Assembly (NCBI RefSeq): GCF_000092905.1
Contig: NC_014098.1
Coordinates: forward strand, 1,674,001-1,738,000
Length of the DNA: 64,000 nucleotides
From: Kyrpidia tusciae DSM 2912
Lineage (GTDB): Bacteria > Bacillota > Bacilli > Kyrpidiales > Kyrpidiaceae
Direction: 5' to 3'
Shown here: piece after piece, positions 1 through 64,000 of the stretch
Position numbering within the stretch: position 1 is the stretch's first letter
Layout of the letters: each line of letters begins with the position of its first letter
Made by a program: the position numbers and the translations under genes
Notes under the pieces: generated by a model
What the model was told of the DNA's origin: nothing
The model's database searches: none
What the model saw: the letters and a program-made list of their open reading frames with translations, nothing else

Positions 1-17
1 TCCGGTTCGGCATGTGT

Positions 18-290
18 TCACTCCCCCTGTTCGCCTGCAGGAATCGGGTTGAAGGTTTCGCCCACGATCCGGAACGCCTTCGTTCCCTCGCCGAGTTCGT
101 GCACGAAGAGATTACGCGTGGGGACATTCGCGGCCACCAAGATCAGCCGCTCCAGCGTGTCGGGATCGTCCACCTTTTCAATGGCGCGGCGAATGGTTTC
201 GGGCACCGGTCCGAATCGCAGCTTCAGCACATCGAGGAGATCCCTACGGTCAATCTCTATTGCATCCCGGGTCTGTTCGGGGGTGATCAT
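18..290 (-). CDS. Small hypothetical protein downstream of hemerythrin-like gene
   Basis: A 90-residue soluble protein with no signal peptide or membrane segment. The middle (about residues 17-60) is predicted to be helical and reads LLDVLKLRFGPVPETIRRA followed by a second leucine-rich helix. This resembles the short helical repeat at the C-terminus of DUF4351 proteins, but the match is from memory and weak. Its ATG overlaps the stop of the upstream hemerythrin-like gene by four bases (ATGA), so the two are probably translationally coupled. Function unknown; a role alongside the hemerythrin-like protein is only inferred from the coupling. Confidence 0.7.
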   Translation of the reverse strand: MITPEQTRDAIEIDRRDLLDVLKLRFGPVPETIRRAIEKVDDPDTLERLILVAANVPTRNLFVHELGEGTKAFRIVGETFNPIPAGEQGE

Positions 291-748
291 TGCGCGCCTC
301 CTTCTCTCCTGTCGTCACTTTTGTCCCCCTGCCGGCGGACAAGTAGGCGTGTTTCCTCATCGCGGCTGTGCAAGGACACCAGCAATAACAACGCCTCAAA
401 CCGGCGAAGGATCGCGTCCATCGCCCCTTCGGTTTGCAACAGCTTTGTGACTTGACTCACCAATGTGCGCATCAGTTCGTGATCGCGGCAAAGTGCAATC
501 ACTTCCGCCTCCATCGCCGGGTTCTCAGCGACAACTTCCCGATACCACCCTTCCTCCTCCGACTGGGCGTGGCGCAGGGTCCGCGTTTCCCAATGTTCCA
601 ACAAGATACGGGCCATGTCGGCTGCCTGGTGCAACTCCCGCTGGGCGATACAATCTTCCAGATTCCGAGTCAGCTCTTCCGCTTCCAACCACGCGGCTTC
701 ATGAATGGCGTGGTGGGAATCCCATTGCCTCAACGCAGGTCCGATCAT
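287..748 (-). CDS. Hemerythrin-like (HHE) cation-binding domain protein
   Basis: A 153-residue helical protein whose histidine and acidic residues are spaced as in the hemerythrin/HHE family: an HHAIHE motif near residue 12, a HWETRTLRHAQSEEE stretch near 52-66, an RDHE motif near 88 and an HSRDEE motif near 126. Family members bind a di-iron centre and sense or store oxygen or nitric oxide. It has no membrane segment. It lies 75 bp downstream of a NarK-like transporter on the same strand, which would suit a role in nitrate/nitrite or NO metabolism, but that is inference. A GTGGAG ribosome-binding site precedes the ATG. Confidence 0.7.
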   Translation of the reverse strand: MIGPALRQWDSHHAIHEAAWLEAEELTRNLEDCIAQRELHQAADMARILLEHWETRTLRHAQSEEEGWYREVVAENPAMEAEVIALCRDHELMRTLVSQVTKLLQTEGAMDAILRRFEALLLLVSLHSRDEETRLLVRRQGDKSDDRREGGAQ

Positions 749-823
749 GTCTCCACCGTCCTTTCGTCCGAACTGCGCCTCCGGGGCCTACAACCCGCGG
801 CCGGGCCGGCTGCTCGAACCCTT

Positions 824-2026
824 TCAGACAACGCGCGTTCCGCTCTCAGCAGGGGGCAAGGGCAGTCCTCGCCGGCGCTCCGCCCAAGCGAAACCCAGGG
901 CAACGAGACAAGTGCAACCGAGCAGCAGGAGCCCGGCGCTGTAACTTCCCGTGACGTCCTTCATGGCACCCATGATGAGTGGCGGAAAGAAGCCGCCGAC
1001 GCCGCCCACCGCTCCAATGAGACCTGTGGCCTGGCCGGTCGTTTGCGGAAAATACAAGGGAACCAGTTTAAACACAATGCCGTTGCCGAGCCCCACCATT
1101 GACGCGATCACCAACGCGGCAACAGTCGTCAGGAGAATTCGGTCCAGTCCTGCAGCAAACAGACAAGAGGCGGCCGCCACGACGGCAAACACCCCGATCA
1201 ACAGCCGGTAGGGCTCAATGCGATCCGCCAGGTACCCCCCAATCGGCCGCAGGGCCGTGGCGAGGAGCACAAACCCCGCAGCCCGCAGGCCGGAATCCAC
1301 CGGAGTCAGGTGAAACTGCCCTTGCAACAAGGTGGGCAAATAGTTCCCGAACGCCATGAAACTGCCAAAGGTGATGAAGTAGAAGGTCGCCAGTAGCCAC
1401 AGCCTGCGCTGAAACCAAATGGAAGATGGGCGGGCGCCAGCCGCCGAGGCACCGCTGACCAGCGATGCCCCCTTGGCCAACCGGGCATCCCGGGTGAACA
1501 CCCATACCCCCGCAGCGGCTGCAAGCACGGCCGCGGTGATGAACATACCGGTCGTTTGAAACCCAAACCGCAGGTAGAGAGTTGGAACCGTAAACCCAGC
1601 GACCGCCGTTCCTAAATTTCCGAGCGCCGTGATTCCCAAGACCAATCCCTGGCGCTCCGGCGGATACCAGGCGGACACGTGCCCGATACCGACCGCGAAT
1701 GAGGTGCCTGCAATCCCGAGCAGCACCTCCCACGCGATCAACTGGCCGTAGGAGTGAGCCGTCGAGACGCCCAGCACCGGAACAGCGACAAAGATGAGGA
1801 GTAAGGTATACACCCGCCGCCCGCCAAAGCGGTCCACCAGCACTCCCATGGGAATCCGAAGCAAAGACCCGAGCAGGATCGGCGTCGCCACCATGACACT
1901 CTTTTCAAACCCCGACAGGTGGTAGACCTGCTGCAGTTGCGGAGCGATTGGGGAGATCATCGACCACGCGACAAAAGCCACAACCATGGCCAACATGGAC
2001 ACATACATCACAACGGTCCGATTCAT
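824..2026 (-). CDS. MFS transporter, NarK/nitrate-nitrite porter family
   Basis: A 400-residue integral membrane protein with about 12 hydrophobic segments, typical of the major facilitator superfamily. The loop after segment 2 reads GVLVDRFGGRRVYT, the standard MFS motif. Two glycine-rich segments, ALGNLGTAVAGF near residue 137 and GLIGAVGGVGGFFPP near residue 340, correspond to the nitrate-signature helices of the NNP (NarK/NasA) family. It probably exchanges or imports nitrate or nitrite across the cytoplasmic membrane. A GGAGGG ribosome-binding site lies 7 bp before the ATG. No nitrate reductase is visible in the window, so the substrate is uncertain. Confidence 0.75.
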   Translation of the reverse strand: MNRTVVMYVSMLAMVVAFVAWSMISPIAPQLQQVYHLSGFEKSVMVATPILLGSLLRIPMGVLVDRFGGRRVYTLLLIFVAVPVLGVSTAHSYGQLIAWEVLLGIAGTSFAVGIGHVSAWYPPERQGLVLGITALGNLGTAVAGFTVPTLYLRFGFQTTGMFITAAVLAAAAGVWVFTRDARLAKGASLVSGASAAGARPSSIWFQRRLWLLATFYFITFGSFMAFGNYLPTLLQGQFHLTPVDSGLRAAGFVLLATALRPIGGYLADRIEPYRLLIGVFAVVAAASCLFAAGLDRILLTTVAALVIASMVGLGNGIVFKLVPLYFPQTTGQATGLIGAVGGVGGFFPPLIMGAMKDVTGSYSAGLLLLGCTCLVALGFAWAERRRGLPLPPAESGTRVV

Positions 2027-2374
2027 ATCTTAACCCTCCTCGATGCGCAGGACCTGCTGTCCCCATTCCGCGTCTCCCCGGAGCCCATTACGTAAACAGA
2101 TGGGTGACCGCATGACCTGGGAACAACCCTCCTAAACGATACCGGCTGATCCCACGGCCGCCAGGTTTGTGAGCAAATCTGAGGTGGACCCCATTGTCAA
2201 GACATTTTTTTGGCCCTTTTTAAAGTGTGTCGGAATTCCTGAATATGGATATGATGGCCGGACGCGTTTTCCATTTCTGGATCATCCCTCGATCATTCTG
2301 GTGGAGGAGCCCCCCTTCGTCGTTGGTGCTCGTTCTTGGCAGGAGGATCCCCCTCCTTGGCGGAGGGGCCCCCT

Positions 2375-3214
2375 CTAGAGCCCGAACACAGAGGCCGGCG
2401 TCACGTATCCCAGGGACTGGTGCGGGCGCTTGTGGTTGTAGAACTCCAGGTATCTGGCGATCCCTTCCCGAGCCTGTTTCGGCGTTTGGTAGTCGTGAAG
2501 ATACACCTCTTCCTGCTTCAGACTCCGCCACAGGCGCTCGGTGAAGATGTTGTCCAGGGCTCGACCCCGACCGTCCATGCTGATCCGAATCCCATGATTT
2601 AGCAGTACGTCCGTGTACTTCGGGCTGGTAAAGTGACTTCCCTGGTCGCTATTCATGATCTCCGGCGTCCACTGCCGCAGGGCCCGATGCAAGGCCTTCA
2701 GAACAAAATCCATATGCAGGGTTTGATCCAGCTCATAGCTGACCACGTAACGGGAGTACCAGTCCAGGATCGCCACCAGATACATCCAGCCATGCGCCAT
2801 GCGGATATACGTGATGTCGATGCCCCAGACCTGATTCGGACGCTCGATCCTCAAGCCGCGCAACAGGTAGGGATACACCCGGTGTGCCTGGGCGCGCCGA
2901 CTCAAATTGGGACCCGGAGTGATGCCGGCAATCCCCATCTCCCGCATATGACGCTGGACGGCCTTGCGGTTGACGGTCCAATGTTCGCTGCGTAAAATGG
3001 CCGTGATGCGCCGGGAACCGTAGAACGGATGCTCCGTGTAAATTTGGTCAATCCGGTGTTTGAGCCTCACCTCCTCCTCGGACGGTCCGACTGGCTTGTA
3101 GTACAGGCTGGACCGGTTTAAGCCCAGAAGCTTGGCCTGAACGGCGAGCGGGAGTTCACGTTCTTGGAAGTCGATGAGAGCCAGCCTGTCCTCTCGACTG
3201 AGCGAGGCGAGATT
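2375..3214 (-). CDS. IS3-family transposase OrfB (DDE integrase domain), frameshifted from OrfA
   Basis: This frame encodes the HTH_21 linker (an LLGLNRSSLYYKPV stretch) and the integrase core with a complete DDE set: WGIDITYI, the MNSDQGSHF region, and the C-terminal glutamate region FTERLWRSLKQEE. It is open without interruption from the A8 tract at 3213-3220 down to the stop at 2375, but has no obvious start of its own. OrfA ends in another frame. The shift needed is +1 (equivalently -2), not the usual -1 of IS3 elements, so the copy may be inactivated by an indel in the A tract. An in-frame relative is seen at 10906. Confidence 0.75.
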   Translation of the reverse strand, partial: NLASLSREDRLALIDFQERELPLAVQAKLLGLNRSSLYYKPVGPSEEEVRLKHRIDQIYTEHPFYGSRRITAILRSEHWTVNRKAVQRHMREMGIAGITPGPNLSRRAQAHRVYPYLLRGLRIERPNQVWGIDITYIRMAHGWMYLVAILDWYSRYVVSYELDQTLHMDFVLKALHRALRQWTPEIMNSDQGSHFTSPKYTDVLLNHGIRISMDGRGRALDNIFTERLWRSLKQEEVYLHDYQTPKQAREGIARYLEFYNHKRPHQSLGYVTPASVFGL

Positions 3215-3488
3215 TTTTTTCCAACCAAGACAATTGTGTGCTCAGGCGACCGACCTCCGCATACAATTCTTGGATCTTGTCTTCATATTCTGAACGAATT
3301 TTGGCCAGCTGTCTATTCTCAGGTTCAAACGCCCGTGGCCAGTTTTCCAAGGCGATATCCCGCCATTGGCGGAGTTGATTGACGTGAACGCCATATTCGG
3401 ACGCCAATTGCGAGAGCGTCTTTTCCTCTTTGAGAATTTCCAGGACAACTTTGGTTTTGAAGTCAGTATCATACTTTTTTCTCGGCAT
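3156..3488 (-). CDS. IS3-family transposase OrfA (helix-turn-helix protein)
   Basis: The N-terminal 90 residues are a typical HTH_Tnp_1 protein: basic start (MPRKKYDTDFKTKVVLEIL), a helix-turn-helix ending EYGVHVNQLRQW, then a leucine-rich coiled coil used for multimerisation. It recognises the element's ends. After the WLEKK motif the frame runs into about 17 non-homologous residues because the reading frame diverges from OrfB at an A8 run. Overlap with the OrfB frame is about 60 bp. It is strongly similar in layout to the N-terminal part of the transposase at 10906. Confidence 0.75.
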   Translation of the reverse strand: MPRKKYDTDFKTKVVLEILKEEKTLSQLASEYGVHVNQLRQWRDIALENWPRAFEPENRQLAKIRSEYEDKIQELYAEVGRLSTQLSWLEKKSRLAQSRGQAGSHRLPRT

Positions 3489-3761
3489 GGACCTACCTTA
3501 AAATCTCCCTTCTTGTTGTCCAGTTTCTTGAGTCCATTATACTCAGGCCCCCGGCTTTAGGTTAATAAGGCCAGTGGTAATCGCCCGTGACCGATATCAC
3601 ATGGAAGGAGACAATATGCTAATAAAACGTTGACGGAATGGTGAAGTCCAAGAAGGGTGGGGAGGGTGGAGCGGCGGTTCTCTATGAGAGGAATGAGTGC
3701 CCAAACACAACTCGCGCCGCCCATCCTCTTCCTTCTGGCGAGGCCGGCGGCGCGCCGTTCT

Positions 3762-4028
3762 TCATGTTTGGGCTGACTCGTCGACAGCATCGATTTTCTT
3801 CAACTCCGACTCCAGGCACCCGACGATGCGTCCGGTGGATAAAAAATAAACCGCATAAACGAGTCGATCCTGCAAAAACCATCCCCGGTCCACCACCACG
3901 CCGCGGTCGCTGCGCCGGGCCAGGATCGCTCCCCGGGACTCCATGGGGTACGTCCCGTCATTCCGGATATCCCTTACGCATTCCACGACGTCTTCCAAAT
4001 TGAAAACCGATCCCATGTTCCATCCCAC
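3762..4028 (-). CDS. nifZ: NifZ-domain protein
   Basis: An 88-residue protein whose core (VRDIRNDGTYPM, then GWFLQDRLVYAVYFLSTGRIVGC and a terminal acidic ExEL motif) matches the NifZ family. In diazotrophs NifZ helps mature the P-cluster of the MoFe protein. No nifHDK or other nif genes are in the window, and the gene sits between an IS3 copy and an IS66 remnant, so it may be a relic of a rearranged cluster or serve another metal-cluster role. The annotated start is GTG; an ATG four codons in (4016) is an alternative because the nearest purine-rich stretch abuts the GTG. Confidence 0.75.
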   Translation of the reverse strand: MGWNMGSVFNLEDVVECVRDIRNDGTYPMESRGAILARRSDRGVVVDRGWFLQDRLVYAVYFLSTGRIVGCLESELKKIDAVDESAQT

Positions 4029-4083
4029 TCCCTTTCACAGGACCAGCGTTTGATTGCCGTCCTCGAATGTGTTCCCACAAGAA

Positions 4084-4323
4084 CATAATCGAAAAAACTG
4101 GTTATTCGCGAACACCCCGAAAGGGGCGAAGGCGAGCGCGACGGTGTACAGCATCGTGGAGACCGCCAAGGAAAACGGGCTGAATCCCTACGAATATCTT
4201 CGGTACCTGTTTGAGCGGCTGCCCAACGTGGACGTCAACGATACCACTGTCTTGGATAGACTGTTACCGTGGTCGCCCGAGCTGCCGGAGTCTGTCCGCC
4301 GTCGGCCATCCGGCGCCACGTAA
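4084..4323 (+). pseudogene. IS66 transposase TnpC, C-terminal fragment
   Basis: The translated fragment reads NRKNWLFANTPKGAKAS, then a helical stretch containing NPYEYLRYLFERLPN, the well-conserved C-terminus of IS66-family transposases. The N-terminal zinc finger and most of the DDE domain are absent. There is no start codon of its own with a ribosome-binding site. It is non-functional. Confidence 0.75.
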
Positions 4324-4420
4324 ACACCGAACTGAAGAGCAGGCCCCATCGCTTGGATCGGGTGGGGTCTATTTGGCGTGCCCAAAAAACCTACAGCCAC
4401 CGGCCCCGTTTGACGCTTAC
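4084..4420 (+). mobile_element. Right-end remnant of an IS66-family element
   Basis: The fragment carries the last about 80 codons of an IS66 transposase (TnpC) followed by about 100 bp of non-coding end. It finishes at TTTGACGCTTAC (position 4420), whose complement GTAAGCGTCAAA is the characteristic start of IS66 inverted repeats. The rest of the element, including tnpA and tnpB, is missing. It marks the left edge of the AT-rich island that starts at about 4421. Confidence 0.7.
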
Positions 4421-4720
4421 TCAAGAGCGAACGGGTGTGGGTGTCGCTGTTCTGGGATTAACATCCATGGGACCCATTGATCCCGGCCAGTTTCTCCGCC
4501 AACCTTAGGTCAGCATGTCTCGTCAATTTTCGGTCATTATATTGTGGCAGTAACAAGATCCATCAGCAAAAGTCTTAAAACAAATCTGGCCTTGACATAA
4601 TTACCTACATCGCGCCAAATCCGTGCAGCCAAGCCGGCGATCCGAACTGCCTCAACATCTCGAACCGCCGCGCTATCTCAACCTTCATTTCAGCATCCTA
4701 AAACCCCAGATTTAGGTTGT
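4421..4720. other. Gene-free junction between IS66 remnant and AT-rich island
   Basis: No convincing coding frame is visible on either strand in these 300 bp. The base composition shifts here from GC-rich to AT-richer. A short inverted repeat (CCTAAA at 4697-4702 with TTTAGG at 4711-4716) lies just past the stop of the permease gene at 4721 and could act as a weak transcript end, but it has no T tract. Confidence 0.4.
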
Positions 4721-6031
4721 TCACGTATCTTCTGAGGTCGACTTTTGAATTCGGTGCGTATCGACATACTGCACAGACTTATACCGAACCAAGTACAGTG
4801 CTAGCCCTATTCCCATCCAACACACTCCAGTAATGAATCCCGACCGTCCAACTGTGATAAGTAAAATTACACAGATTAGTAATGCTAAAATCGGTATGAA
4901 AGGGTAAAAAGGGACTTGGAATTGCTTCAATCTTTCCTCCAGAGGTGTTTTCCTTCTGGATACAAAAAACGATATTAATGTAAATATAAAAGTCAGAATA
5001 TATAGAAATCCAGTTGCTGATACTGCAATGTTAATGGAACTAAAGGTTGTAAAGGCGATTTGAATTGCCACTCCCAAGCTAACTGCCATTATTGGAGTAC
5101 CGAAACGCGGATGAATTCTTGCGAAAAATTGTGGCAATAGCCCATTTCGTCCCATCGCAAATGCGGTGCGGGAAATTGAAACAATGAAGGCATTCGCAGT
5201 TGCCATCAACGAGATAACAATGACGATGTTGACCAGTTTTGGACCGAAAGCCCCCAAAAATTGCTGACTTGCGTAGGCCACTGGAATAGAAGACTCTCCA
5301 AGAACATCCCAAGGTACCACACCTACAGAAACAAGTAATAAACTAGAATATAGGAGGAACACAATGCATATTGAAGAAAATATGGAAAGTGGGATCGTCC
5401 GGCGAGGGTTCTTTACCTCTTCGCCAGCCGCAACTATTCCATCCCATCCAACCATTGATAAAAATCCCACTAAGGCTGCTGATACTATGCCTTCTACGCC
5501 ATTTGGGACAAATGGTCTGTATAAATATGGGTCAATATGCGGAACCCCCAAAACAAAGAATAAAACGAGAAGCAAGATCTCAACCACCACAATTAGCACT
5601 TGTATCGTTCCACTGAATTTTACACCAATTACATTAAATATACCGAGGACTAACAACAGGGCCAGTGCACTCGATAATGGAGGCATGCCTATCAACGAAT
5701 GGAGATAGTTTCCGAATCCTTTGGAAACGAAGCTACTGGCCGCCAGCCATGCCCCCCAATAACACCATCCAATAATTGTTCCTGCTAAGGAGCCAAGATT
5801 TTCGCGCACAAACTCATAGGCCCCTCCGGCACGCGGATAACGAGAAGCCAGTTCCGCGTAACAAAGCCCAAGTAATATCTCAAGCAGAGCAGCCAAAATA
5901 AACGAAATGAGAACCGCCGGACCAGCTTTACCTGCCGCCACGCCACTTAGAACAAATATCCCAGCACCGACCATCGCCCCTATACCGAGCGCCGTGGACT
6001 CTTTCCATCCTAGCCTTCTTGTAAGTTCCAA
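4721..6031 (-). CDS. APC-superfamily amino acid permease
   Basis: A 436-residue integral membrane protein with about 12 transmembrane segments. The first helix contains the broken-helix substrate motif GIGAMVGAGIFVLSG, diagnostic of APC amino acid/polyamine/cationic transporters, followed by SRYPRAGGAYEFV. It is likely to move an amino acid or a related zwitterion. It is the last gene of a five-gene minus-strand operon, 23 bp after the molybdoenzyme gene, so it may import the substrate or export the product of that pathway. Base composition is clearly AT-richer than in the core genes of the window, indicating horizontal acquisition. Confidence 0.85.
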   Translation of the reverse strand: MELTRRLGWKESTALGIGAMVGAGIFVLSGVAAGKAGPAVLISFILAALLEILLGLCYAELASRYPRAGGAYEFVRENLGSLAGTIIGWCYWGAWLAASSFVSKGFGNYLHSLIGMPPLSSALALLLVLGIFNVIGVKFSGTIQVLIVVVEILLLVLFFVLGVPHIDPYLYRPFVPNGVEGIVSAALVGFLSMVGWDGIVAAGEEVKNPRRTIPLSIFSSICIVFLLYSSLLLVSVGVVPWDVLGESSIPVAYASQQFLGAFGPKLVNIVIVISLMATANAFIVSISRTAFAMGRNGLLPQFFARIHPRFGTPIMAVSLGVAIQIAFTTFSSINIAVSATGFLYILTFIFTLISFFVSRRKTPLEERLKQFQVPFYPFIPILALLICVILLITVGRSGFITGVCWMGIGLALYLVRYKSVQYVDTHRIQKSTSEDT

Positions 6032-6054
6032 AACGATACCTCCTATGATTCACG

Positions 6055-6678
6055 TTAGAAATCCTTTATTTCGCCAGGTGTCTCAACGTACCGAAATCCC
6101 GCGAGATCTACAATCCAATATTTTTTAGGCCGAATCGTCCCGTCTATGTCGTAACCAGCTCTTATCTCCCATTCTCCGCGCTCATATTGTTCAGTTACTT
6201 CGAGGCGTGCTAATCCTTTGACGCTCTTATAACCATAAAGGCCGAAGTCAATAAGCCGCAGAGGAAATCCGTTTTCGATGGGCAGTGTTTCGCCATCAAC
6301 GGAATGGACAAGTAGTGCCCTTCTCGAAAGGGCGTCCCCTAATGGTAAAGTAGACTGGTATACACCTTTTTCTTTAGTTCCAATGCTTGTTTGTTTCAGA
6401 TAATATCTTTCAGGGCGATCAACACCGGCCATATCTATGACCGTTTGAAGAAGAATGCCCTTCCACAGCCGACGGATAGTCCAATTACAAACGCATACCA
6501 TTCGACGACTCTCCTCCACTTGTGGAAGTAAGAGCAGCTCTTTGTAAGAGAAGGTGATTGGTCTTTTTACCTTCCCCGAAACTGTTAGCTTCCACGAGGA
6601 GACGTCAATGTCATATGGTGGCCCATCCTGGTAATAACGAAGGGACGAAGGCTTTTTATCTATATTCGGAGTAGTCAT
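6055..6678 (-). CDS. Cytoplasmic sulfite-oxidase-family molybdopterin oxidoreductase
   Basis: A 207-residue single-domain protein of the oxidoreductase molybdopterin-binding family (sulfite oxidase/MsrP fold). The Mo-ligating cysteine is Cys62 in CVCNWTIRRLWKG, matching the CVxxW pattern of the family; later conserved parts include PLGDALSRRALLVHS, GFPLRLIDFGLYGYKSVKGL and a W-E-x-R C-terminal segment. There is no Tat or Sec signal and no heme or dimerisation domain, so it should act in the cytoplasm, unlike typical MsrP or sulfite dehydrogenases. It overlaps the upstream SUMF1-like gene by four bases (ATGA). Substrate unknown. Confidence 0.8.
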   Translation of the reverse strand: MTTPNIDKKPSSLRYYQDGPPYDIDVSSWKLTVSGKVKRPITFSYKELLLLPQVEESRRMVCVCNWTIRRLWKGILLQTVIDMAGVDRPERYYLKQTSIGTKEKGVYQSTLPLGDALSRRALLVHSVDGETLPIENGFPLRLIDFGLYGYKSVKGLARLEVTEQYERGEWEIRAGYDIDGTIRPKKYWIVDLAGFRYVETPGEIKDF

Positions 6679-7454
6679 ATTTCTCTATCCCCCTCAAGAT
6701 TGATCACGCAACGAAATCCGATTGTGTTATCTCGCAACGTAGGGGGATAGTAATCCCGGCTGCTACACCGCATAAATCCCTCATTAAAGAGTCCACTCCC
6801 ACCGCGAACAACATGGTCTTCTGTTTCAGAAGTAATATAGACAGGATTAATGCGCGATTTATCCCAACTGTAATTCGGGGATGCATTATCCAGGCACCAT
6901 TCAGCCACATTACCGGCCATGTCCAGACAACCGAAATACGAACGGTTCAATGGATGTGCGTATACCGAGGTAGAGCTGCGGTTCAGTTCTAATGGCTCAC
7001 AGTCTGGAGCAAAATTCGCGTATTCGAGGGTCGGGGCCTCGTTACCCCATGGGTATTGGCGATCATCTGTACCTTTACACGCGTATTCCCACTGTGCTTC
7101 TGTAGGAAGTGTTTTCCCACAAAAGGTCGCAAAGGCGAGCGCCTCCCACCAACTTACCCCGGTTACCGGCTGGTCATCTTGATTCCAATGATCGTCAAAC
7201 CAGTAGTTTGGGTGTGTCAGTCCTAATTCACAGACGAATCGCCAACCGGCCTCCGTCCAATACTTTTTTGTCTTATAGCCCCCGCTTTTAATAAATACCC
7301 GATACTGTTTATTGGTTACAGGTGTTATATCAATAGCAAAGGAGGAAAGGTTTACTTCCACCACAGGGGCTTCGTCAGGAGACACATTACTGCCACGCCT
7401 AAATGTCCCACTCGGAATAACAATCATCCCACTAGAGCTAACGCTTTTCGACAT
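6675..7454 (-). CDS. SUMF1/formylglycine-generating-enzyme-like protein lacking FGE cysteines
   Basis: A 259-residue FGE-sulfatase (C-type-lectin-like) domain: MIVIPSGTFRRGSN near the start, PVTNKQYRVF, PVTGVSWWEALAFATFCGKTLPTEAQWEYA in the middle, YPWGNE, DMAGNVAEW, then VVRGGS and IGFRC at the end. In true FGEs two cysteines follow RGGSxL; here that stretch reads RGGSGLFNEGFMRCSSRD, so neither cysteine of the copper site is in place. It is therefore unlikely to make formylglycine and could be an EgtB/NirV-type relative using the same fold differently. Start chosen at the second ATG, 6 bp after AAGGAGGGG; an ATG two codons upstream abuts the site. Confidence 0.8.
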   Translation of the reverse strand: MSKSVSSSGMIVIPSGTFRRGSNVSPDEAPVVEVNLSSFAIDITPVTNKQYRVFIKSGGYKTKKYWTEAGWRFVCELGLTHPNYWFDDHWNQDDQPVTGVSWWEALAFATFCGKTLPTEAQWEYACKGTDDRQYPWGNEAPTLEYANFAPDCEPLELNRSSTSVYAHPLNRSYFGCLDMAGNVAEWCLDNASPNYSWDKSRINPVYITSETEDHVVRGGSGLFNEGFMRCSSRDYYPPTLRDNTIGFRCVINLEGDREI

Positions 7455-7476
7455 CCACATCCCCTCCTTATTGTCG

Positions 7477-7899
7477 TTATCTCAGAAGTGGCAAGCTTCC
7501 AGTAAGTCGATTCACCTTTCTTTTGTCTCCGAAAAGCGCTATTCCGAGATACCCCAAATCGTCACTGTTATGGGAGGCAATCTTTCGAGTATAGGATTCA
7601 TAGTCAGTGGTAGTTTGAGCGGCATCTGAAAAGTCAACAACGAAAAGATCTTTGTCTCTGTCGGACAGAATCTTCTCCATTAATGTCTTTAGCGATGACT
7701 TCGTTCCACGAAGTATGGGAATCGGCATTGTTGTAATTCCGACGTGCAGATTGCCGGATTTATCCAATACATCCGGGCCAATTATACCTTCGATCGATCT
7801 TCCCAATGTCAAGCCCAATACCGCCGCAGTGTTTGCAATCAGTCCTGCGGAGAGCTCGCCGTCAATAACCATGACACACTTGAAACTTGAAATGTCCAT
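7477..7899 (-). CDS. DUF2000-family protein
   Basis: A 140-residue protein matching the DUF2000 family: KCVMVIDGELSAGLIANTAA near the N-terminus, GRSIEGIIGPDVLDKSGNLHVGI, then IPILRGTKSSLKTL. The family has a fold related to peptidyl-tRNA hydrolase 2 and no established enzymatic role that I know. A GGAGGAAG ribosome-binding site precedes the ATG. It is the second gene of the operon, between the BacA-like gene (34 bp upstream) and the SUMF1-like gene, so it probably takes part in the same pathway. Confidence 0.8.
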   Translation of the reverse strand: MDISSFKCVMVIDGELSAGLIANTAAVLGLTLGRSIEGIIGPDVLDKSGNLHVGITTMPIPILRGTKSSLKTLMEKILSDRDKDLFVVDFSDAAQTTTDYESYTRKIASHNSDDLGYLGIALFGDKRKVNRLTGSLPLLR

Positions 7900-7933
7900 T
7901 TATCTTCCTCCAAAGTTGTGTTAAATACACTTG

Positions 7934-8608
7934 CTAGTTTGGGCAGTAATCGTTATGCATAAACACGGACCACAACATGCGAATTGGCCTTAGACGAGAA
8001 ATTAATTCCACTCCATAGCGATATGTAGACGGCAAAGTAGTTACACACAAGTCTGTTTCTCCATGTACAACTTTAATGGCCGCATCGCTTGTTGAGTTCA
8101 CTTCCACAATTTCGTATTCCAAGCCATATCCATTCAGAAACCAAGGGATAAGGCTAGACGGCGCATGGTGTGTGGCGATTGTAACTGGCCTATGCTTAGG
8201 CAACTCATAGTCCCGACGCTTTGCGACGCCATACAACGGCGTCTCACATATGAACGAAAAAGACAGTCGAACCACTGAGGACATATAAAACCTGTCGATG
8301 CTTTTATAAGCGTTTGCAACAAGTAGAATTTCGGCATTAGCTCTAACAACTTGTTCAAACGCTTCTTCATAACTTGAAAACAGCAGACACTCTTCGGTAT
8401 TGCGCCGTAGCCAGGGTAAAACCCGAAGAGAATTCAACAAGTATAAAGCCGCCACCTCGCTGCTTGTGCCTTCCGGTCCCAAGGTGGCTACCCGTATTTG
8501 TGGGAAATTATAAAGTGCATTCACAAATGTCCAAAAAGATACATCTTGGTCTATTAAAATCTGAGCTGCGGAGTTCGCCAAAATCATCTCAGACGTTGAA
8601 GCAGTCAT
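7934..8608 (-). CDS. BacA-like prephenate decarboxylase homologue
   Basis: A 224-residue protein with the prephenate-dehydratase/periplasmic-binding fold. VATLGPEGTSSEVAA near residue 40 matches the PheA/BacA start motif. Further segments resemble Bacillus BacA as I recall it: DRFYMSS, the ICETPLYGVAKRRDYE stretch, EVNSTSDAAIKVVHGETDL and RPIRMLWSVF. BacA decarboxylates prephenate without aromatising it, the first step of bacilysin synthesis. The rest of the bac pathway (cupin isomerases, reductase, ligase) is not here, so only the reaction type is suggested. It is first in the island operon, preceded by AAGGAG 10 bp before the ATG. A generic PBP-fold role is the alternative. Confidence 0.65.
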   Translation of the reverse strand: MTASTSEMILANSAAQILIDQDVSFWTFVNALYNFPQIRVATLGPEGTSSEVAALYLLNSLRVLPWLRRNTEECLLFSSYEEAFEQVVRANAEILLVANAYKSIDRFYMSSVVRLSFSFICETPLYGVAKRRDYELPKHRPVTIATHHAPSSLIPWFLNGYGLEYEIVEVNSTSDAAIKVVHGETDLCVTTLPSTYRYGVELISRLRPIRMLWSVFMHNDYCPN

Positions 8609-8685
8609 TTGTTAACCACTCCTTTCTTGATCAAGTCCATGTTTATGTGGATAATCCTTTTTTCGGTAAGCAAGTGTTGCACTAA

Positions 8686-8898
8686 TCACTTCACAGCGGA
8701 CGTCTGGGCCTCACGCCAAGCTCTATACTCTCCAAGCCCAGGTAACGGTGACCCGTTTTCCATTCCTGGTCCATGTCCGTCAACAAAGGACCCGACAAAT
8801 ACGACGTCGGCTCCCGATTGAGAAAAATCCGGTTTAAGAAGTCGGCCACACCCCAATCCTTGTTTGTAAGAGCACGTGGAAAAACGCGTTTCCTGGGT
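8686..8898 (-). pseudogene. Possible C-terminal remnant of an unidentified gene
   Basis: A minus-strand frame is open for about 70 codons and ends at TGA (8686-8688), with an in-frame stop at 8899-8901 and no start with a ribosome-binding site. The predicted segment contains SGADVVFVGSFVDGHGPG and a terminal GEYRAWREAQ stretch, which look like protein rather than random sequence, but I cannot assign a family. It is probably the tail of a gene deleted by rearrangement in the divergent region; it could also be chance. Confidence 0.25.
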
Positions 8899-9100
8899 TA
8901 ATCCGATAAAGAGCCATTACCATTCCCCCTCGTGAATGGGTTGGGGCGAATTCCATGATACCAAAGAGAGACGAGATGGCTTATTTTGCGACTTGTGGTA
9001 CCGATCTTTTTTTACACAATGATATAGACCTCACTCCCTTCTTCTTTTCTAGACCAGGAGTGTCCATGCAATGTGTATGAAAGATGCATCAATGACTTTC

Positions 9101-9142
9101 CAGCACTGAAAAATGCCATCCGTTTTAACAACAGCACTGAAA
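9101..9142 (+). promoter_or_regulatory. Phased 11-bp direct repeat, candidate MocR operator
   Basis: CAGCACTGAAA occurs at 9101-9111 and again at 9132-9142. The copies are perfect, in the same orientation and 31 bp apart, close to three helical turns. MocR/GabR-type regulators are known to bind pairs of direct repeats on one face of DNA as asymmetric dimers. The repeat lies just upstream of a candidate -35/-10 pair and 100 bp before the MocR gene, consistent with auto-regulation and possibly control of the divergent operon. Confidence 0.5.
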
Positions 9143-9149
9143 TATCACG

Positions 9150-9178
9150 TTCCAGGAAGAATATTAGCATAGTAAAAT
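9150..9178 (+). promoter_or_regulatory. Candidate promoter of the MocR regulator
   Basis: TTCCAG (9150-9155) and TAAAAT (9173-9178) are separated by 17 bp. The -10 is good and the -35 poor, which fits a promoter that needs an activator bound at the upstream direct repeat. Confidence 0.35.
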
Positions 9179-9242
9179 GGCATTCATAAGAGCCACTTTT
9201 GATCAAGTTTGAATGGGCCACTTCGTTGGGAGGCGGGTGTAC

Positions 9243-10646
9243 ATGACGTCTGTATTGATCACGATAGGCCGGGGAACTGGGACGCCGATCAAACAGCAAC
9301 TTTACGATCAGATCAGAAAAAAGATTATTAAGGGTGAGTTGGCCTTTGGAGACAAATTGCCCTCTTCTCGTGAATTGGCCGATGAATTGCACATATCACG
9401 TAATCTGATCGTTGAAGTCTATGAGCAGCTTGTTTCCGAAGGCTATCTAGAAACCAAAGCTGGTTCGGGAACCTACGTTGCAAAAGGGGCGTATCTGGAA
9501 AGGTCCTTTGATTCAGACGAATATAGTGTTTTCGGCGAACATCTGGTTGCCGAAGAAGATGTAATAGACTTCCGGTCTGGGATACCTGCTTTGGACATGT
9601 TCCCTAGGAAAACGTGGGGATTCATTGCCAGAAGAGTGTATCGAGACGCTCCCCCGGAAGTCTTTGGCTATCGACATCCAGAAGGGGAATTTATATTACG
9701 ACATACCTTGTCGCAGTATTTATCCCGTACACGCGGAGTTAAATGTCATCCTGATCAACTCATTATTACTTCCGGAGCTACACAGGCGTTTGGACTCATA
9801 GCAAGATTGCTTGGTTCCCGGAATTCAGAGGTTGTAATTGAAGATCCAGTAACTCATGAAATTCAGACGATATTCTCGTCTGCGGGATTCAGATTTCACC
9901 CGGTACCAGTGGATGACTACGGCATGAAAACAGAACACATTTCAGCTCAAAATCCGGCGTTTATATTCGTCACTCCTTCACACCAGTTTCCCTTGGGAGG
10001 GGTACTCACAATTCAACGACGGATTCAACTCATTCATTTTGCACGTCAAACAGGTTGTTACATTGTCGAAGATGATTATGACAGTGAGTTTCGTTACCAC
10101 GGCACTCCTGTAAGCTGCATGCAAGGACTGGATCCGGAGCGCGTGGTTTACATAGGCACTTTTAGCAAAATACTTTCACCTGCTCTTCGTTTAGGATATT
10201 TGATCCTACCGCCCGATCTCACCAAAAAATGTAGAGATCTGAAGTGGTTCAGTGACCTGCATTCCTCAACTTTCGAACAACTCGTACTCGCTCAATTCAT
10301 GAAGGAAGGGCATCTTGAAAAGCACATTTCGAAAATGAAAAAAATTTATAGAAAACGTCGGGAAAAGCTGATCGACTGTCTAAATAAACGTTTTTCTAAT
10401 AAGGTCTCGATCCACGGTGATTCTACAGGTCTACACCTTGTTGCAGAATTCAAAGGAATTACATTTTCAGATGAGACCATGAGAAATATTGATGCTCACA
10501 GGGTAAAGGTTTATCCCGTAGAACTTCATACAATTCAAAAATCCGCCCATTCTAATAAGATAATACTGGGCTATGGAAACTTGGGTTTAGAGCAAATAGA
10601 AGAAGGGATAGCTCGACTGGAAAGTGTACTCAAATACTCATACTGA
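9243..10646 (+). CDS. MocR/PdxR-type GntR regulator with aminotransferase-like domain
   Basis: A 467-residue fusion of an N-terminal GntR winged helix (TPIKQQLYDQIRKKII, the LPSSRELADELHISRN turn, then GYLETKAGSGTYV) and a fold-type-I aminotransferase-like domain. The PLP-binding lysine is in YIGTFSKILSPALRLGY, and the DDYDSEFRY motif is present, so PLP should bind. Such regulators sense amino-acid or vitamin B6 metabolites through a Schiff base. The ATG at 9243 is chosen because GGGAGGCGGG precedes it; an in-frame ATG 10 codons upstream has no such site. It diverges from the BacA-like operon, which it probably controls. Confidence 0.85.
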   Translation: MTSVLITIGRGTGTPIKQQLYDQIRKKIIKGELAFGDKLPSSRELADELHISRNLIVEVYEQLVSEGYLETKAGSGTYVAKGAYLERSFDSDEYSVFGEHLVAEEDVIDFRSGIPALDMFPRKTWGFIARRVYRDAPPEVFGYRHPEGEFILRHTLSQYLSRTRGVKCHPDQLIITSGATQAFGLIARLLGSRNSEVVIEDPVTHEIQTIFSSAGFRFHPVPVDDYGMKTEHISAQNPAFIFVTPSHQFPLGGVLTIQRRIQLIHFARQTGCYIVEDDYDSEFRYHGTPVSCMQGLDPERVVYIGTFSKILSPALRLGYLILPPDLTKKCRDLKWFSDLHSSTFEQLVLAQFMKEGHLEKHISKMKKIYRKRREKLIDCLNKRFSNKVSIHGDSTGLHLVAEFKGITFSDETMRNIDAHRVKVYPVELHTIQKSAHSNKIILGYGNLGLEQIEEGIARLESVLKYSY

Positions 10647-10667
10647 GCCTGAACATCGCTTGGTGTT

Positions 10668-10706
10668 ACCGCTTACGCTATTTGGCGGTGAGTGAGCGGT
10701 TTTTTT
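10668..10706 (+). terminator. Intrinsic terminator of the MocR gene
   Basis: ACCGCTTAC (10668-10676) pairs with GTGAGCGGT (10692-10700) with one wobble, followed directly by a run of Ts to 10706. It begins 22 bp after the stop codon. Confidence 0.8.
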
Positions 10707-10792
10707 GTCATGTTCAATGTCGGAGGATTCTCTGGAAGATTGTCGTATAACGATCCATATTGTAACGACAATCATTGCGGGAGGTGAAAAAA

Positions 10793-10836
10793 GGAAGAGA
10801 GACCCTGTAGGTTGCCCGCCTCCGAGTCTCTCTTCC
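10793..10836. repeat. 11-bp inverted repeat next to IS3 copy B
   Basis: GGAAGAGAGAC (10793-10803) and GTCTCTCTTCC (10826-10836) are perfect inverted copies around a 22-bp loop. There is no T tract after the stem, so it is not a standard terminator. It lies at the right edge of the AT-rich island, 15 bp before the probable left end of the truncated IS3 copy, and could be an IS terminus or a transcript-stabilising hairpin. Confidence 0.5.
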
Positions 10837-10850
10837 CGTGCCCGGTTCCC

Positions 10851-11629
10851 CGTATAGTGGTCCCAGGAAACTGAACAAGCGAAAGGGGGCTGTTTAAGCT
10901 ACACTATGGGCATGCGAAAACATTACTCGGCTTCATTCAAAGCGCAGGTCGTTCTGGAACTTCTTAGGGAAGAGAAGACCATTGCACAATTGGCCTCGGA
11001 GTACGGGGTTCATCCAACCATGCTGCACCGGTGGAAGAACACGGCTGTGGATAACCTGTCCAGCCTGTTTGAGGATGTGGATAAAAAGAACACGACGGCC
11101 ATGAAGAGAGAACATGAAAAGGAGGTCGAGGAACTTTATTCCAAAATCGGCCGTCTTACCACTCAAGTCGAGTGGCTCAAAAAAAATCTGGCCTCAACCC
11201 GGACTCGTGAGGAACGGATAGAGATGATCGAACGGGACCATCCCGAGATTCCGTTGAGTAAACAGGCTGAACTGCTGAGTCTCAATCGCACCAGCCTGTA
11301 TTACAAACCTGTGGATAAGCCAGAGGAGGAGGTGCGCCTCAAGCACCGGATCGACGAGATATACACAGATCACCCGGCGTATGGGTCTCGACGGATGACT
11401 GCCGTCCTACGCCGTGAGGGGTGGGATGTCAATCGGAAACGTGTACAACGCTGCATGCGAGAGATGGAAATTGCAGGAGTATGCCCTGGGCCGAACCTCA
11501 GCAAACGGAATGTTCAGCATCAAGTCTATCCGTATCTGCTGCGCAACGTTCGGGCCAGTCACAACAACCATGTATGGGGGATTGATATCACCTATATTCG
11601 GCTCCAAAAAGGCTGGATGTACCTGGTGG
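10851..11629 (+). mobile_element. IS3-family insertion sequence, copy B (3'-truncated)
   Basis: The upstream end (GTATAGTGG at 10852-10860 and the following AAACTGAACAAG) corresponds to the start of copy A. The element runs to 11629, where the coding sequence is replaced by the end of an IS21-family element. Its own right end is missing, so it cannot move by itself. Confidence 0.65.
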
Positions 11630-11646
11630 TGTCAATAGCGGATTAA
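10906..11646 (+). pseudogene. IS3-family transposase, OrfA-OrfB in one frame, C-terminally truncated
   Basis: A single 246-codon frame covers what copy A splits in two: an N-terminal helix-turn-helix (EYGVHPTMLHRW), a coiled coil, WLKKNLAS at the A8 tract where copy A shifts frame, then the HTH_21 linker and the start of the integrase core (HVWGIDITYI with the first catalytic Asp). The second Asp and the Glu are missing because the gene is cut at the IS21 end near 11630; the last codons (VSIAD) come from that end. It cannot be an active transposase. Confidence 0.8.
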
Positions 11647-12180
11647 AACTCCCCAAAAAAATCGTGCTCGATTCCCCACAAATAGCGGATTCAGTTCCCC
11701 AAAATCATCGCGCATCATTCCCCAGACATATGTTCGGTTTACGCGGTCCCCTCCTCCTTCAGCGCATGTGTCACCCCTGCGCGCAGCTTGTCCTTCATCC
11801 GGTAGCTGTTGCCGCGGATGTTGATGGTGGTGGCGTGGTGGAGGAGCCGGTCGAGCAAGGCAGAGGCCAGCACCTGGTCACCGAAGAGTGTCCCCCAGTT
11901 GGTGAAGCTGATGTTGGACGTGATGATCAGGGAGCCATGCTCGTAGCGCTCCGACACGAGCCGGAAGAAGTTCGCGGCGTCCAAGGCGTCAAGCGGCAAG
12001 TAGCCGACTTCGTCGCAGATCAGCAGCTTCGGCTGGGTGTAGATGCGCAGGCGCTTGTCCAGCCGTCCCTCTTGGTACGCCCGTCGCAAGTCGGCGACCA
12101 GCTTCTGCATGGTCACGAAGTAGACGCTCATGCGCTGTCGAATCGCCTCCATGCCCAGGGCCACCGCAAGGTGGGTCTTG
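11630..12180 (-). mobile_element. IS21-family element fragment A (end plus 3' part of istB)
   Basis: The fragment begins at TGTCAATAGCGG (11630) and contains two subterminal repeats that share AATAGCGGATT (11634-11644 and 11681-11691), each followed by CCCCAAAA and an ATCG-containing tail. Such repeated transposase-binding sites are typical of IS21 ends. The istB gene follows on the minus strand and breaks off at 12180 inside the Walker A codons. istA and the other end are missing. Confidence 0.75.
11739..12180 (-). pseudogene. istB: IS21 helper ATPase IstB, N-terminally truncated (copy A)
   Basis: The remaining 147 codons start at GKTHLAVALG, the second half of the Walker A motif, and contain the Walker B KLLICDEVGYLPLD, the RYEHGSLIITSN sensor segment and the C-terminal NSYRMKDKLRAG. 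About 100 N-terminal residues of a normal IstB (about 250 residues) are replaced by a palindromic sequence at 12181-12206. IstB is the AAA+ ATPase that assists the IS21 transposase; this copy is inactive. Confidence 0.8.
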
Positions 12181-12206
12181 CCCTTATGTTGTTCTCTACA
12201 TAAGGG
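12181..12206. repeat. Left palindromic boundary repeat
   Basis: Perfect 9-bp arms, CCCTTATGT (12181-12189) and ACATAAGGG (12198-12206), flank the 8-bp centre TGTTCTCT. Its last 23 bp (12184-12206) recur in the same orientation at 14605-14627. The arm-spacer-arm layout is like a tyrosine recombinase core site. It fuses directly to truncated istB copy A. Confidence 0.75.
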
Positions 12207-12346
12207 CAATTGGACTAAACCGCTAGCGCGGTGGAAAAGACCCCTCCCTCCGTCACCCTGTCTGATACAAGTTTGTTTGGACTCTTTACGTAACTCTCGC
12301 TATCCTATTCATGCATCCCCATGCAACAATAGGAGGAGAGTGCCCT

Positions 12347-13228
12347 ATGGGAGCCCATCAGCACGTGCTTCAGCAGATGACGGAGGACCTTCGACTGCGA
12401 GGATTGTCACCGAACACCGTCGACGTCTATACCCGTGCCGCCCGGATCTTTCTCGAGTTTTGCAAACGTCCGGTGGATCAACTGGATGTCCAAGATGCCC
12501 GTCGGTTTCTGTTGTTCCTCATCTGCGAGAAAAAGCGCTCTGCGGCGACGGTCAACGTCTACAACGCGGCGGTGCGGTTTCTTTTTGCAGTCACTTTGAA
12601 TCGTACCTTTAATCCTTTGCAAATTCCACGCCAGAAAATGCCGAAAACCCTCCCGCAGGTGTTGAGCCGCCCAGAGATCGCATCCATTCTGGAGCATTGC
12701 CACAACCTAAAGCACAAGGCGCTGTTTGCTTTGATCTACGGTTCTGGATTGCGCGTGAGCGAAGCGGCCGCCATCAAAACCCAACACATCGATTCCCGCA
12801 CCATGCGGGTGTTTGTCCAAGGAGGCAAGGGAGCCAAGGACCGGTACACCGTGCTTTCCCACACCGCTCTGCAACTGTTGCGGGAGTACTGGAAAGCGTA
12901 TCGTCCGACCCATCCGGAAGGCTGGCTGTTCCTGGGCACGTATTCGCTGGCTCACATCACCTCAGCGGCCATATCCCGTGCCTTTGGCGATGCGCTGAAG
13001 CGAGCGCAAATCTCCAAAGAGGTCTCGATCCACTCCTTGCGCCATTCGTTTGCGACCCATTTGTTGGAGGATGGAGTTTCCCTGCTGCAAATCAAAGAAT
13101 TGCTCGGACATGCCAGCATCCGTTCCACGACGGTGTATTTGCACTTGGCAAATGTCACCTCTGGGATGCTTAGTCCACTTGATCGCCCGCCATCCACGGA
13201 TAAAGGGAACATCAGTGCCCATGCCTGA
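12347..13228 (+). CDS. Tyrosine recombinase (XerC/D-like integrase)
   Basis: A 293-residue phage-integrase-family protein. The N-terminal SAM-like core-binding domain spans about residues 5-85. The catalytic residues are present: Arg in YGSGLRVSEAA, Lys after the GGKGAKDR strand, the box SIHSLRHSFATHL, then GHASIRSTTVYLH with the nucleophilic Tyr. It should cut and rejoin DNA at a short core site, possibly the palindrome flanking the module. Start chosen at the ATG preceded by AGGAGGAG; an in-frame ATG 12 codons upstream lacks a good site. Its stop overlaps the next gene's start by 8 bp. Confidence 0.85.
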   Translation: MGAHQHVLQQMTEDLRLRGLSPNTVDVYTRAARIFLEFCKRPVDQLDVQDARRFLLFLICEKKRSAATVNVYNAAVRFLFAVTLNRTFNPLQIPRQKMPKTLPQVLSRPEIASILEHCHNLKHKALFALIYGSGLRVSEAAAIKTQHIDSRTMRVFVQGGKGAKDRYTVLSHTALQLLREYWKAYRPTHPEGWLFLGTYSLAHITSAAISRAFGDALKRAQISKEVSIHSLRHSFATHLLEDGVSLLQIKELLGHASIRSTTVYLHLANVTSGMLSPLDRPPSTDKGNISAHA

Positions 13229-14348
13229 ACTCCAAGACATCTTCGCCCAGTATGCTGACTCCTACGCAAAGAGGCACCCGCTCTCCCTCGAACAGGGGAA
13301 AGTGGTCCGGGCCATCCAGAACTGCCGCACCGCCGCCTTGGGAGGACATGTGGATGAGTGTGACCATTGCGGATACACGCATATCTCCTACAATTCCTGC
13401 CGCAACCGTCACTGTCCCAAATGTCAAACCCTGACCAAGGAACGCTGGATCCAAGCCCAGAAGGCGAACTTGCTGCAGGTCGGGTACTTTCATGTTGTGT
13501 TCACCCTTCCGGAGGAGCTGAATCCCGTTGCCTACCAGAACCCCGAGGTGGTGTACAACCTCTTGTTCAAGGCCGCTTCGGAAACCCTAACGGAGTTAGC
13601 GGCGGACCGCACCTATTTAGGGGCGCAGATCGGTTTTACGGCCGTCCTGCATACCTGGGGGCAGAACCTCATGCTCCACCCGCACCTGCATTGTATTGTT
13701 CCGGGAGGCGGGCTGACGACAGACGGACGCTGGGTGAACTCCCGCAAGAAGTTCTTCCTCCCCATCAAGGTGCTCTCGCGTAAATTTCGGGGCAAGTTTC
13801 TGTTCCATCTCAAGCGTGCAACGCTTGCACTCCATGGTTCCTTGGAGCCCCTGCGGGACGGGGACCGCTTTCGGGAATGGATGTCCTCCCTCTACCAGAA
13901 GGAATGGGTGGTCTATTGCAAGCCGCCGTTTAAGACGCCGGCTCATGTGGTGGAGTATCTCGGACGCTACACGCATCGGGTGGCGATTTCCAATCAGCGG
14001 ATTCTTCGCGCGGAAGACGGGAAAGTCACCTTCCGGTGGCGGGACTACCGGGATGGAAATCGGCAAAAAGAGATGACATTGACGGCTGAAGAGTTCATCC
14101 GCAGGTTCTTGATGCATGTCTTACCCAAGGGGTTTACGAGAATTCGGCACTACGGATTGCTCAGTCCCAGAAACCGAAAGACGAAGCTGAGCCTTTGCCG
14201 CAGGTTAACGAAGAGCAACTGCATGCCGGTTCCCAAACTGTCTGCGGTTGAACTGTTTATCCAGTTGACGGGCAAGGATTTCACAGTGTGTCCCCGTTGC
14301 GGGGTGGGTCATCTGACGCGGGCGGCTCCCATCCTCAAAACTGCATAG
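13221..14348 (+). CDS. IS91-family HUH transposase
   Basis: A 375-residue Y2/HUH rolling-circle transposase. The N-terminal zinc-binding domain reads CDHCGYTHISYNSCRNRHCPKC with its cysteines intact; the HUH motif is HPHLHCIVPGGG near residue 150, and the tyrosine region is VEYLGRYTHRVAISNQRI near residue 240. A further cysteine pair lies near the C-terminus (CPRCGVGHL). It would nick and transfer one DNA strand during IS91-type transposition. The ATG at 13221 overlaps the recombinase stop (ATGCCTGA), indicating coupled translation. It appears complete. Confidence 0.85.
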   Translation: MPELQDIFAQYADSYAKRHPLSLEQGKVVRAIQNCRTAALGGHVDECDHCGYTHISYNSCRNRHCPKCQTLTKERWIQAQKANLLQVGYFHVVFTLPEELNPVAYQNPEVVYNLLFKAASETLTELAADRTYLGAQIGFTAVLHTWGQNLMLHPHLHCIVPGGGLTTDGRWVNSRKKFFLPIKVLSRKFRGKFLFHLKRATLALHGSLEPLRDGDRFREWMSSLYQKEWVVYCKPPFKTPAHVVEYLGRYTHRVAISNQRILRAEDGKVTFRWRDYRDGNRQKEMTLTAEEFIRRFLMHVLPKGFTRIRHYGLLSPRNRKTKLSLCRRLTKSNCMPVPKLSAVELFIQLTGKDFTVCPRCGVGHLTRAAPILKTA

Positions 14349-14531
14349 CGGTGGATGATCAGCCCGTGGAATGGGGAGGGGGAAAGTATGCGCACAGACG
14401 GAACAACAACGGTATCTGCGCCCATGCAATTCCAGGGTTTTGCCATGAAACCACTTGCAGGACATACTTTCGCGAGGAATGGCGAAGATTGATTCCCCAT
14501 AGCAGCTAACGACCGCGGTTCAGTCCAAGCA

Positions 14532-14595
14532 AAATATGCGAAGTGGCGCTCAGTCTACAGACGAGCGCCACTTTTTACACCGACTTCGCATATTT
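14532..14595. repeat. Nested inverted repeat at the 3' end of the IS91 module
   Basis: Outer arms AAATATGCGAAGT (14532-14544) and ACTTCGCATATTT (14583-14595) pair perfectly over 13 bp. Inner arms GTGGCGCTC (14543-14551) and GAGCGCCAC (14563-14571) pair over 9 bp, overlapping the outer left arm by 2 bp. Such subterminal hairpins are found at the origin or terminus of HUH elements. It lies 10 bp from the right boundary repeat. Confidence 0.7.
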
Positions 14596-14604
14596 CACTA
14601 TTCA

Positions 14605-14627
14605 TTATGTTGTTCTCTACATAAGGG
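14605..14627. repeat. Right boundary repeat of the recombinase/IS91 module
   Basis: This 23-bp sequence is identical to 12184-12206 and in the same orientation (TTATGT, 8-bp centre, ACATAAGGG). It is joined on its right side to a second, different istB fragment. Confidence 0.75.
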
Positions 14628-15045
14628 TAAAACGCACTTAGCGATTGCCCTTGGCGTCAAAGCGTGCACGGCCAGACTCCGGGTCGCGTTTTTCACCGCC
14701 TCTGAACTGGCGGATCTCTTGTATGCCAGTTTGGCGGATCGTTCCACGCCCCAAAAGCTGGCGTCGCTGAGCCGCTACCACCTGCTGATCATCGACGAGT
14801 TGGGCTACATGCCCATGGACAAGCAACGGGCGAACCTCTTTTTCCAGCTCGTCAGCAAGCGCTATGAGACGGGATCGATCATCCTGACGACCAACATGCC
14901 TTTTGACGAGTGGGACAAGGTGTTTGGCGATACCATTGCTTCTGCCGCCATCATTGATCGTCTGGTGCATCACAGTCACATTTTTCACATTCAGGGTCAC
15001 AGTTACCGGATGAAGGACAAGCTCAAGGCCGATGCCTCCGCCTGA
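14623..15045 (+). pseudogene. istB: IS21 helper ATPase IstB, N-terminally truncated (copy B)
   Basis: About 140 codons remain, beginning at GKTHLAIALGVKA (second half of Walker A) and including Walker B YHLLIIDELGYMPMD, RYETGSIILTTN and the C-terminal HSYRMKDKLKA. The upstream codons come from the boundary repeat, so the break is at the same Walker A codons as in copy A. It is not functional. Confidence 0.8.
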
Positions 15046-15340
15046 TCACCAGCCCGGCGGACTTGGTACCCCATGTTGTCCGTGCGTGTGCGACACGCGC
15101 ACGTGGCCTTTGTCCCCTAAGGGCCCCCCATCGGCCCGCGGCCGCGAGGTCAAGGGCGCCCTTGGGCGAGCGAAGCGTCCCTTGACGGAGCGGCCAGGGC
15201 CGATACACTCGGCCCGTTGGGACAAAGGCCGACGACGGTGAACCCTGAGTCGACACGACATGGCAAGTGATGACTTCCGTTTTCTGAGGGGGGTCAAAAT
15301 TCGGTGCCAAACCGTGGTCAATTCTTCTTGACGATCAACA
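14628..15340 (+). mobile_element. IS21-family element fragment B (3' part of istB plus end)
   Basis: This fragment holds the 3' part of a second istB, distinct in sequence from copy A and on the opposite strand, followed by about 290 bp of non-coding DNA. It probably ends near 15340, where the complement reads TGTTGATCGTCAAGAAG. istA and the left end are missing. Confidence 0.6.
15105..15230. repeat. GC-rich inverted-repeat block in IS21 fragment B
   Basis: GGCCTTTGTCCC (15105-15116) and GGGACAAAGGCC (15219-15230) are perfect 12-bp inverted copies. Between them lie smaller self-complementary stretches such as CAAGGGCGCCCTTG near 15151. The region has no credible gene and could fold into a long cruciform or a structured RNA. 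Confidence 0.5.
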
Positions 15341-15641
15341 TTCACGTTAATTATAATTACTATATAAGGAAAAATCCTTACGTTTTTATTGGCTTATGAT
15401 CAGACTTACAGCACGATCACACCAGAGGACCATGATTGTAGGGAAACATGCCAATTTCCTTCCGCCACGGCTCTGTCTCCCGGCGTGGCGAATGAGATTT
15501 TTGCTGGAGACGACACAAAAATGGGGATAATCCCTGATTTCTTTTGCCGGTGGGAACGGCTATCATTAAATTGATGTAAAAGCGTTCCTTCTTCCCGGGG
15601 ACGATTCACCAGAGATGGCCATAGGCAAGGAGGTGTTCTTC
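15341..15641. other. Gene-free region upstream of the sulfide:quinone oxidoreductase
   Basis: No gene is apparent in these 301 bp. The left third is AT-rich and contains a small hairpin (TAAGGA 15365-15370, TCCTTA 15375-15380) followed by CGTTTTT, which could be a weak terminator for the IS21 side. The right end carries AAGGAGG in front of the oxidoreductase start. The promoter cannot be placed with confidence. Confidence 0.4.
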
Positions 15642-17063
15642 ATGGCAGAAGTCGTCATTCTCGGCGCGGGGTTCTCGGGTCAAACGGCCGCATTGTACCT
15701 AAAAAAAGAGTTGGGCCACGAACACGACGTCACCGTGATCAGCCCGTGGCCGCGGTTCACGTATATCCCTTCCCTGGTTTGGGTGGGCATTGGACGGATG
15801 GCTCCGGAGAAAACGATGTTTGAACTCGCTCCCATGTATCAAAGTCACGGCATTCATTTTCTTCAGGCGTGGGCCCGAGAAATTCATCCGGACGAACAAT
15901 ACGTGCTGACGGAGGACAAGGCCGGAAACCGCCAAAAAGTCCCTTATGATTACCTGATCAACGCCACCGGCCCCCACCTTAATTTTGAAGGTACCCCGGG
16001 GCTGGGTCCGGACCAGGGCACCACCCATTCCATCTGCAACATTCATCATGCCAAGCTCGCCCGGGATGCCTACCTGGAAATGGTGCAGCGCATGGAGAAA
16101 GGCGATCGGGTCAAGATTCTGGTGGGGACGGGACACGGAACCGCCACCTGCCAGGGCGCGGCGCTGGAGTATATCACGAACATCCACAATGATTTGGTCA
16201 AACGCGGTTTACGCGATAAAGCGAAAATCATGTGGATCAGCAATGAACCCAAGCTGGGGGATCTCGGCGTAGGAGGAATCACCGCTCGAAAACACGGCTA
16301 CATCATGGACTCGGAGACCTTCGCCCGCTCGCTATTTGCTGAACAAGAAATTTACTACCAGGTGCAAACCGCGGTCACCCACGTGGAGAAGGGGAAAGTT
16401 TACTGGGAGAATTACGAAGGAGAACAAGGAGAAACGGAATACGATTTTGCCATGCTGATCCCCCAGTTTCAGGGGACCAAGATTAAATATATCGACAAAG
16501 ACGGTCAAGACATCACGGCGAAGATGACCAATCCCGGCGGATTCATGTTAGTCGACGGGAACTACGGCAAGAACCCCACTGAACTCACCGCCGACGATTG
16601 GCCTGGCACGTATCAGTCGCCCTTGTACAAGAATCTCTTCGCCGCCGGCATCGCCTTTGCCCCTCCTGGGCCGATTTCAAAGCCCTATGTCAATCGCAAC
16701 GGCGTTCAGATCACCGCCTCACCGCCGCGCACGGGAATGGCGTCGGGCATCATCGGCCGGGTGGCGGCCGAGAACGTCATCGACCTTATCCGGGGCAAGG
16801 AACCTTCCCATCACGAATCAATGGCCGAGATGCCCGGGGCCTGCATTGCTTCCATCGGCAAATCCCTGTGGGACGGGTCGGCGGCCTCCATCGTGATGTA
16901 TCCGGTGGTTCCCGATTACAAGCGCTACCCGGAGTACGGTCGGGACCTGGACGTGAGCGTCATGGAAATCGGTTTGGCCGGCGCCTGGATCAAGCGGACT
17001 CTTCATACCCTGTTTCTCTATAAAATGAAAGGAAATCCGGGATGGAGCCTGATTCCCGAATAA
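15642..17063 (+). CDS. sqr: Sulfide:quinone oxidoreductase-like flavoprotein
   Basis: A 473-residue FAD-dependent pyridine-nucleotide-disulfide-family protein. The FAD Rossmann motif is VVILGAGFSGQTAALYL at the N-terminus; the conserved PRFTYIPSLVWVGIG follows. Redox-active cysteines are likely in GHGTATCQGAAL and in EMPGACIASIG near the C-terminus, as in SQR enzymes. The C-terminal part is amphipathic (GAWIKRTLHTLFLYK), suiting attachment to the membrane where quinone is reduced. It would oxidise sulfide and pass electrons to menaquinone. Start chosen at the ATG after AAGGAGG. It belongs near, but not certainly to, a described SQR type; a related flavocytochrome role is less likely. Confidence 0.8.
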   Translation: MAEVVILGAGFSGQTAALYLKKELGHEHDVTVISPWPRFTYIPSLVWVGIGRMAPEKTMFELAPMYQSHGIHFLQAWAREIHPDEQYVLTEDKAGNRQKVPYDYLINATGPHLNFEGTPGLGPDQGTTHSICNIHHAKLARDAYLEMVQRMEKGDRVKILVGTGHGTATCQGAALEYITNIHNDLVKRGLRDKAKIMWISNEPKLGDLGVGGITARKHGYIMDSETFARSLFAEQEIYYQVQTAVTHVEKGKVYWENYEGEQGETEYDFAMLIPQFQGTKIKYIDKDGQDITAKMTNPGGFMLVDGNYGKNPTELTADDWPGTYQSPLYKNLFAAGIAFAPPGPISKPYVNRNGVQITASPPRTGMASGIIGRVAAENVIDLIRGKEPSHHESMAEMPGACIASIGKSLWDGSAASIVMYPVVPDYKRYPEYGRDLDVSVMEIGLAGAWIKRTLHTLFLYKMKGNPGWSLIPE

Positions 17064-17099
17064 CAAAGGTCGGCCCACCCCGAAAGGAGACGGGCAACC

Positions 17100-17237
17100 A
17101 TGGAACTGATCAAAACCATGAAACCGACACGACGAACCCTCTTCCTGCGAAAATGCAAGATCGTGCAGTTCATCCGATTCATCGCCCTGAACCTGCGCAT
17201 TCTCAAAACGGCGTGGTTCCCGCCCCGGCGGCCGTAA
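17100..17237 (+). CDS. 45-residue basic small protein downstream of sqr
   Basis: A short frame of 46 codons including the stop, with a good AAAGGAGA ribosome-binding site 9 bp before its ATG. The product starts MELIKTMKPTRRTLFLRKC, is strongly basic, has one cysteine and an amphipathic or weakly hydrophobic middle (IVQFIRFIALNLRIL). It begins 37 bp after the sqr stop, so it is probably co-transcribed. I do not recognise a family; a membrane-associated accessory peptide is a guess. Confidence 0.5.
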   Translation: MELIKTMKPTRRTLFLRKCKIVQFIRFIALNLRILKTAWFPPRRP

Positions 17238-17250
17238 CCCCTCTCTGTGC

Positions 17251-17997
17251 TCACTCCACTCGGCGTGTAGAGGCAGGGATCCCCTGCCTCTGCCATTGTT
17301 CGACCCCCCCATAAAAAATCATTCGCCCTTCATGGATCACCATCACCCGGTCCGCCAGTCGGCGCACGTCTTCCACATCGTGAGTGACCAACAGGACGGG
17401 GCAAGCCGCATCCCTCAACACGCCGCGAAGGAACTCCCGAACGGTCTCCCGGGTCTCTGAATCCAGGGCTGCCAAAGGTTCATCCAACAGGACATAATCG
17501 GGATCGATGACCAGTGCCCGGGCCAGGGCGACCCTCTGGGCCTCCCCGCCGGACAGGTGAGCCGGGAGGCGCCTGGACAGATGCCCGATGCCCAGCCTGC
17601 GAAGTATCTCTTCCACCTTCACCTCTCGCCGGACCTTGGGGACCCGCCGGGCACGAAGCCCGTATTCGACATTGCGAAACACCGTCATTTTGGGAAATAG
17701 GGCGTACTGCTGAGGGACATAGCCCACTCCCCGGCGTTCGGGTGGGACGAAAATCCTGCCGTTCGAAGAATACACAATCCGCTCTCCCAAGCGAATGCGC
17801 CCCGAAACCGGGTGAGCCAGACCCGCTAAACAACGCAGCAACGTGCTTTTCCCCGCCCCGCTCGGCCCGAGGACGGCCGTGATCCCGGGTTCCACCCGCC
17901 CCTCCGCGCGGAGTGTAAAGGAGGCCAACGGCATCTCCAATTCGAATTCCAACATTGTCGTCCCTCCCCTGTCTATGGGCAACCTGGGTTCCACCAT
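17251..17997 (-). CDS. modC: Molybdate ABC transporter ATP-binding protein ModC
   Basis: A 248-residue ABC ATPase with Walker A GPSGAGKST, Q-loop QYALFPKMTVFRN, signature HLSGGEAQRVALARAL, Walker B YVLLDEPLAALD and H-loop LLVTHDVEDV. It lacks the C-terminal TOBE domain seen in longer ModC proteins. It powers molybdate (or tungstate) import with ModB and ModA and is the last gene of the operon, 6 bp after modB. It runs toward the convergent sqr unit. Confidence 0.85.
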   Translation of the reverse strand: MVEPRLPIDRGGTTMLEFELEMPLASFTLRAEGRVEPGITAVLGPSGAGKSTLLRCLAGLAHPVSGRIRLGERIVYSSNGRIFVPPERRGVGYVPQQYALFPKMTVFRNVEYGLRARRVPKVRREVKVEEILRRLGIGHLSRRLPAHLSGGEAQRVALARALVIDPDYVLLDEPLAALDSETRETVREFLRGVLRDAACPVLLVTHDVEDVRRLADRVMVIHEGRMIFYGGVEQWQRQGIPASTRRVE

Positions 17998-18003
17998 CCC
18001 CCG

Positions 18004-18891
18004 TCAGGCCATTCGCTGTCCCAACCGGGACAGCATCCACAACAACCCGAAGCCCACGATGACCAGAACGATCGCCATCGCCACCGCCGCGTCCATGTCT
18101 TTCTCCATGACCGTATAGATCGCCAATGGCATCGTCTGCGTCAATCCTTGCATATTGCCGGCGAACAGCATCGTGGCCCCGAACTCACCCAAAGCCCGGG
18201 CCCAGGCCATCGCCGCCCCGGCGACCAAACCTGGTAGCGCCATGGGCAACTCCAAGCGCAGCCAAGTCCTCCAAGGCCCAGCCCCCAACGTTCGGGACAC
18301 CTCCGCCAGCTGCCGATCCACCCCGGTGAAGGCCTGCCGGGCGCTCTGTACATAGAAAGCCGATCCCTCAAAGGCCTGGGCCACCACTACGGCCGCGGTG
18401 GTAAAGGGCAGTGCGATTCCCCAGTCCGCCAGCAGTCTGCCGACAAGGCCCTCCCGGCCAAAGGCCATGAGCAAGGCCAACCCCGCCACGGCAGGCGGTG
18501 TAATCCAAGGCAGTTGCAACAAAGCTTCCACTATGGCCTGGCCGAAAAATTTCCTTCCCGTCGCCAGGCGATGCGCCAAGGGAGTACCAAAGAGCACTAC
18601 GAGACACAGGGCGATCACGCTGGTGCGGAAGCTCAACCCCAAAGCGTCCCTGACCACCTCCTGCCCCAAGGCGGACACAAACCGGGAAGGCGTCACAGAC
18701 AGAAACAGGCTCAGGACCGGAACGAATAAGAACAAAACCAGCACAAGACCAAACCCGCCCTGGAACACGGTGAGGGAAGAGATAAGCTGCGGGTTCCAGT
18801 GTCGTTTCTCCCCACCGTCCGGGGAGGCGCAAAACTGGGAGTCCGGCCCTTGTGGAGCCGAACCGCTCGACATGAATGGACGGAATTTCAT
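18004..18891 (-). CDS. modB: Molybdate ABC transporter permease ModB
   Basis: A 295-residue membrane protein with about five to six transmembrane helices. The EAA loop that contacts ModC reads EVSRTLGAGPWRTWLRLELP, followed by GLVAGAAMAWARALGEFGATMLFAG, typical of ModB. The ATG at 18891 is preferred because GGGGAGG lies 6 bp upstream; a longer frame begins nine codons earlier. The first 35 residues before helix 1 are hydrophilic and unusual. It lies between modA and modC in the same operon. Confidence 0.85.
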   Translation of the reverse strand: MKFRPFMSSGSAPQGPDSQFCASPDGGEKRHWNPQLISSLTVFQGGFGLVLVLFLFVPVLSLFLSVTPSRFVSALGQEVVRDALGLSFRTSVIALCLVVLFGTPLAHRLATGRKFFGQAIVEALLQLPWITPPAVAGLALLMAFGREGLVGRLLADWGIALPFTTAAVVVAQAFEGSAFYVQSARQAFTGVDRQLAEVSRTLGAGPWRTWLRLELPMALPGLVAGAAMAWARALGEFGATMLFAGNMQGLTQTMPLAIYTVMEKDMDAAVAMAIVLVIVGFGLLWMLSRLGQRMA

Positions 18892-18927
18892 TCCTTGCCT
18901 CCCCTTTCCCTTTCCCATCCCATCGCG

Positions 18928-19770
18928 TTATGAGGCCGGAAGAAAATGATGGCTTTGCAGGATGGCCTGTCCTTCTTTCGACAAAACAAAATTGACAAAT
19001 TCCCCGGCCAGATCCGGGTGGGCAGACCGGGTCACCACCGCCATGGGGTAAGTGGCCGTCACGTTCACCAGGTCCGGCACCGGAATGATCTGGACCTTGG
19101 AGCCCGCCGACCCATCGACATCTGTGGCGTACACAAAAGCCGCGTCCCCCTCCCCGAGGGCAACCTTGTTCACGATTTGTATGACATCCGTCTCTTCAGA
19201 AACGACGTGCCCAAGCACCGCACTGGAAAATCCCGGCCCATACACCTTATCCGCTTTTTGTAAAGATTGGCGGCCATAGCTCCCGACAGGCAGATCTTTT
19301 ACACCGAAAACAACACGTTTGGCATGGGTGAGATCTTGATACTGATGGATACCGGCTGGATTTGATTTTGGCGTGATCAAGACCAAAGAATTCTTGGCGA
19401 AGATTTTGTCCCCCTCCACCAGGCCCTTGCTCTTGGCTTTTTCCATGTTCGCCATGTCCGCGCTCGCGAACACGTCCGCCGGCGCCCCCTGAGCAATCTG
19501 GGTCAACAGCGTGGGGCTGCCCCCGAAGTTGAAGTGAACCTGGGTGCCGGGATGAAGTTCTTCAAAACGCTTTCCGATATCTTGAAACGCCGCCGTCAAC
19601 GAGGCCGCGGCAAAGACGTTCAGCGCTGAGGCCTGGTTCGAACCGCTCCCCCCCGAACCCGCGGAACTGCTGACCGGTTGCGCCGAACCGCACCCGGCCA
19701 CACCGACCCATCCTAAGAGGAGAAGCACGCCAAAGACAAGGCGAATGCCCCCTCTGCCGATTCTCATCAT
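18928..19770 (-). CDS. modA: Molybdate-binding lipoprotein ModA
   Basis: A 280-residue solute-binding protein. The N-terminus has a hydrophobic signal and the lipobox VGVAGCG, then a Ser/Gly-rich linker before the mature domain. The ModA signature LNVFAAASLTAAFQDIG is present, followed by FNFGGSPTLLTQIAQGAPADVFASAD, with the residues that coordinate the oxyanion. It captures molybdate outside the membrane and delivers it to ModBC. Its ATG overlaps the upstream regulator's stop by four bases. Confidence 0.9.
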   Translation of the reverse strand: MMRIGRGGIRLVFGVLLLLGWVGVAGCGSAQPVSSSAGSGGSGSNQASALNVFAAASLTAAFQDIGKRFEELHPGTQVHFNFGGSPTLLTQIAQGAPADVFASADMANMEKAKSKGLVEGDKIFAKNSLVLITPKSNPAGIHQYQDLTHAKRVVFGVKDLPVGSYGRQSLQKADKVYGPGFSSAVLGHVVSEETDVIQIVNKVALGEGDAAFVYATDVDGSAGSKVQIIPVPDLVNVTATYPMAVVTRSAHPDLAGEFVNFVLSKEGQAILQSHHFLPAS

Positions 19771-20945
19771 GGACGTTCCTCCCCTGCCTTCAATTCATCC
19801 ATGTCTCCCAAGTGGGAGACATCATATCCCCACAACGCTTCCATCTGCTGGCGGAACCCGCCACTGCGCAACACATCGAGGAGAATGCCGATCAGTGGTT
19901 CCCGCAGCCTCGGCCGAGGCAAAAGTAAATCGAAATGGTGGACCTCCACAGGAACGAAGGAAAGTCCGAAGACGTGAGCCGCAAAGGAGGTGGTGAGACC
20001 GGCATCGGCCATCCCGAAGAAGATCATCTCCGCCACCCGGAGGTGGTCTTCCGCGGCCGCCGCCGTCCAAGTCACCGGCTCTCGTCGGCCCTGGGCCGCC
20101 CGAGCGTAGAGTCGCGCCACAGCAGTTCCCGCGGGCCGCCGTACCCAGCGCAGTTCCGGTCGGAACAAGTCCTCCAGCCCTTTCACCCCACGGGGATTAC
20201 CGGGTAATACAGCAATCCCAACCTCCCAGGCTGCAAATCGAATCCGGACCCACGAACGTGGTGTTCGTGACTCGCCTCTGTGACCTTCGGCCGATCCGGC
20301 ATCCGACCCTCCTCCCGGTAAACCGACCTCATCCTGCATGCCCGGCAAGGAAGGGAGATTCCCCGTCCCGTGTGCCCCGGCCACGTGTACCCGACCCCCG
20401 ATAAGCGCTTGCATCGAAGGCTCGCTCCCCCAGGGCAAAGTCGCCACCCTGAGCGGGCGACCGCAATGGGCCACCCAGTCCCGCAGCACCGTCAATGCCG
20501 GATCACACCCCGCTACGGCCACAGTGTGGTCCGCCGCCTCCACCCACTCCGGAGAAAACGCCTCCGCCCGGCCCGCCGGACTGATGGTGCCGTCCGCCGA
20601 AGACGCGGCCTCTCTCCCGTACAGGGGATAGGCGACGACATGTTCATCGACCCGGGCGAACCGCAGCCGGGTTCCCACAGTTGCCCCGACCTCCGGATCG
20701 CCCCATACGATTTCCCCCGCCTCCTGGGGATCAAACAATGCCTCCACACTCGTGCCCAGAACCCTGGCCAACTCCAGGGCCACGGGCACAGAGGGCCAGC
20801 TTCGCCCCGCTTCCAGGGCGCCGATGAACTGGCGGCTCACCCCGAGCCGGTCCGCAAGCAACTCCTGACTCCACCCCAAAGCTTTACGCCGCTCTGAAAT
20901 TCGGCGTCCCGCCCGCTCCAATTCCCCGCGTTCCCTTTCCCTCAC
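19767..20945 (-). CDS. XRE-type HTH regulator fused to a PBP-like molybdate-sensing domain
   Basis: A 392-residue protein: an N-terminal XRE helix-turn-helix (ALGWSQELLADRLGVSRQFIGALEAGRSWPS, about residues 25-55) and a C-terminal periplasmic-binding-like domain (PF12727 type) that includes LRVATLPWGSEP, WEVGIAVLPGNPRGVKGLEDL and FGMADAGLTTSFAAHVFGLSFVP. This architecture often controls molybdate or tungstate uptake, the PBP-like part sensing the ligand. The GTG at 20945 is preferred (GGAGGGG six bases upstream). As first gene of regulator-modABC it probably controls its own operon. Confidence 0.8.
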   Translation of the reverse strand: MRERERGELERAGRRISERRKALGWSQELLADRLGVSRQFIGALEAGRSWPSVPVALELARVLGTSVEALFDPQEAGEIVWGDPEVGATVGTRLRFARVDEHVVAYPLYGREAASSADGTISPAGRAEAFSPEWVEAADHTVAVAGCDPALTVLRDWVAHCGRPLRVATLPWGSEPSMQALIGGRVHVAGAHGTGNLPSLPGMQDEVGLPGGGSDAGSAEGHRGESRTPRSWVRIRFAAWEVGIAVLPGNPRGVKGLEDLFRPELRWVRRPAGTAVARLYARAAQGRREPVTWTAAAAEDHLRVAEMIFFGMADAGLTTSFAAHVFGLSFVPVEVHHFDLLLPRPRLREPLIGILLDVLRSGGFRQQMEALWGYDVSHLGDMDELKAGEERP

Positions 20946-20981
20946 CTTTTCCCTCCCCTCCCTTGGACGCAACCATTCCTA

Positions 20982-21004
20982 GCATTAGGGCTACCACTAA
21001 TAGC
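20982..21004. promoter_or_regulatory. Candidate operator upstream of the mod operon
   Basis: GCATTAG (20982-20988) and CTAATAGC (20997-21004) form an imperfect inverted repeat with one extra base, centred about 50 bp upstream of the regulator's start. It could be the binding site of the XRE-PBP regulator. Confidence 0.35.
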
Positions 21005-21166
21005 ATCGCCGTAATTATACTTCAAGAATTCGGAGATATTCAAGGATCCCGGCAAATTTTTGTGCCGCCGTTCGGCATTCCGCCTCACCGAGGGCCTGGG
21101 TACATGTTTCTGCAAACCCCGCGCGATAATACAGAGGAAACCCGTCGATATTCAGTCCCATTTTGC

Positions 21167-21172
21167 TATAAT
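21167..21172 (+). promoter_or_regulatory. -10 box of the ferredoxin gene
   Basis: A perfect TATAAT hexamer lies 38 bp upstream of the ferredoxin start. The region 17 bp further up (GTCGAT) is a poor -35, so the assignment rests on the -10 alone. Confidence 0.4.
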
Positions 21173-21210
21173 GAAGGTTGCAGTCCACTATAAATCAGGA
21201 GGGAACAACG

Positions 21211-21447
<237 letters not shown>

Positions 21448-21610
21448 AGGGTCATTGGGCCGTATCAAGAGGGTCTGGCGGGCCTTGGGACGAGGGACTG
21501 CCGTGCAGCCGTAGCCGGCTCTCGGACAAGGGGATAAGGAGCGGGGAGCGGGCGAGAGGGTGCGGGCAGAGGAAGCCTGCCGTCACCCGTCGTCCGTTCC
21601 TGTTCCGCGT

Positions 21611-21636
21611 AAAAAAGTAGCGGCCCTTCGGCCGCC
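21611..21636 (-). terminator. Intrinsic terminator of the dnaD-like gene
   Basis: On the minus strand GCGGCC (21635-21630) and GGCCGC (21625-21620) form a stem with a GAAG tetraloop, followed by TACTTTTTT. It begins 20 bp after the dnaD stop. Confidence 0.8.
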
Positions 21637-21655
21637 TCCTTTCTTCCCGACATCC

Positions 21656-22453
21656 CTACGGGGTGGAATCATGGGTATCTCGTTTATACAGCTTGTAAAA
21701 CGCCTCGTATTTCGACTGAGTGCTGTCTTCCCCCGGGACGAATCCCGGTTCCGCTTTTCGCGCCGTCTTGGCCCCTTCTCTCCCGGGGCGCCGGCGCTGC
21801 TGAAACTGCTGGCGATGCAGATGCAACTCCCGGGGGGAGCGTATGTTTTTTTTCTGCCACTCTAAAAGGATCCGGTCGATGTAGCGCAGACTCAGCGTCC
21901 CCGACAACACCGCCTCCCTCAACGCCTCCTGAATCATCCATTCCGGGTAAGCGTCCTGATCGAGCCACTGGATCAATTGTTCGATTTCGATCGCCGACAA
22001 CGGGCGCCCGAACTCCTCCTCAAACAGCCGGAACAATCGGCTGGCCACATCCGCCGTCGCCCATGGCCGGGGCAGCTGCTCGACATGGCGCTCCAGCCAC
22101 ACGCGAGCCAGGCGCATAAAAAGTGGAGACAGGTCATAACTGTCCTGCCACGTACCGGTATGCTCGTCCATACGGTGCTGCAGATCCAACAGACCGTGAC
22201 CGATCAACCGCTGCACCATCCCGGCGATCTCGTCCTCCGTGGCGGTCATGCGCCTGGCGAGTTCCGTATACGTGGGAAATACAGTGTTCTCCCGCTCCTT
22301 CATGTAGACCAGATGCAGAATGAGCGCCAGCTCTTGGTCGTACATGCCGATCTCTTTGTACCACGTCAGCAGATAAACGGGAATCGCCATTGCCGACTCT
22401 TGGAGCAACCGAGCGACAGCTCCTACCCCTGTTGGATCACCGCTTTGTGCCAC
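21656..22453 (-). CDS. dnaD: DnaD-domain protein
   Basis: A 265-residue protein with an N-terminal winged-helix part (EIGMYDQELALILHLVYMKERENTVFPTYTELARRM) and a C-terminal DnaB_2/DnaD domain (LFRLFEEEFGRPLSAIEIEQLIQWLD, then YIDRILLEWQKKNIRSP). DnaD helps load the replicative helicase during initiation at oriC and at stalled forks in Firmicutes. The GTG at 22453 is chosen over an upstream ATG because GAGGGGG precedes it and upstream codons are not conserved in type. The basic tail (QQRRRPGREGAKTARK) may bind DNA. Confidence 0.85.
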   Translation of the reverse strand: MAQSGDPTGVGAVARLLQESAMAIPVYLLTWYKEIGMYDQELALILHLVYMKERENTVFPTYTELARRMTATEDEIAGMVQRLIGHGLLDLQHRMDEHTGTWQDSYDLSPLFMRLARVWLERHVEQLPRPWATADVASRLFRLFEEEFGRPLSAIEIEQLIQWLDQDAYPEWMIQEALREAVLSGTLSLRYIDRILLEWQKKNIRSPRELHLHRQQFQQRRRPGREGAKTARKAEPGFVPGEDSTQSKYEAFYKLYKRDTHDSTP

Positions 22454-22628
22454 GCATCTTGACCCCCTCTTTGTTCCGCCGCACACTCGTCGCCACTTCA
22501 GCATACGACGAAGGAAGGGGGACTGCAAAGTCGCCCCGGAGGACTGGCGGCCTCCGAACGCGGCCTATGTTGGCGAATTCTGTCGAAAGGGCGTCCGTCC
22601 TCCCATTTCTCCCGGCGCCCGCCAGGGG

Positions 22629-24113
22629 TCAGCCGACATTCGACAGATTCCCTTTTACCTCGGACAAACGTCGCCGGAACATCTCTCCGTCCAAGTTTTC
22701 CTCCTGAACCAGGACTGCGCTCATCTCTTCCAAGATCGGGCGATAGGTCTTTAGAATCTCCCGGGTCTTTTGCTCCCTTTCCGCCAAAATCCGGCGAACT
22801 TCCTCATCCAGCAGGTTCTGGGGCAAATTCTCGGCATCCACGATCCCCAGTCCGGACAACCCGCACTCCACTTCGGTTCTGGCCAATCGGGAGGCCTGTT
22901 CGAAGTCGTTTTGCGCCCCGGTACTCCTATTTCCGTACACCAATTCCTCCGCCACCGCCCCGGCCAGGGCCACCATGATCTGCCCATCCAGTTGATCCTT
23001 CGTATACAGGTACGTATCTCCTTCGGGCACCTGCCGCACATAGCCCAGAGCATTTCCCCGGGGAGAAATGGTGATGTGGGACACCGAGCCCGGCCGCACC
23101 GTCTCACTGACGATGGCATGTCCCAACTCGTGTACCGACACCCGGACCAATTCCTCTCGGCTGGGAATGCGTCCCGTTCTTTCCCCCATTAACACTTTGT
23201 CGACGGCATCGCGAAAATGGCGCTGTTCCACCTCGTCCTGCCCTTCTCGCAACGCCATGATCGCTGCCTCGTTGGCCAAACTTTCCAACTGAGCCCCGCT
23301 GAACCCGAAGGTCTCCCGGGCCACCTGTTCGAGGTCCACCGACTTGGCGAGGGGTTTATTGCGCGTCTGAATCCGGAGAATATGCAAACGCCCTTCTTTA
23401 TCGGGCATGTCGACCTTGATGATCCGGTCAAACCGCCCGGGCCGAAGCAAAGCGGGATCAAGAATATCCACCCGGTTGGTGGCCGCCATGACCAAGACCA
23501 AAGGGTGGGCCGTGGTCTGCATCCCGTCCATCTCCGTGAGCAGTTGATTCAGAGTCTGGTCGTACTCCTGGTGGCTGTGATTTCCTCGCCGCCCCCCGAT
23601 CACATCGATTTCATCGATAAACACAATGGCGCTGTCTTTTCCTTCCTTGCGCGCCGACTGCCGGGCCCGCCGGAACAGATCCCGAACCCGTTGTGCCCCT
23701 ACACCCACGTACATTTCGACGAACTCACTTCCAGAGGCGGATACAAAGGACGAATCGGTATAAGTGGCCGCTGCCTTGGCCATCAAAGTTTTACCTGTTC
23801 CTGGCGGACCGGTGAGCAGAATTCCCTTAAGGGGCCGAATTCCCAGTTGTCGGATCTTGTCCCGGTAGCGAAGAAAATCCAAAGCCTCCATCAGTTCCCG
23901 CTTCGCGTGCTCCTGACCGCCGATCTCATCAAAATTCACGGTATGCCGCACCGGCGCCTCCACCCGTCCTGCAGCGGTAGGCCCCCGCCGATCCCACAGC
24001 AAATACGCAACACTGAGAAACACGCCCAACAGAATGATGGGCAGCACATTCACGCCCAAATACCCGAGAAAGAGAAGAAAGGCAACGCCCGCCCCAATCG
24101 CGATTTCCACCAA
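22629..24113 (-). CDS. FtsH-like membrane AAA+ metalloprotease
   Basis: A 494-residue FtsH relative, shorter than classical FtsH (about 610-650). Two adjacent hydrophobic segments (residues 4-40) anchor it with almost no external loop. The AAA domain has Walker A GPPGTGKT (102-109), Walker B IVFIDEID, and the second-region LLRPGRFDR. The zinc protease motif is HELGH (328-332, HEAGH in most FtsH), with a later GAQNDFEQA acidic ligand. It probably degrades membrane or cytosolic proteins. The start is TTG with a GTG one codon on as alternative. It ends with no long C-terminal tail and lies 6 bp after a membrane-protein gene. Confidence 0.85.
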   Translation of the reverse strand: MVEIAIGAGVAFLLFLGYLGVNVLPIILLGVFLSVAYLLWDRRGPTAAGRVEAPVRHTVNFDEIGGQEHAKRELMEALDFLRYRDKIRQLGIRPLKGILLTGPPGTGKTLMAKAAATYTDSSFVSASGSEFVEMYVGVGAQRVRDLFRRARQSARKEGKDSAIVFIDEIDVIGGRRGNHSHQEYDQTLNQLLTEMDGMQTTAHPLVLVMAATNRVDILDPALLRPGRFDRIIKVDMPDKEGRLHILRIQTRNKPLAKSVDLEQVARETFGFSGAQLESLANEAAIMALREGQDEVEQRHFRDAVDKVLMGERTGRIPSREELVRVSVHELGHAIVSETVRPGSVSHITISPRGNALGYVRQVPEGDTYLYTKDQLDGQIMVALAGAVAEELVYGNRSTGAQNDFEQASRLARTEVECGLSGLGIVDAENLPQNLLDEEVRRILAEREQKTREILKTYRPILEEMSAVLVQEENLDGEMFRRRLSEVKGNLSNVG

Positions 24114-24119
24114 TGTCCC

Positions 24120-24659
24120 TCACCCCTTTTGCGCCGTAGACGGGAGAGCGGTGCCCATCATTCGGTACGGCACCACCTGATAGAGGAACGACCGCTGATC
24201 ACTGACCTGCACATAAATGCGGTTCGCGTCCATCGTAACCCGACACTGATACTGACGCTTGGCCGCACTATCCTCAAGGGCCTTTACCAGGTCCCGGAAA
24301 CTCGATTTTTCGAGATCTTCGTACAGGAGAGGCTGTTGCTCGTCCCACCAACGGTCCAGGGCCGGGCTGGAATGACCCCGCACCTCCACCGTCGTCTGAA
24401 CTCCGAGACGATCTGTCGCCGTCTGTTCGATCGCCCAATACGTGGACTTTAAATCGTCCACCGCTCCCAAGGTCACCCGAACCACGGCCCCCTTCCCCTC
24501 CAGCAACACCGACACCTGCTCCACCCCCGGAATTTCTTGCACCTGCTGTTCAACAGGTCGGATCAATCCGTAGGTTCGGTACAGATTCCACCCGGTGATA
24601 AAGATTCCGAGGGTCACGACAAAGGCAAGGCCGGCCACAAGAAAGCGAAATCTCGACAT
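24120..24659 (-). CDS. Single-pass membrane protein paired with the FtsH-like protease
   Basis: A 179-residue protein with one N-terminal transmembrane helix (FLVAGLAFVVTLGIFITGW) and a mixed alpha/beta extracytoplasmic part; YGLIRPVEQQVQEIPGVEQVSVLL resembles the ferredoxin-like fold of small sensory domains. I do not recognise a family. It sits 6 bp upstream of the FtsH-like gene on the same strand, so it may be an adaptor, modulator or substrate, comparable in position only to HflC/HflK-type partners. Confidence 0.7.
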   Translation of the reverse strand: MSRFRFLVAGLAFVVTLGIFITGWNLYRTYGLIRPVEQQVQEIPGVEQVSVLLEGKGAVVRVTLGAVDDLKSTYWAIEQTATDRLGVQTTVEVRGHSSPALDRWWDEQQPLLYEDLEKSSFRDLVKALEDSAAKRQYQCRVTMDANRIYVQVSDQRSFLYQVVPYRMMGTALPSTAQKG

Positions 24660-24794
24660 TCAGCCGTCTCCCTCATGATGGGTTCCTGGAAATCAACATA
24701 GTTAACATAAACAGTATGCCCACTTAGTATATCATATTTAGCCAGCCGCTTCATTACCAATTCGTTACATTCCAGCCCCCGTGATCGCGGCGCC

Positions 24795-25325
24795 CTACGA
24801 TTCCAACAAATAGGTCCGCACCACGGCTCCAGTATGAAAATCCACATACACGTATTCGTAAGCCCCTTGGCGGGTCAAGCCGAACAACTCCCACAACACC
24901 CGGCGCTGCAACCCGCTTCCGGGTGGATCCCCTGGCCCGGATGCCCCTGGCTCCGTCAATCCGGGAACCGCGTGGATCACTTGCACCAAAGGCAGCCCGG
25001 CAGCGGCGGCCGCTTTTATCGCCTGGGCGGCACTCAGCCCGTCGCTTGCGTATTGTTTCATCACCGGCTGCCCGCCTTGAACCCAGACGTAGGCCACCCG
25101 ACCGCCGTCGTCGACGCCGGTGTACACGTAAAGGACAGGTCCCGCCGAATAATAATCCACGCGATCAATTCGAGAAAGAAATTCTCTTTTCACCAACATG
25201 TCCCCTGCGGCCTGCACGTCGGGCTTGGCGGCCAGGGACTGCTGCTCCGCATACCACAGGCCGCTCCCGATCGCCCCGGCTGCGACGATCCCCAAGGCCA
25301 GAATCACCACAACCGAGCGTTTCAC
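24795..25325 (-). CDS. ypmB: YpmB/TseB-like cell-envelope protein
   Basis: A 176-residue protein with an N-terminal signal anchor (VVVILALGIVAAGAIGSGLWY) and a PepSY-like extracytoplasmic domain ending YEYVYVDFHTGAVVRTYLLE, as in the YpmB (TseB) family with DUF5590. In B. subtilis this protein influences cell-wall elongation and penicillin-binding protein activity. It overlaps the upstream ypmA stop by four bases; the ypmA-ypmB pair is the B. subtilis order. The central part has a Gly/Pro-rich insertion (GLTEPGASGPGDPPGSG). Confidence 0.75.
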   Translation of the reverse strand: MKRSVVVILALGIVAAGAIGSGLWYAEQQSLAAKPDVQAAGDMLVKREFLSRIDRVDYYSAGPVLYVYTGVDDGGRVAYVWVQGGQPVMKQYASDGLSAAQAIKAAAAAGLPLVQVIHAVPGLTEPGASGPGDPPGSGLQRRVLWELFGLTRQGAYEYVYVDFHTGAVVRTYLLES

Positions 25326-25495
25326 GTCTCATACACCGTGATGACGAATTGTCCCGGGCGATCCCCCCGGGCCATGCCGAACACCAGTCCGCGCTCCTTA
25401 AGGGTGCGGTTGAGAAAATCCACGAATTTATACAGTTCCTCGCCCCCCTCGGTGCGAAACACCCCGATCACCTTCAGTTGGTCCTGATCCCCCAT
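25322..25495 (-). CDS. ypmA: YpmA-like small protein (DUF4264)
   Basis: A 57-residue protein with the DUF4264 pattern ELYKFVDFLNRTLKERGLVFGM followed by FVITVYET. Function unknown. The ATG at 25495 is preferred over one seven codons upstream because a purine-rich GGTGAGGCGGAG precedes it and the family starts at this point. It is translationally coupled to ypmB. Confidence 0.8.
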   Translation of the reverse strand: MGDQDQLKVIGVFRTEGGEELYKFVDFLNRTLKERGLVFGMARGDRPGQFVITVYET

Positions 25496-25589
25496 GCTCT
25501 CCGCCTCACCATCCAAGCCTGGAAATCAAAATCGACATATCCGCGTCCCACCGAGTGATACTAAACCCACCGGGAGGGGGGATGAAGAA

Positions 25590-25790
25590 GTGGTCCAATC
25601 ACCCGTTCCGTCCTCTGAGCCGGGCAGCGCCCCTCCGGCGACCCGGGAATCCTCACAAGAGGGAACACCGGACGCCTTTGACACGATGTCGTTACACCCG
25701 ATTTATCACGGCCGGTCCTCGATCTGCGAGATCAACCTCCGGCCCCCGGCGCCGGGCACCGCGTGCCCCCATCGTTCCGATCGCGTATGA
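25590..25790 (+). CDS. Possible 66-residue protein, opposite ypmA/mtaD
   Basis: A GTG start with GGAGGGGGG eight bases upstream opens a 66-codon frame. The product is Pro/Ser/Glu-rich at first (VPSSEPGSAPPATRES) and ends HGRSSICEINLRPPAPGTA plus a short basic tail, with two cysteines. No family is recognised. It occupies most of a 340-bp gap that otherwise holds nothing. It may be spurious. Confidence 0.25.
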   Translation: MVQSPVPSSEPGSAPPATRESSQEGTPDAFDTMSLHPIYHGRSSICEINLRPPAPGTACPHRSDRV

Positions 25791-25836
25791 CCCGCGGGTT
25801 CAACCGGGCCGCCACAAGCGGTCCGGCCCCCGTCCT

Positions 25837-27135
25837 TCAGCGGGTAAACCCTTCAACAATCCGACCTACATGAAACAGGATTTTATCCCGGTCCAAGGTT
25901 TGATGCTGGCGGTCGCGCAACAGCCAGCGGCCGTCGCACATGACATCTGTGACATCCCCGGACTTGGCCGCGTAGACGACTTGGCTAATGGGATTGTACA
26001 GCGGCAACAGATGGGGGCCGGACCCGTCCATGAAGATCAGATCGGCCGGCGCGCCCGGTGCCAAGGTGCCCGCACCCTCTTCCAGAAACAACGCCCGAGC
26101 CCCTTCCCGGGTCCCCAAGGCGAGAGCGGTATCTGCGTCCACCGCAATCGGATCTTCCCCAACCCCCTTATGTATCAACGCCGCCAGACGGATTTCTTCC
26201 AGGAGATCGAGATTGTTGTTGCTCGCCGCCCCATCCGTCCCCAGTCCCACCACAACGCCCCGTTGTAACAACTTCGGCAAAGGAGCGACACCGCTCCCCA
26301 ATTTTAGATTCGAACCCGGGTTGTGGGCCACCCGGACATCAAAGCGCGCCATAAGGTCGATGTCCGCCTCCGTCAGATGCACGGCATGGGCCACCAGGGT
26401 GGGCCGCTCGAAAAGACCGGCTTCCGCACATACGTCCACCGGGGATTTTCCATGCGAAGCCACGATCTGTTCCACTTCCGAACGGGTCTCAGAAAGATGG
26501 ATTTGGATCCCCACACCCAGTTCCGCCGACACTTCGACGACCTGGCGCAACACCGCCGGAGGACACGTGTAGGGAGCATGGGGACCCAGCGTCACGGTGA
26601 TCCGCCCTCCCTCAGCCCCGTGCCAGCGCCTTGCAAACTCCCGGCTTTCCCGGATGGCTCCCCGACCCTCATCGGGACTAGTGCCGATAATTCCCCGGGA
26701 TAACACCCCCCGAACCCCGGCTTGGGCCACGGCTTCCGCCACTCGATCCATATGAAAATACATGTCCGCAAAAGTGGTAGTTCCGCCCTCAATCATCTCC
26801 AACAGTGCCAGCATGGTCCCCCAGTAGATGTCTTCCCCGGTCAATCGATCCTCGATGGGCCACACCTTTTTCTGGAGCCAGTCCATGAGGGGCAAGTCAT
26901 CCGCAAACCCCCGCAACAACGCCATGGCGGCGTGACCGTGAGCATTCACAAAGCCTGGCAACACGTACTTCCCCGCCGCGTTTACCACTGCCTCCCCCGG
27001 GACTGTGGGACCTTCCCCAGGGCCGACAGCTACAATTCGCCCATCCTCCACCACCACGTGCCCATTCTCATACCACAATCCCGATTGCGTGACCGGGATC
27101 ACCAACCCGCCTATGATCCGGGTGCGCACCACCAT
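25837..27135 (-). CDS. mtaD: 5-Methylthioadenosine/S-adenosylhomocysteine deaminase
   Basis: A 432-residue amidohydrolase. Zinc ligands are visible in GFVNAHGHAAMALLRGF (HxH), LGPHAPYTCPP, QIHLSETRSE and LVAHAVHL, with the catalytic LGTDGAASNNNLDLLEE near residue 297. The family deaminates 5'-methylthioadenosine or SAH to the inosine derivatives. Its place 72 bp downstream of mtnA supports a role in methionine salvage. Start ATG at 27135. Confidence 0.85.
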   Translation of the reverse strand: MVVRTRIIGGLVIPVTQSGLWYENGHVVVEDGRIVAVGPGEGPTVPGEAVVNAAGKYVLPGFVNAHGHAAMALLRGFADDLPLMDWLQKKVWPIEDRLTGEDIYWGTMLALLEMIEGGTTTFADMYFHMDRVAEAVAQAGVRGVLSRGIIGTSPDEGRGAIRESREFARRWHGAEGGRITVTLGPHAPYTCPPAVLRQVVEVSAELGVGIQIHLSETRSEVEQIVASHGKSPVDVCAEAGLFERPTLVAHAVHLTEADIDLMARFDVRVAHNPGSNLKLGSGVAPLPKLLQRGVVVGLGTDGAASNNNLDLLEEIRLAALIHKGVGEDPIAVDADTALALGTREGARALFLEEGAGTLAPGAPADLIFMDGSGPHLLPLYNPISQVVYAAKSGDVTDVMCDGRWLLRDRQHQTLDRDKILFHVGRIVEGFTR

Positions 27136-27207
27136 TCCACTCCTTCGTCACCGATGCCCGGTACAGCGTTCACCACCATTTTACGCCCATCGCTGTTCAA
27201 ATATCTA

Positions 27208-28251
27208 TCACGTCTCGCCCCGCAACAAGCCTTGAACGGCATCAGGAAGGGGGGGACGAAGCACTCCCTTTTCTGTGATCAGTGCGTCTATTAACGAATG
27301 CGGGGTCACATCGAAAGCCAGGTGCAAAGCGGACGCCCCCGGCGGAGCCATGCGGACTCCGGCCACCTGAAGGACTTCATTCGGATTCCGCTCCTCGATG
27401 GGGATGGCCCGCCCATCGGCGAGTGACCCGTCGAAAGTCGACGTCGGGGCAGCGACATAAAAGGGGATCCCATGATACCGGGCCGCGATTGCCAACCCGT
27501 AAGTCCCGATCTTATTCGCGACATCACCGTTGGCCGCCACCCTGTCGGCCCCCACAATCACGAGATCCACCCAGCCTTTTGCCATGAGGGCTGCCGCCGT
27601 GGAGTCCGTAATGATCGTCCCTTTAATGCCTTCTTGGACTAACTCATAAGCCGTCAGCCGGGCGCCCTGAAAAAAAGGTCTCGTTTCGTCCACCCAAACC
27701 TCGACCTCTTTTCCCTCTTCTCGGGCGGCCCGGATTACCCCCAGAGCTGTTCCGTAGGCGGCCGTCGCCAGGGCTCCGGTGTTACAATGGGTCAGAATAC
27801 GGGCCCGTTGGGGGATCAACTCCGCCCCCCAGCGGCCAATCCTTCGATTCACCTGCTCGTCCTCACGCATGAGCGCTTCGGCCTCGCGCTCAAGCCGGGC
27901 GGCGGCCTCTCGTCCTTCCCCGGCAACCTCGGCCACTTTCTCCATGCGGCTCAGGGCCCAAAAAAGATTAACAGCCGTCGGCCGGGTGGCGGCGAGCCGC
28001 GCCACCGCCTCACCAACCGCTGCCGATATCCGGCGACCTTGTTCCACAGCCCTTTGTGCCCCTAGCACCACGCCGAACGCCGCCGCCACTCCGATCGCCG
28101 GCGCCCCTCGAACCCTCATCCCTTCAATCGCTTCCGCCACTTCTTCGACGGTGCGACAGTGCAGCCAGCGTTCCTCAAGCGGCAAGCGGGTTTGATCGAG
28201 AATCAACAGTTCTCCGTCATTCCATCCCAATGCTCGCAACCCCGGTCCCAC
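27208..28251 (-). CDS. mtnA: S-methyl-5-thioribose-1-phosphate isomerase
   Basis: A 347-residue member of the aIF-2B/MtnA family. Typical segments are MRVRGAPAIGVAAAFGV, a catalytic-cysteine region ILTHCNTGALATAAYGTALG, and the aspartate in IVGADRVAANGDVANKIGTY. It converts methylthioribose-1-phosphate to methylthioribulose-1-phosphate in methionine salvage. The start is a GTG at 28251 with no strong ribosome-binding site; a TTG two codons on is possible. No SAM riboswitch is visible upstream. Confidence 0.9.
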   Translation of the reverse strand: MGPGLRALGWNDGELLILDQTRLPLEERWLHCRTVEEVAEAIEGMRVRGAPAIGVAAAFGVVLGAQRAVEQGRRISAAVGEAVARLAATRPTAVNLFWALSRMEKVAEVAGEGREAAARLEREAEALMREDEQVNRRIGRWGAELIPQRARILTHCNTGALATAAYGTALGVIRAAREEGKEVEVWVDETRPFFQGARLTAYELVQEGIKGTIITDSTAAALMAKGWVDLVIVGADRVAANGDVANKIGTYGLAIAARYHGIPFYVAAPTSTFDGSLADGRAIPIEERNPNEVLQVAGVRMAPPGASALHLAFDVTPHSLIDALITEKGVLRPPLPDAVQGLLRGET

Positions 28252-28330
28252 CTATCTATGGGCATCGCCGATCAGATCCGCCTGTCGAACACATTTAATC
28301 AAGGTCACCTATAAAAGTCAAGGACGCCCC

Positions 28331-29227
28331 TCACAAAAACCGGACGTCCTTCTTCGCTAATTTCGCGACCCCGATCACCGTATCCGCTCCGCCGTAATAG
28401 AAATAGTAGTCATCCGGCATCTCGGCGTGGCCGCAGCTAAACACCACATTCGGTATCCATCCCCTGCATTCCCAATCCAACTCCGGTTCAAGCAGGGGGC
28501 CGTCCTGGCGGGCAATCACCCGCGTCGGATCCTTTAAATCCAACAAGGCCGCCCCCAGTCGATAAACGTTTTGGTCGTCCGCCGCATGGTACACCAGGAG
28601 CCATCCATGAACCGTTTTAATGGGCGGGCCCGCGATGCCCAACCGGGCCGATTCCCAGGTATGTGGAATCGGAGACAGGATCGAGACATGATCCGTCCAG
28701 TGAACCATATCGCCCGAAAAGGCTAGCCAGATATCCGGAAAACGCCGGTGCAGCATCACATAACGGCCACCGATGCGCTCAGGAAACAAGGAAGCGTCTT
28801 TATTGGGCTCATCCAGTACCACCCCGTGGCGCTCCCAATCAATGAGATTCCGGGAAGTGGCGAGGCAGATGCGATAATCCCCTGGAAAACGCCCGCCATA
28901 CCCGGTGTACATCATGTAAAATCGATCATCCAGCTTGACGATCCTCGGATCCTCCAGCCCGCGCTGCTCTTGTCCCTCTTGCGGTTCCAAAAGGGGTCGG
29001 TCGAACCGCCAAAATGCAAGTCCATCCCGGCTGACCGCATAACCGAGACGAGAAACGTAATCCCCATATTTTTGATGACAGGGCAGGTCTGTGGCGCGAT
29101 AAATGAGATGGATCAGCCCTCGGTCCACCACCACCGCGCAGTTAAACACCGCCGACCGTTCCCAGTCATGATGGGGATTCGGTTTGAGCACCGGTTCTTT
29201 GGTCAGGCGTTCGAGTTTCATCGCCAT
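28331..29227 (-). CDS. GH130-family beta-mannoside phosphorylase-like protein
   Basis: A 298-residue five-bladed beta-propeller protein of glycoside hydrolase family 130. Characteristic stretches are VFNCAVVVDRGLIHLIYRA, RGLEDPRIVKLDDRFYMMYTGY, NKDASLFPERIGGRYVMLHR and the closing YYFYYGGADTVIGVA. The GLEDPR Asp/Glu is the usual catalytic acid region. GH130 enzymes phosphorolyse beta-mannosides. There is no signal peptide, so it acts in the cytoplasm. A good TTGACA box lies upstream. The substrate cannot be predicted. Confidence 0.8.
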   Translation of the reverse strand: MAMKLERLTKEPVLKPNPHHDWERSAVFNCAVVVDRGLIHLIYRATDLPCHQKYGDYVSRLGYAVSRDGLAFWRFDRPLLEPQEGQEQRGLEDPRIVKLDDRFYMMYTGYGGRFPGDYRICLATSRNLIDWERHGVVLDEPNKDASLFPERIGGRYVMLHRRFPDIWLAFSGDMVHWTDHVSILSPIPHTWESARLGIAGPPIKTVHGWLLVYHAADDQNVYRLGAALLDLKDPTRVIARQDGPLLEPELDWECRGWIPNVVFSCGHAEMPDDYYFYYGGADTVIGVAKLAKKDVRFL

Positions 29228-29268
29228 CGCCCCTCAGTTTCCACTCCCATCTCTGTTTCACCTATCAT

Positions 29269-29297
29269 TTGTATGCAGGAGTGACGAGGTTTGTCAA
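29269..29297 (-). promoter_or_regulatory. Candidate promoter of the GH130 gene
   Basis: On the minus strand TTGACA (29297-29292) is followed after 17-18 bp by ATACAAA (29274-29268). The -35 is perfect and the -10 moderate. It lies about 45 bp before the GH130 start. Confidence 0.45.
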
Positions 29298-30232
29298 GGA
29301 CTTCTTTTTGATGATAACTCTTCTAAATGTTGGAGCAACGGCCGAATATCCATTCCAGGACCAAGAACCGGGGCGAATAAATCCCCCATTTTTTGTAGCC
29401 GTTTGGCCATGGTCGCGATGGTCCAGGTTTCGGGTGCCATCCCTCGTTCTACCTCTCCCCACTGAAGAGGGGCGGAAACTGCCGCGGTCGGTACGGCCCG
29501 AGGGGAATACGGAGCGATCAACGTCTTGTTCGGCGCGTGCTGAAGATAGTCGATATACACTCGATCTCCCCGTGCTCTCACCCGGCGCTCTGTCGTGATC
29601 AACTCTGGGGCCTGGTGTTCGCAGTACTTGGCAATGGTTCTCATCAGTGGCCGCGTTTGCTCAAAAGTGACGGACCCGTGGATGGGAACGTATACTTGAA
29701 TTCCCGTGGCTCCGGAGGTCTTCGGGTACGCCGGGAGCCCGAGCCGGGTTAGAACATCCCGGATCATCAAGGCCACCCGGCAGACGGCGGCAAATCCTTC
29801 CACACTCGGGTCCAAATCAAAGACCAAATAAGTCGGCCGGTCTACGGCGGGAAACCGGCTAAAGGTCACGTGGTATTCGATCGCACCGAGCTGCCCCAGC
29901 CACAGCAGCGTTTCGAGGCGATCAATGACGATGGCCTCCCCTCCCCCTATCTTTACCCGCGTCACCCAGTCCGGTGTTCCGGGGGGAGGATGTTTCTGAA
30001 AAAAACCTTCTTTTTCAATTCCATCCGGGCAGCGAATGACCGTGACCGGCCGATCCTTGAGGTGCGGGATCATAACAGTTCCCACGGTCGCCAAATATTC
30101 GAGAAGGTCCCCTTTGGTGAACCCACCGGGCCACAGAACCTTGCCCAGGTTTTGAGGCAAAATCGTTTTCACGCCCGTCCACCACACCTTCTCAGCATCT
30201 GCACATCCCCTTGAGTCAGCGATCTGACACAA
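29294..30232 (-). CDS. Stand-alone LigD-type DNA polymerase (PrimPol) domain
   Basis: A 312-residue archaeo-eukaryotic-primase-type polymerase of bacterial NHEJ. Recognisable parts are NLGKVLWPGGFTKGDLLEYL, the GFFQKHPPPGTPDWV region, the metal-binding YLVFDLDPS (DxD) and LPAYPKTSGATGIQVYVPI with the nucleotide-binding histidine region replaced by the usual TSG-GxH-like loop. It would add ribo- or deoxynucleotides at broken ends. It overlaps the 3' end of a decayed ligase gene by 17 bp, so ligase and polymerase were separate adjacent genes here. Ku is not in the window. Confidence 0.8.
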   Translation of the reverse strand: MCQIADSRGCADAEKVWWTGVKTILPQNLGKVLWPGGFTKGDLLEYLATVGTVMIPHLKDRPVTVIRCPDGIEKEGFFQKHPPPGTPDWVTRVKIGGGEAIVIDRLETLLWLGQLGAIEYHVTFSRFPAVDRPTYLVFDLDPSVEGFAAVCRVALMIRDVLTRLGLPAYPKTSGATGIQVYVPIHGSVTFEQTRPLMRTIAKYCEHQAPELITTERRVRARGDRVYIDYLQHAPNKTLIAPYSPRAVPTAAVSAPLQWGEVERGMAPETWTIATMAKRLQKMGDLFAPVLGPGMDIRPLLQHLEELSSKRSP

Positions 30233-30726
30233 ACCCTTTTAAGGAGGGTTGACGCAGCCGCCCTTCTGGCGTCCATTCTGCATACTCGACGTCCGCCTGA
30301 AGCTCCGGCTCCCAAAAAATAACCCCCGGAAGATCCTTTTGGTTCCAAAAAGGAGAATCCTTACGCCACAGATGCCGGGATCCCTGGATCACCACATCGG
30401 CGTCTAAGGCTGCCAGCCCGGAGCCCACGTTGCCGATGTAATACAACCGGCCTTGTTCGTCTTTGCGTCGGAAAATCCGGCCGACCCGAACCGTCCGGGG
30501 CGATCAATTCCCCATCGAGGTAAAAATCCTGTGCCATCTCCTTCATGCCTTGCAATTCCGGATAGTGAGCGGTTCGATCGCGCCCCTTGCGGTTATAGAG
30601 GATGACCCGGCCCCCTCGGCTGGCGGCCATGAGACGAACCCCGTCGAATTTCACTTGTGCCCAGTATCCTTTCTCCTCCTCCACCCGCGTCCGGCGAACC
30701 GGTTCCATCGGCTTGATCCAGGCCAT
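30216..30726 (-). pseudogene. ATP-dependent DNA ligase (LigD ligase domain), deleted and frameshifted
   Basis: The 5' part encodes the start of an adenylation domain, with the KxDGxR site as QVKFDGVRLMAA and then FYLDGELIAPDGSGRPDF. At about 30470 the sequence jumps, in another frame, to RRKDEQGRLYYIGNVGSG and an OB-fold C-terminus ending near 30216. Roughly the middle third of the ligase, including later nucleotidyltransferase motifs, is missing. The start ATG (30726) has a GGTGAGGGG site, so the ruin is recent. It sits directly upstream of the intact polymerase gene. Confidence 0.75.
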
Positions 30727-30803
30727 CCGCCCCTCACCTCGTCGGCGATTCCTTGCTTTTAGTCTCGCCGACAGATACCCGGCCATGCCCAGAAACATAT
30801 GGC

Positions 30804-31433
30804 TCACCGAACATAATATGCGAGAGCCTGCAGCTCACTGGTCACGTCTGAATAGCGCACATGTACCGTGGGAGGAGTGCGCAATGTGGCGGGCGCAAAA
30901 TTCAGAATACCAACAATACCAGCCTCTACCATGCGGTTTGCCACAGCCTGGGCTTCTGACGCAGGAACTGCCACGATCCCAATCCGAATTCCTTGCTCGC
31001 GCACTCGGGTTTCAAAATCGTCCATCCCCTGAACGGTCAGCCCCGCCACCGCCAGGCCGATCTTGCGGGGGTCTTTGTCAAAAATCGCTGCGATAGCAAG
31101 CTCACTCCGCCGGAGTCGGCTATAATTACTCAAAGCAATTCCAAGATGTCCGGCGCCCACCAAAGCCACCGGAAGGTCGCGATCCAACTTTAGAATCTGG
31201 CGAATTTTTTCAATCAAATAAGGAACGTGATAACCGATGCCCTTCCGTCCAAACTCGCCGAAATATGCGAGATCTTTGCGAATCTGGGCGGGATTGATAT
31301 CCAGATCCCGGCCCATTTCCTGGGAAGACACCGTATCCACTTCACGAGCCTGCAATTGTTGCAAATAACGCAAATAAATCGGCAATCTCCTGACGACGGC
31401 TTGGGATACAACCGGAGTCTTCCCTTGCAACAC
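30804..31433 (-). CDS. rex: Redox-sensing transcriptional repressor Rex
   Basis: A 209-residue Rex protein: N-terminal winged helix (VVRRLPIYLRYLQQL, the INPAQIRKDLAYFGEFGRKGIGY recognition region) and a C-terminal Rossmann domain (VALVGAGHLGIALSNY) that binds NADH/NAD+. Rex represses fermentation and respiration genes when NADH is low. The GTG at 31433 is chosen because GGAGGG lies six bases upstream; a TTG follows directly. It is transcribed alone, 77 bp from the decayed ligase. Confidence 0.9.
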   Translation of the reverse strand: MLQGKTPVVSQAVVRRLPIYLRYLQQLQAREVDTVSSQEMGRDLDINPAQIRKDLAYFGEFGRKGIGYHVPYLIEKIRQILKLDRDLPVALVGAGHLGIALSNYSRLRRSELAIAAIFDKDPRKIGLAVAGLTVQGMDDFETRVREQGIRIGIVAVPASEAQAVANRMVEAGIVGILNFAPATLRTPPTVHVRYSDVTSELQALAYYVR

Positions 31434-31548
31434 TTCTTTCCCTCCGATATATTGAGCAGTTTTGCGTTTTATTGTATCACAAGCTCCGGGATTCGGAATG
31501 AGCAGATTGAACCGGCGGGGGTAAAGCCCACCGCCGTTCAATCGGTCA

Positions 31549-32881
<1,333 letters not shown>

Positions 32882-32885
32882 AAAC

Positions 32886-32938
32886 CCTCCCCCGGGTGAC
32901 CATGGTTCCGTAAACCTTAGTGTCGCCCCGGGGGGAGG
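32886..32938 (-). promoter_or_regulatory. Hairpin sequestering the TPR gene's ribosome-binding site
   Basis: On the minus strand a C-rich arm (CCTCCCCCCGGGG, 32938-32926) is complementary to CCCGGGGGAGG (32896-32886) with about 15 pairs in total and a small bulge, enclosing a loop of about 21 nt. The 3' arm is the Shine-Dalgarno sequence of the TPR gene, six bases before its ATG. The stem would block initiation unless melted or opened. No T tract follows, so it is not a plain terminator of the pan operon. Confidence 0.6.
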
Positions 32939-32953
32939 AATTTATCCGAGTCC

Positions 32954-33349
32954 TTATCCAAACTTCACTGGTGTTTCCTGGCCCGCCTCTTCGGCGATCC
33001 GCCCCAACACCCGGTTCTCCTCGTCCAAAACGACAACCTTCGGCCGGTGCCGAACTGCCTCTTGTTCGTCCATCCATCCGTACGCCATGATAATCACCAC
33101 ATCCCCGGGTTGGGCCCACCTGGCGGCGGCACCGTTCAGGCAGATGTCTCCCTGGCCCCGGGGACCTGGAATGACATAGGTCTCCAAACGGGCTCCGTTG
33201 TGGTTGTTGACCACCTGGACCCGCTCTCCGGGAAGGATTCCCGCCGCGTCCATTAAATCCTCATCAATGGTGATGCTCCCCACATAGTTCAAATTCGCTT
33301 CGGTCACCCGGGCTCTGTGAAGTTTACCGATCAACATATGCCGAAACAT
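32954..33349 (-). CDS. panD: Aspartate 1-decarboxylase proenzyme
   Basis: A 131-residue pyruvoyl enzyme precursor. Self-cleavage is expected between Gly and Ser in [11 protein letters not shown] (about residue 24), giving the pyruvoyl group on the alpha chain. Other conserved parts are [15 protein letters not shown] and [21 protein letters not shown]. It makes beta-alanine from aspartate for pantothenate. The ATG at 33349 gives the normal family start ([16 protein letters not shown]). It overlaps the panC end by 26 bp, so panBCD is one transcript. Confidence 0.95.
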
Positions 33350-34205
33350 GCCCCATCCCCTTTCCGGCCTCCAAAGCCACATTGTCGATCAGGCGGGTTT
33401 CACCTACCCGAACCGCCGCCAGGAGCCGACATGGTTGATCGATCTGATCCACCTGCCCGAGATCTTCCTCTCGCACCGCGGAGACGTACTCCACTTCCAG
33501 CCCCGCCGACGACAATTGCTGCGTCACCGATTGCACCAGTTCAGCAGCCCGGGTCGTCCCTTCCCGGCAACGACGGGCGGCATCGAACAAAGCCCTGGAT
33601 AAAACGGCCGCCCTCCGGCGCTCTTCCGGGCTCAAATACCGGTTGCGCGAACTCATGGCCAAGCCGTCGGCTTCCCGGACCGTGGGACAACCGATGACCT
33701 TGACCGGCAGATTCAAATCCTCCACCATGGTCTGGATGATCCTCAGTTGCTGATAATCCTTTTCCCCGAAAAAGGCTTCGTCCGGCTCAACAATGTGAAA
33801 CAGTTTTGCAACTACCGTCGCCACGCCGTCAAAGTGCCCGGGGCGCGACAGTCCGCACAATCGGTTGGCCAAATCCCCCACCCGAAGGGTCACCTGCAAA
33901 GCGCGGGGGTACATTTCCTCCACGGAAGGTGTGAATAAAAGATCCACCCCGGTCCGCTCCGCCAACTTCCGGTCCCGGGCAATGTCCCTTGGGTAGCGAT
34001 CATAATCTTCCCCGGGTCCGAACTGCAGCGGGTTGACAAATATGCTCATCACCACCGCGTGGCCGGCCGCCTTCGCCCGTTTCACCAGGGACAAGTGGCC
34101 ATCGTGCAGAAATCCCATCGTAGGCACCAGCCCAATGGTTCGCCCTTCGCCCCGCCGCTGATTCACCCAAGCCCTCACTTCTGAAACAGACTCCGCCACC
34201 TTCAC
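33324..34205 (-). CDS. panC: Pantoate-beta-alanine ligase
   Basis: A 293-residue pantothenate synthetase. The ATP-binding motif [17 protein letters not shown] holds the HxGH sequence, followed by [30 protein letters not shown] and the [13 protein letters not shown] loop. It joins pantoate and beta-alanine. The start is taken as GTG at 34205, overlapping the panB stop (GTGA); a GTG two codons later is equally possible because the ribosome-binding site AGGTGA is between them. Confidence 0.93.
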
Positions 34206-35020
34206 CTCACCGTCGCCCCGCTTTCGGGATCGTAGACGTGGGCGGGATCCGGAAACTGCCTTTCCCGAACTTCTTTCGCATACTGACGCACAGCCCCCAC
34301 TGCCGCATCGGCAAAATGAGCGTAGCGCTTCACAAACTTCGGTTTCGGCCCGTAGGACCACCCCAACAGATCATGAATCACCAATACCTGTCCGTCGCAG
34401 TACGCCCCCGCTCCGATCCCGATCACCGGTATGGAGAGGGCCCGGCTGATCTTAGCCCCGAGTCCCTCGGGGACGCCTTCCAGCACTAACGAAAAGCATC
34501 CCGCCTCCTCCAGACGCCGGCCATCCTCGAGCAGCTTTTCCGCCGCCGCCGGCTCCCTCCCCTGCACTTTATACCCACCTAGCTGCTGCACCGATTGGGG
34601 GGTCAGTCCAATGTGGCCCATGACGGGAATGCCCGCCTCGGTCAGGGCGGTCACCCGGTCCGTGACTTCACGTCCGCCCTCGAGCTTCACCGCGTCTGCC
34701 CCACCTTCCTGCAGCAGGCGCCCGGCATTGCGCAGCGTCTCTTCCATACTCAGCCGGTGGGCCAAAAAGGGCATGTCCACCACCAAGAGCGTATGTTGCA
34801 GTCCCCGCCTCACCGCCCGGGCGTGGTGGACCATATCGTCCATTGTCACCGGAATGGTGGACGTGTACCCCAGCACTGTCATGCCGAGAGAATCGCCCAC
34901 CAGGACGGCATCGACACCGGCCTCCTCCGCCACCCGGGCCGTCGGGTAGTCATAGGCCGTCACCATCACCAGGGGAAGACCGCCCTTGCGTTTGCGAAAT
35001 GCCATGGCCAAACCTTCCAT
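34202..35020 (-). CDS. panB: Ketopantoate hydroxymethyltransferase
   Basis: A 272-residue TIM-barrel enzyme. Conserved segments are MVTAYDYPTARVAEEAGVD, VLVGDSLGMTVLGY, AVKLEGG, GHIGLTPQSVQQLGGYKVQG and VIGIGAGAYCDGQVLVIHDLLG. It adds a hydroxymethyl group from methylene-THF to ketoisovalerate, the first step of pantothenate synthesis. GGAGGAAC precedes the ATG. It is first in panBCD. Only 52 bp separate it from a terminator at 35073-35104, so its promoter must lie close by or transcription reads through from birA. Confidence 0.95.
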   Translation of the reverse strand: MEGLAMAFRKRKGGLPLVMVTAYDYPTARVAEEAGVDAVLVGDSLGMTVLGYTSTIPVTMDDMVHHARAVRRGLQHTLLVVDMPFLAHRLSMEETLRNAGRLLQEGGADAVKLEGGREVTDRVTALTEAGIPVMGHIGLTPQSVQQLGGYKVQGREPAAAEKLLEDGRRLEEAGCFSLVLEGVPEGLGAKISRALSIPVIGIGAGAYCDGQVLVIHDLLGWSYGPKPKFVKRYAHFADAAVGAVRQYAKEVRERQFPDPAHVYDPESGATVR

Positions 35021-35072
35021 ACCCGTTCCTCCTCGCCTCCAGCCGCCGACGGATCCCCCGGAACACCTCCAT

Positions 35073-35104
35073 AAAAAAACCTTTCGGCCGAGGGCGCGAA
35101 AGGT
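35073..35104 (-). terminator. Intrinsic terminator between birA and panB
   Basis: On the minus strand ACCTTTCG (35104-35097) and CGAAAGGT (35087-35080) form a stem, followed by a T7 run (35079-35073). It lies about 160 bp after birA and 52 bp before panB and may end birA transcription or attenuate read-through into panBCD. Confidence 0.75.
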
Positions 35105-35267
35105 CGTGGATCGGGAATGCCTTTGACACTTTCATCTGTCTCGGTCCGTCTCACGGCTCAGAGCAGATTATTCAGAACACTCCATTGCACCGGGAAAGTA
35201 CAGCCCTTTGGGGTGCCGCCTTTCCATACCCAGTATACCGGTTTAAAACGAAGAAATCTATATGCCC

Positions 35268-36254
35268 CTACGATCCGGGATCAAAAATCACTTCTGCGCT
35301 GATGATCTTCTCCAGGCGTCCTTCATCAGTCTCCACCCACAACGCCCCATCATCGTCGATGCGCCGGGCCCAGCCAATTTTTTGCCCGGACTGTGTCTGC
35401 ACGGCGATTGTCCGGCCGAGGGAAACGTTCAGCCTCTCCCACCCTTCGCGAAAGGCGCGAAAACCTTCATTTTGGTAAATCCGATAATCCGCCTCCAGCC
35501 GCCCCAGAAGTCCTTGGATGAGCGCCGTCCTGGAGATCGGGCTGCCAGGCTGCGCGAGGGACCCGGCCACCCCTCGCAGTTCTGGTGGAAAATCTTCCTC
35601 CCGGCCGAAGACGTTGATTCCAATGCCGAGTACGATAAACCGGATCTCCTCGGCTTCGGCGCTCATTTCGCTCAGGATTCCGCACACCTTTCTCCCGTCC
35701 GGCAAAAGAAGATCATTGGGCCATTTGATTCCCACGGATACTCCCGCCCTTTCCCGAATCGCTTCGGCGACGGACACCGCTGCCATCAAGGTCAGCTGAG
35801 GGGCTCGAAAGACCGGAAAAGTCGGCCTCAGAACGACGGACATCCAGATGCCATGGCCTGGGGGAGAAAACCATGGACGTCCTCGTCGGCCCCTCCCGGC
35901 CGTCTGCCGCTCGGCCAGCACCGTATAGCCTTCCGGGGCCCCGCCCTCCGCCTCGGCAAAGGCGTAGCGGTTGGTGGAATCCACCGTTTCCAGAACCGTC
36001 ATGTGCCGCCCGAGAACGCTCGTCGCCAACCCCGCCTGAATCGCCTCCGGCCGGAGTTCCTCTCCTTCTTCCCGTAATCTGTAGCCTCGGTTGCGAACCG
36101 CCTCGATGGGGTATCCGACTCCCTGCAATGCCTGAATGTGTTTCCAGACTGCGGTGCGAGAGATGCCGAATCGCTGGCCCAGCTCTTCGCCGGAAACAAA
36201 GCGGTCCCCGGCCCGGCGTAATGCCTGCAAAATCTCCCCGCGAATCTCCGTCAC
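35268..36254 (-). CDS. birA: Bifunctional biotin-protein ligase / biotin operon repressor
   Basis: A 328-residue BirA of the DNA-binding type. The N-terminal winged helix (GEELGQRFGISRTAVWKHIQAL) is followed by the ligase domain with DSTNRYAFAEA, the biotinyl-AMP loop QTAGRGRRGRPWFSPPG, GIKWPNDLLLPDGRKVCGIL and the C-terminal SH3-like part. It biotinylates acetyl-CoA and pyruvate carboxylases and represses biotin genes. The GTG at 36254 overlaps the cca stop by four bases (GTGA) with GGAGGGTGGG upstream. Confidence 0.93.
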   Translation of the reverse strand: MTEIRGEILQALRRAGDRFVSGEELGQRFGISRTAVWKHIQALQGVGYPIEAVRNRGYRLREEGEELRPEAIQAGLATSVLGRHMTVLETVDSTNRYAFAEAEGGAPEGYTVLAERQTAGRGRRGRPWFSPPGHGIWMSVVLRPTFPVFRAPQLTLMAAVSVAEAIRERAGVSVGIKWPNDLLLPDGRKVCGILSEMSAEAEEIRFIVLGIGINVFGREEDFPPELRGVAGSLAQPGSPISRTALIQGLLGRLEADYRIYQNEGFRAFREGWERLNVSLGRTIAVQTQSGQKIGWARRIDDDGALWVETDEGRLEKIISAEVIFDPGS

Positions 36255-37519
36255 TGCCCACCCTCCATCTTCCGGCGCCCCCGGGCCCAATGTCCGAGGT
36301 ACTCCCCGAGGGCCCGGGGGTCATTCGCCACCTGACCGTTCAACAGAGCTTCTCGCAAAGCCCGCTCGGCCTCCCCCCACAGCGGGCCCGGGGGGATGTG
36401 AGCCGCCCGGCACAATGTCTCGAATTCCGCTGCGAAATCCCGGCGATCCCAGAGGGGCTGCGCATCTACAGCCCGGCGAAACGCCTCCCGGCTCGCCATC
36501 TCTTCTTCTTCCCCGTATCCTTGAACCGCCTGCACCACCTGCAATCCCGTCTCCGCCCGCTCCCGCCCGAGGTGGTACAGCCACCGGGCCCAATCCCCCG
36601 GGCCCGCCCGAAGGGGATCAAAATGGCACGCTTCCCACCACGTGATCACATCCCGTTGAAACAGGCGGCTCGCTCTCCAAGACTTTGTCACCGCGGCCGC
36701 ATGTTGCCGGGTGCACTCCAACATCCACAGCAGCACCCCCGTCCGAAGGGCCGCATCCCGGGGGAGTCGGCGGCATGCCCGACCCCACGCCGCCGCGACC
36801 TGGATGCCCCGCCCCCGACCCACCGACATTCCCGTCCACCACTCTAAAAAGCCGCACGCCGCCAACTCCCGGGCCACCTTGTCCACGTCACCCACCGCCA
36901 GGCGCTGCCACTCTCCCAGCACCCGTTCCACCGCGACATGGCGAACGTCCTTCATCTGTTTGTTCAGAGCCAAAACCACCGATGGATCGAGATCAAAGGA
37001 CAACTCTGCCGCCAACCGCAAGGCCCGGACCATGCGAAGGGCGTCTTCGGCAAAACGCTGGGCAGGATCTCCCACCGCCCGGATCTGTCCGGCCAACAGA
37101 TCTCCGAGGCCGCCAAAGGGATCGATCAGGCGAAACCCCCGACTCATCGCCATGGCGTTAATCGTGAAATCCCGGCGACTCAAATCCTCTTCAAGTTTTG
37201 CTGTATACTCCACCCGGGTCGGCCGTCGCCGATCCCGATACCCGCCTTCCCGGCGGTAGGTCGTCACTTCTACGCCAATGCCCTGTCGGGGAATGGTCAC
37301 TGTCCCAAAGGGCAAACCCGTCGGAACCGCTTCCGGGAAAACCTTCATGACGGCCTCGGGCGGGGCGGCTGTGGCGATGTCCACATCCTTGGCCCCCCGT
37401 CCGAGCAAAAGATCCCGCACACCGCCCCCGACGTAAACCGCTTCCCATCCCGCGTCGGTCAAGGCGGCGATCACCTCCTCCGCCGCCCGCCATACCCGGA
37501 TCCCCGCCTCGAACTGCAT
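36251..37519 (-). CDS. cca: CCA tRNA nucleotidyltransferase
   Basis: A 422-residue class II nucleotidyltransferase. The palm motif is VYVGGGVRDLLLGRGAKDVDIATAA, followed by VEVTTYRREGGYRDRRRPTRVEYT, the RRDFTINAMAM metal site, and the ADLxRRMVRALRLAAEL-type neck (EDALRMVRALRLAAEL). It repairs the 3' CCA end of tRNAs. Start at 37519 preceded by GGGAGGAAG. B. subtilis has the same cca-birA order. The C-terminal body domain is somewhat divergent but complete in length. Confidence 0.9.
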   Translation of the reverse strand: MQFEAGIRVWRAAEEVIAALTDAGWEAVYVGGGVRDLLLGRGAKDVDIATAAPPEAVMKVFPEAVPTGLPFGTVTIPRQGIGVEVTTYRREGGYRDRRRPTRVEYTAKLEEDLSRRDFTINAMAMSRGFRLIDPFGGLGDLLAGQIRAVGDPAQRFAEDALRMVRALRLAAELSFDLDPSVVLALNKQMKDVRHVAVERVLGEWQRLAVGDVDKVARELAACGFLEWWTGMSVGRGRGIQVAAAWGRACRRLPRDAALRTGVLLWMLECTRQHAAAVTKSWRASRLFQRDVITWWEACHFDPLRAGPGDWARWLYHLGRERAETGLQVVQAVQGYGEEEEMASREAFRRAVDAQPLWDRRDFAAEFETLCRAAHIPPGPLWGEAERALREALLNGQVANDPRALGEYLGHWARGRRKMEGGQ

Positions 37520-37589
37520 GTGCTTCCCTCCCCGGGCCCCGGCCTCCCCGAGGCTTTCACCAGGTCCCCGGCCGCCTCCCGGCTTTTCT

Positions 37590-38393
37590 TCAGCCGAGCA
37601 ATGCTTCCAACCCATACATCATTCCTACATAACCCATCACAGCCCGCACCGCCAGTACCACCCCGGGCATAAAAGAGACCCGGTCCAAGGAATCGTGCCG
37701 CACCGTCAAGATCTGCCCCGGCCCTCCGAGGATCACCTCTTGGTGCGCCACGAGCCCCGGCAAACGCACCGAATGGACCCTCACCCCCCCGATGGCCGCC
37801 CCACGGGCACCGGGGAAAAGCTCCCGCTCATCCGGCTTGCCGGAAGACAAATCGATCCCCGCCTCCGCCAGCTCCTCCGCCGTCTTCACCGCCGTGCCCG
37901 ACGGGGCATCCAACTTCCCATCGTGGTGCATTTCAATAATCTCCACGTGGGGAAGATACCGGGCCGCCTCCCGGACGAACCGCATCATCAACACCGCGCC
38001 CACGGCAAAGTTCGGCGCGACAATGCCCCCCACGCTCCTCTCTCGGCACAACCCATCCCAACGCCGCACCTGCTCCCGGGTGACGCCACTCGTCCCCACC
38101 ACGGGACGAACCCCGAACTCCAAAGCCTCCTGAACGTGACGCTCCACCGCATCGGGAGTTGTAAAATCCACCAGCACGTCCGGTTCCGCGCTCACGAGCG
38201 TCTCGCGTAGATTCGCCGACACCGGGATCCCCAGGGGTTCCATACCCGCCGCCACCCCGGCGTCCTCCCGGGCCCGGGAGGCCACCGCTCCCACCAAGCG
38301 CAAGCCGGTCTCAGCCACCATCGTGCGGATCACTTCCCGCCCCATTTTTCCCGTGGCCCCGGATACCACCACCCGAATCTCTCCTTCGGTCAT
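37590..38393 (-). CDS. dapB: 4-Hydroxy-tetrahydrodipicolinate reductase
   Basis: A 267-residue DapB: nucleotide-binding VVVSGATGKMGREVIRTMV, then VDFTTPDAVERH, GTSGVTREQVRRW, IVAPNFAVGAVLMMRFV and the catalytic HHDGKLDAPSGTAVKTAE. It reduces the DapA product with NAD(P)H in lysine and diaminopimelate synthesis. Its ATG (38393) overlaps the upstream pyrophosphohydrolase stop by four bases, matching ypjD-dapB of B. subtilis. The gene mgsA found next in B. subtilis is absent; cca follows after 70 bp. Confidence 0.95.
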   Translation of the reverse strand: MTEGEIRVVVSGATGKMGREVIRTMVAETGLRLVGAVASRAREDAGVAAGMEPLGIPVSANLRETLVSAEPDVLVDFTTPDAVERHVQEALEFGVRPVVGTSGVTREQVRRWDGLCRERSVGGIVAPNFAVGAVLMMRFVREAARYLPHVEIIEMHHDGKLDAPSGTAVKTAEELAEAGIDLSSGKPDERELFPGARGAAIGGVRVHSVRLPGLVAHQEVILGGPGQILTVRHDSLDRVSFMPGVVLAVRAVMGYVGMMYGLEALLG

Positions 38394-38749
38394 TGCGCCA
38401 TCCCCTCCGATTCCGCCGTCCCCCGATCCACAGGGGTCCACCGATCTTTGTCCCGGGTCCGAAATTTTTCCATCACCGCTCTGTGGACTTCCTCCAGATC
38501 GATCTGAAGCGAATTCGCCAAACAGGTCACGACAAACAAGATATCCCCGAGCTCCAAAGCCACACTGCCATCGGCCTCCCCGGGTTTTTTGGGCTTTTGC
38601 CCAAACCGGTGATTGACCTCCCGGGCCAACTCCCCTAACTCTTCCGCCAACCGAACCACTAAAGTCATCGGATGAAAATACCCTTCTTGATACTGCGATA
38701 TGTACCGATCCACATCCTCCTGCATCTGCCGAAGGGTCATCCCGGCCAA
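38390..38749 (-). CDS. ypjD: MazG-like nucleotide pyrophosphohydrolase
   Basis: A 119-residue MazG-type protein. The metal-binding ExxE...ExxD pattern is in RLAEELGELAREVNHRFG and ALELGDILFVVTCLANSL. It hydrolyses nucleoside triphosphates to monophosphates and may clean up modified nucleotides. The start is TTG at 38749; an ATG three codons downstream (38740) is an equally good choice given the GAGAGGCG site. It is translationally coupled to dapB. Confidence 0.85.
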   Translation of the reverse strand: MAGMTLRQMQEDVDRYISQYQEGYFHPMTLVVRLAEELGELAREVNHRFGQKPKKPGEADGSVALELGDILFVVTCLANSLQIDLEEVHRAVMEKFRTRDKDRWTPVDRGTAESEGMAQ

Positions 38750-38895
38750 GACGCCTCTCTCCTTCCATCGATAAGCTCGTCTCCCTCGAGGGTACCACAG
38801 GCTCTCTCCCTTTGCCCAGGGCCCGGCTCATATTCGGACAACGGCCTCATATGAATGATGGTTGAGGACGCCAGTCGAAGGAGTGAGTTGCGCGT

Positions 38896-40152
38896 ATGGG
38901 TGAATGGTCTCCCAATCGAACCCTAACGATCATCCTGGCCATCGTGGTGATCGCTTTAACCCTGGCCCTTGTCGTGTACCCGGAACAGGGATTCAACGCC
39001 GGTATACACGGCATGAAAATCTTCTGGGACGTTGTCTTCCCCTCCCTTCTTCCCTTTTTCATCCTTTCCGAAGTCATGCTGGGCCTTGGCGTCGTCCACG
39101 CCTTGGGGGTCCTTCTTGAACCCCTCATGAGACCGCTGTTCAGCGTGCCGGGGGTGGGAGCCTTCGCTCTCTCCATGGGGTTGGCCGCAGGTTATCCGAT
39201 GGACGCGGTCATTACCGCAAAATTTCGGAAGACCGGGATGTGCAGTCGAGTCGAAGGGGAGCGGCTCCTCGCCTTTACCAACACGGCGGATCCCCTGTTT
39301 ATGTTCGGCGCCGTAGCCGTTGGCATGTTCCACAAACCCGCCGTCGGCGTCCTCATCGCCTTGGCTCATTACCTCGCCTCTTTTCTCGTGGGCGTATCCT
39401 TTAAATTCTACGGACTCAGGGAGGAGCGGCTCGGGCCGCGGCAAATCGAACCCGCCAAGGGCAAATTGTTTCGACGGGCGTTTCAGGAACTGATGCGCGC
39501 CCGCCAAGAAGACGGCCGAACGTTGGGACAGTTGCTCGGCGATGCGGTGAATGACTCCATACGCACCCTGCTGATGATTTGCGGATTCATTATTTTCTTC
39601 TCCGTTCTTCTCGAAGTGATGAAACTGGCTCAGCTGACGGCCATTGTGGCTTTGCCCATTCGAGGTCTGCTCGCCTTGCTCGGTATCGCCCCGAGTCTCG
39701 TGGGCCCGGCGCTGAGCGGACTGTTCGAAATCGATATCGGAACGGCTCAGGTGGCGGCCGCTAAAGCGCCGCTCATCGACCAACTGGTGATGGCCAGCGC
39801 CATCATCGCCTGGAGCGGCTTTTCGGTTCACGCCCAGGTCGCCAGCGTGGTCACAGGCACGGATATCCGCATCGGGCCGTATTTTGCCGCCCGGGGACTC
39901 CACGCCGGTTTGGCCGCTTTGTTCACAGCGGTGTTCTGGCAGATGGGCATCGGCCGAACCGCCGCGGCGGAATCGAATCCCGTACTTCCCGCCTTCCTCC
40001 ACACTTCCGGGAGTGCCCGGGACACCCTCCGGTCGTCGTTGGAATCGATCGCGCTTTGGGTTCTCTTGATTGCGGCCGCCATCGCCCTCTCCCTGTTGAT
40101 CGATTTGCTTCGGCGGATTCGGGTCGTTCTCTGGACTGCGCGCACCAAATAA
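38896..40152 (+). CDS. ylbJ: YlbJ-like sporulation integral membrane protein
   Basis: A 418-residue membrane protein with about eight to ten helices and the nucleoside-recognition (Gate) domain pattern: FWDVVFPSLLPFFILSEVMLG, SMGLAAGYPMDAVITAKFRK and a second repeat with GPALSGLFEIDIGTAQVAAA. In B. subtilis YlbJ is expressed under sigma-E and is needed for spore cortex formation. It supports the view that the host forms endospores. It is monocistronic and ends in a bidirectional terminator shared with uppP. Confidence 0.85.
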   Translation: MGEWSPNRTLTIILAIVVIALTLALVVYPEQGFNAGIHGMKIFWDVVFPSLLPFFILSEVMLGLGVVHALGVLLEPLMRPLFSVPGVGAFALSMGLAAGYPMDAVITAKFRKTGMCSRVEGERLLAFTNTADPLFMFGAVAVGMFHKPAVGVLIALAHYLASFLVGVSFKFYGLREERLGPRQIEPAKGKLFRRAFQELMRARQEDGRTLGQLLGDAVNDSIRTLLMICGFIIFFSVLLEVMKLAQLTAIVALPIRGLLALLGIAPSLVGPALSGLFEIDIGTAQVAAAKAPLIDQLVMASAIIAWSGFSVHAQVASVVTGTDIRIGPYFAARGLHAGLAALFTAVFWQMGIGRTAAAESNPVLPAFLHTSGSARDTLRSSLESIALWVLLIAAAIALSLLIDLLRRIRVVLWTARTK

Positions 40153-40189
40153 AAGCCGCGGGGATAGCCGTGCCAACCCGCGGCTTTTT
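40151..40189. terminator. Bidirectional terminator between ylbJ and uppP
   Basis: AAAAGCCGCGGG (40151-40162) and CCCGCGGCTTTTT (40177-40189) form a long GC stem with A and T tracts on either side. It serves the convergent genes ylbJ and uppP. Confidence 0.85.
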
Positions 40190-40193
40190 CGTG

Positions 40194-40967
40194 TCACAGG
40201 CGGCCGCTCCACTGCAGAGCGAGGACCACCGCCCCGAGAATCCACACATACCAGGCAAAGGGTTTCAGCGATCGGGTGGCGAGAATTTTAAGCATCCAGA
40301 AAATCGCCAGGTATCCCGCGATGGCGGCGGTTCCTGCCCCCAGCACCTCCGGCAAGCCCGGCGCGTGCCCCCCCGCCGAGCTGCTCACCCACTGCTGGAG
40401 AGCCGCCCCGGCAATGGCGGGAACAGATAACAAAAAGGAGTATTTTGCCGCCTCAGTCCGGTCCATTCCCCGCCAAAGGGCTCCGGCCAAGGTCAGCCCG
40501 GATCTGGACAAGGCGGGCATGACAGCAAGCCCCTGGCACACCCCCACCCACAGGGCGTCCGAAGTTCGCAGGTTTTCGATCCGCTTGTTGCCCCGGGGCA
40601 GAGATTCCGCCAAGTACAGCACAATGCCCGTGATAGCAAATTCCCAGGGCAGGGAAGACCCGCTTTGAAAGAGGCTTTCCACAGGATCGTGGAGCAGGTA
40701 CCCCAACACTCCGGTGGGAATCGTTCCAATGATCAACCATTTCCACACCGGGGACGTCGGATGGGCCAATAAGCTTTGCAAATCCTTCCGGTACGCGATC
40801 AGCACCGCGAGCAGAGTTCCCACGTGAAGCCAGATGTCGAAGGTCAGGTTGTCCTCCTCCACACCGAGGACCCGATGAGCCAGCACCAGATGTCCGGAAC
40901 TGCTGATCGGCAGAAATTCGGTCAAGCCCTGAATCGCCCCGAGAATCACGGCCTCCATGCCAGTCAC
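40194..40967 (-). CDS. uppP: Undecaprenyl-diphosphatase UppP
   Basis: A 257-residue membrane enzyme of the BacA/UppP family with about eight transmembrane segments. The two signature regions are AIQGLTEFLPISSSGHLVLAH near the N-terminus and LAVMPALSRSGLTLAGAL near residue 150. It recycles the peptidoglycan lipid carrier. The GTG at 40967 is chosen because GGAGGG lies six bases upstream; the ATG two codons before it abuts that site. This UppP (sometimes also named BacA) is unrelated to the bacilysin BacA homologue at 7934. Confidence 0.9.
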   Translation of the reverse strand: MTGMEAVILGAIQGLTEFLPISSSGHLVLAHRVLGVEEDNLTFDIWLHVGTLLAVLIAYRKDLQSLLAHPTSPVWKWLIIGTIPTGVLGYLLHDPVESLFQSGSSLPWEFAITGIVLYLAESLPRGNKRIENLRTSDALWVGVCQGLAVMPALSRSGLTLAGALWRGMDRTEAAKYSFLLSVPAIAGAALQQWVSSSAGGHAPGLPEVLGAGTAAIAGYLAIFWMLKILATRSLKPFAWYVWILGAVVLALQWSGRL

Positions 40968-41106
40968 TCGCATCCCTCCCTCTCTACAAACATATTGGGA
41001 CAGGCAACCCGCTTATGCCCGGTCATGCCAACCGAGCTCGGCCCATAAAGTGAAGTAGGGCGTTGTCCAGACGGACGTGCGGACTTACCATCGAAGGAGC
41101 TGTCCC

Positions 41107-42147
41107 ATGAACAGAACACAGTGGCGAATGGCGCTGAGTGTGGGGTTTACCTTTATGGGCACCATCGTAGGTGCCGGATTTGCCTCGGGACAAGAAATCC
41201 TTACATTTTTTACTCGTTTTGGGAAGGCGTCTTACGCCGCCATCGCATTGGCAATGGTCCTGTTCGGCGTCGTGGGCAGCCGGATTCTCGTCCTCGGAGC
41301 CGCCCTGGACGGCCGCTCCTCCCGGAGCTTGACCCTTCATCTCCTCGGCCCCCGAATCGCCCCGGTGGTGGACGCGACCATGGGGCTCATGTTGTTCGGC
41401 GTAACAGTGGCAATGCTGGCCGGGGCCGGCGCCCTTTTCGAGGAGCGCCTTCGGCTGCCTTTTTCCCTGGGCGTCATCGTCACCGCCGTTCTGTGCTACT
41501 TGACGGTGTTATTTGGTCTCGGCGGCATCATGAAAGCGAACGATATCATCGTTCCCCTGATGATGCTCACCAGCGCATGGATCTCCTTCCATCACTTCGG
41601 CCCCCGCTCCATTCCCTTTGACCTGATCCCGCTGTCTCCCTGGTCTTCCGCGAGCTCCGCCGTATCTTACGCCGCTTTTAACATCGGCCTGTCCTCCTCC
41701 GTCTTTATTCCTTTAGGGCGACAAATCCGAGATCCCCGGGTCCTTCGGGCCGGCGCCTGGATCGGCGCGGTGGGGATGGGGGTTATGCTCCTGTGCGCCA
41801 ACGCCGCCTTGTCGCGATACTGGCCGGGCATCGCGGATCTGGAGTTGCCCATGGGGCGATTGGCCAGTGAGCTGCACCCCGGCGTCCACGCCTTGTTCAT
41901 CGCGGTCCTCTGGGGTGAGATCTACTCCACCCTGATCGCGAATGTGTTTGGACTGATCCACCTGGTACAGGATTTGGGCCGGCGGATCCACCCCGGAACC
42001 ATCGCTGTGCTTTTGCTGGTGGCAGCCTTTTTCGTCAGCCGCATTGGATTTTCGAATCTCGTGCACGCCTTGTACCCCTTCTTTGGCTATGTCAGTCTCC
42101 TGCTCCTGTTCCTTCTCCTGTGGCCGAGGCGATTGCCCCATTCCTGA
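41107..42147 (+). CDS. YkvI-family membrane protein
   Basis: A 346-residue integral membrane protein with about ten helices. The first helix contains GFTFMGTIVGAGFASGQEILTFF, diagnostic of the YkvI family in the APC superfamily. The transported compound is unknown. GAAGGAG lies 7 bp before the ATG. It is followed by the yitT gene on the same strand after 85 bp. Confidence 0.8.
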   Translation: MNRTQWRMALSVGFTFMGTIVGAGFASGQEILTFFTRFGKASYAAIALAMVLFGVVGSRILVLGAALDGRSSRSLTLHLLGPRIAPVVDATMGLMLFGVTVAMLAGAGALFEERLRLPFSLGVIVTAVLCYLTVLFGLGGIMKANDIIVPLMMLTSAWISFHHFGPRSIPFDLIPLSPWSSASSAVSYAAFNIGLSSSVFIPLGRQIRDPRVLRAGAWIGAVGMGVMLLCANAALSRYWPGIADLELPMGRLASELHPGVHALFIAVLWGEIYSTLIANVFGLIHLVQDLGRRIHPGTIAVLLLVAAFFVSRIGFSNLVHALYPFFGYVSLLLLFLLLWPRRLPHS

Positions 42148-42232
42148 GGGATCACATCCCCCAACGCCCGGAAATCGGCGCCCTTGTGAGGCCCCCTGCC
42201 GCTGTGATACGCTGATCCCGGGTGAGACGAGC

Positions 42233-43060
42233 ATGCGAGCAATGGCGTTCAAGTTTGTCGGCATCGCCGCGGGGGCCCTGATCTTCTCCATCGGACTCAA
42301 TAACTTTCTCATCGCCAACCACCTTTCCGAAGGAGGGTTCGTCGGTTTGGCCGTGATCGGCTGGTACCTCTTTCACATCCCGGTGGGGGCGACCTTTTTC
42401 CTCCTCAACGGCCCACTGCTGTGGCTGGGGGGAAGATTGTTCGGCCGGGAATTCGTCATCAAAACCCTTTGGGGGGTGGCCGCGGTTTCAGTTTTTTCCG
42501 AACTCACCAAAGGACTCCAAACCCCAGTGGATGATAAGCTCCTCGCCGCCCTGTACGGAGGCGTACTCTCGGGGATCGGCCTGGGGATCGTCTTTCGCTT
42601 CGGGGCCACCACCGGGGGCGCCGATGTCATTGCCCGGGTTGTCAAGCATTTTTGGGGAATCAGCATGGGGAAAGTTCTCTTTTCCATCGACCTGGTGGTC
42701 ATCGCCATGATCGCCGTCCTCATTGGTCGGCAAACGGCGATGTACTCCCTCGTCGCCCTTTTCGTCTCCGCCAGGGTGGTGGATTTCGTCCTGGAAGGCG
42801 TGTCCGCCGCCCGGGCAGCCACCATCATTTCAAACCACAGTGACGAGATCGCTGAGCGGATTCATCGGGAACTCGAACGCGGCACCACCCTGATCCCCTC
42901 AGTCGGCGGCTTCACCGGAACCCAACGAACCATGATTTATACAGTGGTTAACCGAGATGAAGTCATCCGATTGCACCGGATTGTGAAAAGTGTAGACCCC
43001 GAAGCTTTCGTCGTCGTCAACAACGTCCACGACGTGCTCGGCGAAGGATTCACCCGCTGA
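42233..43060 (+). CDS. YitT-family membrane protein with DUF2179 domain
   Basis: A 275-residue protein with an N-terminal five-helix YitT domain (VGIAAGALIFSIGLNNFLIANHLSEGGF, GIVFRFGATTGGADVIARVV) and a C-terminal cytosolic DUF2179 domain (TLIPSVGGFTGTQRTMIYTVVNRDEVIRLHRIV). Function unknown; paralogues are common in Bacillales. The ATG at 42233 is chosen as the family start; a GGGTGAGA stretch is upstream. Confidence 0.8.
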   Translation: MRAMAFKFVGIAAGALIFSIGLNNFLIANHLSEGGFVGLAVIGWYLFHIPVGATFFLLNGPLLWLGGRLFGREFVIKTLWGVAAVSVFSELTKGLQTPVDDKLLAALYGGVLSGIGLGIVFRFGATTGGADVIARVVKHFWGISMGKVLFSIDLVVIAMIAVLIGRQTAMYSLVALFVSARVVDFVLEGVSAARAATIISNHSDEIAERIHRELERGTTLIPSVGGFTGTQRTMIYTVVNRDEVIRLHRIVKSVDPEAFVVVNNVHDVLGEGFTR

Positions 43061-43062
43061 CA

Positions 43063-43090
43063 CAAAAAGGCCCGGTGGACGCCGGACCTT
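43063..43090 (-). terminator. Terminator of the qcrABC transcript
   Basis: On the minus strand AAGGTCCGGC and CCGGGCCTT pair with small mismatches, followed by TTTTTGTG. It lies about 55 bp after qcrC; on the plus strand it also follows yitT closely. Confidence 0.65.
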
Positions 43091-43143
43091 CATACCTTTA
43101 TGCCCTGGGCGGCGCCGACCGAGCCTCCTGACCGCTCCTGCCA

Positions 43144-43923
43144 TTACTTCTGCTTTTGTTTCGCCAGCCACGCTGCGACCTGCTTGACTTGATCGTCCGA
43201 CTGCAAGCCACCCTTTGGCGGCATGATGTTCGGATAGCCCGCCACGGGTTTCGGATCATTGATGTAATCCACCAGTTGGGTCTCGTTCATCTTATTGCCG
43301 ATTCCCAGCAATTTCGGCCCTACAGCTCCTTCGAGATTCGCTCCGTGACAGCTGGCGCAACTCTGGGAGAAGATCTGGGCGCCGGGATCGTTCGGGTCGA
43401 CTAAGGGACCCGCGGTACCACCGGATTGACTGCCCGGCGTCTGAGCCTGGGGTCCTTGTTTAGCCAACTCCGCTTGATGCTCCGCTTCAGCCACGTATGT
43501 AAGCCAGATCATGAAAAATACTGTCAACACCATCGTTGCCGTGGCGATGGGCCGCTGGAACGGCCGACGGGTTTTTCTCCGGTCCAGCCACGGAAGCATC
43601 AACAAGCCGATGGTCGCAATGGCGGGGATCACCACCGTACCCATCACCACATATTTGCCGGGAAAATATTTTAATAGTTGGTACAGAAATAGAAAATACC
43701 AGTCGGGAACCGGGATAAATGAGGTATCCTCGGGATTCGCCACCTTCTCCAACCCCACCGGGTTAAACACCACCCAGAGGATGAAAGCGACGATGAACAC
43801 GGCGCCAACAATCCATTCCTTCAGGAGGAAGTTCGGAAAAAAGGGCTCCGTCCCCGTCGGAATGTCTTTGTCGCGCTTAAACCTGGGGGTTCCCGGGATG
43901 CGTTCCCGATAATTCTCTGCCAT
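43144..43923 (-). CDS. qcrC: Menaquinol:cytochrome c reductase subunit IV/cytochrome c, QcrC
   Basis: A 259-residue fusion of a subunit-IV-like membrane part (three helices, including EDTSFIPVPDWYFLFLYQLLKYFPGKYVVMG) and a C-terminal cytochrome c domain with SCASCHGANLEG (CxxCH) and the distal methionine in NIMPPKGGL. A proline/glycine-rich linker joins them. It transfers electrons from cytochrome b6/Rieske to cytochrome c. Start at 43923 preceded by AAGGAGG. It completes the qcrABC operon of Firmicutes type. Confidence 0.95.
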   Translation of the reverse strand: MAENYRERIPGTPRFKRDKDIPTGTEPFFPNFLLKEWIVGAVFIVAFILWVVFNPVGLEKVANPEDTSFIPVPDWYFLFLYQLLKYFPGKYVVMGTVVIPAIATIGLLMLPWLDRRKTRRPFQRPIATATMVLTVFFMIWLTYVAEAEHQAELAKQGPQAQTPGSQSGGTAGPLVDPNDPGAQIFSQSCASCHGANLEGAVGPKLLGIGNKMNETQLVDYINDPKPVAGYPNIMPPKGGLQSDDQVKQVAAWLAKQKQK

Positions 43924-43965
43924 ATCTGAGACCTCCTTCTTTGCAATCCCCTGCCGCGCCACTCA

Positions 43966-44637
43966 TTATAGCGGACCGGAAATCCCCTGTTTACGGATCA
44001 TGTAGAAGTGGGCCGCCAACAGGATCAGCAAGAACGCAGGGAGGAAAAACACGTGAATCGCAAAGAACCGCGTCAACGTCAACGCACCGAGGGTGTCGCC
44101 CCCCACCAAAAGCGTCCGGATATACGGCCCGAGAATCGGGACTGTAGAGGCAATATTGGTGCCGACCGCGGTGGCCCAATACGCCTTTTGGTCCCAGGGA
44201 AGCAGATAACCGGTGAACCCAAACATCATCACCACGAGAAAAATCAGGACACCGACGATCCAATTCAGTTCCCGCGGCGCTTTATAGGATCCGGTGAAGA
44301 ACACCCGGAGCATGTGCAAGAACATCATAATAATCACGAGGCTGGCGCCCCAGAAGTGCATGCCGCGCACAATGTTGCCGAGGAGAACATCGTTGGTTAT
44401 GTAGTCGACACTCTTGTACGCGTTGACGATATCCGGCACGTAGTACATGGCCAAAAACATTCCGGATAGAATCTGGGTCACGATGATCAGAAAGGTGAGT
44501 CCACCAAAGCAGTACACGAACGCCGACATTTTGTTTGCCGGATTGACGTGAGCCGGCACGTCGTAATCGGCGATGTCCCGCCAAATCGGCGTCACGTTCA
44601 GGCGCTCGTCTATCCAGTCATACAGCTTTTCGAACAT
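43966..44637 (-). CDS. qcrB: Menaquinol:cytochrome c reductase cytochrome b6 subunit, QcrB
   Basis: A 223-residue b6-type cytochrome with four transmembrane helices. The paired heme histidines are in VRGMHFWGASLVIIMMFLHML and FFAIHVFFLPAFLLILLAAHF; the quinone site segment is GYLLPWDQKAYWATAV. A conserved Cys in FVYCFGGLTF could bind the extra heme ci as in b6-type complexes. It is the membrane core of the bc complex. It lies between qcrA (3 bp) and qcrC (42 bp). Confidence 0.95.
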   Translation of the reverse strand: MFEKLYDWIDERLNVTPIWRDIADYDVPAHVNPANKMSAFVYCFGGLTFLIIVTQILSGMFLAMYYVPDIVNAYKSVDYITNDVLLGNIVRGMHFWGASLVIIMMFLHMLRVFFTGSYKAPRELNWIVGVLIFLVVMMFGFTGYLLPWDQKAYWATAVGTNIASTVPILGPYIRTLLVGGDTLGALTLTRFFAIHVFFLPAFLLILLAAHFYMIRKQGISGPL

Positions 44638-44640
44638 GCA

Positions 44641-45186
44641 TTACACCGTCCTCTGATGGATAGGTCCCAACAAGACCCGCCCATTGTCCACTTTAACCTC
44701 ATATACGTCGAGAGGTCTCTGGGGCGGCGTCGTCGGATCGTTGATCCCATATTTCGTATAGCGGCCGCCGTGACACGGGCAGTGAAACCACCACTGGCCG
44801 TCGGTGGAGGGAACCGGATTGCCTGCGGCATCCACCGTCCCGTTCACCTGGCACCCCAAGTGGGTGCACCTCGGGGACATGGCCAAAACCTCTTGTCCTT
44901 TGAGGATCACCCAGGCCGTCATTGTCGCCTCCCCCTGGATCCAGCCATCCGCCTGGGCCACCTTAAAATGAATCTGTTTCGGCAAATCCTGGTTAAACTC
45001 CCCGATGCTACCGACCTCCACGAATCGGGAACCGGTGGTTCTGCGCAAGGGATCGAGGGAAAACGTCACCAACGGAGCCAAGATCGAGGCCCCGATGAAC
45101 GCACCCGTCCCTCCCAGGGCATAGGTCAGGAACTGACGCCGGGTCCACTCTCGCCCCCGGTGCGAGTGCATAGCTTCATCCCGCAT
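44641..45186 (-). CDS. qcrA: Menaquinol:cytochrome c reductase Rieske iron-sulfur subunit, QcrA
   Basis: A 181-residue Rieske protein. A twin-arginine signal anchor (TRRQFLTYALGG) precedes one membrane helix. The 2Fe-2S ligands are in CTHLGCQ and CPCHGGRY. It accepts electrons from menaquinol. A GGAGG site lies nine bases before the ATG. The 247-bp gap upstream to the ypiF-like gene contains no gene; a separate promoter is likely there but cannot be fixed. Confidence 0.95.
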   Translation of the reverse strand: MRDEAMHSHRGREWTRRQFLTYALGGTGAFIGASILAPLVTFSLDPLRRTTGSRFVEVGSIGEFNQDLPKQIHFKVAQADGWIQGEATMTAWVILKGQEVLAMSPRCTHLGCQVNGTVDAAGNPVPSTDGQWWFHCPCHGGRYTKYGINDPTTPPQRPLDVYEVKVDNGRVLLGPIHQRTV

Positions 45187-45433
45187 GCTTCTCGAACCTC
45201 CTCAGGATTCGATCCGCACGCGCAGGCTTTCCGGCACACCCACAGAAATGGTGCAATCTCCCTTTCCCATGTTACCGCCGCTGCAATCTGGGTGTCAACG
45301 CGCCCCCCGGATCCACCCGACTCCTCCCTCGTCCCCTATCATTGTAAACGGCATGTTTCAATACGGGAAACAGGAGCTCGCCACAAGAATATGAACACTT
45401 TGTGCCAATCCGCCCGGCGTGCATCTGCTGTTT

Positions 45434-45910
45434 TCAGGATGTCTGAAACTGCCCCCATCTATGCACCACCTCCTCTGCCAAGCGGCCGCGCCACATTTCC
45501 ACGGCGTGGTCCAGGCCCCCCGGCACAGCCACCTGGGCCAGGACCTGCTCTCCCGTCAAGGAAAGGAGAACCAGATCCCCCTCGTCCTCGGCGCTCACCC
45601 CCTCAAGCTCCGGAATCTCCACTCCCACCGCCACCAAGGGACCCGTGCTGCCGAGCCGCTGTTTCCACATGCGGGCCCGCCGCAGAAACTCGCCGCCTTG
45701 GACACCGTCTTCAAGCAACATGACCGGAAGCCGGAGCACGCGACCGGACAGGCCTTGTTCCAAGGCGATGACGATCTCCGACGCCACCCGGGCATAAAGC
45801 CCCACCTGTCCCCGGGGATCGGTGCATAGGGGGGCCCCGCCCACGGCCAGGGTATCGACGAGCGTTTTCATCTCTTCCCAACGCGCCACCTCGATGTCGC
45901 CCAAAAGCAT
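45434..45910 (-). CDS. ypiF: YpiF-like protein (DUF2487)
   Basis: A 158-residue soluble protein that starts MLLGDIEVARWEEMKTLVDTLAVGG, the DUF2487 beginning, and continues with AxVASEIVIALEQGLSGRVLRLPVM-type helices and strands. Function unknown. B. subtilis has ypiF directly before qcrABC, as here, which supports the assignment. AAGGAGG precedes the ATG at 45910; a longer frame upstream crosses the terminator and is rejected. Confidence 0.7.
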   Translation of the reverse strand: MLLGDIEVARWEEMKTLVDTLAVGGAPLCTDPRGQVGLYARVASEIVIALEQGLSGRVLRLPVMLLEDGVQGGEFLRRARMWKQRLGSTGPLVAVGVEIPELEGVSAEDEGDLVLLSLTGEQVLAQVAVPGGLDHAVEMWRGRLAEEVVHRWGQFQTS

Positions 45911-45956
45911 CCCTTCCGCCTCCTTGAGTAACCCTGCTCTTCCTAGCAGTGTACAG

Positions 45957-45983
45957 AAAAAAAGAACTCGACAAAAGTCGAGC
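45957..45983 (-). terminator. Terminator of the ypiB gene
   Basis: On the minus strand CTCGAC (45982-45977) and GTCGAG (45972-45967) form a stem with a TTTT loop, followed by TTCTTTTTTT to 45957. It separates ypiB from ypiF-qcrABC. Confidence 0.85.
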
Positions 45984-46069
45984 CCTCCCCTTGTCCCGGC
46001 ATCGGGGTCATCGCTTGCCGTTTCCCGTGGATCCGGTTGCATCACGTTCGCAGCGACCCAGTGAATGGC

Positions 46070-48115
<2,046 letters not shown>

Positions 48116-48141
<26 letters not shown>

Positions 48142-49777
48142 GTTCCACCCCTGCCCGCACCGTGAAGATTCGATATTCATACCCTTGCTCTGCCAAAAAC
48201 TGCTGCCTGCGCACCGCCGTCTCCACCTCCTCGGTGCCCTCGGTCACCAACATGTACAACCGCGCTCCCCCTCCGTCTTTTTTCAGACGAAGAAGGCGCC
48301 CGAGGCGCTGGGCCTCTTCCTGCCGGGAGCCAAAATTCCCGGACAACTCCACCGCCACCCGGGCATCCGGGAGATCCACCGCCGTGTTGGCCACCCGGGA
48401 CAAACACAGGACGGGAATTTCGCCCCGGCGAAAGGCGTCATAAGTCTCCCGGCGCACCCGCTCGGGTGTATCCCCGGTGATATCCGGTGCACCGAGCCGA
48501 TGGGCCAGTTCCCGAAGCTGGTCGAGATAATGTCCGATCACCAGCACCGGTGTACCCCGGTGCCGGGCCACCAGCTCTGCGGCCACCTCGACTTTTCGAG
48601 GATTTGTCGCGGCAATTCGCCACCGCTGACGGGATTCGGCCTGGCGGTACGCTTCCTCCGCCGCGGGGTCCAGGGGGACCCGCAATTCATAACATTCCGC
48701 CCTGGCGATCCACCCCTCCTCTTCCACGGTGCGCCACGGCAAGTCAAAACATTTCGGGCCGATCAGGCTGAACACCTCAGTCTCCCGGCCGTCTTCCCGC
48801 ACCAGGGTAGCGGTGAGCCCCAGTCGCCGGCAGTTTTGGATTCCGGCAGAAAAACGAAAGATCGGGGCGGGAACCAGTTGCACCTCATCATAAATCACCA
48901 ACCCCCAGGGGTGACGGGCGAGCTCCCGGAGATGCGGCATGGCTCCCCTGGGATTCTTCCACGTCATCAAAGCGTAGGTGGAAATGGTCACAGGCTTGAT
49001 CACCCGTTCATCTCCAGCGTAGACGCCGATGGAATCGGGGGCGATCTCACATTTGTCTTCGATCTCGCGCTTCCATTGGTAGGCGGCGGTGGTGGTGGAG
49101 GTGAGAACGAGGGTCTGCCGGCGATACCGGGCCATCACCGCCAGTCCCACGATCGTTTTCCCGGACCCGCAGGGCAGGACCACGACCCCGCTGCCCCCGT
49201 GGCGACCCTCGTCAAAAAAGGCCTGCACCGCCTCTTCTTGATAGGGGCGAAGAATCACGGTCCCCTTCAGAGCCACGTCGAGGGGTTCCCCCGGGGCGTA
49301 ACCGGCCATGTCCAGCACGGGATAGCCCAGGGATAGAAGCTGCCGCTTGATTTCGCCTCGTTGTCGCGCCGGCACCGTCCAGCGGTCGCCTCGCTCCTGG
49401 AGGCCGGACTGCTGAAGGGCGTGGCGCACGTCCTCGGACAGGGGTTGGCGCGCCAGCAACTGATACCTGTTCCCGGACTTTTCGAGAACGAGCCCTCCCC
49501 ATCGATTCATGGTGAAAACAATCCACTTCTGCACCGGATAGGGGATGGGCCCCATGGCTAAATCCCGGAGCGTTTCCAGCACGTCCCGGGACCCCCATCC
49601 CAGAGCGCAGGCGTGCCAAAGGCTGAGTTCGGTGATCCGGTACTCCCGAACCTGCGGCGGACTTTTGATCAGTTCGGCGAAGATGGCGAGGGCGCGGACG
49701 GCTTCTTTCGCCCGGGGATGATCCATGTAACACCACACTTTGCGTTCGGTCCCAACGACCAGAGGACCCCTCCGCAC
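48116..49777 (-). CDS. XPB-type superfamily 2 DNA helicase
   Basis: A 553-residue helicase. Motifs: Q-like LRPYQEEAVQAF, Walker A VLPCGSGKTIVGL, motif II LVIYDEVQLVPA (DEVQ instead of DEVH), motif III LTATLVREDGRE, and the C-terminal VLVIGHYLDQL, CLSRVANTAVDLPDA and RQEEAQRLGRLLR (motif VI). The RED motif of XPB is seen in VREDGRE. It likely unwinds DNA in repair. The GTG start has GAGGGGGG upstream. An N-terminal helicase-associated domain (1-160) is present. Confidence 0.88.
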
Positions 49778-50007
49778 CGTGATCCCCCCTCACACTTCCC
49801 GTCTTAGGATGGCCCATCCCCGTATGGGTTATTCGAAAATGCCGAATATGGGCGTGATCCACCGATATGGGACATAAGGCCTACCCCTTATCTAAATTCG
49901 CCCTTTTTCTTATTCTTTCAGCCTCCTACAATGCCTGCACTTTCATCTCATAGTGCAGTATGATTAGGAATGGTATATGTCAGCATTTCCTTCAAGGGGG
50001 TCTCATC

Positions 50008-51183
50008 ATGAAAAAACCATGGTCAGTGGTCACGGCGCTGCTGCTCGGCAGTGCACTGCTGACGGCCTGCGGTTCGGGATCGGGCACGACGGGTGCCGGA
50101 AGCGACACCATCAATCTCGGTGCGAATCTCGAACTTTCCGGCCAAGTCTCAGCCTACGGGAGCTCGGCCAAAGATGGCATGCAATTGGCCGTGGACGAAA
50201 TCAACCAAGCCGGCGGCGTCCTTGGCAAAAAGTTGAACTTGATCGCGTTGGACAACCAGTCTGATACCACCCAGTCGACCACTATTGCGCAAAAATTAAT
50301 CGAACAAAAAGTCGTCGCAATCTTGGGCCCGGCCACAACGGGCAACACCATGGCGGAATTGAACGTCGCCACCGACGCCAAGATTCCGATCATCACACCC
50401 ACCGGAACGGCCGCCAAGATCACCGTGGATCCGAATACGGGCAAGGTGAACGAGTACGCTTTCCGCACCTGCTTCATCGATCCTTTCCAAGGCACGGTGG
50501 GCGCTGATTTTGCGAGAAAAGACCTGAACGCGAAAACAGCCGTCCTCTATGTGGCCCAAGACAGCGATTATGCCAAAGGTCTGGCGGACGCCTTTAAGAA
50601 AGAGTTCGAGAAGCAGGGCGGCAAGGTGATCGACTCTGAGCAGTACACCTCCACCGACTCTGATTTTCGGGCGACCCTCACCCGGATCAAGGGCATGAAT
50701 CCAGATCTGTTGTATATTCCAAACTATTACCAGGACGTCGGCAAGATCATCAAACAGGCCCGGGAGCTGGGCATGAACCAGCCGATCCTGGGCGGGGATG
50801 GGTATGATTCCGACACCTTGGTCCAGATCGCCGGCGCGAAGAACACCAACAACGTATTTTTCACCAACCATTACTCCTCCGATGATCCGGACCAGAAGAT
50901 CCAGGATTTTGTAAAGAAATTCCAGGAAAAATATAATCGGAAGCCGGACGGATTCGCCGCCCTGGGCTATGATACTGTGCGCCTCGTGGCAGACGCCATC
51001 AAACGGGCGGGCTCGACCGATCCCGTGAAGATTAAAGACGCCCTGGCCCAGACCAAGAATTTCGACGCCGTGACCGGGACGATGAGTATCGACGCCGAGC
51101 ACAATCCCGTGAAGGCTGCGGTGGTCATTGAGATGAAAGACGGCAAACAGGTCTTCCGGACCAAGATTCAACCCACCACCTGA
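50008..51183 (+). CDS. livK: Branched-chain amino acid ABC transporter substrate-binding lipoprotein
   Basis: A 391-residue solute-binding lipoprotein: signal peptide with lipobox LLTACGSG, then a type I periplasmic-binding domain with NLGANLELSGQVSAYGSSAKDGMQLAVDEIN and AILGPATTGNTMAE. It binds leucine, isoleucine or valine (or another amino acid) at the cell surface. AAGGGGG precedes the ATG at 50008. It begins livKHMGF; a hairpin between livK and livH may keep livK mRNA more abundant. Confidence 0.92.
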   Translation: MKKPWSVVTALLLGSALLTACGSGSGTTGAGSDTINLGANLELSGQVSAYGSSAKDGMQLAVDEINQAGGVLGKKLNLIALDNQSDTTQSTTIAQKLIEQKVVAILGPATTGNTMAELNVATDAKIPIITPTGTAAKITVDPNTGKVNEYAFRTCFIDPFQGTVGADFARKDLNAKTAVLYVAQDSDYAKGLADAFKKEFEKQGGKVIDSEQYTSTDSDFRATLTRIKGMNPDLLYIPNYYQDVGKIIKQARELGMNQPILGGDGYDSDTLVQIAGAKNTNNVFFTNHYSSDDPDQKIQDFVKKFQEKYNRKPDGFAALGYDTVRLVADAIKRAGSTDPVKIKDALAQTKNFDAVTGTMSIDAEHNPVKAAVVIEMKDGKQVFRTKIQPTT

Positions 51184-51224
51184 CCAAGGCACAGCCGGTG
51201 GGCGGAATGATCAATCTCGCGCGA

Positions 51225-51244
51225 GGGGGGGCAATCCCCCCTTT
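51225..51244 (+). other. GC-rich hairpin between livK and livH
   Basis: GGGGGGG (51225-51231) and CCCCCC (51236-51241) form a stem with a four-base loop, followed by TTT. Such intercistronic stems after solute-binding-protein genes usually limit read-through or protect the upstream message. Confidence 0.6.
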
Positions 51245-51267
51245 GCCGTGTGAAGAGGGAGGGTAGT

Positions 51268-52146
51268 ATGACCACATTTATCCAACAACTTGTCAACGGC
51301 TTATCGGTGGGTAGCATCTACGCCCTCATCGCCCTGGGATACACCATGGTCTACGGGATTATCAAGCTGATCAATTTTGCCCATGGTGACGTGTTTATGG
51401 TCGGGGCCTTTGTGGCGTATTTTTCCTATACCGTGTTCCATCTTGGATTCTTGGGGTCCCTCATCGTCTCCATGGCCGCCTGTGCCGTGCTTGGCGTGGT
51501 GATCGAGCGGTTTGCGTACCGACCGCTCCGCAAATCCACGAGAATTGCGGCGCTGATCACCGCCATCGGGGTTTCGCTCTTTCTCGAGAATGCGGGGATC
51601 ATCGCGGTGGGCGCCCAGGCCCGGGGCTATCCCAGCATGTTGCCGAACAGTTCGATCAACCTCGGCGGCGTCACGATCAGCGTGCAGCAAATCGGCATCA
51701 TCGTTCTCAGCGTGGTGCTCATGGTGATTCTTCAATTCATCGTGCACCGGACGAAGATGGGCAAGGCGATGCGGGCCGTCGCCTACGATGCCGAGGCTGC
51801 CCAATTGATGGGGATCGACGTCGACCGCACGATCTCTTTTACCTTTGCCATCGGTTCAGCCCTGGCGGCGGCCGCCGGGGTGATCTATGGCGCTTACTAC
51901 AGTGCCATTGATCCGTTGATGGGCATCATGCCGGGACTGAAAGCGTTCATCGCCGCGGTGCTCGGCGGAATCGGCGTCATCCCCGGAGCGATGGTGGGCG
52001 GTCTGGTGTTGGGGATGATCGAGACCCTGGTTCAGTCCCTGGGCTTTTCTCTGTGGCGGGACGCGGTGGCCTTTGCCCTGCTGATCCTGATCCTGCTGGT
52101 CAAGCCCGAAGGTCTTTTCGGCAAACACGCCAGGGAGAAAGTGTAG
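51268..52146 (+). CDS. livH: Branched-chain amino acid ABC transporter permease LivH
   Basis: A 292-residue membrane permease with about eight helices. Signature segments are LSVGSIYALIALGYTMVYGIIKLINFAHGDVFMVGAF at the start and GLKAFIAAVLGGIGVIPGAMVGGLVLGMIE near the end. AGGGAGGG lies just before the ATG. It pairs with LivM, whose GTG follows the TAG stop directly. Confidence 0.92.
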   Translation: MTTFIQQLVNGLSVGSIYALIALGYTMVYGIIKLINFAHGDVFMVGAFVAYFSYTVFHLGFLGSLIVSMAACAVLGVVIERFAYRPLRKSTRIAALITAIGVSLFLENAGIIAVGAQARGYPSMLPNSSINLGGVTISVQQIGIIVLSVVLMVILQFIVHRTKMGKAMRAVAYDAEAAQLMGIDVDRTISFTFAIGSALAAAAGVIYGAYYSAIDPLMGIMPGLKAFIAAVLGGIGVIPGAMVGGLVLGMIETLVQSLGFSLWRDAVAFALLILILLVKPEGLFGKHAREKV

Positions 52147-53127
52147 GTGACGCCGATGCAGGAGAAAAAACGAGGCGCTCTGGCGGGACGATGGTCGTTT
52201 TGGGCGTGGATCGGCATCGGCCTCGCGTTGTACGCCATCATCGGCCTTCTGATCGATAACGGTATCATCGACTCGTATATGGCGCTGATCGTCTACCAAA
52301 TGTGCCTGAACGTGGTCCTGGCGGTCAGCCTCAATCTCATCAACGGATTTACCGGTCAGTTCTCCATTGGGCACGCCGGGTTTGCCGCCGTGGGCGCTTA
52401 CGTGTCGGCGGTCCTGACGGCGAAGATGCAACTGCCCTTTTTCCCGGCACTCATCATCGCCGCCCTGGCCGCCGCAGTGGCGGGGCTGCTCATCGGCATC
52501 CCAACCCTTCGCCTGAAAGGCGACTACCTGGCGATCACGACCCTGGGGTTCGGGCAGATTATCCAGGTGATCCTGATCAACCTCCAGTATGTGGGCGGAG
52601 CTGCGGGCATGACGGTGCACAAAGAAACGAATTTTACGTGGCTGTACTTCGCCGCGTTGATCACGGTGGTGGTGATTGCCAATTTTGTCCATTCCAGACA
52701 TGGACGGGCCTGTATCGCAGTGCGGGAAAACGAAGTCGCCGCCGAAATGATGGGGATTAACGTCACGTATTATAAAGTGCTGGCGTTCTCCATGGGCGCG
52801 CTTTTCGCCGGAGTCGCCGGCGCATTGTCCGCCCACACGTTTTACTTTATTAAACCGACGTCTTATGGGTTTTTACAGAGCTTCAACATCCTGGTCATCG
52901 TGGTGCTCGGAGGCCTGGGGAGTATCACCGGATCGATCCTGGGCGCCGTGGTATTGACGCTCATCACCGCGTTCTTACAGGATTACCCTCAATGGCAAAT
53001 GGTCATTTACTCCCTGATTCTCGTCCTGATCATGATTTTCCGGCCCCAGGGGCTCATGGGAACCAAGGAATTTCGCCTTTCCGCCATCGGGCTCGGACGA
53101 AGGAGGGACGAACATGCCGCTCCTTGA
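52147..53127 (+). CDS. livM: Branched-chain amino acid ABC transporter permease LivM
   Basis: A 326-residue membrane permease. VLAVSLNLINGFTGQFSIGHAGFAAVGAYVSAVL and VVLGGLGSITGSILGAVVLTLI are typical LivM regions. The start is a GTG immediately after the livH stop, with GGGAGAA inside the end of livH; an ATG three codons on is possible. It overlaps livG by 14 bp. Confidence 0.92.
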   Translation: MTPMQEKKRGALAGRWSFWAWIGIGLALYAIIGLLIDNGIIDSYMALIVYQMCLNVVLAVSLNLINGFTGQFSIGHAGFAAVGAYVSAVLTAKMQLPFFPALIIAALAAAVAGLLIGIPTLRLKGDYLAITTLGFGQIIQVILINLQYVGGAAGMTVHKETNFTWLYFAALITVVVIANFVHSRHGRACIAVRENEVAAEMMGINVTYYKVLAFSMGALFAGVAGALSAHTFYFIKPTSYGFLQSFNILVIVVLGGLGSITGSILGAVVLTLITAFLQDYPQWQMVIYSLILVLIMIFRPQGLMGTKEFRLSAIGLGRRRDEHAAP

Positions 53128-53881
53128 GCTGGACAAAGTGACGTGCGAATTCGGAGGGTTGCGGGCGGTTTCCGAGGTTTCACTGCACTTGGATACCGGG
53201 GAATTGGTGGGACTGATCGGCCCGAATGGAGCGGGGAAAACCACCATCTTCAATCTGTTGACAGGAGTCTATGCCCCCAGCGAAGGGCGGATCCTCTTTG
53301 ACGGTGCATCTCTTGTCGGGTGGGCGCCCTGGCGGATCAATCGGGCGGGGATCGCCCGGACCTTCCAAAATATCCGCCTGTTCAGCGACATGACAGTTTT
53401 GGACAACGTCAAGATCGCCTACCACAACCACGTGCGGCACGGGGTGATGTCTTCCATTCTTCGCCTGCCCACGTATTTTCGCGGGGAGCAGGAGATCGAA
53501 GAGAAAGCGCTGGCCTTTCTGAGCTTGTTTCATTTGGAAGAGAAAAAGCACGAATTGGCCCGGAACTTGCCGTACGGGGAGCAAAGGCGGCTGGAGATCG
53601 CCCGGGCCCTGGCCACAGAACCGAGGCTTTTGCTCCTGGACGAGCCCGCAGCAGGGATGAACCCTCAGGAAACCCGGGAATTGATGGACCTCATCGCTTT
53701 TATCCGGGAGCGGTTTTCCCTGACGATCCTCTTGATCGAGCACGACATGTCCTTGGTGATGGGAATCTGCGAACGGATCTACGTCCTCGACCACGGCATG
53801 GTGATTGCCCATGGCAGCCCCGAGGAAATTCGGTCGAATCCCAAAGTGATTGAAGCCTATCTCGGGGAGGTGACCTCGTGA
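53114..53881 (+). CDS. livG: Branched-chain amino acid ABC transporter ATPase LivG
   Basis: A 255-residue ABC ATPase: Walker A GPNGAGKTTIF, the LivG-specific GIARTFQNIRLFSDMTVLDNV, signature LPYGEQRRLEIARAL, Walker B LLLLDEPAAGMNPQE and ILLIEHDMSLVM. It energises the LivHM pore together with LivF. AAGGAGGG precedes the ATG. Confidence 0.93.
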   Translation: MPLLELDKVTCEFGGLRAVSEVSLHLDTGELVGLIGPNGAGKTTIFNLLTGVYAPSEGRILFDGASLVGWAPWRINRAGIARTFQNIRLFSDMTVLDNVKIAYHNHVRHGVMSSILRLPTYFRGEQEIEEKALAFLSLFHLEEKKHELARNLPYGEQRRLEIARALATEPRLLLLDEPAAGMNPQETRELMDLIAFIRERFSLTILLIEHDMSLVMGICERIYVLDHGMVIAHGSPEEIRSNPKVIEAYLGEVTS

Positions 53882-54585
53882 TGTTAATGATCCGGGATCT
53901 GAACGTGTATTACGGGGTCATTCACGCCTTGAAAAATGTGTCGCTCACCGTGGATCAAGGGGACATCGTCACCTTGATCGGGGCGAACGGCGCCGGCAAA
54001 ACGACTCTTTTGCGCACCATTTCCGGGCTCATCACCCCCAGGAGCGGAGATGTGCAGTTTGAAGGGCGATCCCTGGTCAAGACGCCGGCGAAAGAAATTG
54101 TCCGAATGGGCGTTTCTCAAGTGCCCGAAGGTCGGCGGGTATTCGCCACCATGACGGTGGAAGAGAATCTCGAGATGGGGGCGTATCTGCGCAAGGACAA
54201 AGACGGGGTTCAGAAGGACCTGGAGATGGTTTACAGCCGCTTTCCCCGCCTTCAGGAGCGGCGTCGCCAGTCTGCGGGCACTCTTTCCGGAGGCGAGCAA
54301 CAGATGCTGGCCCTCGGTCGGGCGCTCATGGCCCGTCCGAGGTTGTTGCTCTTGGACGAACCTTCCATGGGGCTGGCACCGATCCTGGTCCAGGAGATTT
54401 TCTCCATTATCCGGGAAATCAACCAAGCGGGCACGACCATTCTTCTCGTGGAACAAAACGCCCACATGGCCCTTTCCATCGCCAACCGGGCGTATGTGCT
54501 GGAGACCGGACAGATTAAACACAGCGGACCCGCCGCTGAACTCGCCCAGAGCGACGAGGTGAAAAAAGCGTACCTCGGGGGTTAG
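53881..54585 (+). CDS. livF: Branched-chain amino acid ABC transporter ATPase LivF
   Basis: A 234-residue ABC ATPase: Walker A GANGAGKTTLLRTISG, VPEGRRVFATMTVEENLEMG typical of LivF, signature TLSGGEQQMLALGRALMA, Walker B LLLLDEPSMGLAPILV. Its ATG directly follows and overlaps the livG stop; the GTG one codon earlier may be used instead. It completes livKHMGF and is convergent with aroA (59 bp gap, no clear terminator). Confidence 0.93.
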   Translation: MLMIRDLNVYYGVIHALKNVSLTVDQGDIVTLIGANGAGKTTLLRTISGLITPRSGDVQFEGRSLVKTPAKEIVRMGVSQVPEGRRVFATMTVEENLEMGAYLRKDKDGVQKDLEMVYSRFPRLQERRRQSAGTLSGGEQQMLALGRALMARPRLLLLDEPSMGLAPILVQEIFSIIREINQAGTTILLVEQNAHMALSIANRAYVLETGQIKHSGPAAELAQSDEVKKAYLGG

Positions 54586-54644
54586 ATCCCCGGGGTGCGC
54601 GGCACCTGTCCTCTCCCTTTCCGGCCATCCCCTCTTTTGACTGC

Positions 54645-55946
54645 TCACTCCTCGACCCGGACCCGGGCTCCCAATTCCCGAAGTAAATCAACGAATCCGG
54701 GGAAGGACACGTCCGCCGCCTCCCACCCTTCCACCACCGTCTCCCCTTCGGCCACTAGGCCCGCCACGGCCATCGCCATGGCGATTCGGTGATCGCCGTG
54801 GCTGCGGCAGTGGGCGCCCTTCAGCACCCGCCCCCCCTCAATCATGAGGCCGTCTTCCAATTCCGCCACCTGGACGCCGAATTTGCGGAGTTCTTCAGCC
54901 ACGGTGCGAATGCGGTCCGTCTCTTTGACCCGTAGTTCCCGAGCGTCGCGAATCTCCGTGGTTCCCTCGGCCGCGGCCGCCGCCACGGCGAGAATGGGAA
55001 TCTCATCAATCAGCCGCGGGATCAAAGAACCGCCGACCGTCGCCCCCACCAGGGGCCCGGACCTGGCGGCGAGGCGGGCGGTGGGTTCACCGGCCTGGGG
55101 TTCCCCTTCCTCGATCTCGAACTGCGCACCCATGGCGCCAAGGACGTCGAGAATCCCCGTGCGGGTCGGGTTCACGCCGACGTCTTCCAGGATCAACTCG
55201 CTCCCTGGAACGATCAGTGTGGCCACCAAGAGAAAAGCTGCGGATGATAGGTCCCCCGGGATCCGCATGTCCATCGCTCTCAACCGCGCCGGCCGACCGA
55301 TTTCGGTGTAGCCGCTCCTTTTGGAAATCGGCGCTCCGAGGGCTTTGAGCATGCGCTCGGTGTGGTCCCGGGATGGTGAGGGCTCTCGTACGCCGGTCAC
55401 CCCGGAGGCAAACAACCCGGCGAGGAGAATGGCCGATTTCACTTGGGCACTGGCGACGGGCATTTGATATTTAATCGAATGCAGATCTGCTCCTCGCACC
55501 GACAGGGGAGCCAGATCCCCGTCCCGGCGGCCGTCGATCCGGGCACCCATACTGAGCAATGGCTTCGCGACCCGGCCCATGGGCCTCCTGCGGATCGACG
55601 CATCACCGGTCAGACAACTATGAAAGGTCTGCCCGGACAACAGACCCAGCAAAAGCCGAATGGTGGTGCCCGAGTTGCCCACATCGAGGACATCGTCGGG
55701 CTCCTGGAGTCCATGCATGCCCACCCCGTGCACAATCACAGTGCCATCCTCTATATCCACAGGGACGCCGAGAGCGCGCATGCAAGCCACCGTGCTTAAA
55801 CAGTCTGCGCCGAACAAAAATCCCTCCACCCGGGACACCCCATCGGCCAGGGAGGTAAACATGACCGCCCGGTGAGAAATCGACTTGTCCCCCGGCACCC
55901 GGACTTGTCCCTTCAGCGCCCCGGCCATTTCAACGATCAATTTCAT
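54645..55946 (-). CDS. aroA: 3-Phosphoshikimate 1-carboxyvinyltransferase (EPSP synthase)
   Basis: A 433-residue EPSP synthase. The shikimate/PEP-binding regions are PGDKSISHRAVMFTSLADG, LDVGNSGTTIRLLLGLLSG, RRRPMGRVAKPLLSMGARI and LRVKETDRIRTVAEELRKFG with DHRIAMAMAVAGLV. It forms EPSP in the shikimate pathway. The alanine in GNSGTT followed by IR (not the class II pattern) suggests class I/II assignment needs alignment. It follows tyrA by 54 bp and closes the aro-trp cluster. Confidence 0.95.
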   Translation of the reverse strand: MKLIVEMAGALKGQVRVPGDKSISHRAVMFTSLADGVSRVEGFLFGADCLSTVACMRALGVPVDIEDGTVIVHGVGMHGLQEPDDVLDVGNSGTTIRLLLGLLSGQTFHSCLTGDASIRRRPMGRVAKPLLSMGARIDGRRDGDLAPLSVRGADLHSIKYQMPVASAQVKSAILLAGLFASGVTGVREPSPSRDHTERMLKALGAPISKRSGYTEIGRPARLRAMDMRIPGDLSSAAFLLVATLIVPGSELILEDVGVNPTRTGILDVLGAMGAQFEIEEGEPQAGEPTARLAARSGPLVGATVGGSLIPRLIDEIPILAVAAAAAEGTTEIRDARELRVKETDRIRTVAEELRKFGVQVAELEDGLMIEGGRVLKGAHCRSHGDHRIAMAMAVAGLVAEGETVVEGWEAADVSFPGFVDLLRELGARVRVEE

Positions 55947-56000
55947 CTAAGCCACCCCCGTGCCGGTCCCGCCGCCCCGCCGGGGGAGGAACCTGCGCTC

Positions 56001-57119
56001 TCACATGCGCGGATCGACCTTGAATCCATGATCGGCGAGCAGCCGAGCCGCCTGGTCCCGGCCGTCCTCGGTATCGAAGGTCAAACTGAGTTGGCCATCC
56101 TCGTCTTCCCGGCTCTCGAGGATGGCAATGTTTCGAAGGTTAATCCCCGCCTCGCCAAGCAGGGTGGCAACAGTGCCGATGATCCCCGGCTGGTCGGGCA
56201 CGTCCACCGTACATTGAAAAGCCGGCCGAATCGCCCCCCGGCCTCGCACGGGAAGGGCATCTCGCCACCGGGCGGCTTGGCGGAAAAATGTCTCTAACGC
56301 CTCGCCGTCCCGGCGATTGATCCATCCGAGGAGCTCCTCAATCTGATCCTTCCATCGTTCAAACAGCGGTCTGAGACGATCTCCGTTTGTCAATAGGATA
56401 TCCCGCCACATCACCGGATGTCCAGACGCAATGCGGGTGACGTCCCGGAAGCCTCCGGCCGCCAGAACGGCATACAGGGGATCGTCTTCTCCCAACTCGG
56501 CCACTTGATGGACCAATTGCGCCGCCACGACGTGGGGAAGATGACTCACCGCCGCCACCAAACGGTCGTGGTGGTCGGGATCGAGAATCAAGACCTGAGC
56601 TCCCGCTGCCTGGACCAGATCCCGAATTCGCTGAATCATCTCCGGTTTTTCCCCGGGGGTCGGAGTGAGGACGTAAACGGCGTTCTCGTACAACCGGGGC
56701 GACGCCGCCCGGATCCCAGATTTCTCGGAACCCGCCATGGGATGTCCCCCGATGAACGATACGCCTTCTGGCAACACCCGGGTCGCTTCCCGGCAGATCG
56801 CCCGCTTTGTGCTCCCCACATCGGTGATGAGCGTGCCCGCGGCCGGATGAAAGGCGGCGATCTCCCGAAGCAGGGCCATCGATTCCTTGACCGGAGCCGC
56901 CAGCACCACCAGGTCGGCCTCCTGCACCGCAGACCGAAGGGGCAGCGCCCGATCGATGGCGCCGATCTCCAAGGCGATTTCCAGGTGCTCGGCCGACACA
57001 TCCACCCCGACAATCTCCCGAGCCACCCCGGCTCGCTGCCACGCCAGCGCCAGGGAGCCTCCGATCAATCCACATCCCACCACGGCAATTCGATGAAGCG
57101 CCGGCCCCTTATCCGTCAC
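56001..57119 (-). CDS. tyrA: Prephenate dehydrogenase with ACT domain
   Basis: A 372-residue enzyme: NAD-binding IAVVGCGLIGGSLALAW, GHPMAGSEKSGIRAA, the catalytic histidine region LDPDHHDRLVAAVSHLPH, and a C-terminal ACT domain (FQCTVDVPDQPGIIGTVATLLGEAGINLRNIAI) for tyrosine feedback. It converts prephenate to hydroxyphenylpyruvate. The GTG at 57119 has GAGGGG upstream and gives the family start; a longer frame is rejected. It lies 13 bp after trpA; hisC, usual between them in B. subtilis, is missing. Confidence 0.93.
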   Translation of the reverse strand: MTDKGPALHRIAVVGCGLIGGSLALAWQRAGVAREIVGVDVSAEHLEIALEIGAIDRALPLRSAVQEADLVVLAAPVKESMALLREIAAFHPAAGTLITDVGSTKRAICREATRVLPEGVSFIGGHPMAGSEKSGIRAASPRLYENAVYVLTPTPGEKPEMIQRIRDLVQAAGAQVLILDPDHHDRLVAAVSHLPHVVAAQLVHQVAELGEDDPLYAVLAAGGFRDVTRIASGHPVMWRDILLTNGDRLRPLFERWKDQIEELLGWINRRDGEALETFFRQAARWRDALPVRGRGAIRPAFQCTVDVPDQPGIIGTVATLLGEAGINLRNIAILESREDEDGQLSLTFDTEDGRDQAARLLADHGFKVDPRM

Positions 57120-57132
57120 CGTTTCAATCCCC

Positions 57133-57954
57133 TCATTTCCCGGCCCTTCGCAAGGGAGCCACCAATGTTCGGGCAAAAGTCTCGAGATCGTCCAGCACGT
57201 CGCCGGCATCTTTTCCTTCTTCGGTGATGGCGGCCAGGATGCGCACCAAGGCGCTCCCCACAATCACCGCGTCGGCCGTCTCGGCCACCGCAGCCGCCGC
57301 CTCCGGGGTTCCGATCCCGAAGCCCACGCCGATCGGCAGATCGGTGCACCGCCGGATGTCGTCAATGAACCTGGAAAGGTGCTCGGGCATCCGTTTGCGG
57401 ACACCCGTGACCCCCGTGGAGGACACGGCATAGACGAATCCCCTGGCCGTTCTGCAAATCCGTTCGATCCGCCCGTGGCTGGTGGGTGCGACAAGCGGCA
57501 CCAGTGCCACCCCCGCCCGGTCGGCGGCCTCCCGTAAAGGAGTCGCCTCTTCCATGGGCAGATCCGGCACGATCACCCCGGCATATCCCGCCTTCGCCAG
57601 GTCTTCCGCGAAGGTCTGCCATCCCCAGCGGTAGACGGGGTTTGCATAGGTAAAAGCCACCAAAGGCACCTCCCCCGCCGCCTCCCGAAGGATCGGTCCC
57701 AGCCGAAACAAATCGGGCATCTGAAACCCGCCGCGCAAAGCCCGCTCGGAAGCCGCCTGAATGGTGGGACCGTCGGCCAGGGGATCGGAATAGGGCATCC
57801 CGATCTCCACAGCGTCCGCCCCGGCCCGGACCAATCTCCGCACCGCCTCCACGGTGACCTCCATCGTGGGGTCCCCGGCGGTGATAAAGGGAATGAACCC
57901 GGTTTCCCCCCCGCGCCGTCGTCTCTCCAAGGCAACCTGCAAGGAGGTGCTCAT
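57133..57954 (-). CDS. trpA: Tryptophan synthase alpha chain
   Basis: A 273-residue TIM barrel. [16 protein letters not shown] contains the N-terminal motif, the catalytic Glu is in [22 protein letters not shown], and [28 protein letters not shown] and [15 protein letters not shown] follow. It cleaves indole-3-glycerol phosphate and channels indole to TrpB. Its ATG overlaps the trpB stop by four bases. Confidence 0.95.
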
Positions 57955-59153
57955 TCCGAATCACCTCCAAGGCCGGACTGTTGCCGCATGAGGGTTTCCA
58001 CATCTTTATCCCCGCGCCCGGACAGGCTGATCACAACCACCTGATCCGGATCCATCTTTCTGGCCAATTCCAGGGTATAGGCCACGGCGTGGGCGCTCTC
58101 CAGGGCAGGCAGAATCCCCTCCAACTCCGCCAATCGGTGAAAGGCATCCAGGGCCTGATCGTCCGTCACGCCCACGTACTTCACCCGGCCGGTTTCATAG
58201 AGGTAGGCGTGCTCAGGACCCACCCCGGGATAATCAAGACCCGCCGAGATGGAATGGGCCGGTTTAACCTGACCGTAGCGATCCTGCAAGAGGTACGTGA
58301 AGCACCCGTGCAGAATCCCGGGCTCCCCCCCCTCCAAAGCCGCCGCGTGAAGGCCGGTGGACAACCCCTTGCCCGCCGCCTCGACGCCGAACAAACGCAC
58401 ACCCTCGTCTTCGAGAAACGGATAGAAAATCCCCATGGCGTTGCTACCGCCTCCGACGCAGGCGACGATGGCGTCGGGCAGGCGCCCGACCTTCTCCAGG
58501 ATCTGGGCCCTGGTTTCGTCCCCGATGACCCGCTGGAAATTCCGCACCATCACCGGATACGGATGGGGCCCGCCCACGGTGCCGAGCACGTAAAAGCTGT
58601 CCTCCACATGCTCCACCCAGTGCCGGATCGCCTCGTTCATCGCGTCCTTCAGGGTGCCGGTCCCCGACGAGACCGACACCACCTCCGCCCCCAACAGACG
58701 CATGCGAAACACGTTCAACGCCTGGCGCCGGATATCCTCTTCACCCATGAACACGGTACAAGACAAACCGAGCCGGGCCGCCACCGTCGCTGTGGCCACC
58801 CCGTGCTGACCCGCCCCGGTCTCGGCGATGACCCGCCGTTTTCCCGTATAATGGGCCAAGAGTCCTTGACCGATGGTGTTGTTGATCTTGTGAGCGCCGG
58901 TGTGGGTCAAGTCTTCCCGCTTCAGCCAAATCTGCGCCCCTCCAACATGATTGGTCAACCGCTCCGCAAAATACAGCGGCGTCGGCCGCCCGGCATAATC
59001 GGTCAAAAACCGGTGCAGGTCGTTGCAAAAACGTTCGTCATCCTTCCACTTGAGATAATCTTTTTCCAGCGCCTCCAGGGCGGACATCAACGTTTCCGGG
59101 ACGTACTGCCCCCCAAATCGGCCGAACCGTCCCCGCTCATCGGGTTCCGTCAT
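57951..59153 (-). CDS. trpB: Tryptophan synthase beta chain
   Basis: A 400-residue PLP enzyme. The PLP lysine is in [17 protein letters not shown], the phosphate loop is [14 protein letters not shown], and [17 protein letters not shown] begins the domain. It condenses indole with serine. It overlaps trpF by 17 bp and trpA by 4 bp. Confidence 0.96.
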
Positions 59154-59778
59154 CCCATTCCCTCACTTTTCGAACAAACTGTTCCATTCTCGCCACATCT
59201 TTGACACCGGGGACTCCCGTCTCGATCCCCGAGGAAACATCCACGCCATCCGGGCGGTATCCCCGAAGCAATTCCTGAACATTTTCCGGGCGTAACCCCC
59301 CGGCGATCCATAAAAAAACCCCTTCGGCACCCTTGCGCCATTCGGGAATGTCTTGCCACCGAAAGGTTTGCCCCCGCCCTCCCCGTTCCCCCGGAACCCC
59401 GGCGTCGACGAGCACGGCATCGACGGCGCCCTGATACGCCGCTGCCGCCCCGGGTCTCTCCAGCAGAGCCGAGAAGGCCTTGACCACAAACAATCCCTCA
59501 TCCCGCAACCGTCGGCAGTCCTCAGGGGATTCAGCCCCGTGCAACTGCACCCCGTCAAGACCCACCCGCCGGACCGTCTCCCTCACCTTTTCAATCCCGG
59601 CGTCGACAAACACCCCCATGCAACGAAGACGGGTGCCAGCCCGCAAACCGGCTGCCTGTTCTACCTCCACCCGCCGCTTACTCGGCGCGAACACCAAGCC
59701 GATCCAATCTACGCCCAGCCGTTCCGCCGCCGCCACATCCTCTGCCCGGGTAAATCCGCAGGCCTTCACTGTCGTCAC
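59137..59778 (-). CDS. trpF: Phosphoribosylanthranilate isomerase
   Basis: A 213-residue barrel. The catalytic cysteine is in [27 protein letters not shown], with [29 protein letters not shown] and [17 protein letters not shown] later. It has GF where most enzymes have GI/GL after KxC. The GTG start overlaps the trpC stop by four bases. Confidence 0.93.
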
Positions 59779-60572
59779 CGGGAACCCACCAGGAACTCAA
59801 TCCCTTCGATGACGTCATCCCGGCGCATCAAACTCTCGCCCACGAGAATGGCCCGGGCGCCGGCCTCTCGTACCCGGCGCACGTCCTCGGGCTCCGAAAT
59901 CCCACTTTCACTTATCACGAAGGCCCCTTTCGGCGCCCGAGGCACCAGCCGCTCCGTCACGCCGAGATCCACCTGAAAGGTCCGCAAATCCCGGTTGTTC
60001 ACTCCGATCACATCGGCCCCCGCACCGGCAGCCCGATCCATCTCTTCCTCGGAGTGCACCTCCACCAAAGGCGTCATGCCCCACCGACGGACCTCGGCAA
60101 TCAACCGTTCCAGCCGATCACTCGGGAGAATTGCGGTGATCAGGAGAACTGCATCTGCCCCGAGACAACGAGCCTCCCACACCTGTCGCTCATCCACAAT
60201 AAAATCTTTTCTCAGGAGGGGCACATCGGCGTGTTTGCGGATCTGTTCCAAATACCCCGGGTCGCCCTGGAAAAAGGTCCGGTCAGTGAGGACGGACATA
60301 CAGTCCGCCCCTCCGCGCACATAATCCTTCGCGATGGCGAGGGGATCGAAATCCCGGCGGATCACCCCTTTGGAAGGGGAGGCTTTCTTGACCTCGGCAA
60401 TCAGCCCGACTCCGGCCCCCGCCCCCCGGCGCGTCGCCCCTTGTTCCAGTGCGGCGCGAAAATCCCTCACCGGCGGCGCGGCGGCCAAGCGGGGCTCCCA
60501 GGCCGCCGCGTTTGCCTCCAGGGCCGGGATCTCCCGTTTCTTTTCCTCGACAATCCGCTCGAGGATGGTCAC
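59775..60572 (-). CDS. trpC: Indole-3-glycerol phosphate synthase
   Basis: A 265-residue barrel: LIAEVKKASPSKGVIRRDFDPLAIA, MSVLTDRTFFQGDPGYL, PLLRKDFIVDERQV, TPLVEVHSEEEMDRA, VIGVNNRDLRTFQVD and VISESGISEPEDV. It makes indole-3-glycerol phosphate. It overlaps trpD and trpF by four bases each. Confidence 0.95.
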   Translation of the reverse strand: MTILERIVEEKKREIPALEANAAAWEPRLAAAPPVRDFRAALEQGATRRGAGAGVGLIAEVKKASPSKGVIRRDFDPLAIAKDYVRGGADCMSVLTDRTFFQGDPGYLEQIRKHADVPLLRKDFIVDERQVWEARCLGADAVLLITAILPSDRLERLIAEVRRWGMTPLVEVHSEEEMDRAAGAGADVIGVNNRDLRTFQVDLGVTERLVPRAPKGAFVISESGISEPEDVRRVREAGARAILVGESLMRRDDVIEGIEFLVGSR

Positions 60573-61633
60573 CCCGCCACCCCACCTTTCACCGCTGGGG
60601 CGCTCTCGTCCCGCCGCCCGGCCAAAGCTTTCGTGACTTCCACCAGCCGATCGAGCGTTTCCTTCGCCCGACCTTCGTCCAACATCCGCTGGGCTAGAGT
60701 CACTCCCGCCTCCAAGGTCGGGGCAATTCCCGCCACGTGAAGGCCGGCCGCCGCGTTCAGAACAACGATGTCCCGGGCTCCACCGCGTTTTCCACTCAGC
60801 ACGTCCAGAATGATGGCTGCGTTTTCCCGGGCGTCGCCTCCCGCCACTTCACTGAGGGGCGACCGGGTCAATCCTGCGTCTTCGGGATTCAAGACAAAGG
60901 TGCGCACCGCCCCGTCCTTCACTTCCGCCACGAAGCTCGGCCCGCTGACGCTCAGCTCATCCAAGTGATCTTCCATCCCGTGCACCACCCAAGCGTGGTT
61001 CGCACCGAGTCGCAACAGCACCCTGGCCGTCTTTTCCACGAGATCCTGCGCGAAAGTCCCCATCACCTGGCGTCGGGCCCCGGCGGGATTCGTCAGTGGA
61101 CCCAAAATGTTAAACACCGTCCGGAAACCCAGTTCCTTGCGCGGCGCCATGGCATGGCGCATCGCCCCGTGATAACTGGGCGCGAACAGAAAACACAACC
61201 CCACTTCCTCCAGACACTGGGCCGCTTCCTCGGGGGAGAGGTTTACCTCCACCCCTAAAGCCGCCAAGACGTCCGCACTCCCGCTCCGGCTGGACACGCT
61301 CCGGTTGCCGTGCTTGGCCACTTTGGCCCCGGCTGCCGCGGCCACCAACGCCGCCGCCGTCGATACGTTGAAAGTCCGGGCTCCGTCGCCGCCGGTACCG
61401 CAGGTGTCAATCACCTTATCCCCATCCACGGGAAGGGGCTGGGCAAACTTTCGCATGGCTTTGGCAAAACCTGAGATCTCTTCCACCCGTTCTCCTTTGA
61501 TCCTCAAGGCAGTAAGAAACGCCCCGACCTGGGCGTGGGTCGCCTTTCCGCTCATGACCTGTTCCATGGCCGCCTGAGCCTCGGCCTCGGACAAGTCCTC
61601 CCCGCGGAGCAACTGTTCGAGCACATCCCTCAT
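60569..61633 (-). CDS. trpD: Anthranilate phosphoribosyltransferase
   Basis: A 354-residue enzyme: IDTCGTGGDGARTFNVSTAAALVAAAAGAKVAKHGNRS-type core (PRPP and anthranilate site), FLFAPSYHGAMRHAMAPRKELGFRTVFNILGPLTNPAGA, and VVHGMEDHLDELS. It joins anthranilate and PRPP. The ATG at 61633 has AAGGAGAG upstream, which is inside a candidate TRAP site. trpE and trpG are not in front of it as they are in most trp operons. Confidence 0.95.
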   Translation of the reverse strand: MRDVLEQLLRGEDLSEAEAQAAMEQVMSGKATHAQVGAFLTALRIKGERVEEISGFAKAMRKFAQPLPVDGDKVIDTCGTGGDGARTFNVSTAAALVAAAAGAKVAKHGNRSVSSRSGSADVLAALGVEVNLSPEEAAQCLEEVGLCFLFAPSYHGAMRHAMAPRKELGFRTVFNILGPLTNPAGARRQVMGTFAQDLVEKTARVLLRLGANHAWVVHGMEDHLDELSVSGPSFVAEVKDGAVRTFVLNPEDAGLTRSPLSEVAGGDARENAAIILDVLSGKRGGARDIVVLNAAAGLHVAGIAPTLEAGVTLAQRMLDEGRAKETLDRLVEVTKALAGRRDESAPAVKGGVAG

Positions 61634-61680
61634 CTCGTCTCCACTCTCCTTCACTGATCTCTACTGCTCTCCCTCGGCTC
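61634..61680 (-). promoter_or_regulatory. Candidate TRAP-binding triplet array over the trpD ribosome-binding site
   Basis: In the trpD leader (minus strand) NAG triplets begin at 61680, 61675, 61669, 61663, 61656, 61651, 61646, 61641 and 61636. Seven are GAG or TAG; the fifth and sixth are CAG and AAG. Spacers are 2-4 nt, mostly 2-3, as in TRAP targets. The last four triplets cover the Shine-Dalgarno region just before the ATG. TRAP binding would block trpD translation when tryptophan is high. No TRAP gene is in the window. Confidence 0.5.
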
Positions 61681-61721
61681 CCAGACGGCTCGAATCTCAC
61701 GAACCTCCTGAACTTGGTTGC

Positions 61722-61750
61722 ATTCTACTACGCCGGGGAAACTGCGTCAA
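61722..61750 (-). promoter_or_regulatory. Sigma-A promoter of the trpD operon
   Basis: TTGACG (61750-61745) and TAGAAT (61727-61722) on the minus strand are spaced by exactly 17 bp. Transcription should start near 61715, giving a leader of about 80 nt before trpD. Confidence 0.75.
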
Positions 61751-61751
61751 C

Positions 61752-61768
61752 CCCGGGAAAAACCCGGG
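61752..61768 (-). other. Small hairpin at the end of aroB
   Basis: CCCGGG (61752-61757) and CCCGGG (61763-61768) pair around five bases, one base after the aroB stop and directly next to the trpD -35 box. There is no T tract on the minus strand after the stem. It may reduce read-through from aroB. Confidence 0.4.
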
Positions 61769-61769
61769 T

Positions 61770-62903
61770 TTACCCTCGAGGGGGAAACTGGCGCCGATGG
61801 CGGCCGAGCACCCGCCGCACCGCCTCTTCTGGAATCCCGGTCACAGACCGGGCCCGGCCAATGTCTTCTAACAACACGAAGGTCAACCGCCCACCGATCA
61901 TCTTCTTGTCTTTGTACATGGGATGGATCAGATCATCATCGGTAAATTCTTCGGGAATCCTCACAGGCAATCCGATTCCTTCTAATAAACGGGCAATCCT
62001 TTCGCCGGTCTCGGGTGGGGCCCCCAGCCAGTCTTCGGACAGGAGGGCCGCAAACACCATGCCCACCGCCACCGCTTCGCCGTGGCGATAACGGCGGTAA
62101 TCTCCCAGTGTCTCCAGGGAATGCCCCAGCGTGTGACCAAAATTCAAATGAGCCCGGGCACCGCTCTCCTTCTCGTCTTCTTCCACCACCCGGGCTTTAA
62201 TCGCACAAGACCGGGCCAACAGCCGCCCACGGTCCGGGCCAGCAAGGTGCAATAACTCGTTCCCTCGCTCCGCCAGCTCATGAAACAATTCGGCGTCTCG
62301 GATGCAGGCGTGTTTCACCACTTCCGCCAACCCCGAGGCCACGTCCCGGGTGGAAAGGCTATCCAGAACCGTGGGATCATACAGCACCAAGCGCGGTTGA
62401 TGAAAGGCGCCCACCACATTCTTGGCCTCGGGGAGATTGATCGCCACTTTTCCGCCCACCGCCGCATCGTGGGCGAGCCACGTGGTGGGCACCTGGACGA
62501 AGGCGATCCCCCGCATATAGGTTGCAGCCACAAACCCCGCCAGATCCCCGACCATCCCGCCTCCCACGGCCCAGATGGTCGAACGCCGGTCCAGTCCCGC
62601 CGCCAGGGCCGCCTCCCACAACCGGGATGCCCATTCCAAGGATTTTGTCGGTTCCCCGGCGGGGACGACCGCCGTCTCCACCCGGACCCCCTCGGCGGTC
62701 AAAGCCGCGGCCACCCGCCGGGGGTAGCCCGCACGATCCACCGTTTCATCGGTTACGATGAGCTGGGCGGACCCCGGCGATAGTCCCACCTCGCGCATCC
62801 ATTTTCCCGCCTGGTCCAGGGCGCCGTCCGCAACCACGATGGGGTACCGCCGATCCCCGAGCTCCACCCACACCACGTCCCACACTTCATCCCAAAGGCT
62901 CAT
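61770..62903 (-). CDS. aroB: 3-Dehydroquinate synthase
   Basis: A 377-residue NAD- and metal-dependent enzyme. IVTDETVDRAGYPRRVAAAL, VVPAGEPTKSLEWASRLWEAAL, WAVGGGMVGDLAGFVAATYMRGI and the metal-binding HLNFGHTLGHSLETLGDYRRYRHGEAVAVGM are all present. It forms dehydroquinate from DAHP. The ATG at 62903 overlaps the aroC stop by four bases (ATGA). Confidence 0.95.
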   Translation of the reverse strand: MSLWDEVWDVVWVELGDRRYPIVVADGALDQAGKWMREVGLSPGSAQLIVTDETVDRAGYPRRVAAALTAEGVRVETAVVPAGEPTKSLEWASRLWEAALAAGLDRRSTIWAVGGGMVGDLAGFVAATYMRGIAFVQVPTTWLAHDAAVGGKVAINLPEAKNVVGAFHQPRLVLYDPTVLDSLSTRDVASGLAEVVKHACIRDAELFHELAERGNELLHLAGPDRGRLLARSCAIKARVVEEDEKESGARAHLNFGHTLGHSLETLGDYRRYRHGEAVAVGMVFAALLSEDWLGAPPETGERIARLLEGIGLPVRIPEEFTDDDLIHPMYKDKKMIGGRLTFVLLEDIGRARSVTGIPEEAVRRVLGRHRRQFPPRG

Positions 62904-64000
62904 CGGCGGCTCACCATCTCCATGTACGCCCGGTACTGGGCTTTGACCTCTTCCAAAGAATCCCCGGAAAACTTCTCCCGAAAGCAAAGGGCCAGCACCC
63001 AGGCGGTCATCGCCTCGCCCACCACCGCGGCCGCCGGCACGGCACAGGTGTCCGACCGCTCCACACTGGCTTGAAACGACTCTTTACTATGAATATCCAC
63101 ACTCCGCAGAGGCTTGTACAAAGTCGGGATCGGCTTCATCGCCGCCCGGACCACCACGGGTTGGCCATTGCTGACCCCGCCCTCAATCCCCCCGGCGTGA
63201 TTGGTGTCCCGGGTATACCCCTTCTCCGGATCGTACCCGATCTCATCGTGCACCTCGGACCCCGGCAACCGGGCCGCCGTAAATCCCAACCCCACCTCGA
63301 CGCCTTTGATCGCCTGAATGCTCATCAGTGCCCCGGCCAGACGGCCGTCCAGTCGCCGATCCGGGTGGGCATAACTCCCCAACCCCGGGGGCACTCCCAA
63401 AGCCACCACTTCAAACACGCCACCCAGGGTGTTGCCCTCCCGCCGGGCTTGGTCGATGGCCTCCACCATTTTCTCCGCAGCCTCGGGGTCGGCGCACCGC
63501 ACCGTGGACAACTCTGCCGCATCGGCAATCTGCTCCAGGGTTTTCGGAAACTTTTTGGCTTCCACGCCGCCGATCTCCACCACATGGCTAAAAATCCGGA
63601 TGCCAAACGGCGCGAGCAATTGCCGGGCCACCGACCCCACCGCCACCAAAGTTGCGGTATTGCGGGCACTGGAGCGCTCCAGCACATTGCGCACGTCATC
63701 GTGGTTATATTTGAGCACCCCGGCCAGATCCGCGTGGCCGGGCCGGGGTTTGGTGACGGGTTTCGCCTCGGGGGGCGGATCCCCTTCCACCGCCATTTTC
63801 GTTTTCCAATTCTCCCAATCACGGTTTCTAATCCGCATCGTAAGCGGCGTGCCGAGGGTCAGGCCGAAGCGCAGACCACTGGTGATCTCCACTCGGTCGC
63901 TTTCAATGCGCATCCGTCCCCCCCGGCCATGCCCTTGCTGACGCCTTCGCAATTGTTCGTCAATGAGCGCCGACCGGATCGGCAGCCGGCTGGGTAACCC
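62900..64000 (-). CDS. aroC: Chorismate synthase (5' end beyond the window)
   Basis: The visible 366 residues begin within the N-terminal region and run in frame to the window edge, where codons reading LIDEQLRRRQQGHGRGGRM match the expected chorismate synthase start region. Further motifs are GTPLTMRIRNRDWENWK, PGHADLAGVLKYNHDDVRNVLERSSARNTA (FMN site) and TRDTNHAGGIEGGVSNGQP. It removes phosphate from EPSP to give chorismate. A TTG at 63952 is internal, and the true start lies past 64000. Confidence 0.93.
   Translation of the reverse strand, partial: GLPSRLPIRSALIDEQLRRRQQGHGRGGRMRIESDRVEITSGLRFGLTLGTPLTMRIRNRDWENWKTKMAVEGDPPPEAKPVTKPRPGHADLAGVLKYNHDDVRNVLERSSARNTATLVAVGSVARQLLAPFGIRIFSHVVEIGGVEAKKFPKTLEQIADAAELSTVRCADPEAAEKMVEAIDQARREGNTLGGVFEVVALGVPPGLGSYAHPDRRLDGRLAGALMSIQAIKGVEVGLGFTAARLPGSEVHDEIGYDPEKGYTRDTNHAGGIEGGVSNGQPVVVRAAMKPIPTLYKPLRSVDIHSKESFQASVERSDTCAVPAAAVVGEAMTAWVLALCFREKFSGDSLEEVKAQYRAYMEMVSRR

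Follow-up and report, generated by a model that had tools for sequence, protein, structure and literature searches.

Palindromes flanking an IS91-family element in Kyrpidia tusciae match the attachment ends of RIT elements inserted at istB Walker A codons

RIT (recombinase-in-trio) elements carry, on ~3.5 kb, the tyrosine recombinase genes A, B and C, adjacent to one another in this order and overlapping (PMC3414803; PMC2864759). Their published ends are 28–29 bp inverted repeats with an overlapping palindrome (PMC3414803) or 34-bp repeats (PMC10214605), and these repeats have been called hard to interpret (PMC3414803). Known copies interrupt IS66 tnpA, radC of ICE-like islands and a Tn6049-related transposase gene (PMC2864759; PMC3414803); target specificity, empty sites and movement are given as untested (PMC10214605). 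Tn554 and the strand-biased circularizing elements (SEs) also use several tyrosine recombinases, and they take 6 bp of the donor flank along when they move to another site (PMC10214605). No account of motif targeting, or of a rule for the side on which the palindrome lies, was found in the RIT literature covered; Ricker et al. 2013 lies outside this coverage and novelty is provisional.

The window analysed is a 64,000-bp stretch of Kyrpidia tusciae DSM 2912 (NC_014098.1, positions 1,674,001 to 1,738,000). It contains two exact, same-orientation copies of the 23-mer TTATGTTGTTCTCTACATAAGGG (12184–12206 and 14605–14627) on either side of a two-gene module, as an earlier note on this DNA had described; such a pair is expected 0 times (100 dinucleotide shuffles). 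The 23-mer has no match in the viral contigs scanned, and an 18-mer of the palindrome also matches Tsukamurella and Phocaeicola (L005, L006), which may be chance. The 8-bp centre given in the earlier note is correct but its 9-bp arms are not: the arms are 10 bp in the left copy (GCCCTTATGT-TGTTCTCT-ACATAAGGGC) and only 6 bp in the right (TTATGT/ACATAA), which is a partial palindrome because the bases before TTATGT belong to the IS91-family element. The left 20-bp core, TTATGT-TGTTCTCT-ACATAA (12184–12203), lies between the hexamers TTGCCC (12178–12183; GGGCAA on the istB1 strand) on the istB1 side and GGGCAA (12204–12209) on the inner side. The right core, TTATGTTGTTCTCTACATAA (14605–14624), is followed by the junction hexamer GGGTAA (14625–14630).

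Outside these hexamers are the C-terminal halves of two istB genes, which encode IS21-family helper ATPases. The istB1 half (11742–12177, minus strand) starts at the Walker A lysine codon and the istB2 half (14631–15045, plus strand) is cut at the same Walker A codons; both enter the Pfam IstB_IS21 profile (5e-54 and 9e-48, respectively) at position 104, which corresponds to GKTHLA. They share 46% protein identity, so that two diverged istB genes on opposite strands are indeed joined at the same motif. The istB1 half has 98% DNA identity to an intact istB1 of a same-genus genome (L121), and intact istB1 as well as nine intact istB2 copies (the latter in genome G004) are present in the congener; intact istB copies are without the palindrome. 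The nine copies in G004 encode an identical protein, and the K. tusciae genome has only broken or partial istB2. Intact congener istB2 reads CAGGGGTTGGAAAAACGCAC, with TGGAAA at the six bases corresponding to GGGTAA, and because of this difference the GGGTAA hexamer was probably carried in by an inserting element. Pfam and NCBIfam matches support IS21 membership of both genes, istB adjoins istA, and the congener IS21 match (99%) runs past the istB1 N-terminal half into the istA region of a second K. tusciae locus (L014). At the left of istB1 (within 10906–11735) an IS3-type transposase open reading frame stops at ~11646, beside three imperfect 23-bp repeats (11650–11730) that resemble IS21 terminal repeats; the IS21 carrying istB1 probably inserted into this IS3.

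The same 18-mer is found in Alicyclobacillus macrosporangiidus beside an istB Walker A motif with no IS91. The full 9.2-kb contig (L030) contains complete, overlapping ritA, ritB and ritC genes inside an istB that is 88% identical to istB1. Its N-half junction is ...GGGGGTGGGCAA|TTATGGGG, extending further into the RIT as ...GGGGGTGGGCAA|TTATGGGGAGCTGCAGG..., and its C-half junction is CATAATTGCCC-TTATGTTGTTCTCTACATAA-GGGTAA-GACCCACC, with the palindrome preceded by ...CCTGCAGCTCCCCATAATTGCCC. The RIT has a terminal inverted repeat of 28 exactly matching bases, and the palindrome lies beyond the repeat on one side. The left core of the window is the same sequence as at this RIT end, and the inner GGGCAA continues as TTATGGGGAGCTGCAGG into the RIT in L030 and into IS91 in the window. 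Judged from these sequence matches, the window palindromes are attachment ends of RIT elements and not of the IS91 module, and the arm-centre-arm layout, which the earlier note likened to a tyrosine recombinase core, is indeed an attachment site of such recombinases. One of the points against the RIT explanation is that the 8-bp centre of the palindrome is inverted relative to ritA between L030 and the K. tusciae genome (window left core). The centre was ruled out as a predictor of RIT orientation, since ritA is adjacent in L014 despite a centre opposite to that of L030. An origin of the palindrome in an IS200/IS605-type hairpin or a group II intron 3′ end was dropped once L030 showed the RIT.

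The L030 element resembles published RITs in its gene trio, ~3.5 kb length, terminal inverted repeats (~28–36 bp in the family), overlapping palindrome and mobile-gene target. Two core-binding domains are a mark of RitA in the family; RitA here has 419 residues with one recognised SAM-like domain (~123–201), and an N-terminal region of ~110 residues without an assigned domain. In L030 ritC is the last gene before the terminal repeat, with none for TnpC or Srap after it.

Between the palindromes is an ordinary IS91-family element of 2395 bp (12210–14604, plus strand; TTGGACTAAACC...CTATTCA), a family assignment based on its transposase; it contains neither palindrome. A tyrosine recombinase gene (12311–13228, plus strand; Pfam Phage_integrase, 2e-35) overlaps the transposase gene (13221–14348, plus strand; NCBIfam NF033538, 494 bits), whose product has the Y2_Tnp and zinc-binding Zn_Tnp_IS91 domains (PF04986, PF14319). 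The right end of classical IS91 adjoins GTTC or CTTG. The module is similar to that family in its Y2 transposase with zinc-binding domain and in the lack of target duplication, but differs by the upstream tyrosine recombinase gene and by insertion 5′ of TTAT (at four junctions; TTAA at one, L010). Three more traces of the element are present in the K. tusciae genome: L008 is full-length, L009 is truncated at its 5′ end, and L010 retains only 32 bp of the right end. L008 is not within istB and its flanks are unrelated; its right end reads CTATTCA then TTAT. In another genome, a relative (L135) stops at this base as well, again with TTAT beside it; the span of the element is set by the agreement of the right ends of L008, L135 and L010. 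In L010 (~2001–2032) the last 32 bp of IS91 abut an apparent group II intron 3′ end with a reverse transcriptase gene, and the IS91 end there holds a terminator-like hairpin that is a plausible class C intron target.

The missing half of istB1 is located 1.1 Mb away in the same genome. With the intact congener istB1 (L121) as query, the N-half has a single match, at 2.824 Mb, and the genome contains one istB1 N-half and one istB1 C-half. The order at 2.815–2.824 Mb is IS91...CTATTCA|TTATGGGGAGC-RIT-CCCCATAA-TTGCCC-istB1-N-istA; the istB1 N-half is joined to the RIT at TTGCCC, and the far RIT end, TTATGGGG, abuts the right end of IS91 (L009/L014). This junction is the exact complement of the left junction of the window, where the order is istB1-C-TTGCCC-palindrome-GGGCAA|IS91; at the right side of the window it is IS91|TTATGTTGTTCTCTACATAA-GGGTAA-istB2-C. 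Joined to each other, the outer flanks at the two loci (window and L009) give GGGCAATTATGGGG, which is identical to the RIT end of L030, where nothing interrupts it; IS91 therefore entered the RIT end in istB1 without duplication, at a point exactly between GGGCAA and TTATGGGG, the two sides being separated later. Both IS91 copies now have the same orientation, so one simple inversion is insufficient and at least two steps are needed. In L014 ritA and ritB are intact and ritC is interrupted; within coordinates 3215–8132 ritC is split by an IS110-like element, with another transposase region between the ritC fragments and the RIT end.

Searches for RitA covered 399 genomes of the class, 13 of them positive, and those for RitC covered 398 sampled genomes of the phylum, 28 of them positive; RitC is also matched by 535 plasmid records. 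The survey set comprises 28 RIT copies, related ones included, in which both ends were read and which are 3454–3512 bp long. In most copies, when the element is taken out and the flanks are joined with a 6-bp overlap, the reading frame is open again across a conserved motif. These motifs are the IstB Walker A (GVG^KTH) and Walker B (LD^DE(V/W)GY), a DDE transposase motif (K^GKxE), the group II intron reverse transcriptase motif PQ^GG, and an amidoligase motif (CGIH^VHVD, hand-joined). Pfam matches among ten joined flanks are to IstB, RVT_1, rve/Mu-type DDE integrase, IS66 Tnp and Amidoligase_2, with no match for one DDE-type flank. Automatic joining at exactly 6 bp gave no clean frame for L030 (upstream frameshift), L033, L104 and L091/L092; the last pair was read by eye, and the hand-joined L091 peptide gives the Amidoligase_2 match. 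The general rule suggested by these joins is insertion with a 6-bp overlap into conserved-motif DNA, mostly of genes for mobile-element proteins. A search of the 399 genomes with the palindrome pattern alone matches the window, L030, a further RIT insertion in istB Walker A DNA (L141) and, in one genome, two sites that look unrelated. RIT ends with similar palindromes occur in other phyla (Cupriavidus, E. coli, Rhodococcus and Ruminococcus plasmids), and four other plasmid RITs are less clear. Ends of some RITs (L126 in an E. coli plasmid, L041, L102) apparently lie in DNA for conserved motifs of other genes: a DNA methyltransferase-like VLDP motif, and tyrosine recombinases near the RHT motif.

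A single palindrome is present in 25 copies, one at each end in two (L031, L100) and none in one (L098). Its side is constant within each target class in 25/25 single-palindrome copies, a count that includes related copies and overstates independence: it lies on the C side in Walker A (6), DDE (9) and amidoligase (2) targets, and on the N side in reverse transcriptase (5) and Walker B (3) targets. The RIT end at the palindrome is that of RitA in 17/25 and of RitC in 8/25, which rules out the palindrome as a mark of the RitA end, and G599, G486, G715 and G626 each contain near-identical RITs facing both ways. Inner and outer hexamers match at 146/174 bases (null mean 60, maximum 91; 20,000 shuffles), again with related copies counted and with the hexamers of L031 and L033 misregistered by 1–2 bp in the table. 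The hexamer beside the target of one copy recurs inside another copy in G599 (L089/L090) and G626 (L114/L115), the pattern that carriage of 6 bp by the element would give.

The copies with two palindromes or none have rearranged flanks. L031 is organized as istB-C-palindrome-RIT-palindrome-istB′-C with an intact RIT, and L100 has the same double arrangement with two diverged IS66 transposase copies. L098 has the reciprocal N-RIT-N arrangement and comes from a fragmented assembly in which it could be misjoined. All three are apparent products of recombination between RIT insertions; RIT ends then serve as points at which unrelated host genes recombine, by homologous or site-specific exchange, the two being indistinguishable here. 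In L110, a RIT in IstB Walker B DNA, the N-half is identical to that of L109 and the IstB C-half is different, giving a chimeric target that is either a real recombinant or an assembly join in a fragmented assembly.

Several explanations for the window were considered. The earlier note proposed that the module itself targets Walker A DNA, and it does lie between both palindromes and carry a tyrosine recombinase. This is very improbable, and both observations that the note had named as refuting it were made: copies of the module (L008, L010) lie elsewhere than in istB, their flanks unrelated and free of the palindrome, the L135 relative ends at the same base beside TTAT, and palindromes occur at istB without IS91 (L007/L030, L141); targeting of IstB Walker A DNA stands, with the RIT in place of the module as the targeting element. 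Least credible of all is an unrelated repeat (a terminator, a REP-like sequence or a part of IS21) near Walker A by coincidence: the palindrome is short and hairpin-forming, but it is missing from intact istB copies, matches RIT ends base for base in dozens of elements, and has hexamers that fit the targets. All parts of the locus are repeated elements (IS21, RIT, IS91), as a misassembled join would have it, but there is very little likelihood of this in a genome that is one 3.38 Mb contig with each istB1 half present once and consistent, base-exact junctions.

The order of events is a closer question. The double istB join could have formed first (istB1-C-palindrome-RIT-palindrome-istB2-C), through recombination of two opposed RIT insertions or use of both cores, with IS91 later inserting and deleting the RIT body. 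L031 and L100 show this arrangement with an intact RIT, L098 shows its reciprocal, and the window and L031 alike have their 8-bp centres in direct repeat. This order is nevertheless unlikely, given that a RIT remains joined to the istB1 N-half and ends in IS91 at the exactly complementary base; GGGCAA|IS91 in the window against IS91|TTATGGGG at the istB1 N-half points to IS91 insertion before the exchange. The preferred reading, to which we give a probability of roughly 0.87, is that two RITs entered the Walker A codons of istB1 and istB2 independently and that an IS91 exchange later fused the broken genes. An IS91-family element with a TTAT target inserted between GGGCAA and TTATGGGG of the RIT in istB1, and another copy occupies TTATGTTG of the RIT end in istB2. 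Exchange between the two copies, the most likely origin of the window join, would leave istB1-C-palindrome-IS91-palindrome-istB2-C in the window and IS91-RIT-istB1-N-istA 1.1 Mb away, and the complementary IS91 junctions agree with the other proposal of the earlier note, two insertions joined through the module. The evidence for the second insertion is its palindrome end, since the window contains no RIT body and the istB2 N-half was not found in the K. tusciae genome in a search without a positive control.

For RIT insertion itself, a circular element is probable on sequence grounds, with a symmetric junction of two inverted cores, CCCCATAA-hexamer-TTATGT-8 bp-ACATAA-hexamer-TTATGGGG. We infer this symmetry because the palindrome side is fixed per motif whichever way the RIT faces. 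Either core would recombine with target DNA resembling its hexamer (e.g. GGGCAA within GGT-GGGCAA-GACC), giving istB-N-hexamer-RIT-hexamer-20-bp palindrome-hexamer-istB-C; the unused core would remain as the palindrome and, with either core usable, would come to lie on a constant side of the target motif. A 6-bp stretch could pass from site to site with the RIT. Relative to published RITs, the new features are the reading of the palindrome as a two-core att junction, the 6-bp overlap, the fixed side and the motif-DNA target.

The hexamer traces (G599, G626; GGGTAA in the window for native TGGAAA) resemble the 6-bp carriage of Tn554 and the SEs. Those elements also use Srap or TnpC, whereas RITs encode three catalytic recombinases and differ further by long inverted repeats whose symmetry lets the element face either way; by analogy RITs would work like the Tn554/SE family, but they are not filed there. 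Inteins and homing introns insert at DNA for invariant catalytic motifs (e.g. the P-loop). RITs are similar in having catalytic-motif DNA as target but differ in that there is no splicing and the host mobile gene is destroyed. It is rather probable, though well short of the confidence placed in the reading of the window, that RITs are motif-homing hyperparasites, each lineage recognising DNA for a conserved catalytic motif, mostly one in proteins of other mobile elements, inserting in either orientation through a two-core junction, leaving the palindrome on a fixed side and carrying 6 bp along. RITs are widespread, and the side rule, 6-bp overlap and exchanged hexamers constitute a concrete att model. 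Targeting of motif DNA would account for RIT insertions in other mobile elements and for cuts at the same codons of diverged transposon genes; if it is true, RIT insertion would inactivate the host transposon, and shared RIT ends would fuse unrelated transposon genes.
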